In this document: positions 1 to 64,000 of the stretch, piece after piece
Position numbering within the stretch: the first letter of the stretch is position 1
Layout of the letters: the number at the start of each line of letters is the position of its first letter
Assembly (NCBI GenBank): GCA_027313705.1
Contig: DAHVDE010000040.1
Coordinates: 1-64,000, forward strand
DNA length: 64,000 bases
Direction: 5' to 3'
Source of the DNA: Actinomycetota bacterium
GTDB lineage: Bacteria > Actinomycetota > Actinomycetes > Streptosporangiales > Streptosporangiaceae
The notes under the pieces: generated by a model
The model's database searches: none
What the model was told of the DNA's origin: nothing
The model's input: the letters and a program-made list of their open reading frames with translations, nothing else
Translations under genes and position numbers: made by a program

Positions 1-600
1 CCGACGGTGATCGGCGGGCTGCTCGGCGCCGGGCACCGGGTGTCCACCAGCGGCGCGGCCGAGCGGCAGGGCATCGTGCACCGGCTCGACGCGAACACCA
101 CGGGCGTGATGGTGGTCGCGAAGAGCGAGCCTGCTTACAGCGCACTCAAGCAGGCGTTCCGGATGCGGACCGTGTCGAAGACCTACCACGCGCTGATCCA
201 GGGGCATCCGGACCCGCTGCGCGGCACGGTCGACGCGCCGATCGGCCGGCACCCGTCGGGCGACGGCCGCTTCGCGGTTACCGCGGATGGCCGCCCTTCG
301 GTCACGCACTATGACACCATGGAGGCGTTCCGCGCTGCGTCGCTGCTCAGCATCGGCCTGGAGACGGGCCGCACCCACCAGATCCGGGTGCACATGGCCG
401 CGCTGCGCCATCCGTGCTGCGGTGACCTGCTCTACGGAGCGGACCCGGTACTGGCGGCGCACCTCGGCCTGACGAGGCAGTGGCTGCACGCGGTACGCCT
501 GTCCTTCGAGCACCCGTCCACCGGGCGCGAGGTGGTCTTCGAGTCGCCGTACCCGGACGACCTCGCGCACGCCCTCGATGTGCTGGCCGCAGAAAGCTAA
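1..600 (+). CDS. RluA-family pseudouridine synthase, 3' part (5' end outside window)
   Basis: Partial gene: the frame is open from the first base of the window, and its start lies upstream. The catalytic core is present: a HRLD motif with the catalytic Asp ([10 protein letters not shown], near base 80), followed by the [14 protein letters not shown] and SKTYHAL segments and the [10 protein letters not shown] motif, all typical of RluA/RluC/RluD enzymes, which isomerise uridines in 23S rRNA. In actinobacteria this family usually sits between lspA and dnaE, which fits the dnaE gene downstream, so RluD is the likely subtype. The S4 domain, if present, would be in the missing part. The lipoprotein gene follows after a 15-base gap containing a ribosome binding site. 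Confidence 0.9.
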
Positions 601-615
601 CTCCCGGAAGGTGGC

Positions 616-1209
616 ATGAACGTGCGGATTCACTCCCCGCTCCGTAGTTCGCTCGCCGCGTGCCTGTGCCTGGCCGCGCTGCTGCTGGCGGTCGGCTGCT
701 CGGCGGCGCCGCCCGGGGCCACGCGTGACTCGCCCGCCGTCGGCCCGGTGCAGCGGCACCATGACGTCACCGACTTCCCGCCGTTCCCGGTGCCAGACAC
801 GTACAACGGCCTCGGCAACAGCGTGTACACGATGACGCAGAAGGCGAAGACCGGCACCGCGCCCGGCGGGTTCCACGTCACGGTCAAGCCCGACATGGTG
901 TTCTGGCTGAACTGCATCGGCCGGGGCACCGTCTCGGTGTCCAGCCCGGGCATCGCCCTCAAGTGGAGCGTCCCCTGCAATGACGGGAGCAGCCCGCGGG
1001 GCATTAACTTCGCCCCCAAGGCTTCCGCCGTGGGGCACGTGGCCTTCGTCCTGGTGACCAGCACCCGCGGGTCCAAGTGGGAGGTCCGCATCGACGAGTA
1101 CGCGCCGAGGGGCGTCCACGTGGCTCCGGACAAGATCCCGTCCCGCATCACCACTACGGCCAAGGCCAAGGCCAAGGCCACGGCCAAGGCCACGGCCACG
1201 GCGCGCTGA
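616..1209 (+). CDS. putative lipoprotein, paralogue 1, with Lys/Ala-rich tail
   Basis: 197 residues; I do not recognise the family. The N-terminus has a basic start, a hydrophobic stretch and a lipobox-like LLAVGC-S, so it is probably a lipid-anchored exported protein. Two conserved cysteines in the mature part (FWLNCIGRG and SVPCNDG) could form a disulfide. The mature domain has the look of a small beta-rich surface domain. The C-terminus ends in a low-complexity tail of alternating Lys/Thr and Ala (about residues 182-197), encoded by AAGGCC/ACGGCC hexamers, which the paralogue downstream lacks. ATG start with a GGAAGG ribosome binding site. Function unknown. Confidence 0.75.
   Translation: MNVRIHSPLRSSLAACLCLAALLLAVGCSAAPPGATRDSPAVGPVQRHHDVTDFPPFPVPDTYNGLGNSVYTMTQKAKTGTAPGGFHVTVKPDMVFWLNCIGRGTVSVSSPGIALKWSVPCNDGSSPRGINFAPKASAVGHVAFVLVTSTRGSKWEVRIDEYAPRGVHVAPDKIPSRITTTAKAKAKATAKATATAR
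1157..1206 (+). repeat. AAGGCC/ACGGCC hexamer array inside lipoprotein 1
   Basis: About eight tandem hexamers (AAGGCC, some ACGGCC) at the 3' end of the first lipoprotein gene encode the Lys-Ala/Thr-Ala tail. The second copy of the gene stops where this array begins (TTTA then stop), so the array is a copy-specific expansion or a loss in the other copy. Hexamer steps keep the reading frame. Confidence 0.75.
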
Positions 1210-1395
1210 GGCTAAGCCGGGCAGCCTCACGGCGTCGGTGTGGCTATCCAGGTCCCGCTGTGGCACCTCGCTCAGGAGCACCGTGCGTCACGGCAGCCTC
1301 ACGCTGGTGGCCGGAGGGCGGACGTCAGGGCTGTGGTTGTGAAGTTAGACCGCCTATGACCGGCTCGCCGTCACAATCATTCGAGCCCGGCTAGG

Positions 1396-1436
1396 CGCCG
1401 GGACTCGCGGGTGCCGGCGAGCAGCGACTCCCGGCG
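1396..1436 (+). terminator. hairpin terminator candidate after lipoprotein 1
   Basis: Nested inverted repeats: CGCCGGGA (1396-1403) pairs with TCCCGGCG (1429-1436), and inside it CTCGC (1404-1408) pairs with GCGAG (1417-1421). No U tract follows, as is common for actinobacterial terminators. It lies about 190 bases after the stop codon. Confidence 0.5.
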
Positions 1437-1575
1437 TTCACTACCGCCACGCCGTGCTCCCGTCCTTGCACCTGCCACAGACGTGCTGGGTCTCCAGGCG
1501 GGCACGCCAGTTTCGGTGATGTCCCGGCATGGGCAGCACCTGCGGCTCGTGAACCGGTAAAGTAGCCAAAACACC

Positions 1576-1620
1576 GAAATCACCCCGGTTATTGGCATCG
1601 AGGCGTACGTGGCGCCGGAA
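1576..1620 (+). pseudogene. dnaE fragment, duplication relic
   Basis: These 45 bases match dnaE bases 2621-2665 at 39 of 45 positions and translate to EITPVIGIEAYVAPE, against GITPVIGIEAYVAPE in DnaE. A stop codon follows two codons later. Four of the six differences are synonymous third-position changes. The 36 bases just upstream (1541-1576) match the region before dnaE (2291-2326) at 30 of 36 positions. Together they are the remains of a second dnaE 5' region left by a tandem duplication. Confidence 0.8.
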
Positions 1621-1642
1621 GGCTAACTCCCGGAGGGATGGC

Positions 1643-2203
1643 GTGAACGTGCGGATTCAACTCTCGCTTCGTAATTCGCTCGCCGCGTGCCTGTGCCTGG
1701 CCGCGGTGCTGCCGGCGGTCGGCTGCTCGGCGGCGCCGCCCGGGGCAAGGTACAACTCGTCCGCCGTCGGCCCGGTGCCGAAGCACTATACGGCGACGGC
1801 GGCGCCGACCAACTTCCCGTCGTTCCCGCAGCCGACCACGTACACCGGCCGCGGCAACAACGTGTACACGCAGGTGCAGAAGCCGCAGACCGGCACCGCC
1901 CCCGGCGGCTTCCACTTCACGGTGAAGCCCGAGATGGTGTTCTGGCTGAACTGCATCGGCCGGGGCACCGCGCAGATGTCGAGCCCGGGCATCGCCCTCA
2001 AGTGGAGCGTCGCCTGCGGCGACGGGGGCAGCCCGGCGGGCATCACCTTCCGCGCGAAGGCCTCCGCCGTCGGGCACCGGGCCTTCGTCGTGGTCACGGC
2101 CACCCGCGGGTCCAAGTGGGAGTTCCGCATCGACGAGATCGCGCCCAAGGGCGTCAAGCCCGCCCCCGACAAGATCCCGGCCCGGTCGACCACGACCGCC
2201 TGA
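1643..2203 (+). CDS. putative lipoprotein, paralogue 2
   Basis: 186 residues, clearly a copy of the gene at 616-1209: same N-terminus (MNVRI), signal peptide, lipobox region (LPAVGC-S), FWLNCIGRGT motif, second cysteine and KIPxRxTTTA end. The GTG at 1643 is chosen because a GGAGGG ribosome binding site sits just upstream and the residues align with the ATG start of copy 1; the frame is open further up only through the dnaE relic. It lacks the Lys/Ala tail of copy 1. Probably an exported lipid-anchored protein of unknown function. Confidence 0.75.
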   Translation: MNVRIQLSLRNSLAACLCLAAVLPAVGCSAAPPGARYNSSAVGPVPKHYTATAAPTNFPSFPQPTTYTGRGNNVYTQVQKPQTGTAPGGFHFTVKPEMVFWLNCIGRGTAQMSSPGIALKWSVACGDGGSPAGITFRAKASAVGHRAFVVVTATRGSKWEFRIDEIAPKGVKPAPDKIPARSTTTA

Positions 2204-2245
2204 GCATCGGCCCGCTGAGCATCGGCCCGCTGAGCATCGGGCCGG
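2201..2245 (+). repeat. three tandem 15-bp repeats starting at a stop codon
   Basis: TGAGCATCGGCCCGC occurs at 2201-2215 and 2216-2230, with a diverged copy at 2231-2245. The first TGA is the stop codon of lipoprotein 2, so the array begins exactly at the gene end. Confidence 0.85.
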
Positions 2246-2440
2246 TGCCCGGTTTCCCTTTGCCCGCTTCCCCGGCGCGGGACCAACGCCCGCGGCCCAT
2301 GAACCGCTAAGGTAGCTAAAACACCGGCGCTGCCACCCGCCCGCTCATCCCCGGCATCCACGGGAACGGCGGCGCGGAGCGTGCCCAGTGTGTTCGAAAA
2401 ACCGACAACTGAAGGCACCTGCAGGAGGCGATAATCGCGC

Positions 2441-5400
2441 ATGGCTGACACCCCCTACGCCCACCTGCACGTGCACACCGAGTACTCGATGCTTGACGGC
2501 GCCGCCCGGCTCAAGGACCTTTTCAAGGAGGTCGCGGCCAACGGCATGACGCACGTGGCGATGACCGACCACGGCAACATGTTCGGCGCGGCCGAGTTTC
2601 ACCGGCAGGCCAAGGAGGCCGGGATCACCCCGGTCATCGGCATCGAGGCGTACGTGGCGCCCGAGCACCGCGGTAACAAGAACCGCGTCTTGTGGGGCCA
2701 GCCGCACCAGAAGCAAGACGACGTCTCCGCCTCCGGCTCCTACCTGCACAAGACGATCTGGGCCAGGAACAACGAGGGCCTGCATAACCTCTTCAAGCTC
2801 ACCAGCCGCTCCTACGCTGAGGGCTGGCTGACCAAGTACGCCCGGATGGACAAGGAGATCATCGCCGAGCACGCGGCCGGCCTGATGGCCACCACCGGCT
2901 GCCCCTCCGGCGACGTGCAGACCCGGCTGCGCCTGGGCCAGGAGGCGGAAGCGCTCAAGGCCGCCGCCGAGTACCAGGACATCTTCGGCAAGGAGAACTA
3001 CTTCCTCGAGCTGATGGACCACGGCCTTGAGATCGAGCGGCGCGTCCGCGACGGCCTGATCGAGATCAGCAGGAAGCTCGCCATCCCGCCGGTGGTCACC
3101 AACGACTCCCATTACAGCAGGGAATCGGACGCCCAGGCCCACGACCTGCTGCTGTGCATCCAGACCGGCAAGACCCTCGCCGACGCTGACCGCTTCAAGT
3201 TCGACGGCTCCGGCTACTACATCAAGTCGCCCGCGGAGATGTACGCGGTCCGCACCGACGACATCTGGCGCGAGGGCTGCCGCAACTCTCAGCTGCTCGT
3301 CGCCGACCGGGTCGACACGGCGGGCATGTTCGAGTTCGTCAACCTGATGCCCCGCTTCCCGATCCCGCCGGAGTTCGAGTCCGAGGACGCGCTGTTCGCC
3401 GCCGAGGTCTGGAAGGGCATGGCGAAGCGGTACCCCGACGGCATCGACGAAACCCGCCGCAAGCAGGCCGAGTACGAGATCTCGATCATCTGCCAGATGG
3501 GCTTCCCCGCCTACTTCCTGGTGGTCGCCGACTTCATCAACTGGGCGAAGACCAACGGCGTGGCGGTCGGCCCGGGCCGCGGCTCAGCGGCGGGCAGCAT
3601 CGTCGCCTACGCGATGGGCATCACCGACCTCGACCCGCTCGTGCACGGCCTGATCTTCGAGCGGTTCCTCAACCCCGAGCGGATCTCGATGCCGGACATC
3701 GACATCGACTTCGACGAACGCGGGCGCGCCGACGTGATCCGCTACGTCACGCAGAAGTGGGGCTCGGACAAGGTAGCCCAGATCATCACCTACGGAACGA
3801 TCAAGGCGAAGGCCGCCATCAAGGACTCCACCCGGGTCCTCGGCTTCCCCTACGCCCTCGGCGACCGCATCACCAAGGCGTTCCCCCCGGCGGTGATGGG
3901 CAAGGACATCCCGCTCAAGGGCATCTTCGACGAGGAGTACCCCCGCTACGGCGAGGCGGGCGACCTCCGCAACCTGTACAACACCGAGGCCGAGGTCAAG
4001 CAGATCATCGACACGGCCCAGGGCATCGAAGGCCTGATCCGCCAGCCCGGCGTGCACGCCGCCGGCGTGATCATGTCCGCCGAGCCGCTCACCGACCACA
4101 TCCCGGTGTGGACAAGGCACCAGGACGGCGCGGTCATCACGCAGTTCGACTACCCGACCTGCGAGGGCCTGGGGCTACTCAAGATGGACTTCCTCGGCCT
4201 GCGCAACCTGACGATCCTGGAGGACGCGCTGGCCGGCATCAAGGCGAACAAGGGCGTCGTCGTCGACCTCGAGCATCTGCCGATGGACGACAAGGAGACC
4301 TACGACCTGCTCGCCAGGGGCGACACGCTCGGGGTGTTCCAGCTTGAGGGCGGCCCCATGCGGGCGCTGCTCAGGTCGATGCGGCCGGACAGGTTCGACG
4401 ACATCTCGGCCGTGAACGCCCTGTACCGGCCCGGCCCGATGGGCGCGAACGCGCACAACGACTACGCGGACCGCAAGATGGGGCGCAAGCCGGTCGTGCC
4501 GATTCATCCCGAGCTTGCCGAGCCGCTCGCCGACATACTCGACGACACCTACGGCGTGATCGTCTATCAGGAGCAGGTGCTGCTCATCGCGCAGAAACTG
4601 GCCGGGTACTCCGTCGGCAAGGCAGACCTGCTGCGCAAGGCGATGGGCAAGAAGAAGAAGGAGATCCTGGAGAAGGAGTTCGAGCCGTTCGCGGGCGGGA
4701 TGCGCGCCAACGGCTACTCAGAAGGAGCGATCAAGGCGATCTGGGACATTCTCGTCCCCTTCTCCGACTACGCCTTCAACAAGGCGCATACCGCCAGCTA
4801 CGGCCTGGTCGCCTACTGGACCGCCTATCTCAAGGCCAAGTTCCCCGCCGAGTACATGGCCGCGCTGCTCACCTCGGTCGCCGGTGACAAGGACAAGTCG
4901 GCGCTGTACCTGAGCGAGTGCCGCCGGATGGGCATCCGCGTGCTCCCGCCCGACGTGAATGCCTCGAACGCGATCTTTACCCCGGTCGGCAAGGACATCA
5001 GGTTCGGCATGGCGGCGGTGCGCAACGTCGGCGCCGCCGTGGTCGAGTCGATCGTGGCGGCTCGCACGGCGAAGGGCGCGTTCACGAGTTTCGCCGACTT
5101 CCTGCGCAAGGTCCCGGTCAACGTCTGCAACAAGCGCGTGGTCGAGTCACTGGTCAAGGCAGGCGCCTTCGACTCGCTCGGGCATCCTCGCCGCGGCCTG
5201 ATCATGATCCACGAGCAGGCCGTCGACTCGGTCATCGGCATCAAGCGCAACGAAGAGATCGGCATGTTCTCGCTTTTCGATGTCGACGACGAGGCCCAGC
5301 CTGACATCGCGTTCGATATTCCAGTGCCAGAAGGCGAGTGGGAGAAGTCGACGCTGCTCGGATTCGAGCGGGAAATGCTCGGCCTGTACGTCTCCGATCA

Positions 5401-6004
5401 CCCCTTGCTCGGCCTTGAGCACGCACTGGCGGCGGAGACGGACTGCTCGGTGGCGCAACTGCTGAGTTCCGCCGACGACCCGCCAGAGCGCAGTTCCCCG
5501 CGCGGTGACCGTGACGGTCAGGTGGTCACCCTTGGCGGCATCCTGTCCGGCGTCACCCGCAAAGTGACCAGGCAGGGCGCGACCTGGGCCACGACCACGC
5601 TTGAAGACCTCGAGGGCGCTATCGAGGTGCTGTTCTTCCCCGCCACCTACCAGCAGGCCATGCCCTTGGTCGTAGAGGACGCGATCGTCATCGTCAAGGG
5701 CAGGCTGGACCGGCGCGAGGATGTTCCCAAGCTGGTGGCGATGGAGGTGAGACCGGCGGAGTTGCCCGTCGACGGCGTCGGCCCTTTCGTGGTTTCGATG
5801 CTTGAGGCCCGCTGCGTGCCGGACATGGTGGACAGGCTGCGCGAGGTGCTGCGCACCCATCCAGGTCCTACTGACGTCCATTTGCGGCTGCAGACCGGCA
5901 AGCGCACCAAGGTCATCAGGCTCGACGATAAGCTCAGGGTCCGGCCCTCGCCGTCTTTGGTCGCCGACCTGAAGCAGTTGCTCGGCCCCGCGTGCCTGGG
6001 CTGA
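2441..6004 (+). CDS. dnaE: DNA polymerase III subunit alpha
   Basis: 1187 residues, normal length for actinobacterial DnaE1, the replicative polymerase catalytic subunit. The N-terminal PHP domain begins with HLHVHTEYSMLDGAARL. The polymerase core carries GPGRGSAAGS and the catalytic aspartates in MPDIDIDFDERGR (around residue 417). Further on are QPGVHAAG, YRPGPM, YQEQVL and the DYAFNKAHTASYG segment. The OB-fold region near residues 1030-1075 (TLGGILSGVTRK) precedes the C-terminal tau-contact domain. ATG start with an AGGAGG ribosome binding site. The upstream region carries traces of a tandem duplication involving the 5' end of this gene. The gene itself is intact. Confidence 0.98.
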   Translation: MADTPYAHLHVHTEYSMLDGAARLKDLFKEVAANGMTHVAMTDHGNMFGAAEFHRQAKEAGITPVIGIEAYVAPEHRGNKNRVLWGQPHQKQDDVSASGSYLHKTIWARNNEGLHNLFKLTSRSYAEGWLTKYARMDKEIIAEHAAGLMATTGCPSGDVQTRLRLGQEAEALKAAAEYQDIFGKENYFLELMDHGLEIERRVRDGLIEISRKLAIPPVVTNDSHYSRESDAQAHDLLLCIQTGKTLADADRFKFDGSGYYIKSPAEMYAVRTDDIWREGCRNSQLLVADRVDTAGMFEFVNLMPRFPIPPEFESEDALFAAEVWKGMAKRYPDGIDETRRKQAEYEISIICQMGFPAYFLVVADFINWAKTNGVAVGPGRGSAAGSIVAYAMGITDLDPLVHGLIFERFLNPERISMPDIDIDFDERGRADVIRYVTQKWGSDKVAQIITYGTIKAKAAIKDSTRVLGFPYALGDRITKAFPPAVMGKDIPLKGIFDEEYPRYGEAGDLRNLYNTEAEVKQIIDTAQGIEGLIRQPGVHAAGVIMSAEPLTDHIPVWTRHQDGAVITQFDYPTCEGLGLLKMDFLGLRNLTILEDALAGIKANKGVVVDLEHLPMDDKETYDLLARGDTLGVFQLEGGPMRALLRSMRPDRFDDISAVNALYRPGPMGANAHNDYADRKMGRKPVVPIHPELAEPLADILDDTYGVIVYQEQVLLIAQKLAGYSVGKADLLRKAMGKKKKEILEKEFEPFAGGMRANGYSEGAIKAIWDILVPFSDYAFNKAHTASYGLVAYWTAYLKAKFPAEYMAALLTSVAGDKDKSALYLSECRRMGIRVLPPDVNASNAIFTPVGKDIRFGMAAVRNVGAAVVESIVAARTAKGAFTSFADFLRKVPVNVCNKRVVESLVKAGAFDSLGHPRRGLIMIHEQAVDSVIGIKRNEEIGMFSLFDVDDEAQPDIAFDIPVPEGEWEKSTLLGFEREMLGLYVSDHPLLGLEHALAAETDCSVAQLLSSADDPPERSSPRGDRDGQVVTLGGILSGVTRKVTRQGATWATTTLEDLEGAIEVLFFPATYQQAMPLVVEDAIVIVKGRLDRREDVPKLVAMEVRPAELPVDGVGPFVVSMLEARCVPDMVDRLREVLRTHPGPTDVHLRLQTGKRTKVIRLDDKLRVRPSPSLVADLKQLLGPACLG

Positions 6005-6085
6005 TGCCTCAGACGGCGAGTTCGCTAGACTTTGAGCAGGTGAGCCGGGAAGCCTGGTCGGCATAGACGACTTCTGGAGGCGCGG

Positions 6086-7438
6086 ATGCCGGCTTGGCGC
6101 AGGCTTGACTCAGAGTCCCTGCGCGAGGAGTTGCGCACGAACCTCTGGCTCGTCCCAGTACTCGAGGTCATCGTCGCGCTCATCTTGTTCGCGGTCACCT
6201 ACGCGCTTGACCGGGCCGCGTTCGACGGCGCGTTCCGCTATCCGTCCTGGGCCATCAGCGGGTCGGCGGACGCCGCCAGGCAGATCCTGACCACGATCGC
6301 GGCGGCCATCATCACGGTCGTCGGCGTCGTGTTCTCGATCGTGATCGTCGCGCTGACGCTGGTCTCGACCCAGTTCGGGCCAAGGATGCTGCGCAACTTC
6401 ATCAGGGACCCTGGCACTCAGCTAACGCTTGGCACCTTCGTGGCGACCTTCGTGTACTCGATCGCCGCGCTCGGCTCGATCGGCCAGGAGAGCGGCGGCA
6501 ACTTCGTGCCGCACATCTCGATCACCGTGACCCTCGCCCTGATGGTCGTTGACCTGGGCGTCTTGATCTACTTCATCAACCACATAGTTACCCAGATCCA
6601 GCTTCCTCAGGTCATCGCCGGCATCGCCGGGGACCTGGCGCGGGCGATAGAAACCCAGGCGGGCAACGCGGCCGCCACCAAGGCCGCGCCTAGTGCCACC
6701 GCGACGCTGGCCGGGCTTGGCGGCAACGGCGGCTTCGTGGCCGCCCCTCGCAGCGGCTACCTTCAGTCCATCGACCGGCGCACGCTCACCAGGATCGCCT
6801 CGAACGCAGACGTCGTGATCCAGATGATGTACCGTCCGGGGCATTTCCTGGTGCAGGGCTATCCTTACGCGACGGTCTGGCCGGCCGGGCGTGCTGACGC
6901 CGTGGCGCGTGAGCTGTCCAGGTCCCATGTCACCGGTCCGCATCGCACCCTGGCGCAGGACGTCTCCTTCGGGCTCGACCAACTGGTAGAGATCGCGCTG
7001 CGGGCGCTCTCGCCCGCGGTCAATGACACGTTCACGGCGATGACCTGCATTGACTGGATAGGAGACAGCTTGTCCAAAGTGACAGGCAACTGGCAGCCGC
7101 GCCATGTCTACTGTGACGCGGGCGGCCGGGTCAGGGTTATCACCACTGAGCCCGGCTACGAGCGGCTGGTCGAGCGGTCGTTCGAGAAGATACGCCAGGC
7201 GGGCAGGGGCATGCCGGCGATCATGATCAGGCAACTCGACGCCCTGACCAGGATCATGCAGCGCACGGACACTCCGGCGGTGCGTGCCTTCATCGCGAGC
7301 CAGGCGGCGATGATCGACCGGCTGGCGGCGGCGAGCGTGGACGAGGAGTCCGACCTGGCCGACGTCCGCGCCGCCTACCAGGCCGTGCTCAACGCTGATC
7401 TGACCCAGGCGGCCCTGGACCGCCCGGCGATCACATGA
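6086..7438 (+). CDS. DUF2254-family membrane protein
   Basis: 450 residues. The N-terminal half has about four membrane segments (near residues 20-40, 65-95, 110-130 and 145-165), including the DUF2254-like stretch with STQFGPRMLRNF and GTFVATFVYS. The soluble C-terminal half has LDQLVEIALRALSPAVNDTFTAMTCIDWI, a conserved signature of this family. The biochemical role of the family is not established. The ATG start follows a GGAGG ribosome binding site. The stop overlaps the start of the next membrane protein by four bases, so the two are probably cotranscribed. The 80 bases before it contain a short GC-rich hairpin (GCCGGGAAGCCTGGTCGGC) whose meaning I cannot judge. Confidence 0.85.
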   Translation: MPAWRRLDSESLREELRTNLWLVPVLEVIVALILFAVTYALDRAAFDGAFRYPSWAISGSADAARQILTTIAAAIITVVGVVFSIVIVALTLVSTQFGPRMLRNFIRDPGTQLTLGTFVATFVYSIAALGSIGQESGGNFVPHISITVTLALMVVDLGVLIYFINHIVTQIQLPQVIAGIAGDLARAIETQAGNAAATKAAPSATATLAGLGGNGGFVAAPRSGYLQSIDRRTLTRIASNADVVIQMMYRPGHFLVQGYPYATVWPAGRADAVARELSRSHVTGPHRTLAQDVSFGLDQLVEIALRALSPAVNDTFTAMTCIDWIGDSLSKVTGNWQPRHVYCDAGGRVRVITTEPGYERLVERSFEKIRQAGRGMPAIMIRQLDALTRIMQRTDTPAVRAFIASQAAMIDRLAAASVDEESDLADVRAAYQAVLNADLTQAALDRPAIT

Positions 7439-8124
7439 AGCCAGATTTGATCAGTCGGGTGCGCGCCGGCCAGGCGGCCGCGTCACGTACGCTGTTCGGC
7501 GACATGTCGAAGACAAGCGAAGGTTCTTCTGCCTATTCCCATGGCGGCCTGATGGCGGCTCCGTGGCCGCCCAGGGCCGCCGGCGGTGGCGCATTCATTG
7601 CCGCTGGCGCGACGCTGCTCGGCTGCCTACTCACCGGACTGGCCGGCGGGCTGGTCTGGAGCGCAGTCGCACCCAAGCCCGTGTACGTGGTGTCTAGCCA
7701 GGGTTCTGCCTATGTCGTGAATCCTGAGACGTCCGCGTTCATCACCGGCGACCTGTCTTACTGCCTGATCGGGGTCGTCGGCGGCCTGATCATCGGCATC
7801 GCTGCCTACATGCTTGCGATCCGCAAGTACGGACCGGTGCCGATGGTCGCCGTCGCAGGCGGCAGCGTGCTCGCCGGACTCCTGGCCCGCTGGATCGGGC
7901 AGGATCTGGGTCTTGGCCAGTTCAACAGCCAGCTAGCGGCCAGCCGGATCGGCACCCTGCTGCATGCGCCGCCGGTGCTTGGTGCCAACGGACCGCAGAT
8001 ACTCTGGCCGGCGGTCGTCTTCTGGCCGCTGGCAGCGTGCGCGGTGCCCGCGGGAATCCTGCTGTTCGCCGCCTGGCGTGGCCGGTCGAGCCGAGAAGTC
8101 GCCGTGCCGCACTGGCCGACCTGA
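7435..8124 (+). CDS. hypothetical four-helix membrane protein (DUF2567-like)
   Basis: 229 residues with about four hydrophobic segments: an N-terminal one with GGGAFIAAGATLLGCLL, two in the middle around CLIGVVGGLIIGI and MVAVAGGSVLAGLLA, and one near the C-terminus (ILWPAVVFWPLAACAVPAGILLF). Layout and size resemble actinobacterial DUF2567 proteins, but this is a visual impression. The start overlaps the DUF2254 gene (ATGA at 7435). An alternative ATG at 7504 (MSKTSEGS) would remove 23 residues. No catalytic motifs are visible. Confidence 0.7.
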   Translation: MKPDLISRVRAGQAAASRTLFGDMSKTSEGSSAYSHGGLMAAPWPPRAAGGGAFIAAGATLLGCLLTGLAGGLVWSAVAPKPVYVVSSQGSAYVVNPETSAFITGDLSYCLIGVVGGLIIGIAAYMLAIRKYGPVPMVAVAGGSVLAGLLARWIGQDLGLGQFNSQLAASRIGTLLHAPPVLGANGPQILWPAVVFWPLAACAVPAGILLFAAWRGRSSREVAVPHWPT

Positions 8125-8240
8125 AAGACCCGCGATCACCTGCGGTCCCGGCCGGCGATCACGCCGCAAGTCCTGTTGAGTTTTCTCGCAGAATCAGCCG
8201 CGTTCACCGAGTCGTCACCGGGGGAGGGTTGGCTTGGCCG

Positions 8241-9347
8241 ATGAGCACAGTGGTAGTGGTCGGCGGCGGGATTCTCGGCTTGATGCACGCGATCGAGGGC
8301 AGGCGCCGCGGTTACCAGGTCGTGCATCTAGAACGTGAGGCAGGTACCCGTGGCGCGAGCGTGCGCAACTTCGGGCTGATCTGGGTGAGCGGCCGGGCGG
8401 CCGGGGCCGAGCTCGACCTTGCCTTGCAGGCCAGGCGCCGCTGGGCCGAGATCGCGGCCGAGGTGGCGGGCACCGGTTTCCGGCCGCATCCTTCGCTGAC
8501 GCTCGCGGCGGACGACTTCGAGCTGGCCGTGCTCAAGCAGGCGGCCTGCCTGCCTGACGCACGGCGGCGCGGTTTCGAGTTGCTCGATCCGGCGGCCGTG
8601 CGTGCGCTTAATCCCGCGTTGCGCGGGGAGTTCGCCGGCGGCCTGCTCGGCGGGCTCGACGCGATCGTGGAACCCGGGGAGGTGCCCGCAGCGATCAGGA
8701 GGTACCTGCAGGCCGGGCCTGGCTACCTGTGGCTGCCTGGCCGCGAGGCGGTTGATCTCCGCGCCGGCGCGGTGCGTGATCACACCGGAGAGTGGCACGC
8801 CGGTGATCTCGTAGTGCTCTGCACGGGAGCCAGTCACACCGGAATCGCGGGCCCTCACCTGGCCGGCTATACCGAACCTCCGGTCAGGCGAGTAAGGCTG
8901 CAGATGCTCGCGACCGAGCCGTTCAGCGGCCACCTCACCACGTCGGTGGCTGACGGGGACTCGCTGCGCTACTACCCCGCCTATGACCTGCCCGCCAGGC
9001 TCGGGCTGCCGGCGCAGGGTACGGTAGCCGCGGCCGCGGCCGCGCAGTTGCTGCTCGTGCAGCGGCTTGACGGCTCGCTCACGATCGGCGATACGCACAG
9101 CTACGCCGAGCCGTTCCCCTTCGACGTGGCTGAACCGCCCTATCAGCACCTGATCGGTCAGGCGTCGCGGCTGCTCGGGTGCGAACTGCCGCCGGTGCGG
9201 TTGCGGTGGGCGGGTGTATACAGCCAGGTCACCGGAGCCGAGCTGTACCACAGGTCAACCGTCACCGACGACGTGGTGCTGGTAACCGGTCCTGGCGGCG
9301 CCGGCCTGACCTGTTCGCCCGCTATCGCGGAGGAGACCTTCACATGA
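8241..9347 (+). CDS. FAD-dependent oxidoreductase, TIGR03364 type (phosphonate-associated)
   Basis: 368 residues of the D-amino-acid/glycine oxidase fold. The N-terminal dinucleotide motif VVVGGGILGLMHAIEGRRRGY is followed by an ERE and by RNFGLIWVSG, which resembles the flavoenzymes found next to phosphonatase-like HAD genes (TIGR03364). The C-terminus has the second flavin contact (VLVTGPGGAGLTCSPAIAEE). The ATG at 8241 is preferred to the much earlier in-frame start because the flavin motif begins there and a GGGGGAGGG site precedes it. It overlaps the HAD gene by four bases (ATGA), a tight pair. Related flavoenzymes oxidise aminoethylphosphonate derivatives to phosphonoacetaldehyde; that substrate is inferred here from the neighbour. 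Confidence 0.8.
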   Translation: MSTVVVVGGGILGLMHAIEGRRRGYQVVHLEREAGTRGASVRNFGLIWVSGRAAGAELDLALQARRRWAEIAAEVAGTGFRPHPSLTLAADDFELAVLKQAACLPDARRRGFELLDPAAVRALNPALRGEFAGGLLGGLDAIVEPGEVPAAIRRYLQAGPGYLWLPGREAVDLRAGAVRDHTGEWHAGDLVVLCTGASHTGIAGPHLAGYTEPPVRRVRLQMLATEPFSGHLTTSVADGDSLRYYPAYDLPARLGLPAQGTVAAAAAAQLLLVQRLDGSLTIGDTHSYAEPFPFDVAEPPYQHLIGQASRLLGCELPPVRLRWAGVYSQVTGAELYHRSTVTDDVVLVTGPGGAGLTCSPAIAEETFT

Positions 9348-10024
9348 CCAGAATCAAGATCGCCTGCCTCGACATGGCGGGTACCACCATCTGCGACGAG
9401 GGCAGCGTGGACGCCGCGTTCTCCGCCGCGCTCGACCGCTTCGGGCTGCGTCCAGGTGCACGGGGCTACGAGCAGGCTGCCCAGATCGTGCACGAGACGA
9501 TGGGCCAGTCCAAGATCGACGTATTCCGCCGGATACTTGACCAGGAGACCGACGCGCAGGAAGCGAACAGCGTCTTTGAGCTGCAGTACGCGCATGCCGT
9601 GCGCGCCGGGGAGGTCAGGCCTGTCGTCGGAGCCGCCGAGACGCTCGCGGCTCTGCGAGCCGGGGGGATCAGGGTATGCCTGGCCACCGGATTTTCCCCG
9701 GCTACCAGGGATGCCGTGCTCGACGCGCTCGGCTGGCGGCCGCTGATCGACCTGGCGTTGTCACCGGCGGACGCCGGGCGCGGCAGGCCCTGGCCAGATC
9801 TGCCGCTGACCGCGCTGCTCAAGCTTGGCGGCGGCGCGGTGAGCGAACTCGCAGTGGCCGGCGACACCGCGAGCGACGTCGAGTGCGGGCTGCGGGCAGG
9901 GGCAGGAGTGGTCGCCGGGGTGCTCACCGGCGCAGGGAGCAGGGAAGAGCTGGCAGCGGCCGGCGCACCGCACATCATCGACTCGATCGCCGGCCTGCTG
10001 CCGGTCGTCGGCCTTGGGCGCTGA
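9344..10024 (+). CDS. phosphonatase-like HAD hydrolase (TIGR03351 type)
   Basis: 226 residues. The HAD motif I reads CLDMAGTTICD: nucleophile Asp, with Ala at the position where ordinary HAD phosphatases have a second Asp, as in phosphonoacetaldehyde hydrolase PhnX. A lysine in HETMGQSKIDVFRRIL corresponds to the Schiff-base lysine region of PhnX. Later motifs are LATGFS and VAGDTASDVECGLRAGA. Likely reaction: cleavage of the C-P bond of phosphonoacetaldehyde or a close analogue. The start overlaps the flavoenzyme stop (ATGA), which supports a two-step oxidation then cleavage route. The exact substrate is inferred. Confidence 0.82.
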   Translation: MTRIKIACLDMAGTTICDEGSVDAAFSAALDRFGLRPGARGYEQAAQIVHETMGQSKIDVFRRILDQETDAQEANSVFELQYAHAVRAGEVRPVVGAAETLAALRAGGIRVCLATGFSPATRDAVLDALGWRPLIDLALSPADAGRGRPWPDLPLTALLKLGGGAVSELAVAGDTASDVECGLRAGAGVVAGVLTGAGSREELAAAGAPHIIDSIAGLLPVVGLGR

Positions 10025-10060
10025 GCGGACGGCCAGGCGAGCGCGCTGCCACAGCGAGGC

Positions 10061-10834
10061 TCATGCTGCGCCGCCGCGGCTGGCGAGGGTGTAGTGGACC
10101 TCGAGGTGGTCGGCGGCACGGTTCGCGGTGATGGTCACGCTGTCCCCGGCCAGCAGCGCGTGGTCGTCGACGATAGCCAGGCCGGCCGAGGTGAAGCTGA
10201 CCTGATGGCTGCGCAGTGCCGGGCTGGCCGCTGGCCGGCCGAGGTCATGAGCGTCGTTCGCGCTGAGAGTCACGGTGGTGACGGTTTCGCTGGTCCGGCT
10301 GACCGGGTGGCCATGCTCGGCCAGGACGGTGTAAAGACCACGGCGGCACAGGTCGGCGAGGTCCAGGGCAGCGGCCAGCCTGGCAGGCAGGAAGGACGTC
10401 TGGACGATGACAGGCAGGCCGTCGGCCAGCCGCAGCCGGCGCAGCCTGAGTACCTCTCCGGCCGCGCCGAGGCGGGCATCGATGTCGTCGGGCGCCGCGA
10501 CGGTCGCCGCGGCGAGCAGCCTGGTGGTGATCCGCGCGCCCTGGGCGGCGAGGTCGGCGGCGAAGCTGCGCAGGTGGCCGAGGCCGTAGGCGTATCCGGC
10601 GGCCACGTAGGTGCCGCTGCCGTGGCGGGTGTCGATGAGCCCGTCGCCGGCGAGCAACCCCAGCGCCTGCCGCATCGTCATGATGGAGACCCCGAACTCA
10701 TCAGCCAGTTCGCGCTGGGAGGGCAGTTGACTGCCTGCCTGCCATCGGCCGCTGGTGATCAGGTCCCGCAGCGCGCCGTGGATGCGCAGGTACTTCGGCT
10801 GCCTGTCATCGGCCGTCCGCCTGGCGGCGCTCAC
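10061..10834 (-). CDS. GntR-family regulator, HutC/UTRA type
   Basis: 257 residues. N-terminal winged helix (about residues 12-80) with KYLRIHGALRDLI, LPSQRELADEFGVSIMTMRQAL and GLIDTRHGSGTYV, then a C-terminal UTRA ligand-binding domain. This is the subfamily that includes PhnF and other sugar-phosphate, amino-acid and phosphonate regulators. It is the last gene of the leftward group trpB-trpA-gntR and overlaps trpA by four bases. It ends tail-to-tail with the HAD gene. It probably controls the surrounding phosphonate-like block; the palindrome at 12796-12814 before trpB is the best candidate operator. The ligand is unknown. Confidence 0.88.
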   Translation of the reverse strand: MSAARRTADDRQPKYLRIHGALRDLITSGRWQAGSQLPSQRELADEFGVSIMTMRQALGLLAGDGLIDTRHGSGTYVAAGYAYGLGHLRSFAADLAAQGARITTRLLAAATVAAPDDIDARLGAAGEVLRLRRLRLADGLPVIVQTSFLPARLAAALDLADLCRRGLYTVLAEHGHPVSRTSETVTTVTLSANDAHDLGRPAASPALRSHQVSFTSAGLAIVDDHALLAGDSVTITANRAADHLEVHYTLASRGGAA

Positions 10835-11619
10835 GAACTGACCTGGTCGAGCGCGGTGCGCAGCGCGGCCACGTCGCGACCGATGCTGGCGCTGTCCGCG
10901 CCGTCAAGTACGCGGCGCATTAGCGCGGACGCGACGATGACGCCGTCGGCGTGGCTGGCCGCGGCGGCGGCACGGCCAGGGGTGTCGATACCGAAACCGG
11001 TCAGTACCGGCGAATGGCTGTGAAGGCGGGCGCGGGCGGACACCGCCCAGCGATCGGCGTCCGTGCCCTCGTGCGGGCTGCCCGTGGTGGCCATGACGCT
11101 CATGACATACAAGAATCCGCGCGTACGCCTGGCGATGAGCTTCATCTGCTCAGGTCCGGTGGCGGGAGTGACCATCAAGATGGCGTCCAGGCCGGCCCGC
11201 CCGGCCGCCTGGAGATAGTCGTCGGCTTCGGCCGCCGGCAGGTCAGGGATGATCACTCCGCTGAGCCCTGCGTCCGCTAGCTGGCGGCAGAACGCGGCCA
11301 GGCCGCGGGAGTAGGCGTGGTTGGCGTAGGTCATCGCGATGAGCGGGACCCCATCTCCTGCAACGGTGCTGAGCTGGTGCAGGATGCCCGCCACGCTGGC
11401 GCCGCGGCTGAGCGCGGTGGTGCAGGCTTGCTGGATGGTGCGGCCGTCGAGCACGGGATCGGAGAACGGCAGGCCGATCTCGATCGCGTCCGCGCCTGCG
11501 TCGGCCATGGCGGCCAGCAGGTCAGTCCAGTCGTCGCGGACTCCGCCGGTTACGTAGGTGACGAGGCTCGGCCGGCCGGCGGCGCGAGCCTCGCGCAGCG
11601 CGGTCTCAACGGCGGCCAC
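10831..11619 (-). CDS. trpA: tryptophan synthase alpha subunit, second copy
   Basis: 262 residues. Has the TrpA catalytic pair, Glu in IEIGLPFSDP and Asp in PVLDGRTIQQA, plus the loop IIPDLPAAEADDYL, YVMSVMATTG and [24 protein letters not shown]-like end (here DGVIVASAL). It should split indole-3-glycerol phosphate and pass indole to TrpB. A second, housekeeping trpA lies at 23274-24089; the two are clearly diverged, so this is not a recent copy. It overlaps the second trpB by 14 bases and gntR by four. Its position inside a phosphonate-like block under a GntR regulator is unusual. It may supply tryptophan under special conditions or serve a different beta-substitution reaction with its TrpB. 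Confidence 0.9.
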   Translation of the reverse strand: MAAVETALREARAAGRPSLVTYVTGGVRDDWTDLLAAMADAGADAIEIGLPFSDPVLDGRTIQQACTTALSRGASVAGILHQLSTVAGDGVPLIAMTYANHAYSRGLAAFCRQLADAGLSGVIIPDLPAAEADDYLQAAGRAGLDAILMVTPATGPEQMKLIARRTRGFLYVMSVMATTGSPHEGTDADRWAVSARARLHSHSPVLTGFGIDTPGRAAAAASHADGVIVASALMRRVLDGADSASIGRDVAALRTALDQVSS

Positions 11620-12784
11620 GGAGGAACTCCCTCATGGTGGCGGCGTCCTTGTCACCGCGGCCGGACATGGTGATGAGTACCGTCGCGCCGCCGGCCAGGT
11701 CTTTGGCGAGCGCGGCGCGGTGCACCCAGGCCAGGGCGTGAGCCGACTCGAGCGCGGGCAGGATGCCCTCGGTCCTGGCACACAATTCGGCTGCGGCCAC
11801 CGCCTCCTCGTCGGTCGCGGTGTGATACTCGGCGCGTCCTGACTCGGCGAGCCAGGCATGCTCAGGGCCGACGCCCGGGTAGTCGAGCCCGGCGGAAATC
11901 GAGTGCGCCTGCCTGATCTGGCCGTCGTCGTCTTGCAGGAACCAGGATAGTGCGCCGTGCAGCACGCCGGTGCGCCCGTCGGTCAGCGCTGCCCCGCCCG
12001 CAGCCTCCACGCCGACCAGCCTCGCCTGGGTGCCGGCGAAGCCGGCGAAGGTCCCTGCCGCATTGGATCCGCCGCCTACGCAGGCGACGACGACGTCAGG
12101 TGCAGCAACGGCAAGCAGTTCCGCGCACTGGGCGCGCGCCTCGTCACCGATGACCCGCTGGAATTCCCGAACCAGCCAGGGATAGGGGTGCGGGCCGAGC
12201 ACCGATCCGATGCAGTAGTGCGTGGAGTCCACGGCGGTTACCCAGTGCCGCAGCGCCTCGCTGGTCGCGTCCTTGAGCGTGCGCGCCCCGGCGGTGACCG
12301 GCACGACGGTCGCCCCGAGCAACTCCATCCTGAACACGTTGAGCTCTTGCCGCGCGACGTCCTTCGCGCCCATGTACACGGTGCAGCCAAGGCCCAGGTG
12401 CGCGGCTACCGTCGCGGTGGCGACCCCGTGCTGGCCAGCGCCGGTCTCGGCGACCAGTGCGGTCTTGCCGATCCGCTTCGCCAGCAGCCCTTGGCCAATC
12501 GCGTTGTTGATCTTATGGCTGCCGGTGTGGGCGAGATCTTCGCGTTTGAGCAGCACCCGTACTCCAAGCACCTCGGACAGGCGGGCCGCCTCGGTCACCG
12601 GGGTCGGCCGGCCAGCATAGGAGCGCTGCAGCCCGGCCAGCGCGGCAAGGAAGTCCGCATCCGCCATGGCCGCGCGGAAAGCCGACGCAAGCTGCTCGCA
12701 CGCAGGCACGAGCGCCTCGGGGACGAAACACCCGCCGAATGACCCGAACCAGCCGCGTGGCCCTGGGTCGTCCATCGCGGCCAT
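11606..12784 (-). CDS. trpB: tryptophan synthase beta subunit, second copy
   Basis: 392 residues, close to the usual length. Motifs: GWFGSFGGCFVPEAL at the N-terminus, the PLP lysine in [43 protein letters not shown], the phosphate-binding [12 protein letters not shown] and [11 protein letters not shown]. By eye about half the residues match the housekeeping TrpB at 22048-23277. The ATG at 12784 is chosen because an AAGGAG site lies six bases upstream and the protein begins where TrpB should; the frame stays open further upstream, but that stretch is antisense to the next gene. A strong inverted repeat overlaps the region just before the ribosome binding site. All catalytic motifs are intact. 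Confidence 0.92.
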   Translation of the reverse strand: MAAMDDPGPRGWFGSFGGCFVPEALVPACEQLASAFRAAMADADFLAALAGLQRSYAGRPTPVTEAARLSEVLGVRVLLKREDLAHTGSHKINNAIGQGLLAKRIGKTALVAETGAGQHGVATATVAAHLGLGCTVYMGAKDVARQELNVFRMELLGATVVPVTAGARTLKDATSEALRHWVTAVDSTHYCIGSVLGPHPYPWLVREFQRVIGDEARAQCAELLAVAAPDVVVACVGGGSNAAGTFAGFAGTQARLVGVEAAGGAALTDGRTGVLHGALSWFLQDDDGQIRQAHSISAGLDYPGVGPEHAWLAESGRAEYHTATDEEAVAAAELCARTEGILPALESAHALAWVHRAALAKDLAGGATVLITMSGRGDKDAATMREFLRGRR

Positions 12785-12795
12785 CACATCTCCTT

Positions 12796-12814
12796 CTTCT
12801 AGTCTTCTAGAAGA
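12796..12814 (-). promoter_or_regulatory. candidate GntR operator before the second trpB
   Basis: CTTCTAG (12796-12802) and CTAGAAG (12807-12813) form a perfect 7-bp inverted repeat with a 4-base spacer. The second half also sits in a perfect 12-bp palindrome, TCTTCTAGAAGA (12803-12814). The TCTAGA core resembles sites of HutC-type GntR regulators such as DasR (TGGTCTAGACCA). It lies directly upstream of the ribosome binding site of trpB, whose operon ends with a HutC-type regulator gene. Confidence 0.6.
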
Positions 12815-12857
12815 GTAACATGTCGCGATGCACTGCAGCGCCGCAGCTGCGTTAGCG

Positions 12858-14486
12858 CTAGCGGCCTGGCGGCTTGCGGGTGGCCGGGGCCGGGCTCTGG
12901 CGGCGTGGCCAGTCGACGGGGAGCACGACATTGCGGTCGGCGGCTGACCCGGCTCCGGCTCCGCCTTCCGCCGTGATCGTTTCCCTGAGCTGCCAGTCGT
13001 TGGCGGCCAGTTCCCTGCCAAGTGCGGCGAGATCCTCAGGTGCGCCAGAGCCTTTGAACCGCGCGGGTCCGGCGCTGTCGATGACGGTGCAGCACAGCGC
13101 GAGGCCGGTCCCGGTTTCCAGCAACTCGATGATCCTGGCTTGCTGCGGCCAGTCGACATGGGACGCCGTCGTGATCTGCCAGAAGCCGCCAGCCGTGCCC
13201 TCGTCGAACACGGGGGTGACCGAGTGCACGTGGGTGTGGCCATTGACCCAGGCGATCACGCACGGGTGCGAAAGCAGCAGGTCGCGCACCTCCGCCGCCA
13301 GGACACGGCGGTCCTCTCCTGGTGGCCGGTAGTCATTGATCATCGTTTCCAGCGGGTGGTGGCTGAAGATGATCACGGGCCGGCCCGCGCTCGCGGTCAG
13401 TTCCGCCGCGAGCCAGCCGAACTGGGTCTCGTCCAGCGATCCTTGCCAGCCGCCGTGCGGGTTCACCGTGTCGATCACGACGCACCTGACCGTGCCCCAG
13501 TCGAACGAGTAGTAGGCAGTGCCCTGATCCGCGTTGCGCTGGCTGTAACCGTGCCCGACCGGCGCGCCTGAGGTGCGGAAGTGTTCTCTGACGTGGAGCT
13601 GCCTGGTGACCGGCGCCCGGCCGGCGTCGGCAGTGATGGCCAGGTGCTTGCCTCGGCTGAGTTCAAGCAGCGCTTCCGCGTTGGCCGAGTCGAATTGCGC
13701 CACCGCTTCCGCCGCGTCAAGATCCTGCGGCGGGCTGACGTACTTGATGTTTCCTGTGGGGAAGTCCCGCAGCCACCCAGTCGCCGGGACGGTGCCTTGC
13801 ATCATGTTGTCGTGATTGCCGTGCACGGCATACCAGGGCATGCCGACGCCGGTCGCGGTGAACGGGCGCCGTATCGCCGTAAGCAGGCCGGGCACCTGCG
13901 GGAAGCCGTACCTGGCCCGCGGCAGGTCCTCGACGCCGCCCTCCGGGTGCCAGTACCTGTCGTCCTCGACGGCGGGGGCGGCTACTCCCTCATACCGGTC
14001 TAGATCTCCCGAGTCGGGCAGCACTCGCTCGCCGTCGAGCAAGTCGATATACCCGCGCAGTTCGTTGCGCTGGCAGTTGTCCGTTGCATCGCCAGTGACG
14101 ATCGTGAAGTCGACGGAAGCGTTGCTGCACGGCCCGCGCCCGATGGCTCGCAAGGACCTGACCATGGCCTCGGCGACCTGATAGGTGAGCAGTTCCTGAG
14201 CGCGGTAGCAGCCCACGATTCCGACCTCGGCGCGGTACGGCGAGTCCGGATCAGAGTAGCGATCGAACATCTCTGCCCTGGCCGGCGACTGATGATCCAT
14301 CACGTGCGTGTCCGACAAATGCGCCATCACGAGCAGCGGGCGGGCGGACCTTCGCCATCCCGGCCGCAAGCTGGCACCGGCCAGGTCGGTTCTGACCTGG
14401 TGAGACTCGCCTTCGACGCTGATCAGCGGACGGTAGCCGCCCTCGGCCGGCTGACCGGGCACTAGCCGGCTGCGGTCGGTGTTCAT
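12858..14486 (-). CDS. metallophosphoesterase, PPA1498 family (TIGR03767 type)
   Basis: 542 residues. The five calcineurin-like metal motifs are spread over a long protein: HLSDTH (Asp59, His61), VTGDATDN (about 131-137), HGNHDN, FSHHPLE and NGHTHVHSV. Long inserts between motifs match the PPA1498-type family, which in other actinobacteria occurs beside phosphonatase-like genes. No clear signal peptide is visible, although the family often has a Tat signal. It should hydrolyse phosphate esters with two metal ions; the substrate is not known. It is seven bases from the ABC ATPase gene upstream, in the same direction, so it belongs to the importer operon. Confidence 0.85.
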   Translation of the reverse strand: MNTDRSRLVPGQPAEGGYRPLISVEGESHQVRTDLAGASLRPGWRRSARPLLVMAHLSDTHVMDHQSPARAEMFDRYSDPDSPYRAEVGIVGCYRAQELLTYQVAEAMVRSLRAIGRGPCSNASVDFTIVTGDATDNCQRNELRGYIDLLDGERVLPDSGDLDRYEGVAAPAVEDDRYWHPEGGVEDLPRARYGFPQVPGLLTAIRRPFTATGVGMPWYAVHGNHDNMMQGTVPATGWLRDFPTGNIKYVSPPQDLDAAEAVAQFDSANAEALLELSRGKHLAITADAGRAPVTRQLHVREHFRTSGAPVGHGYSQRNADQGTAYYSFDWGTVRCVVIDTVNPHGGWQGSLDETQFGWLAAELTASAGRPVIIFSHHPLETMINDYRPPGEDRRVLAAEVRDLLLSHPCVIAWVNGHTHVHSVTPVFDEGTAGGFWQITTASHVDWPQQARIIELLETGTGLALCCTVIDSAGPARFKGSGAPEDLAALGRELAANDWQLRETITAEGGAGAGSAADRNVVLPVDWPRRQSPAPATRKPPGR

Positions 14487-14493
14487 CGGGTGC

Positions 14494-15678
14494 TCATGGC
14501 CGCGCGGCCACCAGTACCGCGTCTTCGGCAGGCAGGCTCACCTGCACCGACGCACCGGGGGTGAAATCGCCGGCGTGCGCGCTCGGATGGTCGACCTTGA
14601 CCGCGACCGCACCACAAAGCCGGACTCCGATCCTGCTGACCGACCCGAGGAACGCGCGGTCGGTCACGATGCCGTTGCCGCCCGGCTGCGCCTTGATCCG
14701 CAGCCCCTCCGGCCTGACCAGCACGTCCACGTCGCCGGCCAGTCCGTCGGCGGCACCCGCGCGCACGGTGAGCACCGAGTCGAGCACGGCGACATCTCGC
14801 GCGCTGGTGAGCGTTCCCGGCAGCCGGTTCATCGTGCCGACGAACTCGGCGACGAAGGCCGTCCTCGGATTGGCGTACAACTGGTCGGGCACGTCGACCT
14901 GCTCGAACTTGCCGCTGCGCATGACGCCGACCCGGTCGGCCATGGAAAGCGCCTCTTCCTGGTCGTGCGTTACGAAAAGCGTGGTGATTCCGAGGCGCTG
15001 CTGCAGCCCCTTGATCTGCTCGCGAAGCTGCAGTCGCACCTTGGCGTCGAGCGCGGAAAGCGGCTCGTCGAGCAAGAGCACCTGCGGTTCGATGGCCAGC
15101 GCTCGGGCTAGCGCGACGCGCTGCTGCTGTCCGCCTGACAGCTGATGCGGATACTGCCTGGCCTGGTCAGTGAGGCCGACCATGTCGAGCAGTTCGAGCG
15201 CACGCCGGTGGCGGTCTGGCCCGCGGAGCTTGCGCAGTCGCAGGCCGAAGGCCACGTTGTCGATGGCAGGCATGTTCGGGAACAGGCTGTAGCTCTGGAA
15301 AACCATGCCCATGTCGCGCTTGGCCGCAGGCATTGCCGATATGTCGCTGCCATCGACAAGCACGGAGCCGGAGTCCGCAGTCTCGAAGCCAGCGACGATC
15401 CGGAGCGCGGTCGTCTTGCCGCACCCAGATGGCCCGAGCAGGGCAACGAATTCACCAGGCTGAATGTCGAGCGAGAGGCCGTCGAGCGCTCGTGTCGTGC
15501 CGAACGTCCTGTACAGGCCGCGCAGCGTCAGCGACAGGCCAGCGGAATCGCGGTCGGCGCCTCCTGGACGGCCGCTCCCTCGTCCCTTGATGCCGCCGCC
15601 CTTGAGCACACCGCCCCTGGTGGCGCCGCCCGCGACGGCGCCGGCCGTCTTGTCGCCCGTGGTGGTGTCCGGAGTCAT
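14494..15678 (-). CDS. ABC importer ATP-binding protein, phosphonate-type
   Basis: 394 residues. Walker A GPSGCGKTT (about 82-90), Q loop MVFQSYSLFPNM, signature LSGGQQQR, Walker B LLLDEPLSALD, the H-loop LFVTHDQEEAL and a C-terminal TOBE region. This is the spermidine/iron/2-aminoethylphosphonate branch of ATPases. A Gly-rich extension of about 45 residues before the domain is unusual; the start is kept because ATG overlaps the upstream permease stop by four bases. It would power uptake through the two permeases encoded next. A phosphonate substrate is inferred from context. Confidence 0.9.
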   Translation of the reverse strand: MTPDTTTGDKTAGAVAGGATRGGVLKGGGIKGRGSGRPGGADRDSAGLSLTLRGLYRTFGTTRALDGLSLDIQPGEFVALLGPSGCGKTTALRIVAGFETADSGSVLVDGSDISAMPAAKRDMGMVFQSYSLFPNMPAIDNVAFGLRLRKLRGPDRHRRALELLDMVGLTDQARQYPHQLSGGQQQRVALARALAIEPQVLLLDEPLSALDAKVRLQLREQIKGLQQRLGITTLFVTHDQEEALSMADRVGVMRSGKFEQVDVPDQLYANPRTAFVAEFVGTMNRLPGTLTSARDVAVLDSVLTVRAGAADGLAGDVDVLVRPEGLRIKAQPGGNGIVTDRAFLGSVSRIGVRLCGAVAVKVDHPSAHAGDFTPGASVQVSLPAEDAVLVAARP

Positions 15679-16526
15679 CGTGAATCTCCTGTTTCTTGCC
15701 TGCCTACCGTGAATAGTGTCACTTCAGCACCGCCGCGTCGTCGTGAGCTCTGGCTCGCGACGGTCACGATCGCCATCAAGAGCACCCAGGTGACGAACAG
15801 GGCGAGCAGCGACGCGGCCGTCGAGACCGGCCCGCTGTCCTGCGAGAAGAGCACGATCCAGACCGGGAACGTCTGGTAAAGGTCAAGGCTCGCCATCGTG
15901 TACTCGCCGAGCACCAGGGCGACGGTGAGAACGATGGCGGAGAGCAGCGCGGTGCGCAGGTTAGGCACGACCACGCGCCACAATGTGGTCAGCCAGTTCG
16001 CGCCGAGCGAGCTCGAGGCTTCGAACAGGGTCCTGAGGTCAAGCGCGCGCAACCCGGTGTCGATGGACCGGTAGGCGAACGGCATCGCCAGGATCACGTA
16101 TTCGAGTGCCAGCAGGTCCGGCGTTGCCTTCAGGCTGGCCGGCGCGACCTGGAGTACCCCGATGATCAGCACGATCGGCGGGATCACGATCGGCAAGATG
16201 GTGACGACCTCAAGCACCCGGCGCAGCCTCGGCAGGCGCAGGTGCACGTAGACCGTGGTCGGCACCATCAGCACCAGGGTCAGCACGGTAGTGATGACGG
16301 CCAGTCTGACCGACAGCCCGAGCGCGGAAGAAAAGCCGCTCTGATGCGCCACCTGGCCGAATGCCTTGACCCCCGCGAATTTCAGCGCCGCATAGAGCGG
16401 AGTGAGGAAATACAGGCCGGCCAGCGACAGGATGAGCCAGCGCCACACCGGGAAACGCCGGTGCCGCCTGCCCCGGTGCCGCGGCACCGGGGCACTGGAC
16501 TGGGCGATCTCGGTTAGCGCAGCCAC
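15675..16526 (-). CDS. ABC importer permease (second permease)
   Basis: 283 residues with about six membrane helices: first at residues 28-48 (WLILSLAGLYFLTPLYAAL), the last near the C-terminus. The EAA-type loop that contacts the ATPase is visible around EASSSLGANWLTTLWRVVVPNLRTAL. Belongs to the binding-protein-dependent permeases of the PotC/PhnV kind. The start overlaps the first permease stop by 13 bases, and the stop overlaps the ATPase start. It ends with a short basic tail. Confidence 0.88.
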   Translation of the reverse strand: MAALTEIAQSSAPVPRHRGRRHRRFPVWRWLILSLAGLYFLTPLYAALKFAGVKAFGQVAHQSGFSSALGLSVRLAVITTVLTLVLMVPTTVYVHLRLPRLRRVLEVVTILPIVIPPIVLIIGVLQVAPASLKATPDLLALEYVILAMPFAYRSIDTGLRALDLRTLFEASSSLGANWLTTLWRVVVPNLRTALLSAIVLTVALVLGEYTMASLDLYQTFPVWIVLFSQDSGPVSTAASLLALFVTWVLLMAIVTVASQSSRRRGGAEVTLFTVGRQETGDSR

Positions 16527-17482
16527 TTCGCCGCCCTCCGCTGCAGCATCGTGTAGACGATCATGACAACGGCGATGACCGCCACCATGCCGAGGCCGAG
16601 TGCCTTGCCGACGTTCTGCTGGCCGGCGATCACATTGCCGTTGAGGAAGGACCCGATCTGGATCGAGGTAAGCGGCAGCGCGCCGGCGGTCATGGCGTCA
16701 GCGGTCGCATAGGCGGAGAACGAACTGCCGAAAAGCAGCAGCACGCAGCCGAGGAAAGGCGGGAACAGCACGGGACAGCCGATGTAGCGCCAGTAGTGCC
16801 AGCTGCTCGCCCCGAGGTTGCTTGCCGCTTCTCGCCACGCGGGCCGCAGTCCTTCGAGCGCGGGCAGGATGACAAGCACCATGAGCGGTATCTGGAAGTA
16901 CATGTAGGCAAGCAGCACCCCGGTCAGCGTGAACAGCGAGAACGTGCCGGCATAGATGTTGATGCCCAGGTCGTTCAGCCAGCCGGTGACTATGCCCGTC
17001 GTACCGAGCGAGGCGATGAACAAGAAGGCGAGCGGCACCCCGCCGAAGTTGGCGAAGACACCGGCCGCGGTGATCGCGACCCGCCGCAGCACCGCGCCAG
17101 GACCGTTCTTGGCAGTATGGATCGCGTAGGCGATCAGGAAGCCGATGAAGCCGGGAATGACCGCGGCAAGCACGGAAAGCTTGATGCTCGTCTCGAAGCC
17201 GTTCAGGTAGATGCCGTGGACCGCGATGTCGATATTGCTGAGCGTGAAGCTCCCGTTATCGGCGTTCTCGAAGGCGCCGATGCCGATGGCCAGGCTCGGC
17301 ACCAGCAGGCCGAGGATCACGTATACCGAGAACGGCGCGATGCCGAGCAGCCTCGCTCCCGTGCTCAGCGCCGACTTCACCAGCGCCGGCTTGCCGGGGC
17401 CAGAGCCCGGCAGGCCGCGGGGCGCGGCCCCTGGATCAGAAGGGATACCAGGGGCCGACGCCATATCTGAATTCACCGGCAT
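16514..17482 (-). CDS. ABC importer permease (first permease)
   Basis: 322 residues with about six membrane helices, beginning near residues 47-67 (FSVYVILGLLVPSLAIGIGAF). The EAA-like loop is REAASNLGASSWHYWRYIGCPVLFPPFLG. PotB/PhnU-type permease. The ATG at 17482 is chosen because it begins four bases after the stop of the binding-protein gene; the earlier in-frame start at 17521 would overlap that gene by 35 bases. A Pro/Gly-rich N-terminal stretch precedes the first helix. Forms the membrane channel with the next gene product. Confidence 0.87.
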   Translation of the reverse strand: MPVNSDMASAPGIPSDPGAAPRGLPGSGPGKPALVKSALSTGARLLGIAPFSVYVILGLLVPSLAIGIGAFENADNGSFTLSNIDIAVHGIYLNGFETSIKLSVLAAVIPGFIGFLIAYAIHTAKNGPGAVLRRVAITAAGVFANFGGVPLAFLFIASLGTTGIVTGWLNDLGINIYAGTFSLFTLTGVLLAYMYFQIPLMVLVILPALEGLRPAWREAASNLGASSWHYWRYIGCPVLFPPFLGCVLLLFGSSFSAYATADAMTAGALPLTSIQIGSFLNGNVIAGQQNVGKALGLGMVAVIAVVMIVYTMLQRRAAKWLR

Positions 17483-17486
17483 GGAC

Positions 17487-18635
17487 CTAGCCGAGCACTT
17501 CCTTGGCCCAGTCCTGGGCAACCAGGTCCTCTGCCTTGGTGTTCTGCGCCTGGCTCGGGAAGGTCAGGGTGCCAGAAGGAGCCGGAGGCAGTGCATCGTA
17601 GGCAGCCTTGTTGACTGTCCCGTTGGCTACCATCGTGGGCAACTCGATCGGCCTGGCGTATCCCGCGAGCCAGAGGTTCTGGCCGGTGGTGCTGTAGAGG
17701 TACTCCTCCCACAGCCGCGCGGCGGCCGGGTTCGGCGCGTCCTTGTTGATCGCCTGGTCATAGTAGGCGGCGAAGGTGGCATCTGACGGGATAACGATCT
17801 TGAAGCCGGGGATGACCGCCTTCACCTCGGACGCCAGCAGGTAGTCCCACCAGATCAAGATTGGCGTTGAACCGTTCTGAACGGTGGTCGGGCCGCCGAC
17901 GACCGGCTCGAAGTTGCCTTCCTTGTGCAGCTTGGCGAAGTAGTCGATGCCTGGCTTGATGTTGTCGAATGAGCCGCCGTTGGCCAGCGCCGCCGCGTAG
18001 ACGGCGGCGAAAGCGGCGCCCGCCTCCGTCGGGTTGTCGTTGATGGCTACCTGGTTCTTGTAGATCGGCTTGAGCAGGTCCTTGAACGAGGTCGGGGGGA
18101 CTTTCACCTTGGCCGGGTTGTAGCCGATGGCCACGTAGCCGCCGTAGTCCGCGTACCAGGTCGAGTCGGACGCCTTCGCGCTCGCGGGAATGTTGGCCCA
18201 GGTCGCCACCTTGTACGGGGCGAGCAGGCCCTCCTGGTCCGCCTTGATCGCGAACGCGGTGCCCATGTCGAGCACGTCGGGGGCACGGCTCTGGCCCTTC
18301 AGCGAGACCATCGCGTTGATTTCTTGCTGGCTGGAGCCCTCAGGGTTGGCATCGGTAATGTGGATGCCGTACTTTGCGGTGAAATCCTTCATGATGGTGC
18401 CGTAATTGGCCCAGTTTGCTGGCAGCGTGATGACGTTGAGCTGCCCTTCCTTCTTCGCCGCGGCAATCAGCGCCTTCATGCCACCGCAACTGGCGACAGT
18501 CACGCAGTCGGCCCAGTTGACGCCTTTAGAGCCGCCGCTGCCGCTCGAGCTATTCGAGCTGCTGCCGCACCCTGCCGCAAGCAGCATGCCGCTCAGCGCC
18601 AGCGCCGCGACGGCGAGAGTCCTCTTACTCCGCAC
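17487..18635 (-). CDS. ABC importer substrate-binding lipoprotein
   Basis: 382 residues. The signal peptide ends in a clean lipobox (SGMLLAAGC-G), followed by a Ser/Gly linker, so the mature protein is lipid-anchored outside the membrane. The body is a type 2 periplasmic-binding fold of the spermidine/iron/phosphonate group (GQLNVITLPANWANYG, APDVLDMGTAFAIKADQEGLLAPY, AINDNPTEAGAAFAAVYAAAL, WEEYLYSTTGQNLWLAGYARPIELP). GTG start with a GGAGGGG site. First gene of the importer operon. Direct repeats lie in its upstream region. Ligand inferred as an organophosphonate from neighbours; polyamine or metal cannot be excluded. Confidence 0.87.
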   Translation of the reverse strand: MRSKRTLAVAALALSGMLLAAGCGSSSNSSSGSGGSKGVNWADCVTVASCGGMKALIAAAKKEGQLNVITLPANWANYGTIMKDFTAKYGIHITDANPEGSSQQEINAMVSLKGQSRAPDVLDMGTAFAIKADQEGLLAPYKVATWANIPASAKASDSTWYADYGGYVAIGYNPAKVKVPPTSFKDLLKPIYKNQVAINDNPTEAGAAFAAVYAAALANGGSFDNIKPGIDYFAKLHKEGNFEPVVGGPTTVQNGSTPILIWWDYLLASEVKAVIPGFKIVIPSDATFAAYYDQAINKDAPNPAAARLWEEYLYSTTGQNLWLAGYARPIELPTMVANGTVNKAAYDALPPAPSGTLTFPSQAQNTKAEDLVAQDWAKEVLG

Positions 18636-18660
18636 TATTCCCCTCCGGCTGGGTTGAACC

Positions 18661-18708
18661 CTTGGTCGGAACTTGGTCAGAACGGAGCCATCGTTGCGGT
18701 ACTTGGTG
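18661..18708 (-). promoter_or_regulatory. phased CTTGGTC direct repeats before the importer operon
   Basis: CTTGGTC occurs at 18661-18667 and 18672-18678, and CTTGGTG at 18702-18708 (plus-strand reading). The spacings of 11 and 30 bases are about one and three helical turns. They lie in the 111-base gap between ppgK and the binding-protein gene, where the importer promoter should be. Confidence 0.4.
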
Positions 18709-18746
18709 AATATCTCCTGGTCGCGGGGTTATGTCGCTGCTGCCGG

Positions 18747-19496
18747 CTAATGAAGGCTGCTGGAACGCGAAGCAAACATCGCGGCACCCACGATTCCGGC
18801 ATCGTTGTGCAGGGTCGCGGGCACGACGGCGGCGCGCAGCGACAACTTGGGCAGGAACTTGCCTGCCTTCCTGCTGATGCCGCCGCCGATGATGATCAAA
18901 TCGGGCCAGAGCAGTGCTTCCATCGTGTCCAGGTAGGTATCGAGCCTGCCTGCCCATTTGGACCAGCTGAGATCCTCGATCTCGCGGGAGTGCTCAGATG
19001 CCCGCTTCTCTGCGTCCTCGCCGTGGATCTGGATGTGCCCGAATTCGGTGTTCGGTACCAGGATGCCGTGATAGAACAGCGCACTGCCGATGCCGGTGCC
19101 CAGCGTGAGCATCAGCACGGTGCCCTGGTGGCCCTGGCCGGCCCCGAACGTGACTTCGGCGAGACCAGCGGCGTCGGCGTCGTTGACGACGCGAACGGGA
19201 ACGCCGGCCACGTCGCGGAAGAACTCGGCCGCGTCTGACCCGACCCAGCTCGGGTCCAGGTTGGGTGCGGTCCTGATCACGCCGTCGGTGACGACGCCGG
19301 GGAAGGTAATGCCGATCTGGCCGGTCCAGCCGAAATGCGAGACGAGTTGCTTGACGACCGACCCGACCGCGTCGGGTACCGGGGGATGAGGCGTGTCGAT
19401 CTTGATCCGCTCGGCGGTCAGCTTCCCTTCTGCGACGTCAACAGTGGCCGCCTTTATTCCGGTGCCGCCGATATCGATGCCAAGTACGTCTGCCAT
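18747..19496 (-). CDS. ppgK: polyphosphate glucokinase
   Basis: 249 residues of the ROK-type sugar kinase fold. N-terminal phosphate loop DIGGTGIKAATVD, the second motif TLGTGIGSALFYHGILVPNTEFGHIQIHGEDAEKRAS, typical of actinobacterial PpgK that uses polyphosphate or ATP to phosphorylate glucose, and IIGGGISRKAGKFLP near the C-terminus. ATG at 19496 is preferred; a TTG at 19505 closer to the AGGAG site is possible and would add three residues. It is transcribed in the same direction as the importer but is probably a separate unit. Confidence 0.93.
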   Translation of the reverse strand: MADVLGIDIGGTGIKAATVDVAEGKLTAERIKIDTPHPPVPDAVGSVVKQLVSHFGWTGQIGITFPGVVTDGVIRTAPNLDPSWVGSDAAEFFRDVAGVPVRVVNDADAAGLAEVTFGAGQGHQGTVLMLTLGTGIGSALFYHGILVPNTEFGHIQIHGEDAEKRASEHSREIEDLSWSKWAGRLDTYLDTMEALLWPDLIIIGGGISRKAGKFLPKLSLRAAVVPATLHNDAGIVGAAMFASRSSSLH

Positions 19497-19521
19497 AGCC
19501 GCCAAGAGCTCCTGTCTTGCC

Positions 19522-20178
19522 TCAGATTCCCCAACGTGCGGACTTTAGCGCCGCTACATCCGCCTCCGCGCCATCTAGCCTGACCGCGGCCGCGCTTGTC
19601 CGGCCGAACGTCCACATGAGCAACTCGGCAGGTGCGCCGATCACCGTGACCATCGGCGTCCTCGGCCGCACCGTCATCCGCACAGCGCGATGCTCATCGG
19701 CTTGCGGCCTGATGTCGTCCCTGGCGAACTCGATGCCGACGGGCACTTTCCGCAGCATCAGCCTGGCCTGGGAGAGCAGGCCCCAGATCGCATCGGTCAT
19801 GCCTTCGCCTAGGTCACGCGGGTGCCAGTCGGGCTGGCCGCGCCTGACGTCCTCGTGGTGCACGAAGTATTCGGCGAAGTTGGCTTTGCCGTCGACACCA
19901 GGAATACCGAACAGGGAAAGCCGCGGCGGTCCGGTCCTGATCGTTTCCACCAGCATTGGATACGGCACGCGGGCGGACAGTTTTTGCTGCGCCCGAGCCG
20001 TATACCTGGCCATTGGACCGCCGAGAATCCCGACTGCCGCATCCGGCCTGTGCTCGCGAAGCACGAGGTGCGAGGCTAGATCACTGGTTCGCCAGCCCTC
20101 GCAGAGCGTCGGCGCGTCAGGACCTGTCTTATCGAGCAGTGCACACAAAGCAAGGCGCTCATCTCGGGCATAAGTCAC
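19522..20178 (-). CDS. TIGR03085-type protein of the DinB/maleylpyruvate isomerase-like fold
   Basis: 218 residues. The start MTYARDERLALCALLD, LCEGWRTSDLASHLVLREHRPDAA, FAEYFVHHEDVRRGQPDW and the RPRTPMVTVIGAPAELLMWTFGR end match the actinobacterial TIGR03085 family, related to mycothiol-dependent isomerases and DinB proteins. His residues in the helix bundle may bind a metal. Exact function unknown. GTG at 20178 is preferred to the TTG at 20199: a TACTAT box ends six bases before this GTG, which suggests a leaderless transcript. Confidence 0.75.
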   Translation of the reverse strand: MTYARDERLALCALLDKTGPDAPTLCEGWRTSDLASHLVLREHRPDAAVGILGGPMARYTARAQQKLSARVPYPMLVETIRTGPPRLSLFGIPGVDGKANFAEYFVHHEDVRRGQPDWHPRDLGEGMTDAIWGLLSQARLMLRKVPVGIEFARDDIRPQADEHRAVRMTVRPRTPMVTVIGAPAELLMWTFGRTSAAAVRLDGAEADVAALKSARWGI

Positions 20179-20308
20179 TACCCGATAGTAGGGCAACAAC
20201 GTCGCGGAAGCCTGGCCAGTCCGGAGAGTCCCCTGGCGTGCACCGCCTTTGTGACTAAATCTGGCGGTCGGGGCGAGTAGCGTTCACGGTGAGGCACGGG
20301 GAGGACTA

Positions 20309-21109
20309 TTGACTGGCAGCGGGAAGGCACAGGGGGCGACTCCGATGCCGCGACAGCAAACAGGGTCGCGGCCGAGGGGCGGCAGGCGGGAGCTTGCCAT
20401 GCTGCTGCTTGCCTGGGCGGCTGGCGCCTGCGTCGTGCTGCTCGCGGCCAGGCAGGAGTTCGCCAGGGTCGAGGTGATGCCACTGCACCCGCTCCCCGTC
20501 ACCATTACCAAGGTCAGCGGTCAGGACCTGCTGCCTGCCTTGTCGGCGCTGGCGCTAGCGGCACTGGCGGCCATGGCGGCGGTGCTCGCCACCAGAGGGC
20601 TGATGCGCCGTGTCACCGGCCTGATCGCGGTACTGCTCGGAGCCGGGATGGCCGTCACAGCGCTCGGGCGGATGAGCAAGGCATCGGTGCTTGCGGCGGT
20701 GACGCACGCCAGCGTGTCTTCTGGCGGAGCCGGGGCTTCCAACGTGCCGGGATCGACGACCACTGGTACCGATCCTGGCCTGTCGGCCGGTGCGCTGGCC
20801 GGCTTCCCAAGCCACGTGCTTTTCACCGGGTCAGGGTGGCGGGCGCTCGCCGTGGCAGGTGCCGTGATCGTGATGTGCGCCGGCGCCGCGGTAGTCGTGC
20901 GCGCCGCCAGCCTCCCTGCCATGTCAAGCAGATACGAGCGGGCCGCCCAGCGGCCGGTCAAGCTGACGGTTGCCGACGCCGTGCAGACCGCCAGGTCAAA
21001 CGTCAGTTCAGGCGGTCAGCGTGCATTGCCGCAGTCAGGAAATGCGGCCCGTCTGTGGGAGTCGCTTTCTGCCGGAGCGGATCCCACTGCCGGGTCTTTT
21101 GATGATTGA
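20309..21109 (+). CDS. Trp-operon-associated membrane protein (TIGR02234 type)
   Basis: 266 residues with about four membrane helices: residues 27-47 (LAMLLLAWAAGACVVLLAA), two around 70-115 and one near 190. The conserved parts RQEFARVEV and SGQDLLPALSALALAALA match the Trp region membrane protein found upstream of trpC in actinobacteria. Function unknown. TTG start with a GGGGAGGA site. It lies about 120 bases before trpC and is probably in the same transcript. It is divergent from the TIGR03085 gene. Confidence 0.85.
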   Translation: MTGSGKAQGATPMPRQQTGSRPRGGRRELAMLLLAWAAGACVVLLAARQEFARVEVMPLHPLPVTITKVSGQDLLPALSALALAALAAMAAVLATRGLMRRVTGLIAVLLGAGMAVTALGRMSKASVLAAVTHASVSSGGAGASNVPGSTTTGTDPGLSAGALAGFPSHVLFTGSGWRALAVAGAVIVMCAGAAVVVRAASLPAMSSRYERAAQRPVKLTVADAVQTARSNVSSGGQRALPQSGNAARLWESLSAGADPTAGSFDD

Positions 21110-21232
21110 CGCGGCGTAAGGTGATCTGGCTTGATTCGGCGACCGCCGGCGCAGGGGCGGCGGCTGGACATGAAACCAGCCTGGGTACGATCGTGGGCGC
21201 AAGCATCCCACCCCGAGGGGGCAGCAGGCCAC

Positions 21233-22051
21233 GTGAGCGTTCTCGACGACATCCTCGTGGATGTGCGCGCCGACCTGGCGGCGCGGCAGCAGGACGCCCC
21301 ACTTGAGACGCTGAAGGAAGCGGCCAGCCGGGCGCCTTCGCCCCGCGACGTGATGGCCGCGCTGCGCACCGAGGGCGTCGCCGTTATCGCGGAGGTGAAG
21401 CGGGCCAGCCCGTCCAAGGGCGCGCTCGCGGCAATCGCCGATCCTGCCGCGCTGGCCACCGACTACGAAGCCGGGGGCGCCCGTGTCATCAGCGTGCTGA
21501 CCGAGTCCAGGCGGTTCGGCGGCAGCCTGGAGGACCTGGCTGCGGTCAGGGACGCGGTGAACGTGCCGGTACTGCGCAAGGACTTCATCGTCAGCTCATA
21601 CCAGCTATGGGAGGCACGGGCATACGGCGCGGACCTGGTGCTGCTCATCGTGGCCGCGCTCGCGCAGAACGCGCTGGTCTCGCTGGTCGAACGTGCTCGG
21701 TCGATTGGCCTGGTGCCGCTCGTCGAGGTTCATGCCCAGGCCGAGCTTGACCGGGCGCTCGCCGCGGGTGCCGATGTGATCGGGGTAAATGCCCGCGATC
21801 TGGCCACCTTGGAGGTCGACAGGTCGGTCTTCGCCCGGCTGGCGCCGCGCATGCCCGATGATGTCATCAAGATCGCGGAGTCTGGCGTCCGAGGCCCGCA
21901 TGACTTGCTCGCTTATGCGGCGTGCGGTGCTGATGGCGTGCTGGTGGGGGAAAGCCTGGTAGTGGGGAAGGACCCCAGAGCCGCGGTCGCGGATCTCGTC
22001 GCGGCCGGCTCGCATCCGGCCCTTCGCACCGACCGAGGAGGCAGTTCTTGA
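21233..22051 (+). CDS. trpC: indole-3-glycerol phosphate synthase
   Basis: 272 residues, usual length. TIM-barrel motifs [12 protein letters not shown] (catalytic lysine), [48 protein letters not shown] and [12 protein letters not shown] are all present. It closes the indole ring to make indole-3-glycerol phosphate. The GTG at 21233 gives the standard N-terminus ([19 protein letters not shown]); the frame is open further upstream. It overlaps trpB by four bases (TTGA). Confidence 0.97.
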
Positions 22052-23277
22052 CCACGACGCCGGCCCAGGAGGCACGGGGCCTCGAGGGACTCGGGCACTT
22101 CGGCCGTTTCGGCGGGCGCCTCGCCCCTGAGGCGCTGATGTCGGCGCTCGACGAGCTGACGACGGCCTATGAAGCAGCCAAGACCGACCGGCAGTTCCAG
22201 GCCGAGCTAGCCGCGCTGCTGCATGAGTACGCTTCGCGGCCGACCAGGCTGACTGAACTGCCCAGATTCGCCGAGCACGCTGGCGGCGGCCGCGTGTTCG
22301 CCAAGCGCGAGGACCTGGCCCACACCGGCTCGCACAAGATCAACAACGTGCTTGGCCAGGCGCTGCTGACCAAGAAGATGGGCAAGAGCAGGATCATCGC
22401 GGAGACCGGTGCCGGCCAGCACGGCGTGGCCACCGCCACCGCTGCGGCACTGCTCGGCCTGGACTGCGTCGTCTACATGGGCGCAGAGGACACCCGCAGG
22501 CAGGCACTTAACGTGGCCAGGATGCGCCTGCTCGGGGCGGAGGTAGTGCCGGTCACGATCGGCAGCCAGACACTCAAGGACGCCATCAACGAGACGTTCC
22601 GCGACTGGGTGGCGACCGTGGAGTACACGCATTACTGCATCGGCTCGGTGATGGGACCGCACCCGTTCCCGACCATGGTCAGGGACTTCCAGCGCATCAT
22701 CGGAGTCGAGGCCAGGGAGCAGATACTTGCCAAGGCAGGGCGCTTGCCCGACGCCGTGATCGCCTGCGTTGGCGGCGGATCGAACGCCATGGGTGCCTTC
22801 CACGCCTTCATCGGTGATGAGGACGTACGCCTGATCGGCTGCGAGGCCGGCGGTGACGGCCTGGGCACCGGCAGGCATGCGGCCACGATCTCTGGCGGCT
22901 CACCAGGATTCATTCACGGCATGTACACCTACCTGATGCAGGACGGCGAAGGCCAGACCCTGCCGACGCACTCGATCTCGGCCGGGCTTGACTACCCGGG
23001 GGTCGGGCCGGAACATTCCTGGCTGCATGAGACCGGGCGGGCGAGTTACCGGCCGATCACCGACTCGCAGGCCATGGAGGCATTTTCGTTGCTCTGCCGC
23101 ACCGAGGGGATCATCCCCGCGATCGAGTCGGCCCACGCGCTGGCCGGTGCACTCGAGGTGGGCCAGAACCTGGGCAAGGACGCGGTCATCGTCATCAGCT
23201 TGTCCGGCCGGGGCGACAAGGACGTGGATATCGCTGGCCGGTGGTTCGGCCATCTAGGCGAGGAGGCTGCCAAGTGA
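22048..23277 (+). CDS. trpB: tryptophan synthase beta subunit (housekeeping copy)
   Basis: 409 residues. PLP lysine in [77 protein letters not shown] and SGRGDKDV are intact. Joins indole and serine to make tryptophan. TTG start overlaps the trpC stop and is preceded by GAGGAGG. In the standard trpC-trpB-trpA order, so this is the biosynthetic copy; a second trpB lies at 11606-12784. Confidence 0.97.
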
Positions 23278-24089
23278 CGCCGATGGCCGCCCAGGCGAGC
23301 AAGGTGGCTACGGCGTTCGAGACCGCTGCCGCGGCGAACCGTGCCGCCCTGATCGGCTACCTGCCAGCCGGATTCCCCTCGGTCGACGGCGCGATCGACG
23401 CGGCCGTGGCCATGGTGCGCAACGGCGCGGACATCGTGGAGATCGGCCTGCCTTATACCGATCCGCTCATGGACGGCCCGGTGATCCAGGAAGCCGTGCA
23501 CCACGCTCTGCTTGGCGGCGTCCACGTCGGCGATGTTCTGCGCACCGTCGAAGCGGTAGCAGGCTCAGGCGCGGCGGTGCTTGTCATGACCTACTGGAAC
23601 CCGGTCGACCACTACGGAGTCGAGGCGTTCGCGCGCGACCTGGCCAGCGCGGGCGGCAGCGGCCTGATCACGCCGGACTTGCCGCCGGAAGAGGCAGGCA
23701 GCTGGCTCGACGTGGCCAGGGAACACCGGCTTGACCCAGTCTTCCTGGTCGCTCCCAGCTCCCCTGACGAGCGGATCGCCCTGATCTCCTCGGTGTGTCG
23801 CGGCTTTGTCTACGCCGCCTCGGTCATGGGCGTGACCGGCGCGAGGACAAGCGTCGGCGCGGCAGCGTCAGGACTGGTCGCCAGGGTCAGGCAGCACACC
23901 ACGCTCCCCGTCGCGGTCGGTCTCGGCGTCAGCACGGGTTCCCAGGCCAGCGAGGTGGCCAGCTTCGCCGACGGCGTGATTGTCGGCTCAGCGTTCGTCA
24001 AGCGACTGCTCGGCGCCGATGATCCCGCCTCCGGGGCGGAAAGCGTCGGCCGGCTTGCCGCCGAGCTAGCCGCAGGCGTACGCCGCTAG
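23274..24089 (+). CDS. trpA: tryptophan synthase alpha subunit (housekeeping copy)
   Basis: 271 residues. Catalytic Glu in [10 protein letters not shown] and Asp in [47 protein letters not shown] and [10 protein letters not shown] are present. GTG at 23274 overlaps the trpB stop by four bases and follows a GAGGAGG site. Cleaves indole-3-glycerol phosphate and channels indole to TrpB. After the gene, a 14-base unit (CCCGCTGGCCTTAC) is repeated twice at 24091-24118. Confidence 0.97.
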
Positions 24090-24246
24090 CCCCGCTGGCC
24101 TTACCCCGCTGGCCTTACCCCCGCTGCGTCACGACGTGGGGTGCCTGGGGCGACGGGGTACGGGGCGGGAGGCGTGCGGACTGGCTGAGTTGTCAAGACG
24201 GGCATCTGGGGTCTGACGCGAGGCTTGTGGTCATCCAGGCGGGCCG

Positions 24247-24284
24247 GTGACGTGAGTGAAACGCAGAATTTACCTGACGGTAAC
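24247..24284 (+). promoter_or_regulatory. GlnR-box-like site upstream of gltB
   Basis: GTGAC (24247-24251), six bases, GAAAC (24258-24262), six bases, TTTAC (24269-24273), six bases, GTAAC (24280-24284). This is the spacing of the actinobacterial GlnR box (GTnAC-n6-GAAAC-n6-GTnAC-n6-GAAAC), with one mismatch in each half of the second unit. It lies 16 bases before a TATGAT -10 box, the right place for an activator. GlnR control of glutamate synthase would fit nitrogen metabolism. Confidence 0.6.
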
Positions 24285-24300
24285 GGACTGTCACGGTTGG

Positions 24301-24306
24301 TATGAT
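24301..24306 (+). promoter_or_regulatory. -10 box candidate of the gltBD promoter
   Basis: TATGAT with no good -35 hexamer at the usual distance, as expected for an activator-dependent promoter with the GlnR-like box just upstream. Transcription from here would give an untranslated leader of about 245 bases before gltB. Confidence 0.45.
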
Positions 24307-24422
24307 GGGATGGTTGGGCTGATCTGAACACCGTGCTCCGGCGCAGGTCAGGCCAACTGCTTGGCGGCCCAGCGGGTTGTCCTAGCGGGTTTGCGTTACT
24401 TGAATTAGCGGTACGGCGTTAC

Positions 24423-24463
24423 CTGCCGGTGCCACGGCACCTGGCAGCGCCCACGAAGTGGGC
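24423..24463 (+). promoter_or_regulatory. two adjacent hairpins in the gltB leader
   Basis: Hairpin 1: CTGCCGGTGCC (24423-24433) pairs with GGCACC and GGCAG (24436-24441, 24443-24447) with one bulged T. Hairpin 2: GCCCAC (24449-24454), GAA loop, GTGGGC (24458-24463). They sit in the long leader between the promoter candidate and the gltB ribosome binding site. Possible leader control element; no known riboswitch recognised. Confidence 0.4.
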
Positions 24464-24558
24464 ATGGTTGGCAGGGCCAATGTTGTCCCTCCGTTTCCGC
24501 TGGAGTGCGTGCTTCGCGGTATTTGCCAGCACGGGCGGATGAGACGACAGGAGGGCGA

Positions 24559-27500
24559 ATGCCCCTACCCGGAAACCAGGAAGCGATCTACCCAGGTGCC
24601 GCCGGCGCAGGCGGCCTCTACGACCCGGCCTACGAGCATGATGCGTGCGGCGTCGGCTTGATCGCCGACCTGACCGGCAAGCGGGGGCACGAGCCGGTCG
24701 CGCAGGCGCTGACCGTGCTTGCGAACCTCGATCACCGCGGCGCCAAGGGCGCAGACCCGCAGACCGGTGACGGCGCGGGGATCCTCACTCAGATTCCGGA
24801 CGAGTTCTTCCGTGCGGTCTGCGACTTCGAGCTGCCGCCGGCCGGACGCTATGCGGCCGGAATCGCCTTCCTGCCTGCCGGTCAGGACCGTGCGGACATC
24901 GCGCGGATCGCCGGGGATGAGGGCCTTGAGGTACTTGGCTGGCGTGAAGTTCCGCACGACCAGAGCGCCTGCGGCGCAGGCGCGAGGGCCGTGCTGCCGC
25001 AGATCGCGCAGCTGTTCCTGACGTCGAAGACCGGCGAGTCCGGACTGGACCTCGACCGGCGTGCCTATTGCCTCAGGCAGCGCGCGGAGCACGAGACAGG
25101 CATCTACTTTGTCACGCTCTCCTGCGCCACCATCGGCTACAAGGGCATGCTCACCGCACCCGCGCTGGAGCGGTTCTACCCTGACCTGCTAGATCCCAGG
25201 TACTGCTCGTCCGTAGCGCTCGCGCACTCCAGGTTCTCGACGAACACCTTCCCTTCCTGGCCGCTTGCCCACCCGTTCCGCTATATCGCGCACAACGGCG
25301 AGATCAACACGGTCAGGGGCAACAGGAACTGGTGGCGGGCCCGCGAGGCCATGCTTGCGTGCGACCTGATTCCTGGCATCGAGCGGCTGCTGCCGGTTCT
25401 CGACCACAACCAGAGCGACTCAGCCAGCTTCGACGCATGCCTTGAACTGCTCTGCCTGACCGGCAGGTCGCTGCCGCACGCGGTGCTCATGATGATCCCG
25501 CAGGCATGGGAGAACGACACGAGCATGCCGGCAGGCCTGCGGGCGTTCTACCGGTTCCACGCCTCGCTCATGGAGCCTTGGGACGGCCCCGCGCTCATCG
25601 CGTTCACCGACGGCAAGCTGGCTGGCGCCGTGCTTGACAGGAACGGGCTGCGGCCGGGCAGGTACTGGGTGACCGACGACGGCCTGGTGGTGCTGGCCAG
25701 TGAGGTCGGCGTGCTTGACATCGACCCGGCCAAGGTCGTGCGCAAGGGCAGGCTCCAGCCGGGCAAGATCTTCCTGATCGACACAGAAGCCGGGCGGATC
25801 GTGGAAGACGAGGAGGTCAAGGCCGGGCTCGCGGCACAGCATCCCTACGATGACTGGCTGCACGCCGGGCTGCTGCATCTCGACGACCTGCCCGATAGGG
25901 ACAGGGAGCTTCCCGGCAGTGCGGAACTCGCGACCCTTCAGCGCCTCTTCGGCTACACGGAGGAAGAGCGCAGGGTGGTGCTCGGGCCGATGGCCGCCAC
26001 CGGCTCGGAGCCGATCGGGTCGATGGGCGACGACACGCCGCTTGCGGTGCTGAGCGAACGGCCAGAGTCGATCTTCGATTACTTCACGCAGCAGTTCGCT
26101 CAGGTTACCAACCCGCCGCTTGACGCCATCAGGGAAGAGGTCGTCACCTCGCTGTCGTCGACAACCGGGCCAGAGCACAACATCCTCGATCCAGGACCAG
26201 CCTCATGCAGGCAGATCGTGCTGCCTTACCCGGTGATCAGCGAGAGCGACCTCGCCAAGATCATCCACATCAACGAGGACAGGGATCTTCCCGGCTTCGC
26301 CGCCTACGTGGTCGACGGCAGGTACATGGCCGCAGGCGGTGGCGAGGCGCTGCGGCGGCGGCTTGACGAGATCAAGACGGAGGTCACTGAGGCGATCGGG
26401 AACGGCGCCAAGCTCATCGTCTTGTCCGACCGTGCAGCGGGCGCTCCGGCCGATCCGAGGCTGGCGCCGATACCCTCGCTGCTGCTGACCGGCGCCGTGC
26501 ACCACCACACGATCAGGGACAGGACGAGGACCAGGGTCGGCCTGATCGTCGAGGCAGGAGATGTGCGCGAGACGCATCATGTCGCGCTGCTCATCGGCTA
26601 CGGCGCCGGCGCCGTCTGCCCCTACCTGGCGATCGAGACCGTGCAGGACATGGCCCGCTCGGCCATGCTCGACGGCGTGAACGGCCGTAAGGCGGCGGCC
26701 AACCTGATCAAGGCGCTCGGCAAGGGACTGATGAAGATCATGTCCAAGATGGGCGTCTCCACGGTCGCTTCTTACGCTGGCGCGCAGATCTTCGAAGCCA
26801 TCGGCCTTGGGCCTGAAATCATCAGCGACTGCTTCGCAGGGACGTCCTCCCGCCTCGGTGGCATCGGCTACGACCAGATTGCGGACGCGGTCTCGGCGCG
26901 GCGCAGGGCCGCCTATCCCGACCGCTGCGCCACCGCGGCCGGGCTGGAGTCTGGCAGCGAGTACGCCTGGCGCCGCGACGGTACCCCGCACCTGTTCAGC
27001 CCGGAAGCCGTCTTCCGGCTGCAGCATGCGACCAGGACCGGCCAGGAAGCCGTCTTCCGTTCCTACAGCAAGGAGATCGACGACCAGTCGGCCAGGCTGA
27101 TGACCCTGCGCGGCCTCCTCGCCATAAAGGGCATCGACCGGCCAGGCACCCGCGCGCCCGTCCCGCTCGAGGAGGTCGAGCCTGCCAGCGGAATCGTGCG
27201 GCGGTTCTGTACCGGCGCGATGTCCTACGGGTCGCTTTCCGCCGAAGCTCATCAGGCGCTGGCCATCGCGATGAACCGCCTCGGCGGCCGCTCCAACTCG
27301 GGCGAAGGTGGCGAAGACGCCGACCGTTACGTCAAGGAGCCCAACGGCGACCTGAGGAGATCGGCCATCAAGCAGGTGGCCAGCGGCAGGTTCGGCGTGA
27401 CCGCCGAGTACCTCGCCAACGCCGACGACCTTCAGATCAAGATGTCGCAAGGCGCCAAGCCGGGCGAGGGCGGGCAACTGCCCGCGCACAAGGTCTACCC

Positions 27501-29112
27501 GTGGATCGCCAAGACCAGGCACTCCACGCCCGGCGTTGGCCTCATCTCGCCGCCTCCGCACCACGACATCTATTCGATCGAGGACCTGGCGCAGCTCATC
27601 AGCGACCTGAAGAACGCCAACCCGGCGGCGCGGGTGTCAGTGAAACTGGTCGCCGAGGTCGGGGTAGGCACGATTGCCGCGGGCGTGGCCAAGGCGCACA
27701 GCGACGTCATCCTCATCTCAGGGCACGACGGCGGCACCGGCGCCGCCCCGCTGACCAGCATCAAGCACGCCGGGGCGCCGTGGGAGCTTGGCCTGGCCGA
27801 GACCCAGCAGACCCTGCTGCGCAACGGCCTGCGTGACCGGGTAACCGTCCAGGTGGACGGCCAGCTCAAGACCGGCAGGGACGTCATCATCGCGGCACTG
27901 CTCGGCGCCGAGGAGTTCGGGTTCGCGACAGCGCCGCTCGTGGTATCTGGCTGCGTGATGATGCGCGCCTGCCACCAGGACACCTGCCCGGTCGGCGTGG
28001 CGACCCAGAACCCTGACCTGCGCAGCAAGTACGCGGGCAAGCCGGACTTCGTGGTCAGGTTCTTCGAGTTCGTGGCCGCAGAAGTCCGGGAGTACCTGGC
28101 GCAGCTTGGTTTCCGCAGGCTGGACGAGGCCGTTGGCCAGGCCGAGTTGCTTGAGCCTGCCAAGGACCCCGGCTCGGCGCAAGCGGCGTTCCTCGACCTG
28201 GCGCCGCTGCTCGCCGTGCCGCCCTTGCCGGACAACGCGGCCAGGCACAGGGTCAGGGACCAGCAACATCATCTTGAGCTTGCCCTGGACAACACGCTGA
28301 TCCAGCTTGCCGAGGGCGCGCTCGAGGAGGGCAGGCCGGTCACGATCGACTTGCCGGTCAGAAACGTGAACCGCACGGTCGGCACCATGCTCGGCTACGA
28401 GGTCACCAGAAGGTGGGGAGGGGAGGGACTGCCTGACAACACGATCGTGGTCGGCCTGCGCGGCTCTGCCGGCCAGTCGCTCGGCGCCTTCTTGCCGCAC
28501 GGCATCACGCTCCGCCTCACCGGCGACGCCAACGACTACGTGGGCAAGGGACTGTCGGGCGGGCGGATCGTTGTGGTGCCTGACGAGCGGGCGCCGTTCG
28601 CGGCGCACGAGCAGATCATTGCGGGCAACGTGATCGGCTACGGAGCGACGAGCGGTGAGTTGTTCTTGCGCGGCGTGGTCGGAGAGCGGTTCTGCGTGCG
28701 CAACTCAGGTGCGGTCGCCGTCGCGGAAGGCGCGGGAGATCACGGCTGCGAGTACATGACCGGCGGCCGGGTGGTCGTGCTCGGCCAGGTGGGCAGGAAC
28801 TTCGCCGCAGGAATGTCTGGCGGCATCGCTTACCTGCTCGACCCTGACCCTGGCCTGATCAACACGGAACTTGCCGATGTCGAGCCGGTCAGCGCGGCCG
28901 ACGGCCAGTACCTCCGCGACCTGATCGGCAGGTACTACGCGAGCACGGGATCAGACGTCGCGGGCGGCCTGCTCGATGACTGGGACGCCGCCTTGCCGAG
29001 GCTGCGCCTGGTGATGCCGCGCGACTACAAGAAAGTGCTTGCCGCGACCAAGCGGGCCGAGCGGGAAGGACTCGACGTGGGCGAGACAGTCATGGCGGCG
29101 GTGCGGACATGA
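24559..29112 (+). CDS. gltB: glutamate synthase large subunit
   Basis: 1517 residues. A 29-residue propeptide precedes the expected nucleophile Cys30 ([13 protein letters not shown]) of the glutamine amidotransferase domain. Then come the central domain, the FMN-binding synthase domain ([54 protein letters not shown]) and the 3Fe-4S cysteines ([15 protein letters not shown]). The C-terminal GXGXG domain carries [12 protein letters not shown] and GGRVVVLG. Makes glutamate from glutamine and 2-oxoglutarate with GltD. ATG at 24559 follows an ACAGGAGGG site; an earlier in-frame start at 24505 has none. Likely under GlnR control. Confidence 0.98.
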
Positions 29113-29163
29113 GGTCTTCAGCAGACGGCAAAGACCGCGTACCGGAAGGGAGTGCCGGCTACC

Positions 29164-30630
29164 ATGGCTGACTCGCGCGGGTTCTCGACCACGCCGAGGC
29201 AGACGGCCGCCAGGCGTCCAGTCGACATTCGGATACAGGACTGGCGCGAGGTTTACTTGCGGATCGGAGCTTTCGATCTTGAACGCCAGGCCGGTCGGTG
29301 CATGGACTGCGGTATCCCTTTCTGCCACCACGGGTGCCCGCTAGGGAACCTGATTCCCGAGTGGAACGACCTGGTGTGGCGCAAGCGCTGGCAAGTGGCC
29401 GCCGCCCGGCTGCATGCCACCAACAATTTCCCCGAGTTCACCGGTCGGCTTTGCCCGGCGCCCTGTGAGTCTGCCTGCGTGCTCGGGATCAACGCCGACC
29501 CCGTGGCGATCAAGCAGGTCGAGGTCGAGATCATCGACCGGGCGTACGCAGAGGGCTGGGTGACAAGCCAGTCGGCCAGCGCGGCCGCGCGTGCGGCCGG
29601 GCGGCCGGTGGCCGTGATCGGCTCAGGGCCTGCCGGACTGGCCGCCGCCCAGCAACTGACCAGGGCAGGGCACGCGGTCACCGTGTTCGAGCGTGCTGAC
29701 CTGCCCGGTGGCCTGCTGAGGTACGGCATACCCGAGTTCAAGATGGAAAAGCGGCTGCTCGACCGCAGGCTCGCGCAACTGAAGGACGAGGGCACCGTCT
29801 TTCAGTGCGGCGTGGACGCGGGCGTGGACGTGAGCGTGGCAAAGCTCAGGACCGGATACGAGGCGCTCGTGCTTGCCTGCGGAGCGCGGGTGCCCAGAGG
29901 GCTGCCTGTGCCTGGCAGCGGGCTGGCAGGGATCCATCAGGCGATGGAATACCTGCCGCTGGCTAACCTGGCCGCGCTCGGCGGTACCGAGCCCGCCATC
30001 TCGGCAACTGGCAGGCACGTGGTGATCATCGGCGGTGGCGACACAGGGGCCGACTGCCTTGGCACTGCTCATCGCCAGGGCGCCTTGTCGGTAACTCAGC
30101 TGGAGATTCTGCCGAGGCCACCGCGGCAGCGGGCGGCGAGCCAGCCGTGGCCGACCTATCCGATGATCTTCCGGGTGTCGAGCGCGCACGAAGAGGGTGG
30201 CGAACGGATTTACGCCGTGTCAACCAAGGAGTTCCTCGCGGACGACAGCGGGCGGGTGCGGGCGCTCAGGCTGGTCGAGGTCGACCTGGTCGGCGGCCTG
30301 GCCGAGCCGAGGCCAGGTACGGAACGCGAACTCGCCTGCGACCTGGTGCTGCTCGCGATGGGCTTCACCGCCGCCGAGGAAGGCCCGCTGGTCAGCGACC
30401 TTGGCATCAGGCTCGACGAGCGCGGGCGGGTGCCGCGCGGAGACGACTACTCAGCCGCGCAGGTGCCGGGAGTTTTCGTTGCCGGTGACATGGGGCGCGG
30501 GCAGTCGCTGATCGTGTGGGCCATCGCGGAAGGCAGGTCGGCCGCCGCCGCGGCGGACAGGTACCTGACTGGCGATTCTGCCCTGCCGGCGCCGATACGG
30601 GCCTCGGCCGGTCCGCTCATGGCCGGTTAA
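29164..30630 (+). CDS. gltD: glutamate synthase small subunit
   Basis: 488 residues. N-terminal Fe-S cysteines in CMDCGIPFCHHGCPLGNLIPEWN and CPAPCESACVLGI, FAD motif AVIGSGPAGLAAAQQL with GGLLRYGIPEFKM, and NADPH motif VIIGGGDTGADCLGTA, ending in FVAGDMGRGQSLIVWAI. Passes electrons from NADPH to GltB. ATG at 29164 is chosen over the GTG at 29152, which sits too close to the ribosome binding site GGAAGGGAG. It lies 51 bases after gltB, one transcript. Confidence 0.97.
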   Translation: MADSRGFSTTPRQTAARRPVDIRIQDWREVYLRIGAFDLERQAGRCMDCGIPFCHHGCPLGNLIPEWNDLVWRKRWQVAAARLHATNNFPEFTGRLCPAPCESACVLGINADPVAIKQVEVEIIDRAYAEGWVTSQSASAAARAAGRPVAVIGSGPAGLAAAQQLTRAGHAVTVFERADLPGGLLRYGIPEFKMEKRLLDRRLAQLKDEGTVFQCGVDAGVDVSVAKLRTGYEALVLACGARVPRGLPVPGSGLAGIHQAMEYLPLANLAALGGTEPAISATGRHVVIIGGGDTGADCLGTAHRQGALSVTQLEILPRPPRQRAASQPWPTYPMIFRVSSAHEEGGERIYAVSTKEFLADDSGRVRALRLVEVDLVGGLAEPRPGTERELACDLVLLAMGFTAAEEGPLVSDLGIRLDERGRVPRGDDYSAAQVPGVFVAGDMGRGQSLIVWAIAEGRSAAAAADRYLTGDSALPAPIRASAGPLMAG

Positions 30631-30666
30631 CTGGCGGCAGGCCGCGAGCGGAGGTAACGTCACTGC

Positions 30667-31563
30667 GTGTCCCCGCTCGCGTCGTCACCCAACGTGCCGT
30701 TCTCGCTGGCCACCCTGCCTGGCCCGTTCAGCGGGCTATGGCGGCTTGGCCTGGTGACCGTGCACTGGTACGCGGTGTGCGTAGTGGCCGGGATCTTGAC
30801 GTTGCTCTGGATTGCCGAGCACAGGTACCGTGCCGCCGGAGGCAAGCGCTGGCTGATCATCGACCTGGCGACGCTGGCCGTGCCCGCTGGCCTGGTCGGC
30901 GCCAGGATCTACCGTGTTCTCATCGATCACGAGCAGTACTTCGGCGCGGGCAAGGACTGGGTTGGCGTGCTGCGGATCTGGGACGGCGGGTTCGGGCTGC
31001 CAGGTGCCGCAGCCGGGGGAGTGGTGGCGATCTGGTGGTGGTGCAGGCGCAGGGGCATCGCCACCGGCCCCGTGCTGGCAGCAGCCGCTCCTGGCATTGC
31101 CATCGGAGCGGGCATCAGCCTGATCGGCAACTGGTTCTCTCAGTCGCTGTACGGGCCGCCTTCCATGGCGCCGTGGGCGGTGCCTATCGCGCCGGCCAGC
31201 CGCGTCGCCGGCTACCAGGACTTCGGCACGTTCCAGCCGCTCTTCGGCTACGAGGCGCTATGGGACGTAGCGGTCGGCCTTGCGCTGGTGCTCGTGATCC
31301 GCAAGATGAACCTCACCGGTGACCGCGCGGTCGCGATCTGCGTGTCCGGGTACGCGTTCGGCGTGATCGGTGCCGGATCTTTCGCGGTGACAGGGGCGGC
31401 ACAAGAACCGGGCCTGATCATCAAGCAGCTTGCGGTGTTCGCCGTGCTTGCCGTCGCGGCCGGGTATGTGTACGCGACCAGGGCCAAGCTCGGACCTGAA
31501 CCGCTGACGATGCCGCAGCGGAGCCGGAGCCGACCGAGGACGGCCGGCGAACTGGCGCAGTAG
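30667..31563 (+). CDS. lgt: prolipoprotein diacylglyceryl transferase
   Basis: 298 residues with about seven membrane helices. Conserved Lgt elements: the HWYAVCVVAGI start, GARIYRVL, the region IWDGGFGLPGAAAGG, GNWFSQSLYGPPSM and the C-terminal FGYEALWD. Transfers diacylglycerol from phosphatidylglycerol to the lipobox cysteine of exported lipoproteins, several of which are encoded in this window. GTG start with GGAGG upstream. Convergent with the tRNA gene that follows. Confidence 0.93.
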   Translation: MSPLASSPNVPFSLATLPGPFSGLWRLGLVTVHWYAVCVVAGILTLLWIAEHRYRAAGGKRWLIIDLATLAVPAGLVGARIYRVLIDHEQYFGAGKDWVGVLRIWDGGFGLPGAAAGGVVAIWWWCRRRGIATGPVLAAAAPGIAIGAGISLIGNWFSQSLYGPPSMAPWAVPIAPASRVAGYQDFGTFQPLFGYEALWDVAVGLALVLVIRKMNLTGDRAVAICVSGYAFGVIGAGSFAVTGAAQEPGLIIKQLAVFAVLAVAAGYVYATRAKLGPEPLTMPQRSRSRPRTAGELAQ

Positions 31564-31571
31564 ATCGTCAC

Positions 31572-31652
31572 GATGTCATGACAATATTTCTGGCTACCCG
31601 GTGATCCTCACATCTACCTAACGTTCTGAACAGTTATGGCATGATGTCATGC
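31572..31652. repeat. repeated GATGTCATG motif in the lgt-tRNA convergent gap
   Basis: GATGTCATG occurs at 31572-31580 and 31643-31651. The first overlaps the palindrome GTCATGAC (31575-31582), the second lies inside GCATGA-TG-TCATGC (31639-31652). The surrounding sequence is AT-rich compared with the window. As it lies between two converging genes, it is unlikely to be a promoter operator for either of them. Confidence 0.45.
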
Positions 31653-31693
31653 TATGTCTAGATTAGCGCATGAGCTAGCGGTCTTGCGGGTAG

Positions 31694-31766
31694 TGCCCCG
31701 GGTGGGATTCGAACCCACACTTGATGGATTTTGAGGCCATTGACTCTGCCGTTGGTCTACCGGGGC
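31694..31766 (-). tRNA. tRNA-Leu (CAA) with short variable loop
   Basis: Reads on the minus strand as a 72-base cloverleaf plus discriminator A. Acceptor GCCCCGG/CCGGGGC, T arm GTGGG-TTCGAAT-CCCAC, D loop with GG, anticodon loop CTCAAAA with anticodon CAA (codon UUG, Leu). The variable loop is only five bases (CAAGT), whereas bacterial leucine tRNAs normally have a long variable arm. The anticodon stem has one C-T mismatch next to the loop. CCA is not encoded. Discriminator A fits leucine. Confidence 0.8.
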
Positions 31767-31845
31767 GAGGCTAAAGCGGCACGGCAACACGCGGAGGAGC
31801 GCCGTGCATCTGTTCAATGTAGCGGCTATAGATAGGCTTCAGTGG

Positions 31846-32508
31846 GTGAGCAGGACTCCCTATCGTGTGGTTATCGCCGAAGACGAGGCACTGATCAGGC
31901 TTGACCTCAAGGAGATGCTTGAGGAGCCGGGTCAGGACACCTATGTCGTGGTCGGCGAAGCGTCTGATGGCGACACCGCCGTCAAGCTGGCTGCTGAGCT
32001 GAAGCCAGATCTAGTGATCATGGACGTCAAGATGCCAGTACTTGACGGGATCTCCGCCGCAGAGCAGATTACGGCACGCCGGCTAGCGCCCGTGGTCATC
32101 TTGACCGCATTTTCACAACGTGATCTGGTGCAGCGGGCCAGCAGCGCTGGCGCGATGGCGTATCTGGTCAAGCCGTTCACTAAGGCCGACCTGATCCCGG
32201 CGATCGAGATCGCCGTGAGCAGGTTCGCGGAGATCGAGGCGCTAGCGACCGAGGTCAGCGACCTGCGGCAGCGGCTTGAGATGCGAAAGCTACTCGACAG
32301 GGCCAAGGGCGTGCTCCAGGCCGGGCGCGGTATCAGCGAGCCTGAGGCGTTCAGGTGGATACAGAAGACGTCGATGGACCGCAGGATGACGATGCGCGCG
32401 CTGGCGCAAGAAATCATCGACGAGCACCAGAAGGCAGCGAGCGCGCACCAGGCTGTGCAGGAACCGCCCGCCGGCGAGCAGCCCCGGCCGGGCGCTGAGC
32501 TCGGCTAG
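31846..32508 (+). CDS. pdtaR: ANTAR-domain response regulator PdtaR
   Basis: 220 residues. Receiver domain (about 5-125) with the acidic pair EDEALIRLD, phospho-acceptor Asp in LVIMDVKMP, and VILTAF and VKPF motifs. C-terminal ANTAR RNA-binding domain (RKLLDRAKGVLQAGRGISEPEAFRWIQKTSMDRRMTMRALAQEII). Binds terminator-type hairpins in target RNAs after phosphorylation by a histidine kinase such as PdtaS, not encoded here. GTG at 31846 gives the usual N-terminus; the frame also has a GTG at 31804. A TATAGA box at 31827-31832 would start transcription only a few bases before this GTG. Confidence 0.92.
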   Translation: MSRTPYRVVIAEDEALIRLDLKEMLEEPGQDTYVVVGEASDGDTAVKLAAELKPDLVIMDVKMPVLDGISAAEQITARRLAPVVILTAFSQRDLVQRASSAGAMAYLVKPFTKADLIPAIEIAVSRFAEIEALATEVSDLRQRLEMRKLLDRAKGVLQAGRGISEPEAFRWIQKTSMDRRMTMRALAQEIIDEHQKAASAHQAVQEPPAGEQPRPGAELG

Positions 32509-32525
32509 CGGGCGTTTTTAGGCAA

Positions 32526-32575
32526 GCGAGCAGGGCCGGGTCCCATACCCCCGTACGGACCCGGCGCCGGCTCGC
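32526..32575 (+). terminator. terminator after pdtaR
   Basis: GCCGGGTCC (32535-32543) pairs perfectly with GGACCCGGC (32557-32565), and an outer helix GCGAGC (32526-32531) pairs with GCTCGC (32570-32575). It lies just after pdtaR and also faces the end of the convergent thioesterase gene. The remaining bases up to 32815 show no gene. Confidence 0.65.
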
Positions 32576-32815
32576 CTGCTGCCGCCTGCTGCCATCTCGC
32601 AGCGACGGTACGGAGCCGGAGGCGTCCTTTGGTGCCGTGTCGGCCTTCCCCTGGCCGGCACGTTCTCTACTCGGACTCATCGAGCTCCGGGGAACACCGT
32701 AGCGATGAGCGCCCTGTCGTGCCCGGGCACTGCCATTACCTGGCCGGTATGGGCCAAACATCCGTTCAGCGCCGTCCCGCTCACCCGCTCGGCCCCGGCC
32801 AGTCGCTCTCCCACG

Positions 32816-33304
32816 TCAGGCGCCCACGGCACGCAGGTCACTCCCGCCGCTAGGCGCGGCCTCGCGCAGCAGGCAGCTGAGCCTGGCGGTGCAGATACGG
32901 CGGCCGCGGTCATCGCTGATCGTGATGTCGTAGGTGGCCAGGGTCCGGCCGCCGTGCAGCCTGATGGCCACGCCGGTGACCGTTCCGGCCGCCGCGGCGC
33001 GGTGGTGAGTCGCGTTGATCTCGATGCCGACGGTGAATTTGTCCAGCCCGGCGTGCAGAGCGGCGCCCACCGAGCCGAGAGTTTCCGCCAGCACGCAGGA
33101 CGCGCCGCCATGCAGGAGGCCGTAAGGCTGGGTATTCCCCTCGACCGGCATGGTGCCGACCACGCGCTCGGCGCTGGCCTCGATGATCTCGATGCCCATC
33201 TGCCTGGCCAGGGTCTGTTTTTTCATCACCGCGTTGATGCGCTCGATGCCGGACCGCGGATCTGTGCCCGCCGGATCTGTGCCCGCCGGATCTATGCTAG
33301 TCAC
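32816..33304 (-). CDS. PaaI-type hotdog thioesterase
   Basis: 162 residues. Hotdog-fold motifs MGIEIIEASAERVVGTMPVEGNTQPYGLLHGGASCVLAETLGSVGA, with the HGG loop that carries the catalytic region, and a C-terminal strand TARLSCLL. Likely hydrolyses acyl- or aryl-CoA esters. It lies between pdtaR and polA, as in many actinobacteria. The GTG at 33304 is preferred because GGAGG is placed five bases upstream; the longer frame begins at 33322. The N-terminus contains a DPAGT repeat from a 15-base tandem duplication. Confidence 0.85.
   Translation of the reverse strand: MTSIDPAGTDPAGTDPRSGIERINAVMKKQTLARQMGIEIIEASAERVVGTMPVEGNTQPYGLLHGGASCVLAETLGSVGAALHAGLDKFTVGIEINATHHRAAAAGTVTGVAIRLHGGRTLATYDITISDDRGRRICTARLSCLLREAAPSGGSDLRAVGA
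33258..33287. repeat. 15-bp tandem duplication in the thioesterase N-terminus
   Basis: GGATCTGTGCCCGCC occurs twice in tandem (33258-33272, 33273-33287), with a partial third unit after it. It encodes the DPAGT repeat in the disordered N-terminus of the thioesterase and keeps the frame. Confidence 0.8.
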
Positions 33305-33406
33305 TGCCACCTCCATGGTCACCGCGGTGGTCGCTGGCCCGCTCGGCGCAGCTTAGTGGTTGCCGAGGAGAGCCATTTTGTCGGCAGGCCGCACTACGAT
33401 TGCGGG

Positions 33407-36139
33407 GTGGCTCACTCTCCCCCGGCTGGTACAGATGACCTGCTGTTGCTGCTTGACGGGCACTCACTGGCGTACCGCGCGTTCTTCGCGCTGCCCCCTG
33501 AGAACTTCTCCACCACGACAGGGCAGCCAACCAACGCCGTGTACGGGTTCACCGCGATGCTCATCAACGTGCTGCGCGACGAGAAGCCCAGCCATGTGGC
33601 CGTGGCCTTCGACCGCAGCGAGCCGACGTTCAGGCATGAGCAGTACGTGGAGTACAAGGCGACGCGCAAGGAGACGCCCGCCGACTTCAGGAGCCAGCTC
33701 AGCCTGATCTTCGAAGTGCTCGACGCGCTCGGAATCGCCTGGCTTTCCGCGCCGGGCTGGGAGGCCGACGACCTGATCGCGACTCTCGCCACCCAGGCCG
33801 CGGCGGCCGGCATGAAGGTGCTGATCGTTACCGGTGACCGTGACACGTTCCAGCTCGTCACCGGCGACGTGACCGTTCTTTACACGATGCGCGGCATCAG
33901 CGAGATGGCCAGGTTCACTCCGGAAGCCGTGGTGGCCAAGTACGGGCTCACGCCGGCCCAGTACCCGGACTTCGCGGCGCTGCGCGGCGACCCTAGCGAT
34001 AACCTGCCAGGCATCCCTGGTGTCGGGGAGAAGACGGCGACCAGGTGGATCACGGACTTCGGCTCGCTTGCCGAACTCGTCGATCACGTCGACCAGGTCA
34101 AGGGCAAGGTGGGCGACAGCCTGCGCGAGCACCTGGACAGCGTGCTGCGCAACCGCAGGCTCACCGAGCTGACCCGCGATGTCCCGCTCGAGGTTGGCCC
34201 GGCCGAGCTGGTGCCCTTGCCCTGGGACAGGGACCAGATTCATCAGCTTTTCGACACCCTTCAGTTCAGGGTGCTGCGTGACCGGCTCTACGCGACCTTG
34301 CCGAACGGGATAATCGCTCACAGAACGGCCGAGGCGGCCCCGGTGGCGCAGGCCGGGTTCGAGGTCAGCCTTGACCGGCTCGGGCCAGACGAGGTCAGCG
34401 ACTGGCTGGCGGCGCACGCCAGCGACGGACGTCGCAGCGGGCTCGCGGTCAGCGGAACCTGGGGGCGGGGGACGGGGAGACCGGCCGGCCTGGCGCTCGC
34501 CGTCGCCGACGGCGAGGCTTCGCCCGCCGCTTTCATCGATCCTGTGCGGCTCACCGAGGCCGACGATAAGGCGCTCGCTGCCTGGCTTGGCGACGAATCC
34601 GAGCCTAAGGCGATGCATGACGCGAAGGGGCCTATCCACGCACTGGCCGCGCATGGGTGGGCGCTGCGCGGCCTGACCAGCGATACGGCGCTCGCGGCCT
34701 ACCTGGCGCTGCCCGGGCAGCGTTCCTTCGACCTCGCCGACCTCGCGCTGCGCTACACCAGGCGGGAGCTGAGCGGCGAAGCCACCGCTACCGGGCAGCT
34801 CACGCTCGACATGGCGGAAGAGGAAACCGAGGGCGCCAGGTCACTGGCGCTGCGTGCGCTGGCGACCGCTGACCTCGCCGATGCGCTCGACGCCGACCTG
34901 GCCAGGCGCGGAGCCACCGAGCTGCTTGCCGACGTGGAACTGCCGCTGGTAACCGTGCTCGCGCGGATGGAGCAGGCGGGGATCGCCGCCGACATAGAGC
35001 ACTTCGCCGGCATGTCGGCGAGCCTCGGCGCCGAGGTCAAGGCGGCCGAGCAGGGGGCGTACGCCGCCACCGGCCACGAGTTCAACCTCGGCTCGCCCAA
35101 GCAACTGCAGGAAATGCTGTTCACCGAGCTCGGCCTGCCCAAGACCAAGCGGATCAAGACCGGATACACGACCGACTCCGAGGCTCTCACCGGCTTGCTC
35201 GCGCAGACCGGGCACCCGGTGCTCGGGCACTTGCTGCGGCACAGGGACGTGGCCAAGCTGAAGAGCATCGTGGACTCGCTGATCCCGATGGCAGGCGTCG
35301 ACGGGCGGATTCACACCACGTTCAACCAGATGATCGCCGCGACGGGCAGGCTCAGCTCTACCGACCCCAACCTGCAGAACATCCCGATCAGGACGGAAGA
35401 AGGCAGGCGGATCAGGCAGGGCTTCATCGTGGGTTCCGGGTACGAATGCCTGCTCACCGCTGACTACAGTCAGATCGAGCTGCGTATCATGGCGCACCTG
35501 TCAGGCGACGTGGCTCTCGCCGGCGCCTTCAGCTCTGGCCACGATTTCCACGCGGCGACCGCCTCCCGTGTCTTCGGCATCCCGGCCAAGGACGTGACAC
35601 CCGACCTGCGCAGCAAGGTCAAGGCCATGAACTACGGCCTTGCCTACGGCCTGTCCGTGTACGGGTTGTCACAACAGCTCAATGTGCCTGCCGCGGAAGC
35701 GCGCGGCTACATGGACGAGTACTTCGGCGTCTTCGGCGGAGTGCGCGACTACTTGCAGGCGGTCGTGGCCCAGGCTCGCCAGGACGGCTATACGCAGACG
35801 ATACTCGGTCGCCGCCGATACCTTCCTGACCTTACCTCTGACAACAGGCAGCGCCGCGAGATGGCCGAGCGGATGGCGCTCAACGCCCCGATCCAGGGGT
35901 CGGCGGCCGACATCATCAAGGTGGCCATGCTGCGGGCGGACCGTGCCATCACCGAGGCTGGCCTCGCCTCGCGCATGTTGCTTCAGGTGCACGACGAACT
36001 GCTCTTCGAGGTGGCCCAGGGCGAGCTCGGAATGTTGCGTGACTTGGTCAGCACCGCCATGTGCGGTGCCTTCGAGATGAGCATCCCGCTCGAGGTGTCC
36101 ATGGGTACCGGCCGCAGCTGGGCGGAAGCCGCCCACTGA
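33407..36139 (+). CDS. polA: DNA polymerase I
   Basis: 910 residues. N-terminal 5' nuclease domain (LLLDGHSLAYRAFFALP, VTGDRDTFQLV, LRGDPSDNLPGIPGVGEKTA), a degenerate 3'-5' exonuclease domain in the middle, and a complete polymerase domain: motif A DYSQIELRIMAHLSGD, motif B RSKVKAMNYGLAYG, motif C LLQVHDELLFEV. Repairs and fills DNA gaps. The GTG at 33407 begins the conserved N-terminus; the frame is open for 700 bases upstream, but that part is antisense to the thioesterase. A TACGAT box ends six bases before the GTG, so the message may be leaderless. Confidence 0.97.
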   Translation: MAHSPPAGTDDLLLLLDGHSLAYRAFFALPPENFSTTTGQPTNAVYGFTAMLINVLRDEKPSHVAVAFDRSEPTFRHEQYVEYKATRKETPADFRSQLSLIFEVLDALGIAWLSAPGWEADDLIATLATQAAAAGMKVLIVTGDRDTFQLVTGDVTVLYTMRGISEMARFTPEAVVAKYGLTPAQYPDFAALRGDPSDNLPGIPGVGEKTATRWITDFGSLAELVDHVDQVKGKVGDSLREHLDSVLRNRRLTELTRDVPLEVGPAELVPLPWDRDQIHQLFDTLQFRVLRDRLYATLPNGIIAHRTAEAAPVAQAGFEVSLDRLGPDEVSDWLAAHASDGRRSGLAVSGTWGRGTGRPAGLALAVADGEASPAAFIDPVRLTEADDKALAAWLGDESEPKAMHDAKGPIHALAAHGWALRGLTSDTALAAYLALPGQRSFDLADLALRYTRRELSGEATATGQLTLDMAEEETEGARSLALRALATADLADALDADLARRGATELLADVELPLVTVLARMEQAGIAADIEHFAGMSASLGAEVKAAEQGAYAATGHEFNLGSPKQLQEMLFTELGLPKTKRIKTGYTTDSEALTGLLAQTGHPVLGHLLRHRDVAKLKSIVDSLIPMAGVDGRIHTTFNQMIAATGRLSSTDPNLQNIPIRTEEGRRIRQGFIVGSGYECLLTADYSQIELRIMAHLSGDVALAGAFSSGHDFHAATASRVFGIPAKDVTPDLRSKVKAMNYGLAYGLSVYGLSQQLNVPAAEARGYMDEYFGVFGGVRDYLQAVVAQARQDGYTQTILGRRRYLPDLTSDNRQRREMAERMALNAPIQGSAADIIKVAMLRADRAITEAGLASRMLLQVHDELLFEVAQGELGMLRDLVSTAMCGAFEMSIPLEVSMGTGRSWAEAAH

Positions 36140-36227
36140 CCGTCTCGGCCGGCCTTGCGGCACCGGGGCGATACCGGCCAGGAGCTGAATATCTTGCATC
36201 TGGCTGCTAGCGATCGGCGTACCGCGA

Positions 36228-36256
36228 TTGACCGCCCGGCCAGGCTCTCATATGCT
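36228..36256 (+). promoter_or_regulatory. rpsA promoter candidate
   Basis: TTGACC (36228-36233), 17 bases, TATGCT (36251-36256): the best sigma-70-type match noticed in the window. Predicted start near 36263 gives a leader of about 205 bases before rpsA. The 328-base gap between polA and rpsA holds no gene. A second weak -10 (TAACCT, 36394-36399) lies closer to the gene. Confidence 0.65.
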
Positions 36257-36467
36257 GATCGGTGCGTTGTGATCTTTCGCAGTCCGCCATGGATACGCAC
36301 GAGCGGGGGCGCCTGAAGCCGCGGCCCGTGCGGCAAGCACCGCAGGCGAACATCGATGCACTTGCCAGTATCGGTGTTGCTTTCCGGGCGAGGTAACCTA
36401 TGTGGGACGCGTTGCGCATCGCGCCAAGAAAACCCAGACCCTGTCCGTATCCGGAGCCCATTTACAC

Positions 36468-37949
36468 ATGACGACCAGCAGCACGCAGGCCACCTCGACT
36501 CCTCAGGTAGCCGTTAACGACATCGGTTCGGAGGAGGCCTTCCTCGCCGCGATCGACGAGACCATCAAGTACTTCAACGACGGCGACATTGTCGATGGGA
36601 CAGTCGTCAAGGTCGATCGGGACGAGGTTCTGCTCGACATCGGTTACAAGACCGAGGGAGTCATCCCTTCGCGGGAGCTTTCGATCAAGCACGATGTCGA
36701 TCCCAACGAGGTCGTCAAGACGGGCGATCACATCGAGGCACTTGTCCTGCAAAAGGAGGACAAGGAAGGCCGGCTGATCCTGTCCAAGAAGCGGGCGCAG
36801 TACGAGCGCGCCTGGGGCACGATCGAGAAGATCAAGGACGAGGATGGTGTCGTCACCGGCACGGTCATCGAGGTCGTCAAGGGCGGCCTGATCCTGGACA
36901 TCGGGCTGCGCGGGTTCCTTCCCGCCTCGCTTGTCGAGATGCGCCGGGTGCGCGATCTCCAGCCTTACGTAGGCAAGGAGATCGAAGCCAAGATCATCGA
37001 GCTGGACAAGAACCGCAACAACGTGGTGCTTTCCCGCCGGGCGTGGCTTGAGCAGACTCAGTCCGAGGTACGCCAGAACTTCCTCAACACCTTGCAAAAG
37101 GGTCAGATCCGCAAGGGCGTCGTGAGTTCGATCGTGAACTTCGGTGCCTTCGTGGATCTCGGCGGCGTCGATGGTCTCGTCCACGTGTCCGAGCTCTCGT
37201 GGAAGCACATTGACCACCCTGGCGAGGTCGTGGAGGTTGGCCAGGAGGTCACCGTCGAGGTGCTCGACGTGGACATGGACCGCGAGCGGGTCTCCCTGTC
37301 GCTGAAGTCCACCCAGGAAGACCCGTGGCAGCAGTTCGCCAGGATGCACCAGATCGGGCAGGTCGTGCCTGGGCGCGTCACCAAGCTGGTGCCTTTCGGT
37401 GCGTTCGTGCGGGTCGAGGAGGGTATCGAAGGCCTCGTCCACATCTCGGAGCTTGCGGACCGGCATGTCGAGATTCCTGAGCAGGTCGTGCAGGTCGGCG
37501 ACGAGATCTTCGTCAAGATCATCGACATCGACCTTGACCGGCGCCGGATCAGCCTGTCGCTGAAGCAGGCCAACGAGGGCCAGACCGGGGAGATCTCCGG
37601 CGAGGACTTCGATCCGACGCTTTACGGCATGCCGGCGACCTACGACGAGCAGGGTAACTACGTGTACCCAGAAGGCTTCGACTCCGAGTCTGGCGAGTGG
37701 CTGGAAGGCTACGAAGCGCAGCGCGAAGAGTGGGAGCGGCAGTATGCCGAGGCTCGCACCAGGTTCGAAGCGCATCAGCGGCAGGTCGCTGAGGCGCGTA
37801 CCCGGGCTGAGGGCGAAGAGGGTGAAGAGGGTTCTAACGGGGGCTCGCACACCTCAGGACCCGACTCAGATGACTCTGGCGGCGGTGCCCTGGCGAGCGA
37901 CGAGGCGCTGGCTGCGCTTCGCGAGAAGCTCTCTGGCGGCCGGAACTAA
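36468..37949 (+). CDS. rpsA: 30S ribosomal protein S1
   Basis: 493 residues with four S1 RNA-binding repeats, the usual actinobacterial number (roughly residues 38-110, 125-190, 210-280 and 295-365; for example GDIVDGTVVKVDRDEVLLDIGYKTEGVIP and GVVSSIVNFGAFVDLGGVDGLVHVSELSW). A long acidic and Ser/Gly-rich tail follows. Helps mRNA bind the ribosome. The ATG at 36468 has a GGAG site; the earlier in-frame start at 36402 does not match the family N-terminus. Long leader upstream. Confidence 0.97.
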   Translation: MTTSSTQATSTPQVAVNDIGSEEAFLAAIDETIKYFNDGDIVDGTVVKVDRDEVLLDIGYKTEGVIPSRELSIKHDVDPNEVVKTGDHIEALVLQKEDKEGRLILSKKRAQYERAWGTIEKIKDEDGVVTGTVIEVVKGGLILDIGLRGFLPASLVEMRRVRDLQPYVGKEIEAKIIELDKNRNNVVLSRRAWLEQTQSEVRQNFLNTLQKGQIRKGVVSSIVNFGAFVDLGGVDGLVHVSELSWKHIDHPGEVVEVGQEVTVEVLDVDMDRERVSLSLKSTQEDPWQQFARMHQIGQVVPGRVTKLVPFGAFVRVEEGIEGLVHISELADRHVEIPEQVVQVGDEIFVKIIDIDLDRRRISLSLKQANEGQTGEISGEDFDPTLYGMPATYDEQGNYVYPEGFDSESGEWLEGYEAQREEWERQYAEARTRFEAHQRQVAEARTRAEGEEGEEGSNGGSHTSGPDSDDSGGGALASDEALAALREKLSGGRN

Positions 37950-37976
37950 GCAGCGGTATCAAGCGGATAATCGATA

Positions 37977-38012
37977 CGTGGCGGGCTTCCAGGTAACGGG
38001 GAGCCCGCCACG
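37977..38012 (+). terminator. rpsA terminator
   Basis: CGTGGCGGGCT (37977-37987) pairs perfectly with AGCCCGCCACG (38002-38012) over a 14-base loop, 27 bases after the rpsA stop. No U tract. Confidence 0.8.
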
Positions 38013-38074
38013 GTCGTGTCCTGGCCAGATGCGGGCTTGTCCGGCGAACTTCTTCTGACGCGAGGGTTGCTGAC

Positions 38075-38698
38075 GTGTTCAAGGTCGGACTGACCGGCGG
38101 TATCGGGGCGGGCAAAAGCGAGGTCTCGCGACGCCTGGCGGCGCTGGGAGCCGTGCTGATCGATGCTGATGCGATAGCCAGGGAAGTCGTCGCGCCTGGG
38201 ACGCCCGGCCTGGCTCAGGTGCGGGAAACCTTCGGCGAGCCGGTGCTGCGCCCTGACGGCTCGCTCGACCGGGAGAAACTCGGCGAGATCGTCTTCGCTG
38301 ACCGGGACAGGCTGGCGGCGCTCAACGCCATCGTGCACCCCCTGGTCGGCGAGCGGATGGCGGAGCTTGAGAAAGCGGCGGCTGGCGAGGCGATCGTGAT
38401 CTATGACGTGCCGCTGATCGCGGAGAACAATCTCGCGGCAGGTTTCGACCTGGTGGTGGTCGTCGACACCTCGCCCGCACTCCAGGTTGAGCGCCTGGTG
38501 CGGTACAGGCAGTTGAGTGCCGAGCAGGCGAAGGCCAGAATGGCGGCTCAGGCAACGAGAGAACAGCGCCTGGCCGTCGCCGACCTGATTATCGACAACT
38601 CGGCATCATTGACCGAGCTTGACCGGCAGGTCGGCGACCTGTGGAGCGAACTGCGCCGGCGTGCAAGGCTCACGGCGCGGCAGCAGATGCCCCGCTGA
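38075..38698 (+). CDS. coaE: dephospho-CoA kinase
   Basis: 207 residues. P-loop [42 protein letters not shown] and the lid region [20 protein letters not shown] are present. Last step of coenzyme A synthesis. GTG start with a CGAGGG site; rpsA-coaE order is typical for actinobacteria. Ends two bases from a convergent membrane protein gene. Confidence 0.96.
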
Positions 38699-38700
38699 CC

Positions 38701-39816
38701 TTACCTGAGCTGGTAGTAAGCGGACGACTCGCCGCGCCAGATCTGCATGAGCGCAATCACGCCGACGGCGATGATCCCGAGTTCTACCACGATGGCCAGC
38801 GGATTGACGAACGCGATCGAGATCAGCGTGTACAGCGTGAAAATGACGAGGAGGATCGGAGCGACGATCCTGGCCCAGGGCATGCCGCGCTTGTTGGCCC
38901 AGGCAAGCAAGATCCAGAAGCCGACGCCGAACAACGACATGATCGCGCCGAATGAGGACGCGCCCTCCATGTTCTGCTGGTGCGATGTCAGGTAAAGAGT
39001 CGAGCCGAGCGAGCCGACCACCACGAAGTCGATGATGGCCAGGAGCCCGCTGAGGGCGATCCCCCCGTACATCAGTCTTACGGCGCTGAGCACCGGCGCG
39101 GGTGCGAACTGCTGCTTGGCTGCGCCAGGCGGGCGCTGGCCGGCTGGCTGGTAAGGCGCGTACGCGAACGGCGCAGGCCGAGGTGGCGGGCCAGGCGACA
39201 CGAACGGAGGAGGAGTCCTTGGCGAGATGCCAGGTTGGAAGCCGGGACCGGCGCCCTGGCCCATGCCAGGGCTGATTACCTGGCCAGGTGGCCCACCCGG
39301 CCAGAACCCCGATGGCGAGGCAGGCGGAACTCCGGGCTGCACGGCCGGGGCGCCCTGCCCAGGCACCTGCCAGCCTGGCGCCGTCGGTGCCAGGACCTGG
39401 GGTCCGCTGGCCGCTCCAGGGCTAGAAATGTTTGCCTGGCCGCCAGCCTGAACTCCCGGCGGCGTCGACTGCCAGGAGGACGTCACCTGGTGGCCTGAGA
39501 CCTCCGCAAAGGTCACCGCCACCCACTGGCTGACTTCAGGGGCGGAAAGCGAGGTCCTGGCGAACGAACTCGCGGCCAGCCTGACCGCGGCGTCCGCGCC
39601 GATGCCCCGACAGACATTGTCGCTGATGGCGTCCGCGACGTGATCCTCGGCAGCCGCCACCAGGATCCTGATCGCGTTCGGGGCGCCAGGCAGCAGGTCA
39701 GACAGCATGCTGCCGAGCATGAGAGGATCGGACAAGACGCCGGGTCCCTGCTCGGCGACGACCTCTCGCAGGGCCGCCGCTGCCTCGTCGGCATGCTCGA
39801 ACGGCAATACCGTCAT
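38701..39816 (-). CDS. membrane protein with Pro/Gly-rich linker
   Basis: 371 residues; no family recognised. The N-terminal 110 residues are a soluble helical domain, followed by a Pro/Gly/Gln-rich disordered stretch (about 115-225) and four membrane helices in the last 135 residues. The membrane part ends with WRGESSAYYQLR. The neighbouring gene at 39894-40379 ends with WRKESTAYFQPR and has the same four-helix layout with LMYxGxxLS at its start, so the two are paralogues in tandem. Function unknown. Confidence 0.7.
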   Translation of the reverse strand: MTVLPFEHADEAAAALREVVAEQGPGVLSDPLMLGSMLSDLLPGAPNAIRILVAAAEDHVADAISDNVCRGIGADAAVRLAASSFARTSLSAPEVSQWVAVTFAEVSGHQVTSSWQSTPPGVQAGGQANISSPGAASGPQVLAPTAPGWQVPGQGAPAVQPGVPPASPSGFWPGGPPGQVISPGMGQGAGPGFQPGISPRTPPPFVSPGPPPRPAPFAYAPYQPAGQRPPGAAKQQFAPAPVLSAVRLMYGGIALSGLLAIIDFVVVGSLGSTLYLTSHQQNMEGASSFGAIMSLFGVGFWILLAWANKRGMPWARIVAPILLVIFTLYTLISIAFVNPLAIVVELGIIAVGVIALMQIWRGESSAYYQLR

Positions 39817-39893
39817 CTGCTAGATTCCTCCCCGCCGTTACGATCATCGAGATGCTTAATCATGTTGTGCCTAACCCGAATGCCCCGATCCGT

Positions 39894-40379
39894 TTACCGA
39901 GGCTGGAAGTAGGCGGTCGACTCCTTGCGCCAGAGCAGGACCACAGCGCCGAGCCCTGCCAGCCAGACCAGGAGTTCAAGCACCAGTCCGAGCAGGGCAT
40001 GCGGGCGAACGAAGCTCAGCAGCAGTTCCAGGGTGCTGATGCCGAAGAATACCGTGGACAAGATCCTGGCCCAGTTCTTGCCTGCGCCATTTGCCCAGGC
40101 CATCCACAGCCAGAGCCCGACGCCGATGAGGCCTCCGACTACGGCGATGGCGACGGCGAATACCTCGGCGGAATGCACCTGAGTCGCGGTCAAGTTGGGA
40201 CCGGCCTTGATAATGGCGCTCTTCAGACTGCCAATCGCGATGATGGTGAGAATGATGCCGAGAACGCTGAGGCCGGCGCCGACATACATCAATGTGACCG
40301 CGGTTGACACCGACTGCGGCCGCGGCGGGCGCGTCGGCATCTGGTTCGGAGCCCCACTGGTGGGATAGGTCGGATACAT
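39894..40379 (-). CDS. small four-helix membrane protein, paralogue of the downstream gene
   Basis: 161 residues. A short Pro-rich cytoplasmic start (MYPTYPTSGAPNQMP) is followed by four membrane helices and the end WRKESTAYFQPR. It shares the membrane domain of the 38701-39816 product but lacks its N-terminal domain. ATG at 40379 follows an AAGGGAG site. Function unknown. Confidence 0.72.
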   Translation of the reverse strand: MYPTYPTSGAPNQMPTRPPRPQSVSTAVTLMYVGAGLSVLGIILTIIAIGSLKSAIIKAGPNLTATQVHSAEVFAVAIAVVGGLIGVGLWLWMAWANGAGKNWARILSTVFFGISTLELLLSFVRPHALLGLVLELLVWLAGLGAVVLLWRKESTAYFQPR

Positions 40380-40483
40380 GCTTGCTTGCTCCCTTACCGC
40401 TCGCGCGGTCACGCTGGCAGGCGGTGACGCCTGGTTGTCAGAGGCTCAGCCTACAGTGGAGTGATGCCTTATGAGGAGTCTCC

Positions 40484-42618
40484 ATGCGTCCCGTAAGTGA
40501 CCTGCAGCGACGAGTCGCGCCTTTTGACGTCGTGACCGACATGACGCCCGCCGGTGACCAGCCCGCCGCGATCAGCGAGCTTGAGAAGAGGGTCAGGTCG
40601 GGAGCGGCGGACGTGGTCTTGCTTGGCGCGACCGGCACGGGCAAGACGGCGACCGTGGCCTGGCTGGCCGAGCGGATACAGCGCCCGATGCTCGTGATGC
40701 TGCCCAATAAGACCCTGGCCGCGCAGTTCGCGAACGAGCTCAGGGAGATGCTGCCAGGTAACGCGGTCGAGTATTTCGTCTCCTATTACGACTATTACCA
40801 ACCAGAAGCCTACGTACCGCAAACCGACACCTACATCGAAAGGACAGCTCGATCAACGACGAAGTAGAACGTTTGCGGCATTCAGCGACTAACTCGCTGC
40901 TTACCAGGCGGGACACGGTCGTCGTGGCCTCGGTCTCCTGCATCTACGGGCTCGGCACTCCGCAGGAGTACGTGGACCGGATGGTCAAGCTCAAGGTGGG
41001 TGAGATGACCGAGCGGGACCAGTTGCTGCGACGGCTGGTCGGGATGCAGTACGTGCGCAACGACATGGCGTTCACGCGCGGCACCTTCCGGGTCAGGGGC
41101 GACACGATCGAGGTCATCCCTGTTTATGAGGAGCACGCAGTCAGGATCGAGATGTTCGGCGACGAGATCGAGCGCCTGATGACGCTGCACCCGCTCACCG
41201 GCGAGGTGATGACTACCGATGACGAGCTCTACATCTTTCCCGCATCGCACTATGTCGCCGGCCCTGAGCGAATGGAACGGGCGATCGCCGGGATCGAGGC
41301 CGAACTCGCCGGCCGGCTGGCCGAGCTTGAGCAGGCAGGCAAGCTGCTAGAAGCGCAGCGGCTGCGGATGCGGACGACCTACGACATCGAGATGATGCGC
41401 CAGGTCGGTAGCTGCGCCGGGATCGAGAACTACTCCAGGCACATCGACGGCAGGTCGGCGGGCAGCCCGCCTAACACCTTGCTCGACTACTTCCCAGAGG
41501 ACTTCCTGCTTGTCATCGACGAGTCGCACGTCACCGTGCCGCAGATCGGCGCCATGTACGAAGGCGATGTGTCGCGCAAGCGCGTGCTCGTCGACCATGG
41601 CTTCAGATTGCCGAGCGCCATCGACAACAGGCCCCTGACCTGGGAAGAATTCTGCGACCGCATCGACCAGACGGTTTACCTGTCCGCGACGCCAGGGCCA
41701 TATGAGCTGCAGCGAGTCGGCGGCGACGTGGTAGAGCAGGTCATCAGGCCGACCGGCCTGGTCGACCCTGAAGTCATCATCAAGCCGACGAAAGGTCAGA
41801 TCGATGACCTGGTGCACGAGATCAGGCTCAGGTCAGAGCGGTCAGAGCGAGTCCTCGTCACCACGCTGACCAAGAAGATGGCCGAGGACCTGACTGACTA
41901 CCTGCTCGAGCTCGGGATCAGGGCCAGGTACCTGCACAGCGAGGTCGACACCTTGCGCCGGGTCGAGTTGCTCAGGGAGCTGCGCCTCGGTGAGTATGAC
42001 GTGCTTGTCGGGATCAACTTGCTTCGCGAAGGTCTCGACCTGCCTGAGGTTTCCCTGGTCGCGATTCTCGACGCGGACAAGGAAGGCTTCCTCCGCTCAG
42101 GCACCTCGCTGATCCAGACCATCGGCCGGGCCGCCCGTAACGTGTACGGCCAGGTCCATATGTATGCCGACCAGATGACGCCGTCGATGAGCAAGGCCAT
42201 CGATGAGACCAACCGCCGCCGGGCCAAGCAGATCGCTTACAACGTGGAGCGCGGCGTGGACCCGCAGCCCTTGCGCAAGCGGATCGCCGACATCACCGAT
42301 CAGCTGGCCAGGGAAGACGCCGATACCGAGAAGCTGCTCGGCGGCGGAGGCCGCAGGCAGAGCCGCGGCAAGGCGCCGGTTCCCGGTCTGTCCGCGCGGG
42401 CAAGGGCGGCGGCCGCCGCGGGCGGCGTTCTTGGCGCAGAGGGCGAGCCAGGGCGCGGCGGAGCGGCCAGGGACGACCTGATCGCGCTGATCACGGGCCT
42501 GACTGACCAGATGCACGCCGCCGCCGCCGAGTTGCAGTTCGAGCTGGCCGCCAGGTTCAGGGATGAGATCAGGGAGCTAAAACAGGAATTGCGCGGCATG
42601 CAAGCCGCCGGCGTGTGA
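40484..42618 (+). pseudogene. uvrB: excinuclease ABC subunit B, broken by a one-base frameshift
   Basis: Two reading frames make one UvrB. The first (40484-40867) holds the N-terminus and P-loop [14 protein letters not shown] up to TDTYIER. The second runs from about 40843 to 42618 and continues [20 protein letters not shown], with [41 protein letters not shown], the motif V/VI region [13 protein letters not shown] and [10 protein letters not shown], and a C-terminal UVR motif. The junction reads GAAAGGAC where GAAAAGGAC is expected: one A is missing at 40839-40841. UvrB opens damaged DNA in nucleotide excision repair. As read, the product would be cut short. A sequencing or assembly error in the A run is the most likely cause, because both halves are well conserved. 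Confidence 0.9.
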
Positions 42619-42699
42619 GTCGTTCGGATGAGCCGTCAGTATGCGCGGCGTCACTGGCCGTGGCAGCGGCTCGCACCGGGACGGCGTAAGGTCTAAGAC

Positions 42700-43752
42700 G
42701 TGCTTCTGAGCCTTGCCGCTGCGCTTGCCGCGGCGTTCTGTTACGGCATCGGGGCAGTGATGCAGGCCATCTCGGTGCGGGCCGCGTCGCGGCGCCCGGT
42801 ACTCGAGGCTGCCGGGGTAGCAGGAAGGGTCGACCCGAGCCTCGTGATCAGGATGTTCAGGCAATGGCCGTTCGTGGTGAGTCTCCTGATTGACTTCGTC
42901 GGGTTCATCTGCCAGCTCATCGCCCTGCGGCGGCTGCCGATCTTCGAGGTTCAGGTCATCATCGCGGCAAACCTGGCGGTGACGGCGGTCTTCGCGTCCT
43001 GGCTGATGCACACGGTGCTCAGGGTCCGCGAGTGGGCGGCCGTGATCTCGGTGGTGGTCGGGGTCGGGCTGCTTGGCTTGTCGGCAGGCGCCGAGGGGGC
43101 AAGGACCGTCGGGATCGACTTTCACCTGGCGCTGATCGCGGCACTGGCCGCGATCGCGGTGGCCGGCGTCGCGGCGGCGCGGCTGCCGAGCGCGTTCAGG
43201 ACGCCGGCGCTCGGGGCCATCGCCGGGCTCGGGTACGGCGTGCTCGCGATCTGTGCCCGGATTCTGCCAGGTTTCACCCCTGCGGTCCTGGTCAAGTCGC
43301 CGGCCGCCTATACGCTCGCCGCCGCTGGGATCATCTCGTTCATGCTGTACGCCTCGGCTCTGGAAAGCGGCAGCGTCACGGTAGCCACGGCGGCCGTGAT
43401 CCTGCTCGAGACCGTGCCTCCCGCAGTCGTCGGCGTAGTTTTCCTCGGTGACAAGACCAGGCCTGGCCTCCTCGGCCCGGCCGTGGCCGGCTTCATTCTG
43501 GCGCTGGCGAGCGCCGTCGCGCTGGCCAGGTTCGGCGAGGCAGGGGTAACCAAGGATTCAGATGCCAGGGAAGTACCTCAGCCTGCGGGACCGGGCGAAC
43601 CCGGTCGAGCCTCCGCCGGACTGACCAGGCCGATCGGCGAGATCACCGGCGGTTCCGCGCCCGGTCAGCCGGTACCTGAGCCGCCCGAGGGGCAGGCGCC
43701 CGACTGGCAATCAGGCTCCGGCGAGCAGCTACCTTCCGGCCGCAAGAACTAG
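42700..43752 (+). CDS. DMT-superfamily (EamA-like) membrane transporter
   Basis: 350 residues with about nine or ten membrane helices in two repeats, first at residues 1-22 (LLSLAAALAAAFCYGIGAVMQA), followed by a Pro/Gly-rich cytoplasmic tail of about 65 residues. Layout fits the drug/metabolite transporter superfamily as seen in actinobacterial proteins near uvrB. Substrate unknown. GTG start without a clear ribosome binding site; a TAAGGT box ends seven bases before it, so it may be leaderless. Confidence 0.75.
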   Translation: MLLSLAAALAAAFCYGIGAVMQAISVRAASRRPVLEAAGVAGRVDPSLVIRMFRQWPFVVSLLIDFVGFICQLIALRRLPIFEVQVIIAANLAVTAVFASWLMHTVLRVREWAAVISVVVGVGLLGLSAGAEGARTVGIDFHLALIAALAAIAVAGVAAARLPSAFRTPALGAIAGLGYGVLAICARILPGFTPAVLVKSPAAYTLAAAGIISFMLYASALESGSVTVATAAVILLETVPPAVVGVVFLGDKTRPGLLGPAVAGFILALASAVALARFGEAGVTKDSDAREVPQPAGPGEPGRASAGLTRPIGEITGGSAPGQPVPEPPEGQAPDWQSGSGEQLPSGRKN

Positions 43753-46229
<2,477 letters not shown>

Positions 46230-46244
<15 letters not shown>

Positions 46245-46276
46245 GCAGCAAAGTCTTAAGGCAGCAGAGCATCAGG
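46230..46276 (+). repeat. three imperfect 16-bp repeats before ald
   Basis: GCAGCAGAGTTTTAA (46230-46244), GCAGCAAAGTCTTAAG (46245-46260) and GCAGCAGAGCATCAGG (46261-46276). The array spans the end of the NUDIX gene and the short gap before ald. Confidence 0.65.
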
Positions 46277-46291
46277 AAGGAAACAGGGGCA

Positions 46292-47407
46292 ATGAAGGTC
46301 GGCATTCCGAAGGAAATCAAGAACCACGAATACCGTGTCGCCATCACGCCAGCGGGCGTGCACGAACTCGCCAGGGCAGGTCACGAGGTATTCATCGAGC
46401 AGGAGGCGGGCCAGGGATCAGCGATTCCCGACGCCGATTTCGTGAAGGCCGGCGCCGCGATCCTGCCGACGGCCGACGACGTCTGGCAGGCGGGCGATCT
46501 CATTCTCAAGGTGAAGGAGCCGGTCGCGGAGGAATACCACCGGATGCGCAAGGACCAGGTGCTGTTCACGTACCTGCACCTGGCGGCATCCAGGGATTGC
46601 ACGGACGCGCTGATCAACTCGGGCACGACGGCCATCGCCTACGAGACCGTGCAGCTACCTGACGGGTCACTACCGCTGCTCGCGCCCATGTCGGAGGTGG
46701 CGGGCCGGATGGCGCCCCAGGTCGGCGCCCACCACCTGCAGCGTGACGGCGGCGGCCGCGGCGTCCTGATGGGCGGGGTGTCCGGCGTCTACGCCGCCAA
46801 GGTGGTCGTACTCGGGGCCGGCGTCTCAGGAATGAACGCCGCCGCCATGTCCCTTGGCATGCAGGCAGAAGTGCTGCTGCTTGACAAGAACATCAGCAGG
46901 CTGCGGTCGGCCGACGCGATCTACCAGGGCCATTGCCAGACCGTTGCCTCCAACACCTACGAGGTCGAGCGCGCGATCATCGATGCCGACCTGGTGATCG
47001 GCGCGGTGCTTGTGCCTGGCGCGAAGGCGCCGATGCTGGTCACTAACGAGCTTGTGTCAAGGATGAAGCCGGGCTCGGTTCTCGTGGACATCTCGATCGA
47101 CCAGGGCGGCTGTTTCGAGGACTCCAAGCCGACGACGCACGCCGATCCGACCTACCTGGTGCACAACTCGGTCTTCTACTGCGTCGCCAACATGCCTGGC
47201 GCGGTGCCGCATACCTCCACCTTCGCGCTGACCAACGTGACGCTGCCGTATGTCATGGAGATCGCCAAGTACGGCTGGCGCGAGGCGCTGAAGCGTGACG
47301 CGTCGCTGATGCTCGGCCTGAACACCTACGATGGCGCCGTTACCTGCGGCCCGGTCGGTGAAGCGCACGGGCTGGCTGTGACACCCGTGCCGGAGATTCT
47401 CGGCTAG
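46292..47407 (+). CDS. ald: alanine dehydrogenase
   Basis: 371 residues. N-terminus [32 protein letters not shown] and TYLHLAAS (catalytic lysine and histidine regions), and the NAD-binding loop [19 protein letters not shown]. Interconverts alanine and pyruvate plus ammonia using NAD. The ATG at 46292 is chosen from the family N-terminus with an AGGAAGG site; the frame is open further upstream in antisense or overlap to the NUDIX gene. Confidence 0.97.
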
Positions 47408-47427
47408 CCGGCCATGGAGGCGCTCCG

Positions 47428-48354
47428 CTGACTACTGTCGCGGCGACAGTCCGCCGCTACCTCGATCACCTGGCGGTCGAGCGCGGGCTGTCCGCCCATA
47501 CTCTCGCGGCTTACCGCCGTGACCTGGCCAGGTACGCCTGCACGCTTGAGTCGGCCGGCCGTACGGAGATCGGCTACGTCGCGACGACCGACGTAGCCGA
47601 CTACCTGGCGGGTCTGCGCGAGGGCGACGACGAGCATGCACCGCTGGCGGCTAGCTCGGCGGGGCGTGCCGTCGTCGCCGTGCGCGGGCTGCATGCTTTC
47701 GCGCTGGCGGAAGGCCTGGCCGACGCGGATCCTGCCAAGGCGGTGCGGCCGCCAGCCCCGCCTCGCCGGCTTCCGCACGCTATCTCGGTTCCCGAAGTAG
47801 CCAGGCTGCTGCAGATCGCCGGCGACACTCCGGCCAGCCGCAGGGACCGGGCGCTGCTCGAACTGCTCTACGGCACGGGTGCGAGGATCTCCGAGGCACT
47901 GGCCCTCGATCTCGACGACCTTGACCTGTCCGGCCAGCATGGCGAAGTGGCCACGGTCCGGCTCGCCGGAAAGGGCGGCAAGCAGCGGGTGGTGCCGGTC
48001 GGCAGCTACGCCTGCCGGGCCGTCGAGGCATACCTGGTCCAGGCGAGGCCGGCGCTCGCCAATGGGGAGCGCGGTGCCGCAGTATTCCTTAACGCCCGCG
48101 ACGGGCGCCTGACCAGGCAGGGTGCCTGGGGTGCGCTGCGGGCCGCAGCTGCCAGGGCCGGGCTGTCCGACATCTCACCGCACATGCTCAGGCACTCGTT
48201 CGCCACTCACTTGCTTGACGGCGGCGCCGACGTGCGGGTCGTGCAGGAACTGCTAGGCCACGCCTCGGTCGCCACGACCCAGGTGTACACCCAGGTGACC
48301 GTCGACAAACTCCGCGAGGTGTATGCGGCCGCGCATCCGAGGGCACTGGGGTAA
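47428..48354 (+). CDS. xerD: tyrosine recombinase XerD, apparent CTG start
   Basis: 308 residues. N-terminal core-binding domain ([26 protein letters not shown]) and catalytic domain with Arg in [10 protein letters not shown], Lys in [18 protein letters not shown], and [14 protein letters not shown] with the nucleophile Tyr. Resolves chromosome dimers at dif with XerC. The frame is open from the TGA at 47359 onward, but the first ATG/GTG/TTG is at 47680, which would remove the whole N-terminal domain. CTG at 47428 lies seven bases after GGAGG, begins the conserved protein and overlaps a five-codon mini-frame (ATG at 47414) in the form CTGA. Confidence 0.88.
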
Positions 48355-48453
48355 GGGAGTCGGGTCATAAAGATCAAATTCGGTTATCTGCCAATTTTCC
48401 CGCGCAGTCGGGGACTCAACCAGGCGGGCGCCGCAATAGCCCGCATACGGTGA

Positions 48454-48481
48454 GTCGGCTTGCCGCAGGCCGACGCAAGCC
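48454..48481 (+). promoter_or_regulatory. mutually exclusive hairpins in the parA leader
   Basis: GTCGGC (48454-48459) can pair with GCCGAC (48469-48474), while GGCTTG (48457-48462) can pair with CAAGCC (48476-48481). The two helices cannot coexist. The element lies about 60 bases before the parA start. It contains GACGCAAGCC, which recalls part of the c-di-GMP-I riboswitch core, but the rest of that motif is not seen. Confidence 0.3.
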
Positions 48482-48537
48482 ATAAAGTCCGGGAGGCAGC
48501 AGCTAGCAGCGTGCAAGGCTGCGGGGAGGTGCAGGCC

Positions 48538-49455
48538 GTGTCAGTACCGACGACACCGGTATTCGCGACTTCGGAGGTTTATACCGGCACGATAGGTCCC
48601 ACCGGCCGGCCGCTTCCAGTGTTTCCTGAGCCGGAGCCGCTACAGCGGCACGGGCCCGCACGGGTGGTCGCTGTCTGCAATCAGAAGGGCGGCGTCGGGA
48701 AGACCACCACGACGATCAGCCTCGGAGCCGCGCTCGCCGAGGTCGGCAGGCGGGTGCTGCTAGTCGACTTCGACCCGCAGGGCGCGCTGAGCGTCGGACT
48801 CGGGTTCCAGCCGCATGAGCTGGAGGCGACGGTCTACAACGTGCTGATGGAGGCCAGCGTCACGGCGCAGGACGTGCTGTTCCCCACGAAGGTGGAGAAC
48901 ATGGATTTGCTGCCGAGCAACATCGACCTGTCAGGGGCTGAAGTCCAGCTAGTGCACGAGGTCGGGCGCGAGTTCGTACTCGGGCGAGTGCTCGCTCCGC
49001 TGCTTCCCGACTACGACATCGTCCTCATCGACTGCCAGCCGTCACTCGGCCTGCTCACGGTTAACGCGCTTGCCTGCGCGGACGGGGTGCTCGTGCCGCT
49101 CGAATGCGAGTACTTCGCCATGCGGGGCGTGGCGCTGCTGATGGAGACGATCGACAAGGTCTCCGCGAGGCTCAGCCCGAAGCTGACCATGGACGGGCTG
49201 CTTGCGACCATGTACGACTCGCGTACGCTGCATACGCGGGAAGTTCTCGCGGGGGTCGTGGCGGGTTTCGGTGACAAGGTATTTCATACGGTTATCAACC
49301 GGACGGTGAGGTTCCCCGACGCATCTGTCGCCGGAGAGCCGATCACAGTCTTCGACCCTGGCTCGAGTGGCGCGGCTTCCTACCGGGAGCTTGCCAGGGA
49401 GGTGCTTGACCGGTGGCGCAGGACCGACCTCGCAGGTCAGGTCAGCGCCGGGTAA
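48538..49455 (+). CDS. ParA/Soj-family ATPase
   Basis: 305 residues. Deviant Walker A CNQKGGVGKTTTTISLG, then LLVDFDPQGALSVGLG, IDCQPSLGLLTVNAL and ECEYFAMRGVALL. About 40 residues precede the ATPase domain. This ParA-like protein sits before scpA-scpB in actinobacteria, apart from the true parAB near oriC, and is thought to help chromosome organisation. GTG at 48538 has GGGGAGG eight bases upstream; longer starts at 48511 and 48460 are less well supported. No parS-like site was seen nearby. Confidence 0.9.
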   Translation: MSVPTTPVFATSEVYTGTIGPTGRPLPVFPEPEPLQRHGPARVVAVCNQKGGVGKTTTTISLGAALAEVGRRVLLVDFDPQGALSVGLGFQPHELEATVYNVLMEASVTAQDVLFPTKVENMDLLPSNIDLSGAEVQLVHEVGREFVLGRVLAPLLPDYDIVLIDCQPSLGLLTVNALACADGVLVPLECEYFAMRGVALLMETIDKVSARLSPKLTMDGLLATMYDSRTLHTREVLAGVVAGFGDKVFHTVINRTVRFPDASVAGEPITVFDPGSSGAASYRELAREVLDRWRRTDLAGQVSAG

Positions 49456-49509
49456 AAGTTCCTGGCATCGAGGAACTGCTCCGCCCGGCTCCCGCCAGCC
49501 CGGTCGCAG

Positions 49510-49752
49510 GTGGCGATCTCGAGAGGAATCCGCGCCAGGCCAGCGGCCGGGAGGGTCACACTCATAATTACCGTATATTTGTCGAGTGCCGAATTGTTCG
49601 AGATTGAGCAGGCCAAGCTTATTTTGCGACGGTATGGCATATCGGCCGACCGGGGTCGCATTGCCAGGGAGGCGCTCGCGGTGCTGCTCGCTGACCTGGA
49701 AGCCGACGGTGAAGAGAGCCTGATGGTACGCCGGCTACGTGAGGAACATTGA
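49510..49752 (+). CDS. small possible ribbon-helix-helix protein
   Basis: Up to 80 residues. A beta strand (TLIITVYLS) followed by two helices (ELFEIEQAKLILRRYG, then DRGRIAREALAVLLADLEA) suggests a ribbon-helix-helix DNA-binding fold. It ends with TTGA overlap into scpA, so it is translated as part of the parA-scpA unit. The start is uncertain: GTG 49510 has no ribosome binding site, while GGGAGGG at 49549 points to a start near 49564-49579, where only ATA, ATT and a distant TTG are available. The codon composition is less GC-rich than its neighbours. May bind DNA together with the ParA-like ATPase; this is inference from position. Confidence 0.6.
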   Translation: MAISRGIRARPAAGRVTLIITVYLSSAELFEIEQAKLILRRYGISADRGRIAREALAVLLADLEADGEESLMVRRLREEH

Positions 49753-50621
49753 CAGCGATGCTGACGGACGGCCCCGGCGACGCTCAGGCGGCCAAGCCGC
49801 GCAAGAGCCATCAGGCCGGGGCGTCCGAGCCGCCAGCGGGCGGCAGGAAAGCCCCTGGCGGTTTCGAGGTGCACCTCGACGTCTTCGAAGGCCCCTTTGA
49901 CCTGCTGCTCGGGCTGATCGGCAAGCACAAGCTGGATATCACCGAGATCGCGCTTTCTGCCGTGACCGATGAGTTCATCAGCTACATCAGCGCGCTCGCC
50001 GATCAGTGGGACCTGGACCAGGCCAGTTACTTCCTGGTCGTGGCCGCGACGTTGCTCGACCTGAAGGCAGCCAGGCTGCTGCCGTCGGGCGAGGTCGACG
50101 ACGAGGAAGACCTGGCGATGCTCGAGGCCAGGGACCTGTTGTTCGCCCGCCTGCTCCAGTACCGCGCCTATAAGGAAGTCGCCGCGGTATTTTCCGGTCA
50201 GTTCGCGGCGCAAAGCCGCAGGTTCCCTCGCCGGGTGCCGATGGAGCCCAGATTCGCCGAACTGCTTCCCGAGGTGCTGCTCGGGCTAGGACCTGAGCAG
50301 CTCGCCGCGATCGCGGCCAGGGCGCTCGCGCCGAAGCGGCCGCCGGTGGTGTCCACCGCGCACCTGCACTCGCCCCGCACGACGGTGCGGGAACAGGCGG
50401 GCATCCTGGCGGCCAGGCTGCGCGAACTTGGCCGGGCTTCATTCCGCGCGCTCTCCGCTGACTGCGAGGATACCTACGAGGTCGTGGCGAGGTTCCTGGC
50501 GGTGCTTGAGCTCTACAGGGAAAGGCGCGTGGCTTTCGAGCAGCTCGCGCCGCTTGGTGATTTGTACATCAGCTGGGTCGCCAGCGATGATGCCACGATG
50601 ACCGACTTCGACGAGACATGA
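49749..50621 (+). CDS. scpA: segregation and condensation protein A
   Basis: 290 residues. The ScpA core begins at FEVHLDVFEGPFDLLLGLIGKHKLDITEIAL, with YFLVVAATLLDLKAARLLP and the C-terminal winged helix (VVARFLAVLELYRERRVAFEQ). A 35-residue disordered start precedes it. The kleisin subunit of the SMC-ScpAB complex that organises the chromosome. TTG at 49749 overlaps the upstream gene; ATG at 49758 is an alternative. Followed ten bases later by scpB. Confidence 0.95.
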   Translation: MTAMLTDGPGDAQAAKPRKSHQAGASEPPAGGRKAPGGFEVHLDVFEGPFDLLLGLIGKHKLDITEIALSAVTDEFISYISALADQWDLDQASYFLVVAATLLDLKAARLLPSGEVDDEEDLAMLEARDLLFARLLQYRAYKEVAAVFSGQFAAQSRRFPRRVPMEPRFAELLPEVLLGLGPEQLAAIAARALAPKRPPVVSTAHLHSPRTTVREQAGILAARLRELGRASFRALSADCEDTYEVVARFLAVLELYRERRVAFEQLAPLGDLYISWVASDDATMTDFDET

Positions 50622-50631
50622 ACGAGTAAGC

Positions 50632-51231
50632 ATGAACGAGCAACCCGAGTCCGCGCCTGCAGTGCTCTTCCCGCCCGCCGACCTGCCGGCCAGCCTTGAG
50701 GCGATCTTGCTTGTCGCCGACGAGCCCGTAGCGCCGACGGTGCTCGCGCAGGTGCTCGAGCTGCCCAGGGAAACGGTCATGACCGCGCTGACGGAGCTCG
50801 CGGCCCAGTACACCGAGCAGGGTCGCGGCTTCGACCTGCGCGAGATCGCGGGCGGCTGGCGCTACTACACCAGAAGCGAGTACGCGCCGCTGGTGGAGAA
50901 GTTCGTGCGCGATGGCCAGGAGGTGCGGCTGACCCAGGCCGCGCTCGAGACGCTGGCGGTGGTCGCTTACCGGCAACCGGTCGGCCGTGCCCAGGTCTCC
51001 GCGGTCAGGGGCGTGAACTGCGACGGTGTCATGCGTACCCTGACCCTCCGCGGCCTGGTAGAAGAGGCAGGCACCGACGTGGAGACCGGCGCGATCCTGT
51101 TCCGCACCACCGCGTATTTCCTCGAGCGTCTCGGGCTGGCTGGCCTCGACCAGTTGCCCGATCTAGCGCCGTTCCTGCCTGACCAGCTAGAGGACGAACC
51201 AGAGGCAGGGCAGGGCCGTGCGCGATCGTAG
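50632..51231 (+). CDS. scpB: segregation and condensation protein B
   Basis: 199 residues with two winged-helix domains: LEAILLVADEPVAPTVLAQVL and LTQAALETLAVVAYRQPVGRAQVSAVRGVNCDGVMRTLTLRGLVEE. Partner of ScpA in the SMC complex. ATG start; its 3' end overlaps rluB by 14 bases. Confidence 0.95.
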   Translation: MNEQPESAPAVLFPPADLPASLEAILLVADEPVAPTVLAQVLELPRETVMTALTELAAQYTEQGRGFDLREIAGGWRYYTRSEYAPLVEKFVRDGQEVRLTQAALETLAVVAYRQPVGRAQVSAVRGVNCDGVMRTLTLRGLVEEAGTDVETGAILFRTTAYFLERLGLAGLDQLPDLAPFLPDQLEDEPEAGQGRARS

Positions 51232-52060
51232 GGAAAGGTGGCAGGGCAGCGCGGGCTACTCGCCCGCTGGCCGCGACGAGGACGAAGACGACTGGGGCGG
51301 CGAGCCTGGCGAACGCGACTCCCTGACTGACGTGCCTGGCGGAATCAGGCTGCAGAAGGTGCTCGCGGCCGTGGGGGTGGGCAGCAGGCGCAGTTGCGAA
51401 GACCTCATCGGTGCCGGCCGGGTCGAGGTGGACGGTGAGGTCGTGCGCAGGTTCGGGGCCAGGGTCGACCCGCAGACTCAGATCATCAGGGTGGACGGCA
51501 AGCGCATCCCGTCCAGGGCCGATCTGGTCTACCTGGCGCTCAACAAGCCCCCTGGTGTCTTGTCCACGATGTCCGATGATCGCGGCAGGCGGACGATAGC
51601 CGACCTGGTCGGCGACAGGACCGAGCGGCTGTTCCACGTGGGCAGGCTCGATTACGACACCGAGGGCCTGATCTTGCTGATGAACGATGGCGAACTGGCC
51701 CATCGGCTCGCGCACCCCAGGTACGGGGTGCTCAAGACCTATCTCGCCGAGGTGCCTGGCCCGCTGCCCAGGGATCTTGGCAGGCGACTGACAGCCGGGG
51801 TCGAGCTCGATGACGGTACTGTGGTAGCTGACCGGTTTCGCGTGGTAGACCAGGCTGGTTCGCGGGCACTTGTGGAGGTCACCTTGCACGAGGGCCGCAA
51901 GCACGTGGTGCGGCGGATGCTCGCGACGGCGGGGCATCCGGTCAGCCGCCTGGTCAGGACTCGCGTCGGGCCGGTCAGCCTGGGTTCGCTCCGCCCGGCG
52001 GCAACGCGGCGGCTGACGACGGCCGAAGTCGGGGAGCTTTACGCGGCCGTCGGCATGTAA
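51218..52060 (+). CDS. rluB: ribosomal large subunit pseudouridine synthase B type
   Basis: 280 residues. N-terminal acidic extension, S4 RNA-binding domain (IRLQKVLAAVGVGSRRSCEDLIGAGRVEVDG) and RsuA/RluB catalytic domain with the Asp in HVGRLDYDTEGLILLMNDGELAHRLAHP. Modifies a uridine in 23S rRNA. GTG start inside the end of scpB, typical of this operon. Confidence 0.93.
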   Translation: MRDRRERWQGSAGYSPAGRDEDEDDWGGEPGERDSLTDVPGGIRLQKVLAAVGVGSRRSCEDLIGAGRVEVDGEVVRRFGARVDPQTQIIRVDGKRIPSRADLVYLALNKPPGVLSTMSDDRGRRTIADLVGDRTERLFHVGRLDYDTEGLILLMNDGELAHRLAHPRYGVLKTYLAEVPGPLPRDLGRRLTAGVELDDGTVVADRFRVVDQAGSRALVEVTLHEGRKHVVRRMLATAGHPVSRLVRTRVGPVSLGSLRPAATRRLTTAEVGELYAAVGM

Positions 52061-52099
52061 TCACCCGCGCCGCGAGCAAGGCCCGATGAAGGAGAGGTC

Positions 52100-52462
52100 G
52101 TGAAGGTCAGGGCAATCAGGGGTGCTGTGCAGGTCGAGGGCGAGGATCGCCAGCTGATACTCGACGGCACCGCCGAGCTGGTAACCGCGGTCATGACCAG
52201 GAACAACCTGTCGACCGACGACGTCATCAGCGTCATCTTCTCGGCCACCCCCGATCTCAGCGCGGAATTCCCTGCCCTGGCCGCGCGCAAGCTGGGCTTC
52301 GAGGAAGTGCCGCTGCTTTGCTGCGGCGAGATCCCGGTACCTGGTGCCATGCCTCGTGTCGTCAGGCTGATGATGCACGTTGAGACCGACCTGCCCAGGT
52401 CAAAAATCCAGCATGTTTACCTGCACGGCGCGGCGGCGCTGCGCTTGGACATCGCCCAGTGA
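52100..52462 (+). CDS. aroH: chorismate mutase, AroH class
   Basis: 120 residues, the AroH (monofunctional) type: VRAIRGAVQVEGE, NNLSTDDVISVIFSATPDLSAEFPALAAR and PRVVRLMMHVETD with the active-site arginines. Converts chorismate to prephenate, feeding TyrA encoded next. GTG start after GGAGAGG; overlaps tyrA by four bases. Confidence 0.95.
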   Translation: MKVRAIRGAVQVEGEDRQLILDGTAELVTAVMTRNNLSTDDVISVIFSATPDLSAEFPALAARKLGFEEVPLLCCGEIPVPGAMPRVVRLMMHVETDLPRSKIQHVYLHGAAALRLDIAQ

Positions 52463-53592
52463 CTGAGGGGACGGCGACCAGGCTGCTTGATGCGGTGCCT
52501 CCAATGACCGTGATCGTCGTCGGCACCGGCTTGATCGGCACGTCGGTGGCGCTGGCGCTGAAGGCTTGCGGCACCGAGGTCTGGCTGAGCGATGCCGATC
52601 AGGGCAAGGCCAGGCTCGCCGCGGAACTCGGTGCCGGGCGGCTGCTGCCGCCGGCCGGGCCACCGTCAGGTCCCGCCGATATCGCGGTGTTCGCCGTGCC
52701 GCCCGCGATGGTGGCCGTTGCGCTGGCCGCAGCCCAGCGCAACGGCCTGGCGAGGTGTTTCACCGATGTTGCGAGCGTGAAGCAACTGCCACTCAGCCAA
52801 GCGGCGGAGCTTGGCTGCGACCTGGCGACTTACGTGCCCGCGCACCCGATGTCCGGGCGTGAGCGTTCAGGTCCCGCGGCCGCCAGGGCTGACCTGTTCG
52901 TCGGCCGCCCCTGGGTCCTCTGCCCGTCAGGGCAGACCTCGGCGGAATGCGTCGCCCTGGTGCGCGGCATGGTTGGCGCCTGCGGTGCCCAGGCCATCGA
53001 GATGACTGCAGGCGAGCACGATCAGTGCGTTGCCCTGGTATCGCACGTGCCGCACCTGGTGGCCGCCGCGATGGCGGCGCAATGCGCGGGCGCGCCCGGC
53101 CGGGCGCTTGCCCTGGCCGGCCAGGGACTGCTCGACGTCACCAGGATCGCGGCAGGCGACGTCGGCCTCTGGACCGAGATTCTGGCCGCGAACGCCGTGC
53201 CTGTGCACGAGATTCTCCTGTCCGTCCAGGCTCAGCTCGGCGCGGCGGCGGATGTGCTTGCTGAAATCTCGGCTGGTCAGGAAGAGCCGGCGAAACGGCT
53301 GACGGCGATGCTCGAGACCGGCAGGGAAGGCGTGGCGGCCCTGCCTGGCAAGCGCGGCGGCCCTGCTCGGCACTATGCAGTTGTCCAGGTTGTCATCGGC
53401 GACCGGCCAGGCGAGCTGGCCAGGCTTTTCACGGCTGCGGGAGCCGCCGGTGTCAATATCGAAGACGTCAGGATCGAGCACTCGCCCGGCCTTCCGGCCG
53501 GCATTGCCGAGTTGTCGGTGCGGCCAGAGGCGGTGCCCGTACTGTCGGCCGCACTGGCCGCAGGTGGCTGGCCGGTAGCATCTCCAGCGTGA
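52459..53592 (+). CDS. tyrA: prephenate dehydrogenase with ACT domain
   Basis: 377 residues. NAD motif VIVVGTGLIGTSVALAL, the active-site segment HPMSGRERSGPAAARADLF and VALVSHVPHLVAAAMAA, then a C-terminal ACT regulatory domain (VVQVVIGDRPGELARLFTAAGAAGVNIEDVRIEH). Makes 4-hydroxyphenylpyruvate for tyrosine and is probably inhibited by an amino acid bound to ACT. GTG start overlaps aroH; stop overlaps cmk. Confidence 0.95.
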   Translation: MTEGTATRLLDAVPPMTVIVVGTGLIGTSVALALKACGTEVWLSDADQGKARLAAELGAGRLLPPAGPPSGPADIAVFAVPPAMVAVALAAAQRNGLARCFTDVASVKQLPLSQAAELGCDLATYVPAHPMSGRERSGPAAARADLFVGRPWVLCPSGQTSAECVALVRGMVGACGAQAIEMTAGEHDQCVALVSHVPHLVAAAMAAQCAGAPGRALALAGQGLLDVTRIAAGDVGLWTEILAANAVPVHEILLSVQAQLGAAADVLAEISAGQEEPAKRLTAMLETGREGVAALPGKRGGPARHYAVVQVVIGDRPGELARLFTAAGAAGVNIEDVRIEHSPGLPAGIAELSVRPEAVPVLSAALAAGGWPVASPA

Positions 53593-54326
53593 CAAATATC
53601 GCCCAAGCCGCCAGCCAGGGCTCTCAGGGAATCAGCGAGGCCGGCCGCTGGCCAGCAGGCGGGCTCGTGGTAGCCGTCGACGGCCCGTCAGGATCGGGCA
53701 AGTCATCCGCCGCGCGCGGCGCCGCGACCGAGCTAGGCCTGCGCTACCTCGATACCGGCGCGATGTACCGTGCGGTGACCTGGTGGATGCTTGAGCACGA
53801 CGTCGACCTGTCCGATACGGATGCCGTGGCAAGCGCTGGCCTGCTGCTGCCGGTCGAACTGAGCACCGACCCGGCCGCCGCGGTCACGGTTGTCGACGGC
53901 ACGGACGTGACCGCGGCAATCAGGGACCGCAGGGTTTCCAACGCGGTCAGCGCGGTCGCGGCGATTCCCCGTATCCGCGGCCACCTCATCAGCTTGCAGC
54001 AAGACATCATCGCCCGTGCGGCGGCGACGGCCGGCGGCATCGTCGCGGAAGGCAGGGACATCGGCACGGTCGTCGCACCGGGCGCCGCAGTCAAGGTGTT
54101 CCTCACCGCGAGCGAGCAGGCGCGAGCCGAGCGCCGGTCCGCAGAGCTAGCCGCCGACCCAGGGCCCGATCTCACCAGGCGGGAGCAGTCAAGGCGCGAC
54201 CGGCTCGACGCGCCCCAGACGCAACGGGCGGCGGACGCGGTGGAAATCGACGCCACCGATCTCACCCTGGCCCAGGTCATCGACCTGATCGTCGGCCTGG
54301 CTCAAGCGAAGCGAGTGCGACCATGA
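53589..54326 (+). CDS. cmk: cytidylate kinase
   Basis: 245 residues. P-loop [58 protein letters not shown] and [24 protein letters not shown]. Phosphorylates CMP and dCMP. GTG start overlaps tyrA by four bases; stop overlaps der by four. Confidence 0.96.
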
Positions 54327-55696
54327 TCGAAGAACCGATCGAGCTTGACAGCGAGGTCGCCACGCCGGTGCTCGCGGTGGTCGGGCGGCCGAATGTCGGC
54401 AAGTCGACTCTGGTCAACCGGATACTCGGCAGTCGCCAGGCGGTGGTTGAGGACACGCCAGGCGTGACCAGGGATCGCGTCACATACGACGCGAACTGGC
54501 GTGGCCGGGCGTTCACGATCGTGGACACCGGTGGCTGGGAGCCCGCCGTCGAGGGCTCAGGCGAGCTGGCTGCCAAGGTGGCGGCGCAGGCGCGGGTGGC
54601 GGTAGCCGCGGCGGATGCCGTGCTGTTCGTCACCGACGCGGTCGTCGGCGTCACCGACGCGGACGAGGCCGTCGCCGCCGTGCTGCGCCGGACGAATAAG
54701 CCGGTCGTGCTCGCCGCCAACAAGGTCGACGATGCGCCAGCCGAACTCGGCGCGCATGCCCTCTGGGCGCTCGGCCTCGGCGAACCCTTCCCGGTGAGCG
54801 CACTGCACGGGCGGGGGAGCGGCGACCTGCTCGACGTGATACTCGACGCGCTGCCGCAGGCACCTGGGGAGCGTCTGGAAGCCCAGGCGGGCCCTAGGCG
54901 GGTAGCGCTCATCGGACGGCCGAATGTGGGCAAGTCGAGCCTGCTGAACAAGCTGGCCGGGCACGAGCGCGTGCTGGTGGACGCGGCTGCGGGCACGACC
55001 CGTGACCCGGTTGACGAATTGATCGAGCTTGGCGGCAAGACGTGGCGCTTTGTCGACACGGCCGGAATCCGCCGCCGGGTCAACCATACTCAGGGAGCCG
55101 ACTACTTCGCCGCCATCCGCACCGAGCGCGCGCTTGAGCGGGCCGAAGTCGCGGTGGTGCTCATCGACGCGAGCGAGCCGCTAACCGAACAGGACCTGAG
55201 AATTATCTCGATGGTGGCGGAGGCCGGGCGGGCGATGGTGATCGCCTTCAACAAGTGGGACCTCGTCGATGAGGATCGCAGGTACTACCTGGACAGGGAG
55301 ATCGACCGGCAGTTGCACAGTGCCAGGTGGGCGCAGCGAGTCAACCTTTCGGCCTCGACCGGCTGGCACGTGGAGCGGCTGGTCCCGGCGCTGGAGACGG
55401 CGCTGGCTAGCTGGGAGACGCGAGTTCCGACCAGCAGGCTGAACGGCTGGCTGAGCGCCCTGATCGCGGCGACTCCGCCGCCGGTGCGGGGCGGTAAGCA
55501 GCCCAAGATCATGTTCGCCACTCAGGCGGGCGTTCAGCCGCCGCACTTCGTGCTGTTTACCTCAGGTTTCCTGCAGGCGGGCTACCGGCGGTTCATCGAG
55601 CGCAGGCTGCGCGAGGAGTTCGGTTTCCATGGCACGCCGATCCATTTGTCCATGCGGATGCGCGAGAAGCGCGCCCGCTCAGCCAAGGCCGGTTGA
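54323..55696 (+). CDS. der: ribosome biogenesis GTPase Der
   Basis: 457 residues with two tandem GTPase domains: [27 protein letters not shown] and NKVDD in the first; [30 protein letters not shown] and NKWDLV in the second. A C-terminal KH-like domain ends in [14 protein letters not shown]. Needed for 50S subunit assembly. ATG overlaps cmk. The last 18 bases overlap the convergent secreted-protein gene. Confidence 0.97.
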
Positions 55697-56527
55697 TGAC
55701 CAGCAGGACAGGTTGGCGTTGATGTACTCGTTGTCGGTGTAGGCGTTGCTGGTGGCGAGGTTCAGGTACCAGGAGCTTCCCGACAGCGTGAAGAACGCGC
55801 TGCCGACCGAGCCCTGCGTCACCGACGCGCTCTGCGGGTCCGCGGTTGACTGGATCACCTGGACGTAGGCCTGATCGCCGCTGTTCGCGTTGTTGTCGAG
55901 CGCGAACTGGAGGCTGATACTGCGGCAGCTTGTCTTGCGGGTGACCTCGACCTCCGTGGTGGTGTTGGTCCAGCCGGCCGGGGCGTCTTCGATCAGGTAC
56001 GTGAAGGCGTTGCTGCCGACTTGCACGGTTGCCGGGTCGCAGTTGTTTGTGTTGTAGACGATGATTGCCGGGTGCTGGTTTTGCGCATTGCAGAGGTCCG
56101 CGAGCGTCACCCGGCCGTAGGAGTAGAGCAGCTTGGCCTGCGAGAAGACGACGGTCCTGCCCTTCTTGTAGGCCTTGATCCGGTACCTGTACCTGCCGAG
56201 CTGGACCTTGGGTGCCTTCGCCGTGCCGAAATGCCCGCGCAGCGCGGTGACGTCTCGCCATACCTGCGCGGTGCCGAAGGTTCGCTGCAGTTCCAGCTTG
56301 GTTCCCCAGGGCAGGTGTGCCGAGCTGTACCTGAGAACCGGCTTGGTGGAAGTCCTGATCCGGTTGAACTTGAAGGTGAAACTGACCTTCGGCCTCGCGT
56401 CGGCCATTCCCGCCGCCGGCCCGGACGCGGCCGCAGGCAGGGCCGCGCCCAGCACCAGCGCCGCCGCCGTGGCGCCGGCGAGTACCGCAGGAACGGTCAG
56501 GTATCGACGTCGATGGAATCGCGACAT
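55679..56527 (-). CDS. secreted protein of unknown function
   Basis: 282 residues. A signal peptide (about residues 1-35, with RRR before a hydrophobic stretch and cleavage near ALPAAASG) indicates export. The mature protein has two beta-rich halves and cysteines in [20 protein letters not shown] and LSCWSS that could pair. AAAGGAGGA ribosome binding site before the ATG. No family recognised. Its stop lies inside the end of der, in convergent orientation. Confidence 0.75.
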
Positions 56528-56547
56528 TCCGTCCTCCTTTAGCCTGA

Positions 56548-57582
56548 CTAATAAGGTGCAACTATAGGGCGTAACGTCCGCCGTATACTGCCCAGGCTTC
56601 CGGTGAGCTGGTCAAGCAGCCCGGTAAACAGCGCGAACGTCTTCTGGTCGTTGGCGTCGGTGCCGTGCGGCCCGCTGAAGCGGCAGGCGGCAAGTGCCAG
56701 GTCGGTCAGGTCCCACCGCAGCCGGAAGAACTCGAGCAGTTCTGGATCGGGTTTCCTGCCAGTGCGCCGCTGATAGGCCGCGAGTACCGATCCGTCACCA
56801 GGATCGAGGTTGCACAGGTCGCGTTCAGGCAGCGACAGCATGGTGGTGTCCCAGTCGATCAGCAGCCAGCCGCCAGGCGTGAGCATGGTGTTGCCAGGAT
56901 GTGGCTCGCCGTGCGTGACGACGGTGGGCGAACCGGAGTACCTGGCTGCGACCAGGTCGTAGTGGCGCAGCCTTCGGCGCAGGCTCGGCGCGCGCGCCCT
57001 GAGCAGCTCTTCGGCAGGTTTGCTGTACGGGCCATGACGACTGTCTGCGGCCGGCCCGAGCATGGTTTCGAGCGCGTCCCGGCAGGCGATCGTCAGGTCG
57101 TCAGCCGGCGGGTGCCTGCGCGCTTCCCCTGGCGCCGAGTGACTCGCGGCGATGAATTCGGTGACCGCGAGCCGGTGCTCGGCCGACCCGAACTCACCCC
57201 AGTGGTAGCTCTGGCCGGCGACGTGCGCGTAGACAGAGACTGCGAATCTACTGTCGCCGATCCGCCGCAGTGGAGCGCCGGACTGGGACCTGACCGGCGC
57301 GTGCACGAAGCTCATCCCGAGCCCGGCCAGTTCGCAGGCTGTCAGCAGCGAGCGCTCAAGCCGGGCGTGCGCCAGGTCAAGCGGCTCGGAAGGTGACCAG
57401 CGCCTGGCGGACAATTCGTCAACGGTGACAAACCAGCGGGCGCTCGTGCCATCGGTGACGTCCCAATGATGGCTGCCCCAGCCGACCGCGAGGTAGCTCA
57501 GTGACCTGGTCCGCAGTCCCCAGCCTTCGACCAGCGCCGACGTCAGCATGCCGGGGTGAAGGTCGTCAGGCGGCGCGAGCAC
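56548..57582 (-). CDS. APH-family phosphotransferase
   Basis: 344 residues of the aminoglycoside phosphotransferase/choline kinase fold. Brenner-type motif VVTHGEPHPGNTML (catalytic Asp replaced by Glu-Pro-His context, HGEPHPGN) and the metal-binding IDWDTTMLSLPERDL. The N-terminal lobe has a short Gly-containing loop (VGWGSHHWDV). The family phosphorylates sugars, antibiotics or small alcohols. No resistance claim is possible from sequence alone. It lies in the same direction as the secreted-protein gene 20 bases downstream. Confidence 0.82.
   Translation of the reverse strand: MLAPPDDLHPGMLTSALVEGWGLRTRSLSYLAVGWGSHHWDVTDGTSARWFVTVDELSARRWSPSEPLDLAHARLERSLLTACELAGLGMSFVHAPVRSQSGAPLRRIGDSRFAVSVYAHVAGQSYHWGEFGSAEHRLAVTEFIAASHSAPGEARRHPPADDLTIACRDALETMLGPAADSRHGPYSKPAEELLRARAPSLRRRLRHYDLVAARYSGSPTVVTHGEPHPGNTMLTPGGWLLIDWDTTMLSLPERDLCNLDPGDGSVLAAYQRRTGRKPDPELLEFFRLRWDLTDLALAACRFSGPHGTDANDQKTFALFTGLLDQLTGSLGSIRRTLRPIVAPY
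56561..56566 (-). promoter_or_regulatory. -10 box candidate for the secreted-protein gene
   Basis: TATAGT on the minus strand, 34 bases before the ATG at 56527. No clear -35. It overlaps the end of the upstream phosphotransferase gene region. Confidence 0.35.
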
Positions 57583-57810
57583 CGCACCAAACTAAGCTCT
57601 AACCCGGCAGCAGGGCCACGGAATATCCGCGCAGCGACAGGCCGGCGAGGCAGGTGCGGCCGCGCGACCTTGATGTCAGGGCTGAGGGGCACAATGGCGT
57701 CAGGCCCAAGGATCGGCGGCGCTGGGTTAATCGACACTGGAACTTGTCTTTTCTCAGTTTAATCGCTTACCGTCAGTCGTATTATTCTCCCAGGCTGATC
57801 GGTCAGGTTT

Positions 57811-57892
57811 CGCGATCGCGCAAACTTCGTTCCCTGGTCAGTTGATAGCGGCTCTGACCAGGGGAAATGCGTGATGCATTTCCGTCAATTGA
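57811..57892 (+). promoter_or_regulatory. cluster of four inverted repeats upstream of a DUF5753 regulator
   Basis: In 82 bases: palindrome CGCGATCGCG (57811-57820); CCCTGGTCAG (57832-57841) paired with CTGACCAGGG (57854-57863), 12-base loop; GGAAATGC (57863-57870) paired with GCATTTCC (57876-57883); and palindrome TCAATTGA (57885-57892). The region 57755-57970 is AT-rich for this genome and no gene is seen in the 388-base gap. Likely operator or promoter region of the regulator at 57971. Confidence 0.55.
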
Positions 57893-57970
57893 AATGGTCA
57901 TTGCGGCCTTGTTTGTCCGACCCTGCTGCTGTAATGGTGACGCTCGCTAATTCACCGAAGGAGGCAGCAC

Positions 57971-58852
57971 TTGCTTGCTGGTCCCACTATTCGCCGCCGC
58001 AGGCTCGGTGCCGATCTAAGGCGGCTGCGTGAGGAACGGTCGCTACGACTCGAAGACGTCGCGGCCCATCTGGGCGTCGCGGCCTCGACACTGTCCAGGA
58101 TCGAGACTGGAAAAGCGCCGACGAGAACTAGTTACCTGGCCCTCATGCTCGATCTGTACGGCGTCGACGACCCGCGGCAGCGCAAGCTGCTCACCGAACT
58201 GGCACGCGAGGGCCAGCGCAAGGGATGGTGGGCGGACTCAGAGGATCTGCTGGCAGCCGGAGCAGGCAACTATCTCGGGCTCGAGGCCGAGTCCTGCGTA
58301 CTGCGCTCGTTCGCGCTTCAGGTTGTTCCCGGTCTGCTCCAGACCGAGCAGTACGCCACCGCCGTGTGCCGGGCGAGCCGGCCTGACCTTGGCCCAGAGC
58401 AGATCAAAAGACTGGTCGCGCTCCGGATGCGAAGGCAGGAACTGCTGCGGGGCACGGCCAGGCACCGGCTGCACCTGGTAATCGACGAGTCCGCTCTGCT
58501 CAGGTCGTTCGGATCGGCCGGCGTCATGTCCGGGCAGCTTAAGCACCTGCTCGCGCTCACCAGGCAGGCGCCGGTGAGCGTGCAGGTCCTGACGCTGGCC
58601 AAGGCGCGGACGGTGCTGACCGAGCCGTTCACGATGCTGAGCTTCGCCGACGAGTCAGATTCCGACGTTGCCTGCGCCACGACCATCAGGGGGCAGCTCG
58701 TCTTCGAGCAACGCCCGGCCGAGGTCGGCGCGCTTCGTGCCACGTTCGAGGCGCTCACCAGGGCGGCCATGTCCGCCGACGAGTCCAGGCAGCTGATCTC
58801 CGGCCTGGCCGGAGAAACCGTTGCCGGAAGCCAGCCGGCCGGGCCGGCCTGA
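57971..58852 (+). CDS. XRE-type regulator with DUF5753 domain
   Basis: 293 residues. N-terminal helix-turn-helix (about residues 12-67: LGADLRRLREERSLRLEDVAAHLGVAASTLSRIETGKAP), then the DUF5753 domain beginning with YLGLEAESCVLRSFALQVVPGLLQTEQYATAV. Such regulators are abundant in filamentous actinomycetes and usually act with a small DUF397 partner, none of which is seen here. TTG start after a GAAGGAGG site. Faces the next DUF5753 gene tail-to-tail with a 14-base gap. Confidence 0.88.
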   Translation: MLAGPTIRRRRLGADLRRLREERSLRLEDVAAHLGVAASTLSRIETGKAPTRTSYLALMLDLYGVDDPRQRKLLTELAREGQRKGWWADSEDLLAAGAGNYLGLEAESCVLRSFALQVVPGLLQTEQYATAVCRASRPDLGPEQIKRLVALRMRRQELLRGTARHRLHLVIDESALLRSFGSAGVMSGQLKHLLALTRQAPVSVQVLTLAKARTVLTEPFTMLSFADESDSDVACATTIRGQLVFEQRPAEVGALRATFEALTRAAMSADESRQLISGLAGETVAGSQPAGPA

Positions 58853-58866
58853 TCTGCCAGGCCGGC

Positions 58867-59811
58867 CTAGCCTGCCAGCAGCCGCCCGATGATGGCGGGG
58901 GTCTGCTCTGCGGGCGCGCTGCTATTTAGCAGCCGGTCAAGCTTCGCGGCGTGCCTGGTGACGTCAGCTGGGCGCTCCAGGTAGCTGGCGCCGGTCAGAT
59001 GCTCTGAGTGGATGGCGTCGGGCAGCAGCGGATCGGCGAACCGCATCAGGCTGAAGCTGACCGGCGTAGCTGGCGGCCCGGCGGTCAGCCTCCTGATCCG
59101 CACGGTCACGCGCGGGTCGCTGGCCACCTGGGCCAGGTAGTCAAGCTGGGCGCGGCGCACCCGCGGGGCCGCGGCCGACCTGACCAGCCACACCAGCGCG
59201 GCCTCGTCCACGACGCAGCACAGCCGGCCACCGCCCGCCGCGAACCTGCTGATCCTTAGTGCTCGCAGTTCGCCCAGCCTGGTCAGGGTGTCAGGGTTGG
59301 CATAGTCAACCGGCTCCTGATCGCTCAGCTTGCTGCTTGCTGGCGGATGAAAATTACGCAGTAACGCCAGCCAGGCCGCGTAGTCCTTCGTCTGGAGCAG
59401 GCCTGGCACGAAATGGACGTCGTAAGAGACGATGGAGCAGGCAGCTTCCTCAAGCCCGAGATAGTGTCCGCACCAGGGCTGCAGCAGGTCGCAGAATCGC
59501 TGCCACCACGGCACGGCCAGCGCCTGACTGGCGAGCGCAAGCAGATGATCACGCTCTGCCTCGTCACCGACCAGGTAGCGGTCGAGCAGGTCAGCGACAT
59601 CGGTCTCCCTCGCCCCGTGTCGGCCGAGCTCGATCCTGCTGATCTTCGACTCTGAACCGCGGATCGTCAGGGCGGCCTGCTGCGGCGTCATCCCGGCGGC
59701 CTCGCGAAGCTGCCGCAGCCGCGCGCCGAGCACGATCCTGGCCGCGACCGGACCTGGCGGCAGGGACGGACCGCAGGGCACTGTCGATGCGGAAGTATCA
59801 GGATTTGGCAC
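58867..59811 (-). CDS. XRE-type regulator with DUF5753 domain, second copy
   Basis: 314 residues. Helix-turn-helix near residues 28-85 (LGARLRQLREAAGMTPQQAALTIRGSESKISRIELGRHG) and DUF5753 domain (YLGLEEAACSIVSYDVHFVPGLLQTKDYAAWL). It shares the layout with the regulator at 57971-58852 but is strongly diverged. GTG start. Divergent from the aldo/keto reductase, with a gap of 106 bases, so it may control that gene. Confidence 0.87.
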   Translation of the reverse strand: MPNPDTSASTVPCGPSLPPGPVAARIVLGARLRQLREAAGMTPQQAALTIRGSESKISRIELGRHGARETDVADLLDRYLVGDEAERDHLLALASQALAVPWWQRFCDLLQPWCGHYLGLEEAACSIVSYDVHFVPGLLQTKDYAAWLALLRNFHPPASSKLSDQEPVDYANPDTLTRLGELRALRISRFAAGGGRLCCVVDEAALVWLVRSAAAPRVRRAQLDYLAQVASDPRVTVRIRRLTAGPPATPVSFSLMRFADPLLPDAIHSEHLTGASYLERPADVTRHAAKLDRLLNSSAPAEQTPAIIGRLLAG

Positions 59812-59917
59812 GTTGCCGAACCCTACCGTCGGTCGGGGCCGGATGGCTGGCGCTCGATACCATCGGCGTGGCGAACTGACGCGTGAACTATCGCGACCGG
59901 GAAACGAGGCGGGACAA

Positions 59918-60862
59918 ATGCGTTACGTACCACTGGGTGACAGCGGCTTGCTCGTCTCCGCCGTCGGTCTTGGCTGCAACAACTTCGGCAGCCGGCTCGA
60001 TCTGGCCGGAACCCGTGCGGTGGTGGACGCGGCGATCGAGGCAGGTATCACCCTTTTCGATACCGCCGACATCTACGGTGGCGGCGGGAAGTCGGAGGAA
60101 CTGCTCGGCGAGGTGCTGCAGGGCCGTCGCGAGCAGGTAGTGCTGGCCACGAAGTTCGGCCACCAGAACTCGGACATGGGCTACGGGCCAGCGGCCGGGG
60201 CCAAGGGCGGCCGCGGCTACATCAGGCGGGCGGTCGAGCGCTCGCTGCGCAGGCTACGGACCGACTACATCGACCTGTACCAGTTGCACACGCCCGACCC
60301 GATGACGCCGATCGCCGAGACGCTGAGCGCACTTGGCGAACTGGTGACCGAGGGCAAGGTACGCTATCTCGGCCATTCCAACTTCACCGGCTGGCAGATC
60401 GCAGAAGCGTCGGCCGTCGCGGAGAAACTGGGTACCGCTCCGTTCGTCTCCGCCCAGAACCACTGGTCTTTGCTTGAGCGCGCGGCCGAGGCCGAGGTCG
60501 TGCCCGCCGCGCGTCACTTCGGGCTCGGCGTGCTGCCTTACTTCCCGCTTGCCAACGGCCTGCTGACTGGCAAGATCAGGCGCGGCCAGCCCGCACCCGA
60601 GGGCACCAGGCTGGCCAGCAGGACCAGTTACATCACCGAGGCCAAGCTTGACGTCGTGGAGGCGCTCGCCGAGTGGGGCAAGGTGCACGATGTGACTTTG
60701 CTCATGATCGCGGTCAGTTGCCTGCTCGCGCAGCCTGGCTGCTCAAGCGTGATCGCTGGCGCGATGAATCCCGAGCAGGTAGCCGCTAACGCTGCGACGG
60801 CTCAGTGGATACCTTCGGCTGCGGAACTCGCCGAGGTCGACTCGATCACGCTCGGCCTGTGA
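59918..60862 (+). CDS. aldo/keto reductase
   Basis: 314 residues of the AKR TIM barrel. Start MRYVPLGDSGLLVSAVGLG; catalytic tetrad Asp and Tyr in LFDTADIYGGG, Lys in LATKFG and His in YQLHTPDP. C-terminal NADPH-binding part VIAGAMNPEQVAAN. Reduces aldehydes or ketones; substrate unknown. ATG at 59918 matches the family start; an earlier in-frame start at 59813 lacks support. Confidence 0.9.
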   Translation: MRYVPLGDSGLLVSAVGLGCNNFGSRLDLAGTRAVVDAAIEAGITLFDTADIYGGGGKSEELLGEVLQGRREQVVLATKFGHQNSDMGYGPAAGAKGGRGYIRRAVERSLRRLRTDYIDLYQLHTPDPMTPIAETLSALGELVTEGKVRYLGHSNFTGWQIAEASAVAEKLGTAPFVSAQNHWSLLERAAEAEVVPAARHFGLGVLPYFPLANGLLTGKIRRGQPAPEGTRLASRTSYITEAKLDVVEALAEWGKVHDVTLLMIAVSCLLAQPGCSSVIAGAMNPEQVAANAATAQWIPSAAELAEVDSITLGL

Positions 60863-60896
60863 TGCCAGGCCGGTGATGCCCGGCCTGTGACCGGCG

Positions 60897-61763
60897 CTAG
60901 CCCGTCTTGAGCACGTAGTCGTACAAAGACCTGATGCTGGCGGTGAACGCAGAGGAATAGGAGATGCTCGGCGAGTCACCGCCCTGCTGGTACCCGCCGA
61001 TCACGCCGATGATGGTGCCGACTCCTGAGACCCGGCTGAAGCCGCTCAGGAACGGCCCGCCGCTGGTGCCATCGGTGAACCCAGGGCAGACGAACATGAC
61101 CTGGTTGAGGGCACCTGGCCGGAATGAGGTGGCGCGGGTCGGGCAGGAGACGGCCTGGTTGCTTCCATCCGGGTAGCCGATCGCGTCGATCTGCGCGGGC
61201 AGCGGCACGTCGAACCCCAGCCGCTCGGCACCGGTGAGATTCTGCAGCGAACTGCGGGAAGCGTGGCGCCAGTACAGCGGCCTCACCTGAAGGAAGGCCA
61301 CGTCGTTGTCGGGGTCTTGCCTGGTGGCCCACGCGGCGTCGACAAACTTCCTGACAACTGCCCACAGTCCATGCGGGAACCGGCCATCGCTGTAGCCGGG
61401 CGCGAAGACCAGGCGGCCGGCCGGTGACAAGTCCAGTCCTGTCACGCAGTGCGCGGCGGTAATCAGCAGGTCTCCAGAAGGGCTGGCGACCACGCTCGCC
61501 GTGCAGAAGTGCCGCCCGAGTACTCCGCCTTGCCTGGTGAACAAGACACCGACGGCCGGACTCGGGGCGGGGATAAACCGCTCGGCCAGCGCTCCCGTCC
61601 TCGGCTGGCCCGTCGCGGTCCGGTCGGCGACCTGAGCCGGAGACAGAGCACTGGCCGCCGCGATCACGGCCGCGACGATAAGCGCGGTGCCCAGAACGAG
61701 GAACATGCTGGCAGACTGCCAGGTCAGTCTTTTCATCGTCGCGTCTATCATCCCGTCGACCAC
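60897..61763 (-). CDS. secreted or membrane-anchored trypsin-like serine protease
   Basis: 288 residues. A hydrophobic segment (about residues 19-40, MFLVLGTALIVAAVIAAASAL) serves as signal or anchor. Catalytic triad: His in LLITAAHCV, Asp in DPDNDVAFLQV and Ser in GTSGGPFLS. Four or more cysteines, two flanking the active site. The start is uncertain: GTG 61763, ATG 61751 and ATG 61736 are possible and none has a clear ribosome binding site. Extracellular protein cleavage is the likely role. Confidence 0.83.
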   Translation of the reverse strand: MVDGMIDATMKRLTWQSASMFLVLGTALIVAAVIAAASALSPAQVADRTATGQPRTGALAERFIPAPSPAVGVLFTRQGGVLGRHFCTASVVASPSGDLLITAAHCVTGLDLSPAGRLVFAPGYSDGRFPHGLWAVVRKFVDAAWATRQDPDNDVAFLQVRPLYWRHASRSSLQNLTGAERLGFDVPLPAQIDAIGYPDGSNQAVSCPTRATSFRPGALNQVMFVCPGFTDGTSGGPFLSGFSRVSGVGTIIGVIGGYQQGGDSPSISYSSAFTASIRSLYDYVLKTG

Positions 61764-61999
61764 ATCGACTATGCCTATCCCTATTCTGCTGATTTAAGCG
61801 GGTCATGGCCATACCCTTATGTCCGCTTAGCCTGGTGATTACGAAAATCCAGCCCCGCAAAATATGCATGTCGGATATCTGCCGATGAGGCGGCGGCCTG
61901 ACCTGACCCTGTACTCGGCCCGCGCCCGGCCCGCGCCCGGCGCCCACTCGTCGGCGACGTCCCATCATGGCAGGCCACCTGCGCGCTGTCCCGCAACAA
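61764..61999. other. intergenic region between protease and aspS
   Basis: No gene is supported. The part next to the protease (61764-61860) is AT-rich and probably holds its promoter. A GGCCCGCGCC repeat occurs twice near 61917-61941. The rest up to 61999 shows nothing recognisable; an aspS terminator hairpin follows. Confidence 0.55.
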
Positions 62000-62052
62000 C
62001 CGAGTCCGGCCTGTACTGGCGTAGTTGCCACCAGGGGACAGGCCGGACTCGG
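62000..62052 (-). terminator. aspS terminator
   Basis: CCGAGTCCGGCCTGT (62000-62014) pairs perfectly with ACAGGCCGGACTCGG (62038-62052), 15 bp, with a 23-base loop that contains its own small hairpin (TGGC/GCCA). On the minus strand it begins 13 bases after the aspS stop and is followed by GTTGTTG. Confidence 0.85.
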
Positions 62053-62064
62053 TCGCTATTTCGG

Positions 62065-63360
62065 TCAGGGCGCCAGGCGGTGCAGATCGCGCGGGAACGC
62101 CGTCACCTGGCGCAGGTTGGCCGCTCCGGTCAGGCGTGCCGTCCACCGCTCAAGTCCGATCGCGAAACCGCCGTGCGGCGGCATGCCGTGACTGAATACC
62201 TGAAGATAGCTGGCGTAGGGTGCCTGGTCCGCGCCTCGGGCGGCCAGCGCCGCGAGGTAGTCAGCGTGGTCGTGCAGCCGCTGGCCGCCGGTCACCAGCT
62301 CAAGGCCGCGGAAAAGCAGGTCGAAGCTGCGAGTGTAACCTGGCCTCGCCGGATCCTGGTGCGTGTAGAAAGGACGTTTTGCCGTCGGGAACCCTGGCAC
62401 GAACAAGAACTCAGAGCCGTGCTCGCGCTCGGCCCACTCGCACAGCCAGCGCTCGTCGGCGGGGGACAAGTCGGGCTCGCCACGCGGGTCCCAGCCGGCC
62501 ATGCTCGCGATCAGTTCCTGGGCCTCGGCGAAGTCCAGGTAGGGAATCTCGTCAGGCACCTTAGGCAGCCTGACGCCGAGCAACTCGACCGAGGGAAGCG
62601 CGCGAGCGGTGACACCATCCACCATGCCAGCGATAGCCTCCCTGAGCATCGCCATGACGTCGAAGTGGTCGGTGATAAAGCCGAACTCGGCATCGAGGCT
62701 GGTGTACTGGGCCAGGTGCCTCGCCGTGTCGTGCGGTTCGGCGCGGAACACCGGTCCGACCTCGTAGACCCGCTCGAAAACGCCGACCATCGCCTGCTTG
62801 TAGAACTGCGGCGACTGGGCAAGGAAGGCAGGCTTGCCGAAGTAGTCGATCGCGAAGACGTTGGCGCCAGACTCGGTAGCCGACCCGACAATCTTCGGGG
62901 TGTGAATCTCGGTGAAATCCCTGCTCTCCATGACGGCACGAAACCCCGCCTCGCTGGCCGCCGCAATCCGGAGCCCGGCGCTAAGCAGCGGGTGGCGCAG
63001 CGTCGTGGGCGCATAGTCAAGCACCGTAGGCAGCGTGGCGGTCACCGTCGGCCGGTACAGGTCGAAGGGCGGTGGCTCGGCCGGTCCGCTGAGCATAGTG
63101 AGGACCGGTTCGGTCAGCTCGGCACCGCCCGGTGCCTGTGTGCTTGCCTTGACCAGGCCGCTGACCTTGACGACAGTTTCTTCAGGAACGTCGATCATGC
63201 CGCCGGGGAAGACGGCCTGAGCAAGGCCGCTCCGGTCCCTGACGATCGCGAAGCTGACCGACTTGAGCTCGCGCTTACGATGCAGCCAGCCGGAGATCGT
63301 GACTTCCCTGCCAACGTGCTCGCCGACCTCGCTGGCCAGGACTCGCTTGGTAACTGACAT
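62065..63360 (-). CDS. aspS: aspartyl-tRNA synthetase, archaeal type, possibly non-discriminating
   Basis: 431 residues, short, without the bacterial insertion domain. N-terminal OB fold (VTISGWLHRKRELKSVSFAIVRDRSG) and class II core: ESRDFTEIHTPKIVGSATESGANVF, motif 2 FRAEPHDTARHLAQYTSLDAEFGF and motif 3 GGFAIGLERWTARL. This archaeal-type enzyme in bacteria is often able to charge both tRNA-Asp and tRNA-Asn, the latter then amidated by GatCAB. ATG at 63360 follows AGGGAG; that site is sequestered in the T-box hairpin upstream. Confidence 0.93.
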   Translation of the reverse strand: MSVTKRVLASEVGEHVGREVTISGWLHRKRELKSVSFAIVRDRSGLAQAVFPGGMIDVPEETVVKVSGLVKASTQAPGGAELTEPVLTMLSGPAEPPPFDLYRPTVTATLPTVLDYAPTTLRHPLLSAGLRIAAASEAGFRAVMESRDFTEIHTPKIVGSATESGANVFAIDYFGKPAFLAQSPQFYKQAMVGVFERVYEVGPVFRAEPHDTARHLAQYTSLDAEFGFITDHFDVMAMLREAIAGMVDGVTARALPSVELLGVRLPKVPDEIPYLDFAEAQELIASMAGWDPRGEPDLSPADERWLCEWAEREHGSEFLFVPGFPTAKRPFYTHQDPARPGYTRSFDLLFRGLELVTGGQRLHDHADYLAALAARGADQAPYASYLQVFSHGMPPHGGFAIGLERWTARLTGAANLRQVTAFPRDLHRLAP

Positions 63361-63645
63361 TCGGGCACTCCCTGGTTCGTCGTGCCCCTTGGGAGTGCGG
63401 GCGAGAAGGGAACTCGCTGTGCCACCACACCTTCGCCGCGTTCCGGGGTTCGCCGTTCGCGCGGCCTCTGTGGCCCGATCACGGGGGCCGGCCGGCGGGT
63501 CATTGAGCCTCGCCGCTGGTAGCGGCGGCCGTTCCTCCCCGCACTCGGGAGTGTCTTCGCAGCCTGGTCGCGAGACCGCCTTCTCAGCTGCCGGCGGCTC
63601 TCTATGCCCGGTATGCCAGGAGCTACTCGTCTCCGTCAACGCGTT
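63361..63645 (-). promoter_or_regulatory. T-box leader of aspS, Asp (GAC) specifier, translational type
   Basis: Minus strand, 5' to 3'. Stem I begins with GGAG, then ACGAGTA (AGTA loop E side), opposite GAAGACA (63552-63558), in which GAC is the specifier, then CTCC. The distal AGAGAGCCG region follows the T-box pattern (63573-63606). T-box sequence TGGCACAGCGAG at 63413-63424. Antisequestrator: GCGAAGG (63430-63436) with CCTTCTCGC (63401-63409). Sequestrator: GCACTCCC (63391-63398) with GGGAGTGC (63365-63372), which masks the aspS ribosome binding site. Uncharged tRNA-Asp should open the site. Confidence 0.85.
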
Positions 63646-63712
63646 AGCAGTGAGCTTATCGCAGGCGACGGCCGAAACGCCGGGCCATGATCGGGCGGCA
63701 CCTTTACTGCGC

Positions 63713-63718
63713 TATGAT
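63713..63718 (+). promoter_or_regulatory. -10 box candidate for tRNA-Pro
   Basis: TATGAT 34 bases before the tRNA-Pro gene. No convincing -35 hexamer at the expected distance. Confidence 0.35.
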
Positions 63719-63752
63719 CTGTGGGTCCGATTGGCTAAGTCCGGTCGGGCAA

Positions 63753-63827
63753 CGGGACGTGGCCCAGCTTGGTTAAGGCGCTGGTCTGGGGGACCAGAGA
63801 GCCCGGGTTCAAATCCCGGCGTCCCGA
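63753..63827 (+). tRNA. tRNA-Pro (GGG)
   Basis: 75 bases with acceptor CGGGACG/CGTCCCG, anticodon stem CTGGT/ACCAG, loop CTGGGGG with anticodon GGG (codon CCC, also CCU), T arm with GGTTCAAAT and discriminator A. CCA is not encoded. Cloverleaf intact. Confidence 0.95.
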
Positions 63828-63899
63828 CGCGCCGCTTCCGCGTGCTTGCCGGCCTTCGGTCGGCTGCGCCGGGGGCCGGAGTGTTGATCCGGGGGGCGA

Positions 63900-63949
63900 C
63901 CCCCGGACCCCCGGACCCCCGGACCCCCGGAACCCCCGGAACCCCCGGA
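63900..63949. repeat. tandem CCCCCGGA repeat after tRNA-Pro
   Basis: Six consecutive units of CCCCCGGA (four of 8 bases, then two of 9 as ACCCCCGGA). From 63828 to the end of the window no gene is supported. Confidence 0.85.
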
Positions 63950-64000
63950 CCGCTGCGCGCTCGCTTGCGGTGGTGGCGCCCCTCCAGGCCACCCAGGCCC

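Follow-up and report, generated by a model that had tools for sequence, protein, structure and literature searches.

A leader located directly upstream of aspS2, which encodes a 431-aa archaeal-type aspartyl-tRNA synthetase (AspRS), in a 64,000-nucleotide stretch of actinobacterial DNA (the window) can be assigned with high confidence, from sequence comparisons, as a translational T-box riboswitch that is specific for tRNA-Asp and controls this second AspRS (AspRS2). The T-box preceding the accessory enzyme is real and conserved, and it is very probably Asp-specific and translational in its action. The parts of a T-box that the original prediction had placed on the minus strand of 63361-63645 were all readable in the sequence, and the predicted features are as follows.

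63394..63648, minus strand: whole T-box leader (RF00230 match, model positions 1-219)
63542..63643, minus strand: Stem I of the long type, with sequences like an AG bulge and distal loop, AGAGA ... CAGCUGAGAA (26 pairs, 15 of them with changes on both sides)
63624..63627, minus strand: AGTA, 5′ side of the specifier loop (read in the sequence; unchanged across the Stem I alignment A1)
63558-63556, minus strand: GAA before the specifier (read in the sequence)
63553..63555, minus strand: specifier GAC (Asp), which abuts GAA and is followed by A at 63552 and then by the helix strand CUCC
63431..63541, minus strand: predicted region of Stem II, IIA-B, and Stem III (placed by the RF00230 alignment), with an F-box-like CCGUGA and the purines AGAG...GAAG on both sides of Stem III
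63395..63430, minus strand: antisequestrator, consisting of helix A1, the 7-nt bulge UGGCACA, and helix A2 (all cells paired in 40 leaders)
63430-63425 with 63400-63395, minus strand: helix A1 (read in the sequence)
63424-63418, minus strand: T-box bulge TGGCACA, between A1 and A2
63421..63424, minus strand: UGGC of the T-box bulge, complement of the GCCA end (G73) of tRNA-Asp
63417-63413 with 63405-63401, minus strand: helix A2 (read in the sequence)
63406..63410, minus strand: CCCUU in the antisequestrator loop, potential partner of AAGGG 63390-63386
63391..63398, minus strand: anti-Shine-Dalgarno (anti-SD) strand GCACUCCC (read in the sequence; duplex energy compared with shuffles)
63386..63390, minus strand: AAGGG, 3′ neighbor of the anti-SD strand and potential partner of the antisequestrator loop
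63365..63372, minus strand: sequestered strand GGGAGUGC, containing the Shine-Dalgarno (SD) sequence (read in the sequence; fold energies)
62065..63360, minus strand: aspS2, archaeal-type AspRS, 431 aa (NF003483, PF00152, OB-fold, 1n9w)

The Rfam T-box model RF00230 aligned end to end at 63394-63648 of the minus strand with a score of 50.7 bits, a bias term of 18.0, and an E-value of 6.1e-10 (1 kb searched). When the whole source genome (5.31 Mb, 118 contigs, 98.87% complete) was searched, the leader was the sole match at E<=10, with an E-value of 7.6e-10. The proposed T-box was thus recovered over its full length at a score below the Rfam gathering threshold of 93, which is why the window yields no T-box when Rfam is run at its default settings. 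Among 150 genomes of the same family, RF00230 matched at E<=0.01 in 125 and reached a score of 93 in none, ileS leaders included, and the sub-threshold score of the window leader therefore means little. One relative from the Chloroflexi, which shares the Stem I containing GAAGAC, scored 94.4, over the Rfam cut-off. No RF00230 match at E<=0.01 was obtained for L164 and L217, two relatives in which Stem I is ultrashort. The best 30 family matches (L002-L031) comprised 29 leaders with an AUC specifier and a UGGU bulge and one aspS leader (L019); an IleRS-like frame, as judged by reading the translation, followed 27 of those 29.

The product of aspS2 scored 514.2 bits against the NCBIfam model NF003483 (cut-off, 353) and 139.8 against the bacterial AspRS model TIGR00459, far under its cut-off of 373.85, in agreement with the earlier description of the gene as an archaeal-type aspS. 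It contained a class IIb catalytic domain (PF00152) and an OB-fold and lacked the bacterial GAD insertion. Its best solved relative was 1n9w, aspartyl-tRNA synthetase 2, presumably the Thermus enzyme, which is named non-discriminating and archaeal-type; the original prediction had called AspRS2 possibly non-discriminating, and the score against the non-discriminating model TIGR00458 was 325.4 bits, under the cut-off of 368.4. Classification of AspRS2 as discriminating, based on two residues of archaeal enzymes, was dropped because the non-discriminating 1n9w has the same residues.

A search of the source genome for class IIb synthetases (PF00152, E<=1e-5) yielded three proteins, namely the aspS2 product, a 599-aa bacterial-type AspRS, and LysRS, and no AsnRS was found in this search. 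The bacterial-type AspRS contained an RRRDHGG stretch, which we take to be the one known from non-discriminating AspRS enzymes. Since GatB was present and AsnRS was not found, Asn-tRNA is presumably made via the GatCAB route, and, given the bacterial-type AspRS, aspS2 represents an additional AspRS gene under a separate Asp sensor. The same relationship was observed across the family: a bacterial-type AspRS was detected at E<=1e-100 in 142 of the 150 genomes and an archaeal-type one at E<=1e-60 in 46, which marks the archaeal-type enzyme as the extra. Thirty-seven of these 46 showed 56-76% identity, and nine showed 36-42%. The archaeal-type enzyme was the only AspRS found in three genomes (G105, G126, and G129). 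Two of them, G126 and G129, have aspS2 with a T-box and no detected bacterial-type AspRS, so a backup function may not apply everywhere. A bacterial AspRS was undetectable in eight of the 150 genomes, seven of which are <=93% complete; in G105, aspS2 may be the sole AspRS, or the assembly may have a gap. In two other genomes, G116 and G140, an archaeal-type aspS of 36-38% identity, which has no T-box, is separated by less than 2 kb from the gene of the bacterial-type enzyme.

In the proposed mechanism, uncharged tRNA-Asp would pair its GUC anticodon with the GAC specifier and its GCCA end with UGGC of the bulge. All 36 leaders of the Stem I alignment contained GAC, as did 40 of 40 family leaders examined by motif, and AAC never occurred in those 40. 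Both tRNA-Asp and tRNA-Asn of the source genome have G73, all three tRNA-Thr have U73, and tRNA-Ile has A73; the UGGC bulge complements G73 of tRNA-Asp and not U73 of tRNA-Thr. The variant bulge UGGU, which can only wobble with G73, was found in two of 40 family leaders and eight of 61 leaders from named genomes.

The original prediction had further supposed that one sensor links aspartate and asparagine charging. Sensing of tRNA-Asn besides tRNA-Asp is conceivable, since tRNA-Asn shares G73 and its anticodon differs solely at base 36, which might form a G-U pair with the specifier G; the non-discriminating designation of 1n9w, the closest solved enzyme, the failure to find AsnRS in the source genome, and a Caldilineaceae relative with an Asp/Asn-rich leader peptide between T-box and aspS point in the same direction. 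However, tRNA-Asn(GUU) would need this G-U pair at the first specifier base, and the specifier reads GAC in the window leader as well as in every one of the 40 family leaders. Moreover, the bacterial-type AspRS, with its RRRDHGG stretch, may already supply a non-discriminating route. The joint sensor thus found no support in these data, and we consider it unlikely.

The leader preceded 40 of the 46 archaeal-type aspS genes in the 150 family genomes, and all 40 contained GAAGAC and the T-box bulge (UGGC in 38, UGGU in two). It was not found at the other six of the 46 family loci (L039, L072, L075, L076, L077, and L079). Five of these (L072, L075, L076, L077, and L079) are archaeal-type AspRS genes with 36-38% identity; L039, which lies in G105, and L111 are close aspS2 relatives without a T-box. 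Loss of the bacterial-type AspRS as the cause of T-box loss, suggested by the absence of both from G105, was regarded as weak in view of the incomplete genomes. A second set consisted of the best 80 of 173 relatives from named genomes. Of its 62 actinobacterial and Chloroflexi loci (L111-L172), 61 had the bulge (53 UGGC and eight UGGU) and 56 had GAAGAC, and at L111 neither was found; in these counts, motif occurrences at L039 and L111 were taken as chance, and the motif used skips L147, though L147 has UGGC. The named loci include Nonomuraea, Streptosporangium, Sphaerisporangium, Amycolatopsis, Actinocrispum, Micromonospora, Actinocatenispora, Mangrovactinospora, Kineosporia, and Longispora. 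The other 18 of the best 80 (L173-L190, 42-47% identity, mostly Patescibacteria) had no bulge within 420 bases upstream (140 bases of upstream sequence for L190), except for L188, a locus in a Clostridia genome, where a T-box was present. The named and family sets overlap and are thus not independent.

When 394 genomes of the class were searched with a model of the antisequestrator domain, 25 genomes from eleven families gave a match, under strict filters by which weak matches may be lost. Eight of the 25 genomes belonged to the family of the window and 17 did not. Downstream of the 17 were genes for an archaeal-type AspRS in 14 (one an 88-aa partial match), a bacterial-type AspRS in two (L217, by family scan, and L218, by reading), and a SerRS in one. 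Such a leader had been expected to be uncommon; its presence at 40 of 46 archaeal-type aspS genes in the family and of its antisequestrator domain in 25 of 394 class genomes does not bear this out.

Covariation was analyzed in the helices of these relatives. The Stem I alignment (A1) comprised 36 of the 40 leaders, leaving out L040, L041, and L065, in which Stem I is enlarged, and L078, in which its start was not located. Across 26 pairs, 95.0% of the cells were paired, compared with 84.7% in shuffles; changes on both sides occurred in 15 of the 26 pairs, and the covariation score was 0.354, compared with 0.168 for shuffled alignments. None of 500 shuffles equaled any of five measures, and slid controls reached a maximum of 0.101. 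In the antisequestrator, 440 of 440 cells were paired in the 40 leaders, with double-sided changes in four of 11 pairs. For the 3′ domain, in which the antisequestrator is taken with the extra helix described below, paired cells, double-changed cells, and score exceeded those of all 500 shuffles and of the slid controls, whereas the numbers of double-changed pairs (90/500 shuffles) and pair types (77/500) were within the shuffle range; in a more diverse set, these values were 86/500 and 240/500, respectively. Since the leaders are related, shuffles can overstate covariation, and the slid controls preserve relatedness. Conservation of these helices and of the GAC codon in relatives, which the original prediction required, was thus borne out at the family loci.

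A second AspRS gene beside a complete housekeeping AspRS could carry a relic of a T-box that has lost its response to tRNA, leaving aspS2 constitutive or silent, and G105, a close relative, has aspS2 without a T-box. However, comparison with relatives shows conservation or covariation of the specifier, the bulge, and the alternating helices, and the aspS2 frame is intact with a family match spanning its length. These observations make a relic very unlikely.

As predicted, the expression platform appears to be translational. A perfect 8-bp helix can form between GCACTCCC at 63398-63391 and GGGAGTGC at 63372-63365, which has the SD sequence inside and ends 4 nt upstream of the ATG at 63360. Helix A1, in its 3′ strand, and the anti-SD strand both use GCAC at 63398-63395 of the minus strand, which makes the ON and OFF folds mutually exclusive. 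Binding of uncharged tRNA-Asp would stabilize the antisequestrator, which would deprive the anti-SD helix of GCAC, expose the SD sequence, and allow translation of AspRS2; with tRNA-Asp charged or missing, the anti-SD strand would bind the SD sequence and translation would be off. In the 3′ domain without tRNA, the calculated energy was -34.6 kcal/mol for the OFF fold and -30.2 kcal/mol for the ON fold, and the sequestrator fold was thus favored by 4.4 kcal/mol. When the complete leader was folded by itself, the structure of minimum energy did not show the T-box fold, which counts against the assignment.

Pairing between the anti-SD and SD strands of the window was stronger than in shuffled sequences (p about 0.01, 200 shuffles). 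In 82 distinct leaders, which remained after 28 unusable and 16 duplicate loci were removed from 126, the mean z value of this pairing was -1.7, and the pairing was significant singly (p<=0.05) in 37 and not in 45, a weak point of the assignment; L048, L049, L054, L055, L057, L058, L062, and L064 formed a group with weak pairing. With a narrower motif (47 leaders), the mean z value was -1.28, and 15 of 47 were at p<0.05.

Transcription attenuation, the mode of the better-known class of T-boxes (PMC7583486), is highly improbable here because no terminator-like site was found in 63200-63760 and the SD-sequestering helix of the window recurs in relatives. A T-run does follow the antiterminator in one Caldilineaceae relative, L167. 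At this locus (2540-2990 of the metagenome-assembled contig JACFMY010000015), an Asp-type T-box (GCGAC-A-CCCU, 55.2 bits) is followed by the T-run, a 19-codon open frame, MDDDNDDNNAFQLIESGVR, in which codons for Asp and Asn abound, and an inverted repeat beside the aspS SD sequence. This single case resembles a T-box with a leader-peptide attenuator downstream of it.

The antisequestrator loop can form an additional helix with the sequence that directly follows the anti-SD strand. This loop (CCCUU in the window) and its partner (AAGGG in the window) could form at least four contiguous pairs in 77 of 78 parsed leaders (of 80 distinct leaders; L159 and L167 were left out). The variants covaried, as CCCUU:AAGGG, CCCUG:CAGGG, CCCG:CGGG, and GCCC:GGGC. 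In the alignment A3, which consisted of 35 leaders chosen for diversity from the 80, double-sided changes occurred in three of five pairs, and 91.8% of the cells were paired. Matched loops and partners in 37 distinct combinations paired better than permuted ones, which were as good in 2/500 permutations by energy and 0/500 by length. In ileS control leaders, for which the search covered a longer segment, at least four contiguous pairs were found in nine of 29. Judged by the order of the strands and the lengths of the loops, the extra helix would be hard to combine with A1 and compatible with the SD helix as an H-type pseudoknot. The conserved helix suggests a pseudoknotted OFF state, in which CCCUU would pair with AAGGG while the SD helix is formed. 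In the literature covered on T-box expression platforms, no comparable pseudoknot platform was found.

The register of the specifier also deserves consideration because GAA abuts GAC in the aspS leaders, whereas one base lies between GAA and AUC in ileS leaders. Applied to the aspS leaders, the ileS spacing would give GAA-G-ACA/ACC/ACG, all Thr codons, and tRNA-Thr would be the ligand. When positions are counted from the 3′ helix, however, GAC-N-CUCC corresponds to AUC-A-CCCC of ileS, so that GAC occupies the position of AUC. A serS leader of the same build in genome G357, GAA-UCC-A-CUCC with a UGGC bulge, has UCC in the place of GAC, and the same shift there would give CCA, a Pro codon. In addition, U73 in all three tRNA-Thr does not fit the UGGC bulge, the would-be wobble base varies (A, C, and G in 12, 26, and two of 40 family leaders) while GAC is constant, and the downstream gene is aspS. 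The Thr specifier, considered on account of the missing spacer, was therefore rejected: anchoring from the 3′ side, the serS leader of G357, and the discriminator base 73 together fix the register at GAC, and tRNA-Thr can hardly be the ligand. The Asp specifier of the original prediction was thereby supported by comparison with ileS, serS, and tRNA base 73 as well as by the invariance of GAC. The varying base is A in the window; its frequent identity as C in the family leaders departs from solved T-boxes, in which a purine is conserved right after the specifier (PMC7583486), and is a weak point of the assignment. The SerRS gene of G357 (L209, 157-1756) is a second one with its own T-box, and a better-scoring serS lies elsewhere in that genome.

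In some relatives, Stem I was ultrashort, and its hairpin loop contained GAC, for example CCUGACACC in Kineosporia. An ungapped hairpin search placed a GAC loop in the top two hairpins of eight of 13 such leaders; the ultrashort Stem I of L208, L214, L221, L165, and L168 was read by eye. L217 and L218 (G269 and G431), which precede bacterial-type aspS genes, had an ultrashort Stem I with a GUGAC loop and the same antisequestrator domain. Short translational T-boxes with the specifier in a hairpin loop are known (PMC3896937).

The leader shares with the actinobacterial translational ileS T-boxes an AGUA/GAA loop, A1 and A2 with the bulge, an anti-SD strand in common with A1, and the lack of a terminator (PMC1262725, PMC7583486). 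It differs from them in having GAC instead of AUC, no spacer after GAA, UGGC instead of UGGU, and the covarying helix of the A2 loop with sequence 3′ of the anti-SD strand, and in controlling an extra synthetase. Structures of the Nocardia farcinica and Mycobacterium tuberculosis ileS T-boxes have been reviewed (PMC7583486). In Firmicutes, a T-box likewise precedes aspS, at one of three aspS copies in Clostridium acetobutylicum (PMC2494555), and the hisS-aspS operon has a histidine T-box (PMC7927825), in contrast to the Asp codon of the window. The aspS T-boxes described there have transcriptional platforms, whereas no terminator was found in the window. The proposed T-box of the Corynebacterium glutamicum his operon is also actinobacterial and other than ileS, but it is short and lacks Stems II and III (PMC3896937, PMC9413887), and its identity as a T-box has been doubted (PMC3896937).

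As for the enzyme, Thermus and Deinococcus likewise have an archaeal-type second AspRS (AspRS2) beside a bacterial-type one, together with GatCAB (PMC4206432). Their genomes have AsnRS, which was not found in the source genome, and the available text of that report mentions no T-box. The inhibitor-resistant IleRS2, SerRS2, and TrpRS2 resemble the aspS2 product as extra synthetases that are expressed on need beside a housekeeping one (PMC9437257); as described there, they differ from aspS2 with regard to T-box regulation, which we assign to aspS2.

In the accessible parts of the earlier surveys, ileS was the sole gene named for actinobacterial translational T-boxes (Seliverstov 2005, PMC1262725); Wels 2008 cited ileS and, among 19 actinobacterial genomes, counted 32 T-boxes distributed over 12, with Symbiobacterium accounting for 18 of the T-boxes. 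In general terms, various synthetases have been described as under T-box control in Actinobacteria and Firmicutes (PMC9413887). Because the TBDB class II model was run on actinobacterial reference genomes, as far as the source describes, the present leaders may be listed there. A literature search of titles and abstracts, in which subscription literature was thinly covered, found no report on aspS or serS T-boxes of this actinobacterial group. The present data would add specificities for Asp and Ser to the actinobacterial T-boxes, in eleven families and often at an additional copy of the synthetase gene. AUC, GAC, and UCC on closely similar scaffolds would constitute a natural set for the study of codon change in T-boxes, and the set also suits questions on the minimum size of Stem I and on a pseudoknot as sequestrator.

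AspRS2 is likely an emergency enzyme, produced only if the housekeeping bacterial-type AspRS leaves tRNA-Asp undercharged. As a tentative wider interpretation, which we regard as possible rather than probable, Actinomycetes may have a T-box family that guards accessory synthetases, AspRS2 widely and SerRS2 in at least one genome, as inducible backups against inhibition, with a pseudoknot-locked SD sequence as a new expression platform. A backup role would imply that aspS2 is induced when the housekeeping AspRS is inhibited, with consequences for the use of AspRS as a target of antibiotics and for the self-protection of producers of AspRS inhibitors.

On the other side of the leader, a tRNA-Pro(GGG) gene was located at 63753-63828 of the plus strand of the window, divergent from the T-box, and it also adjoins aspS2 at L038, a locus of the same genus. 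Short tandem repeats of the type TCCGGGGGT (minus strand) were observed at 63898-63950, past the 3′ end of the tRNA-Pro gene.
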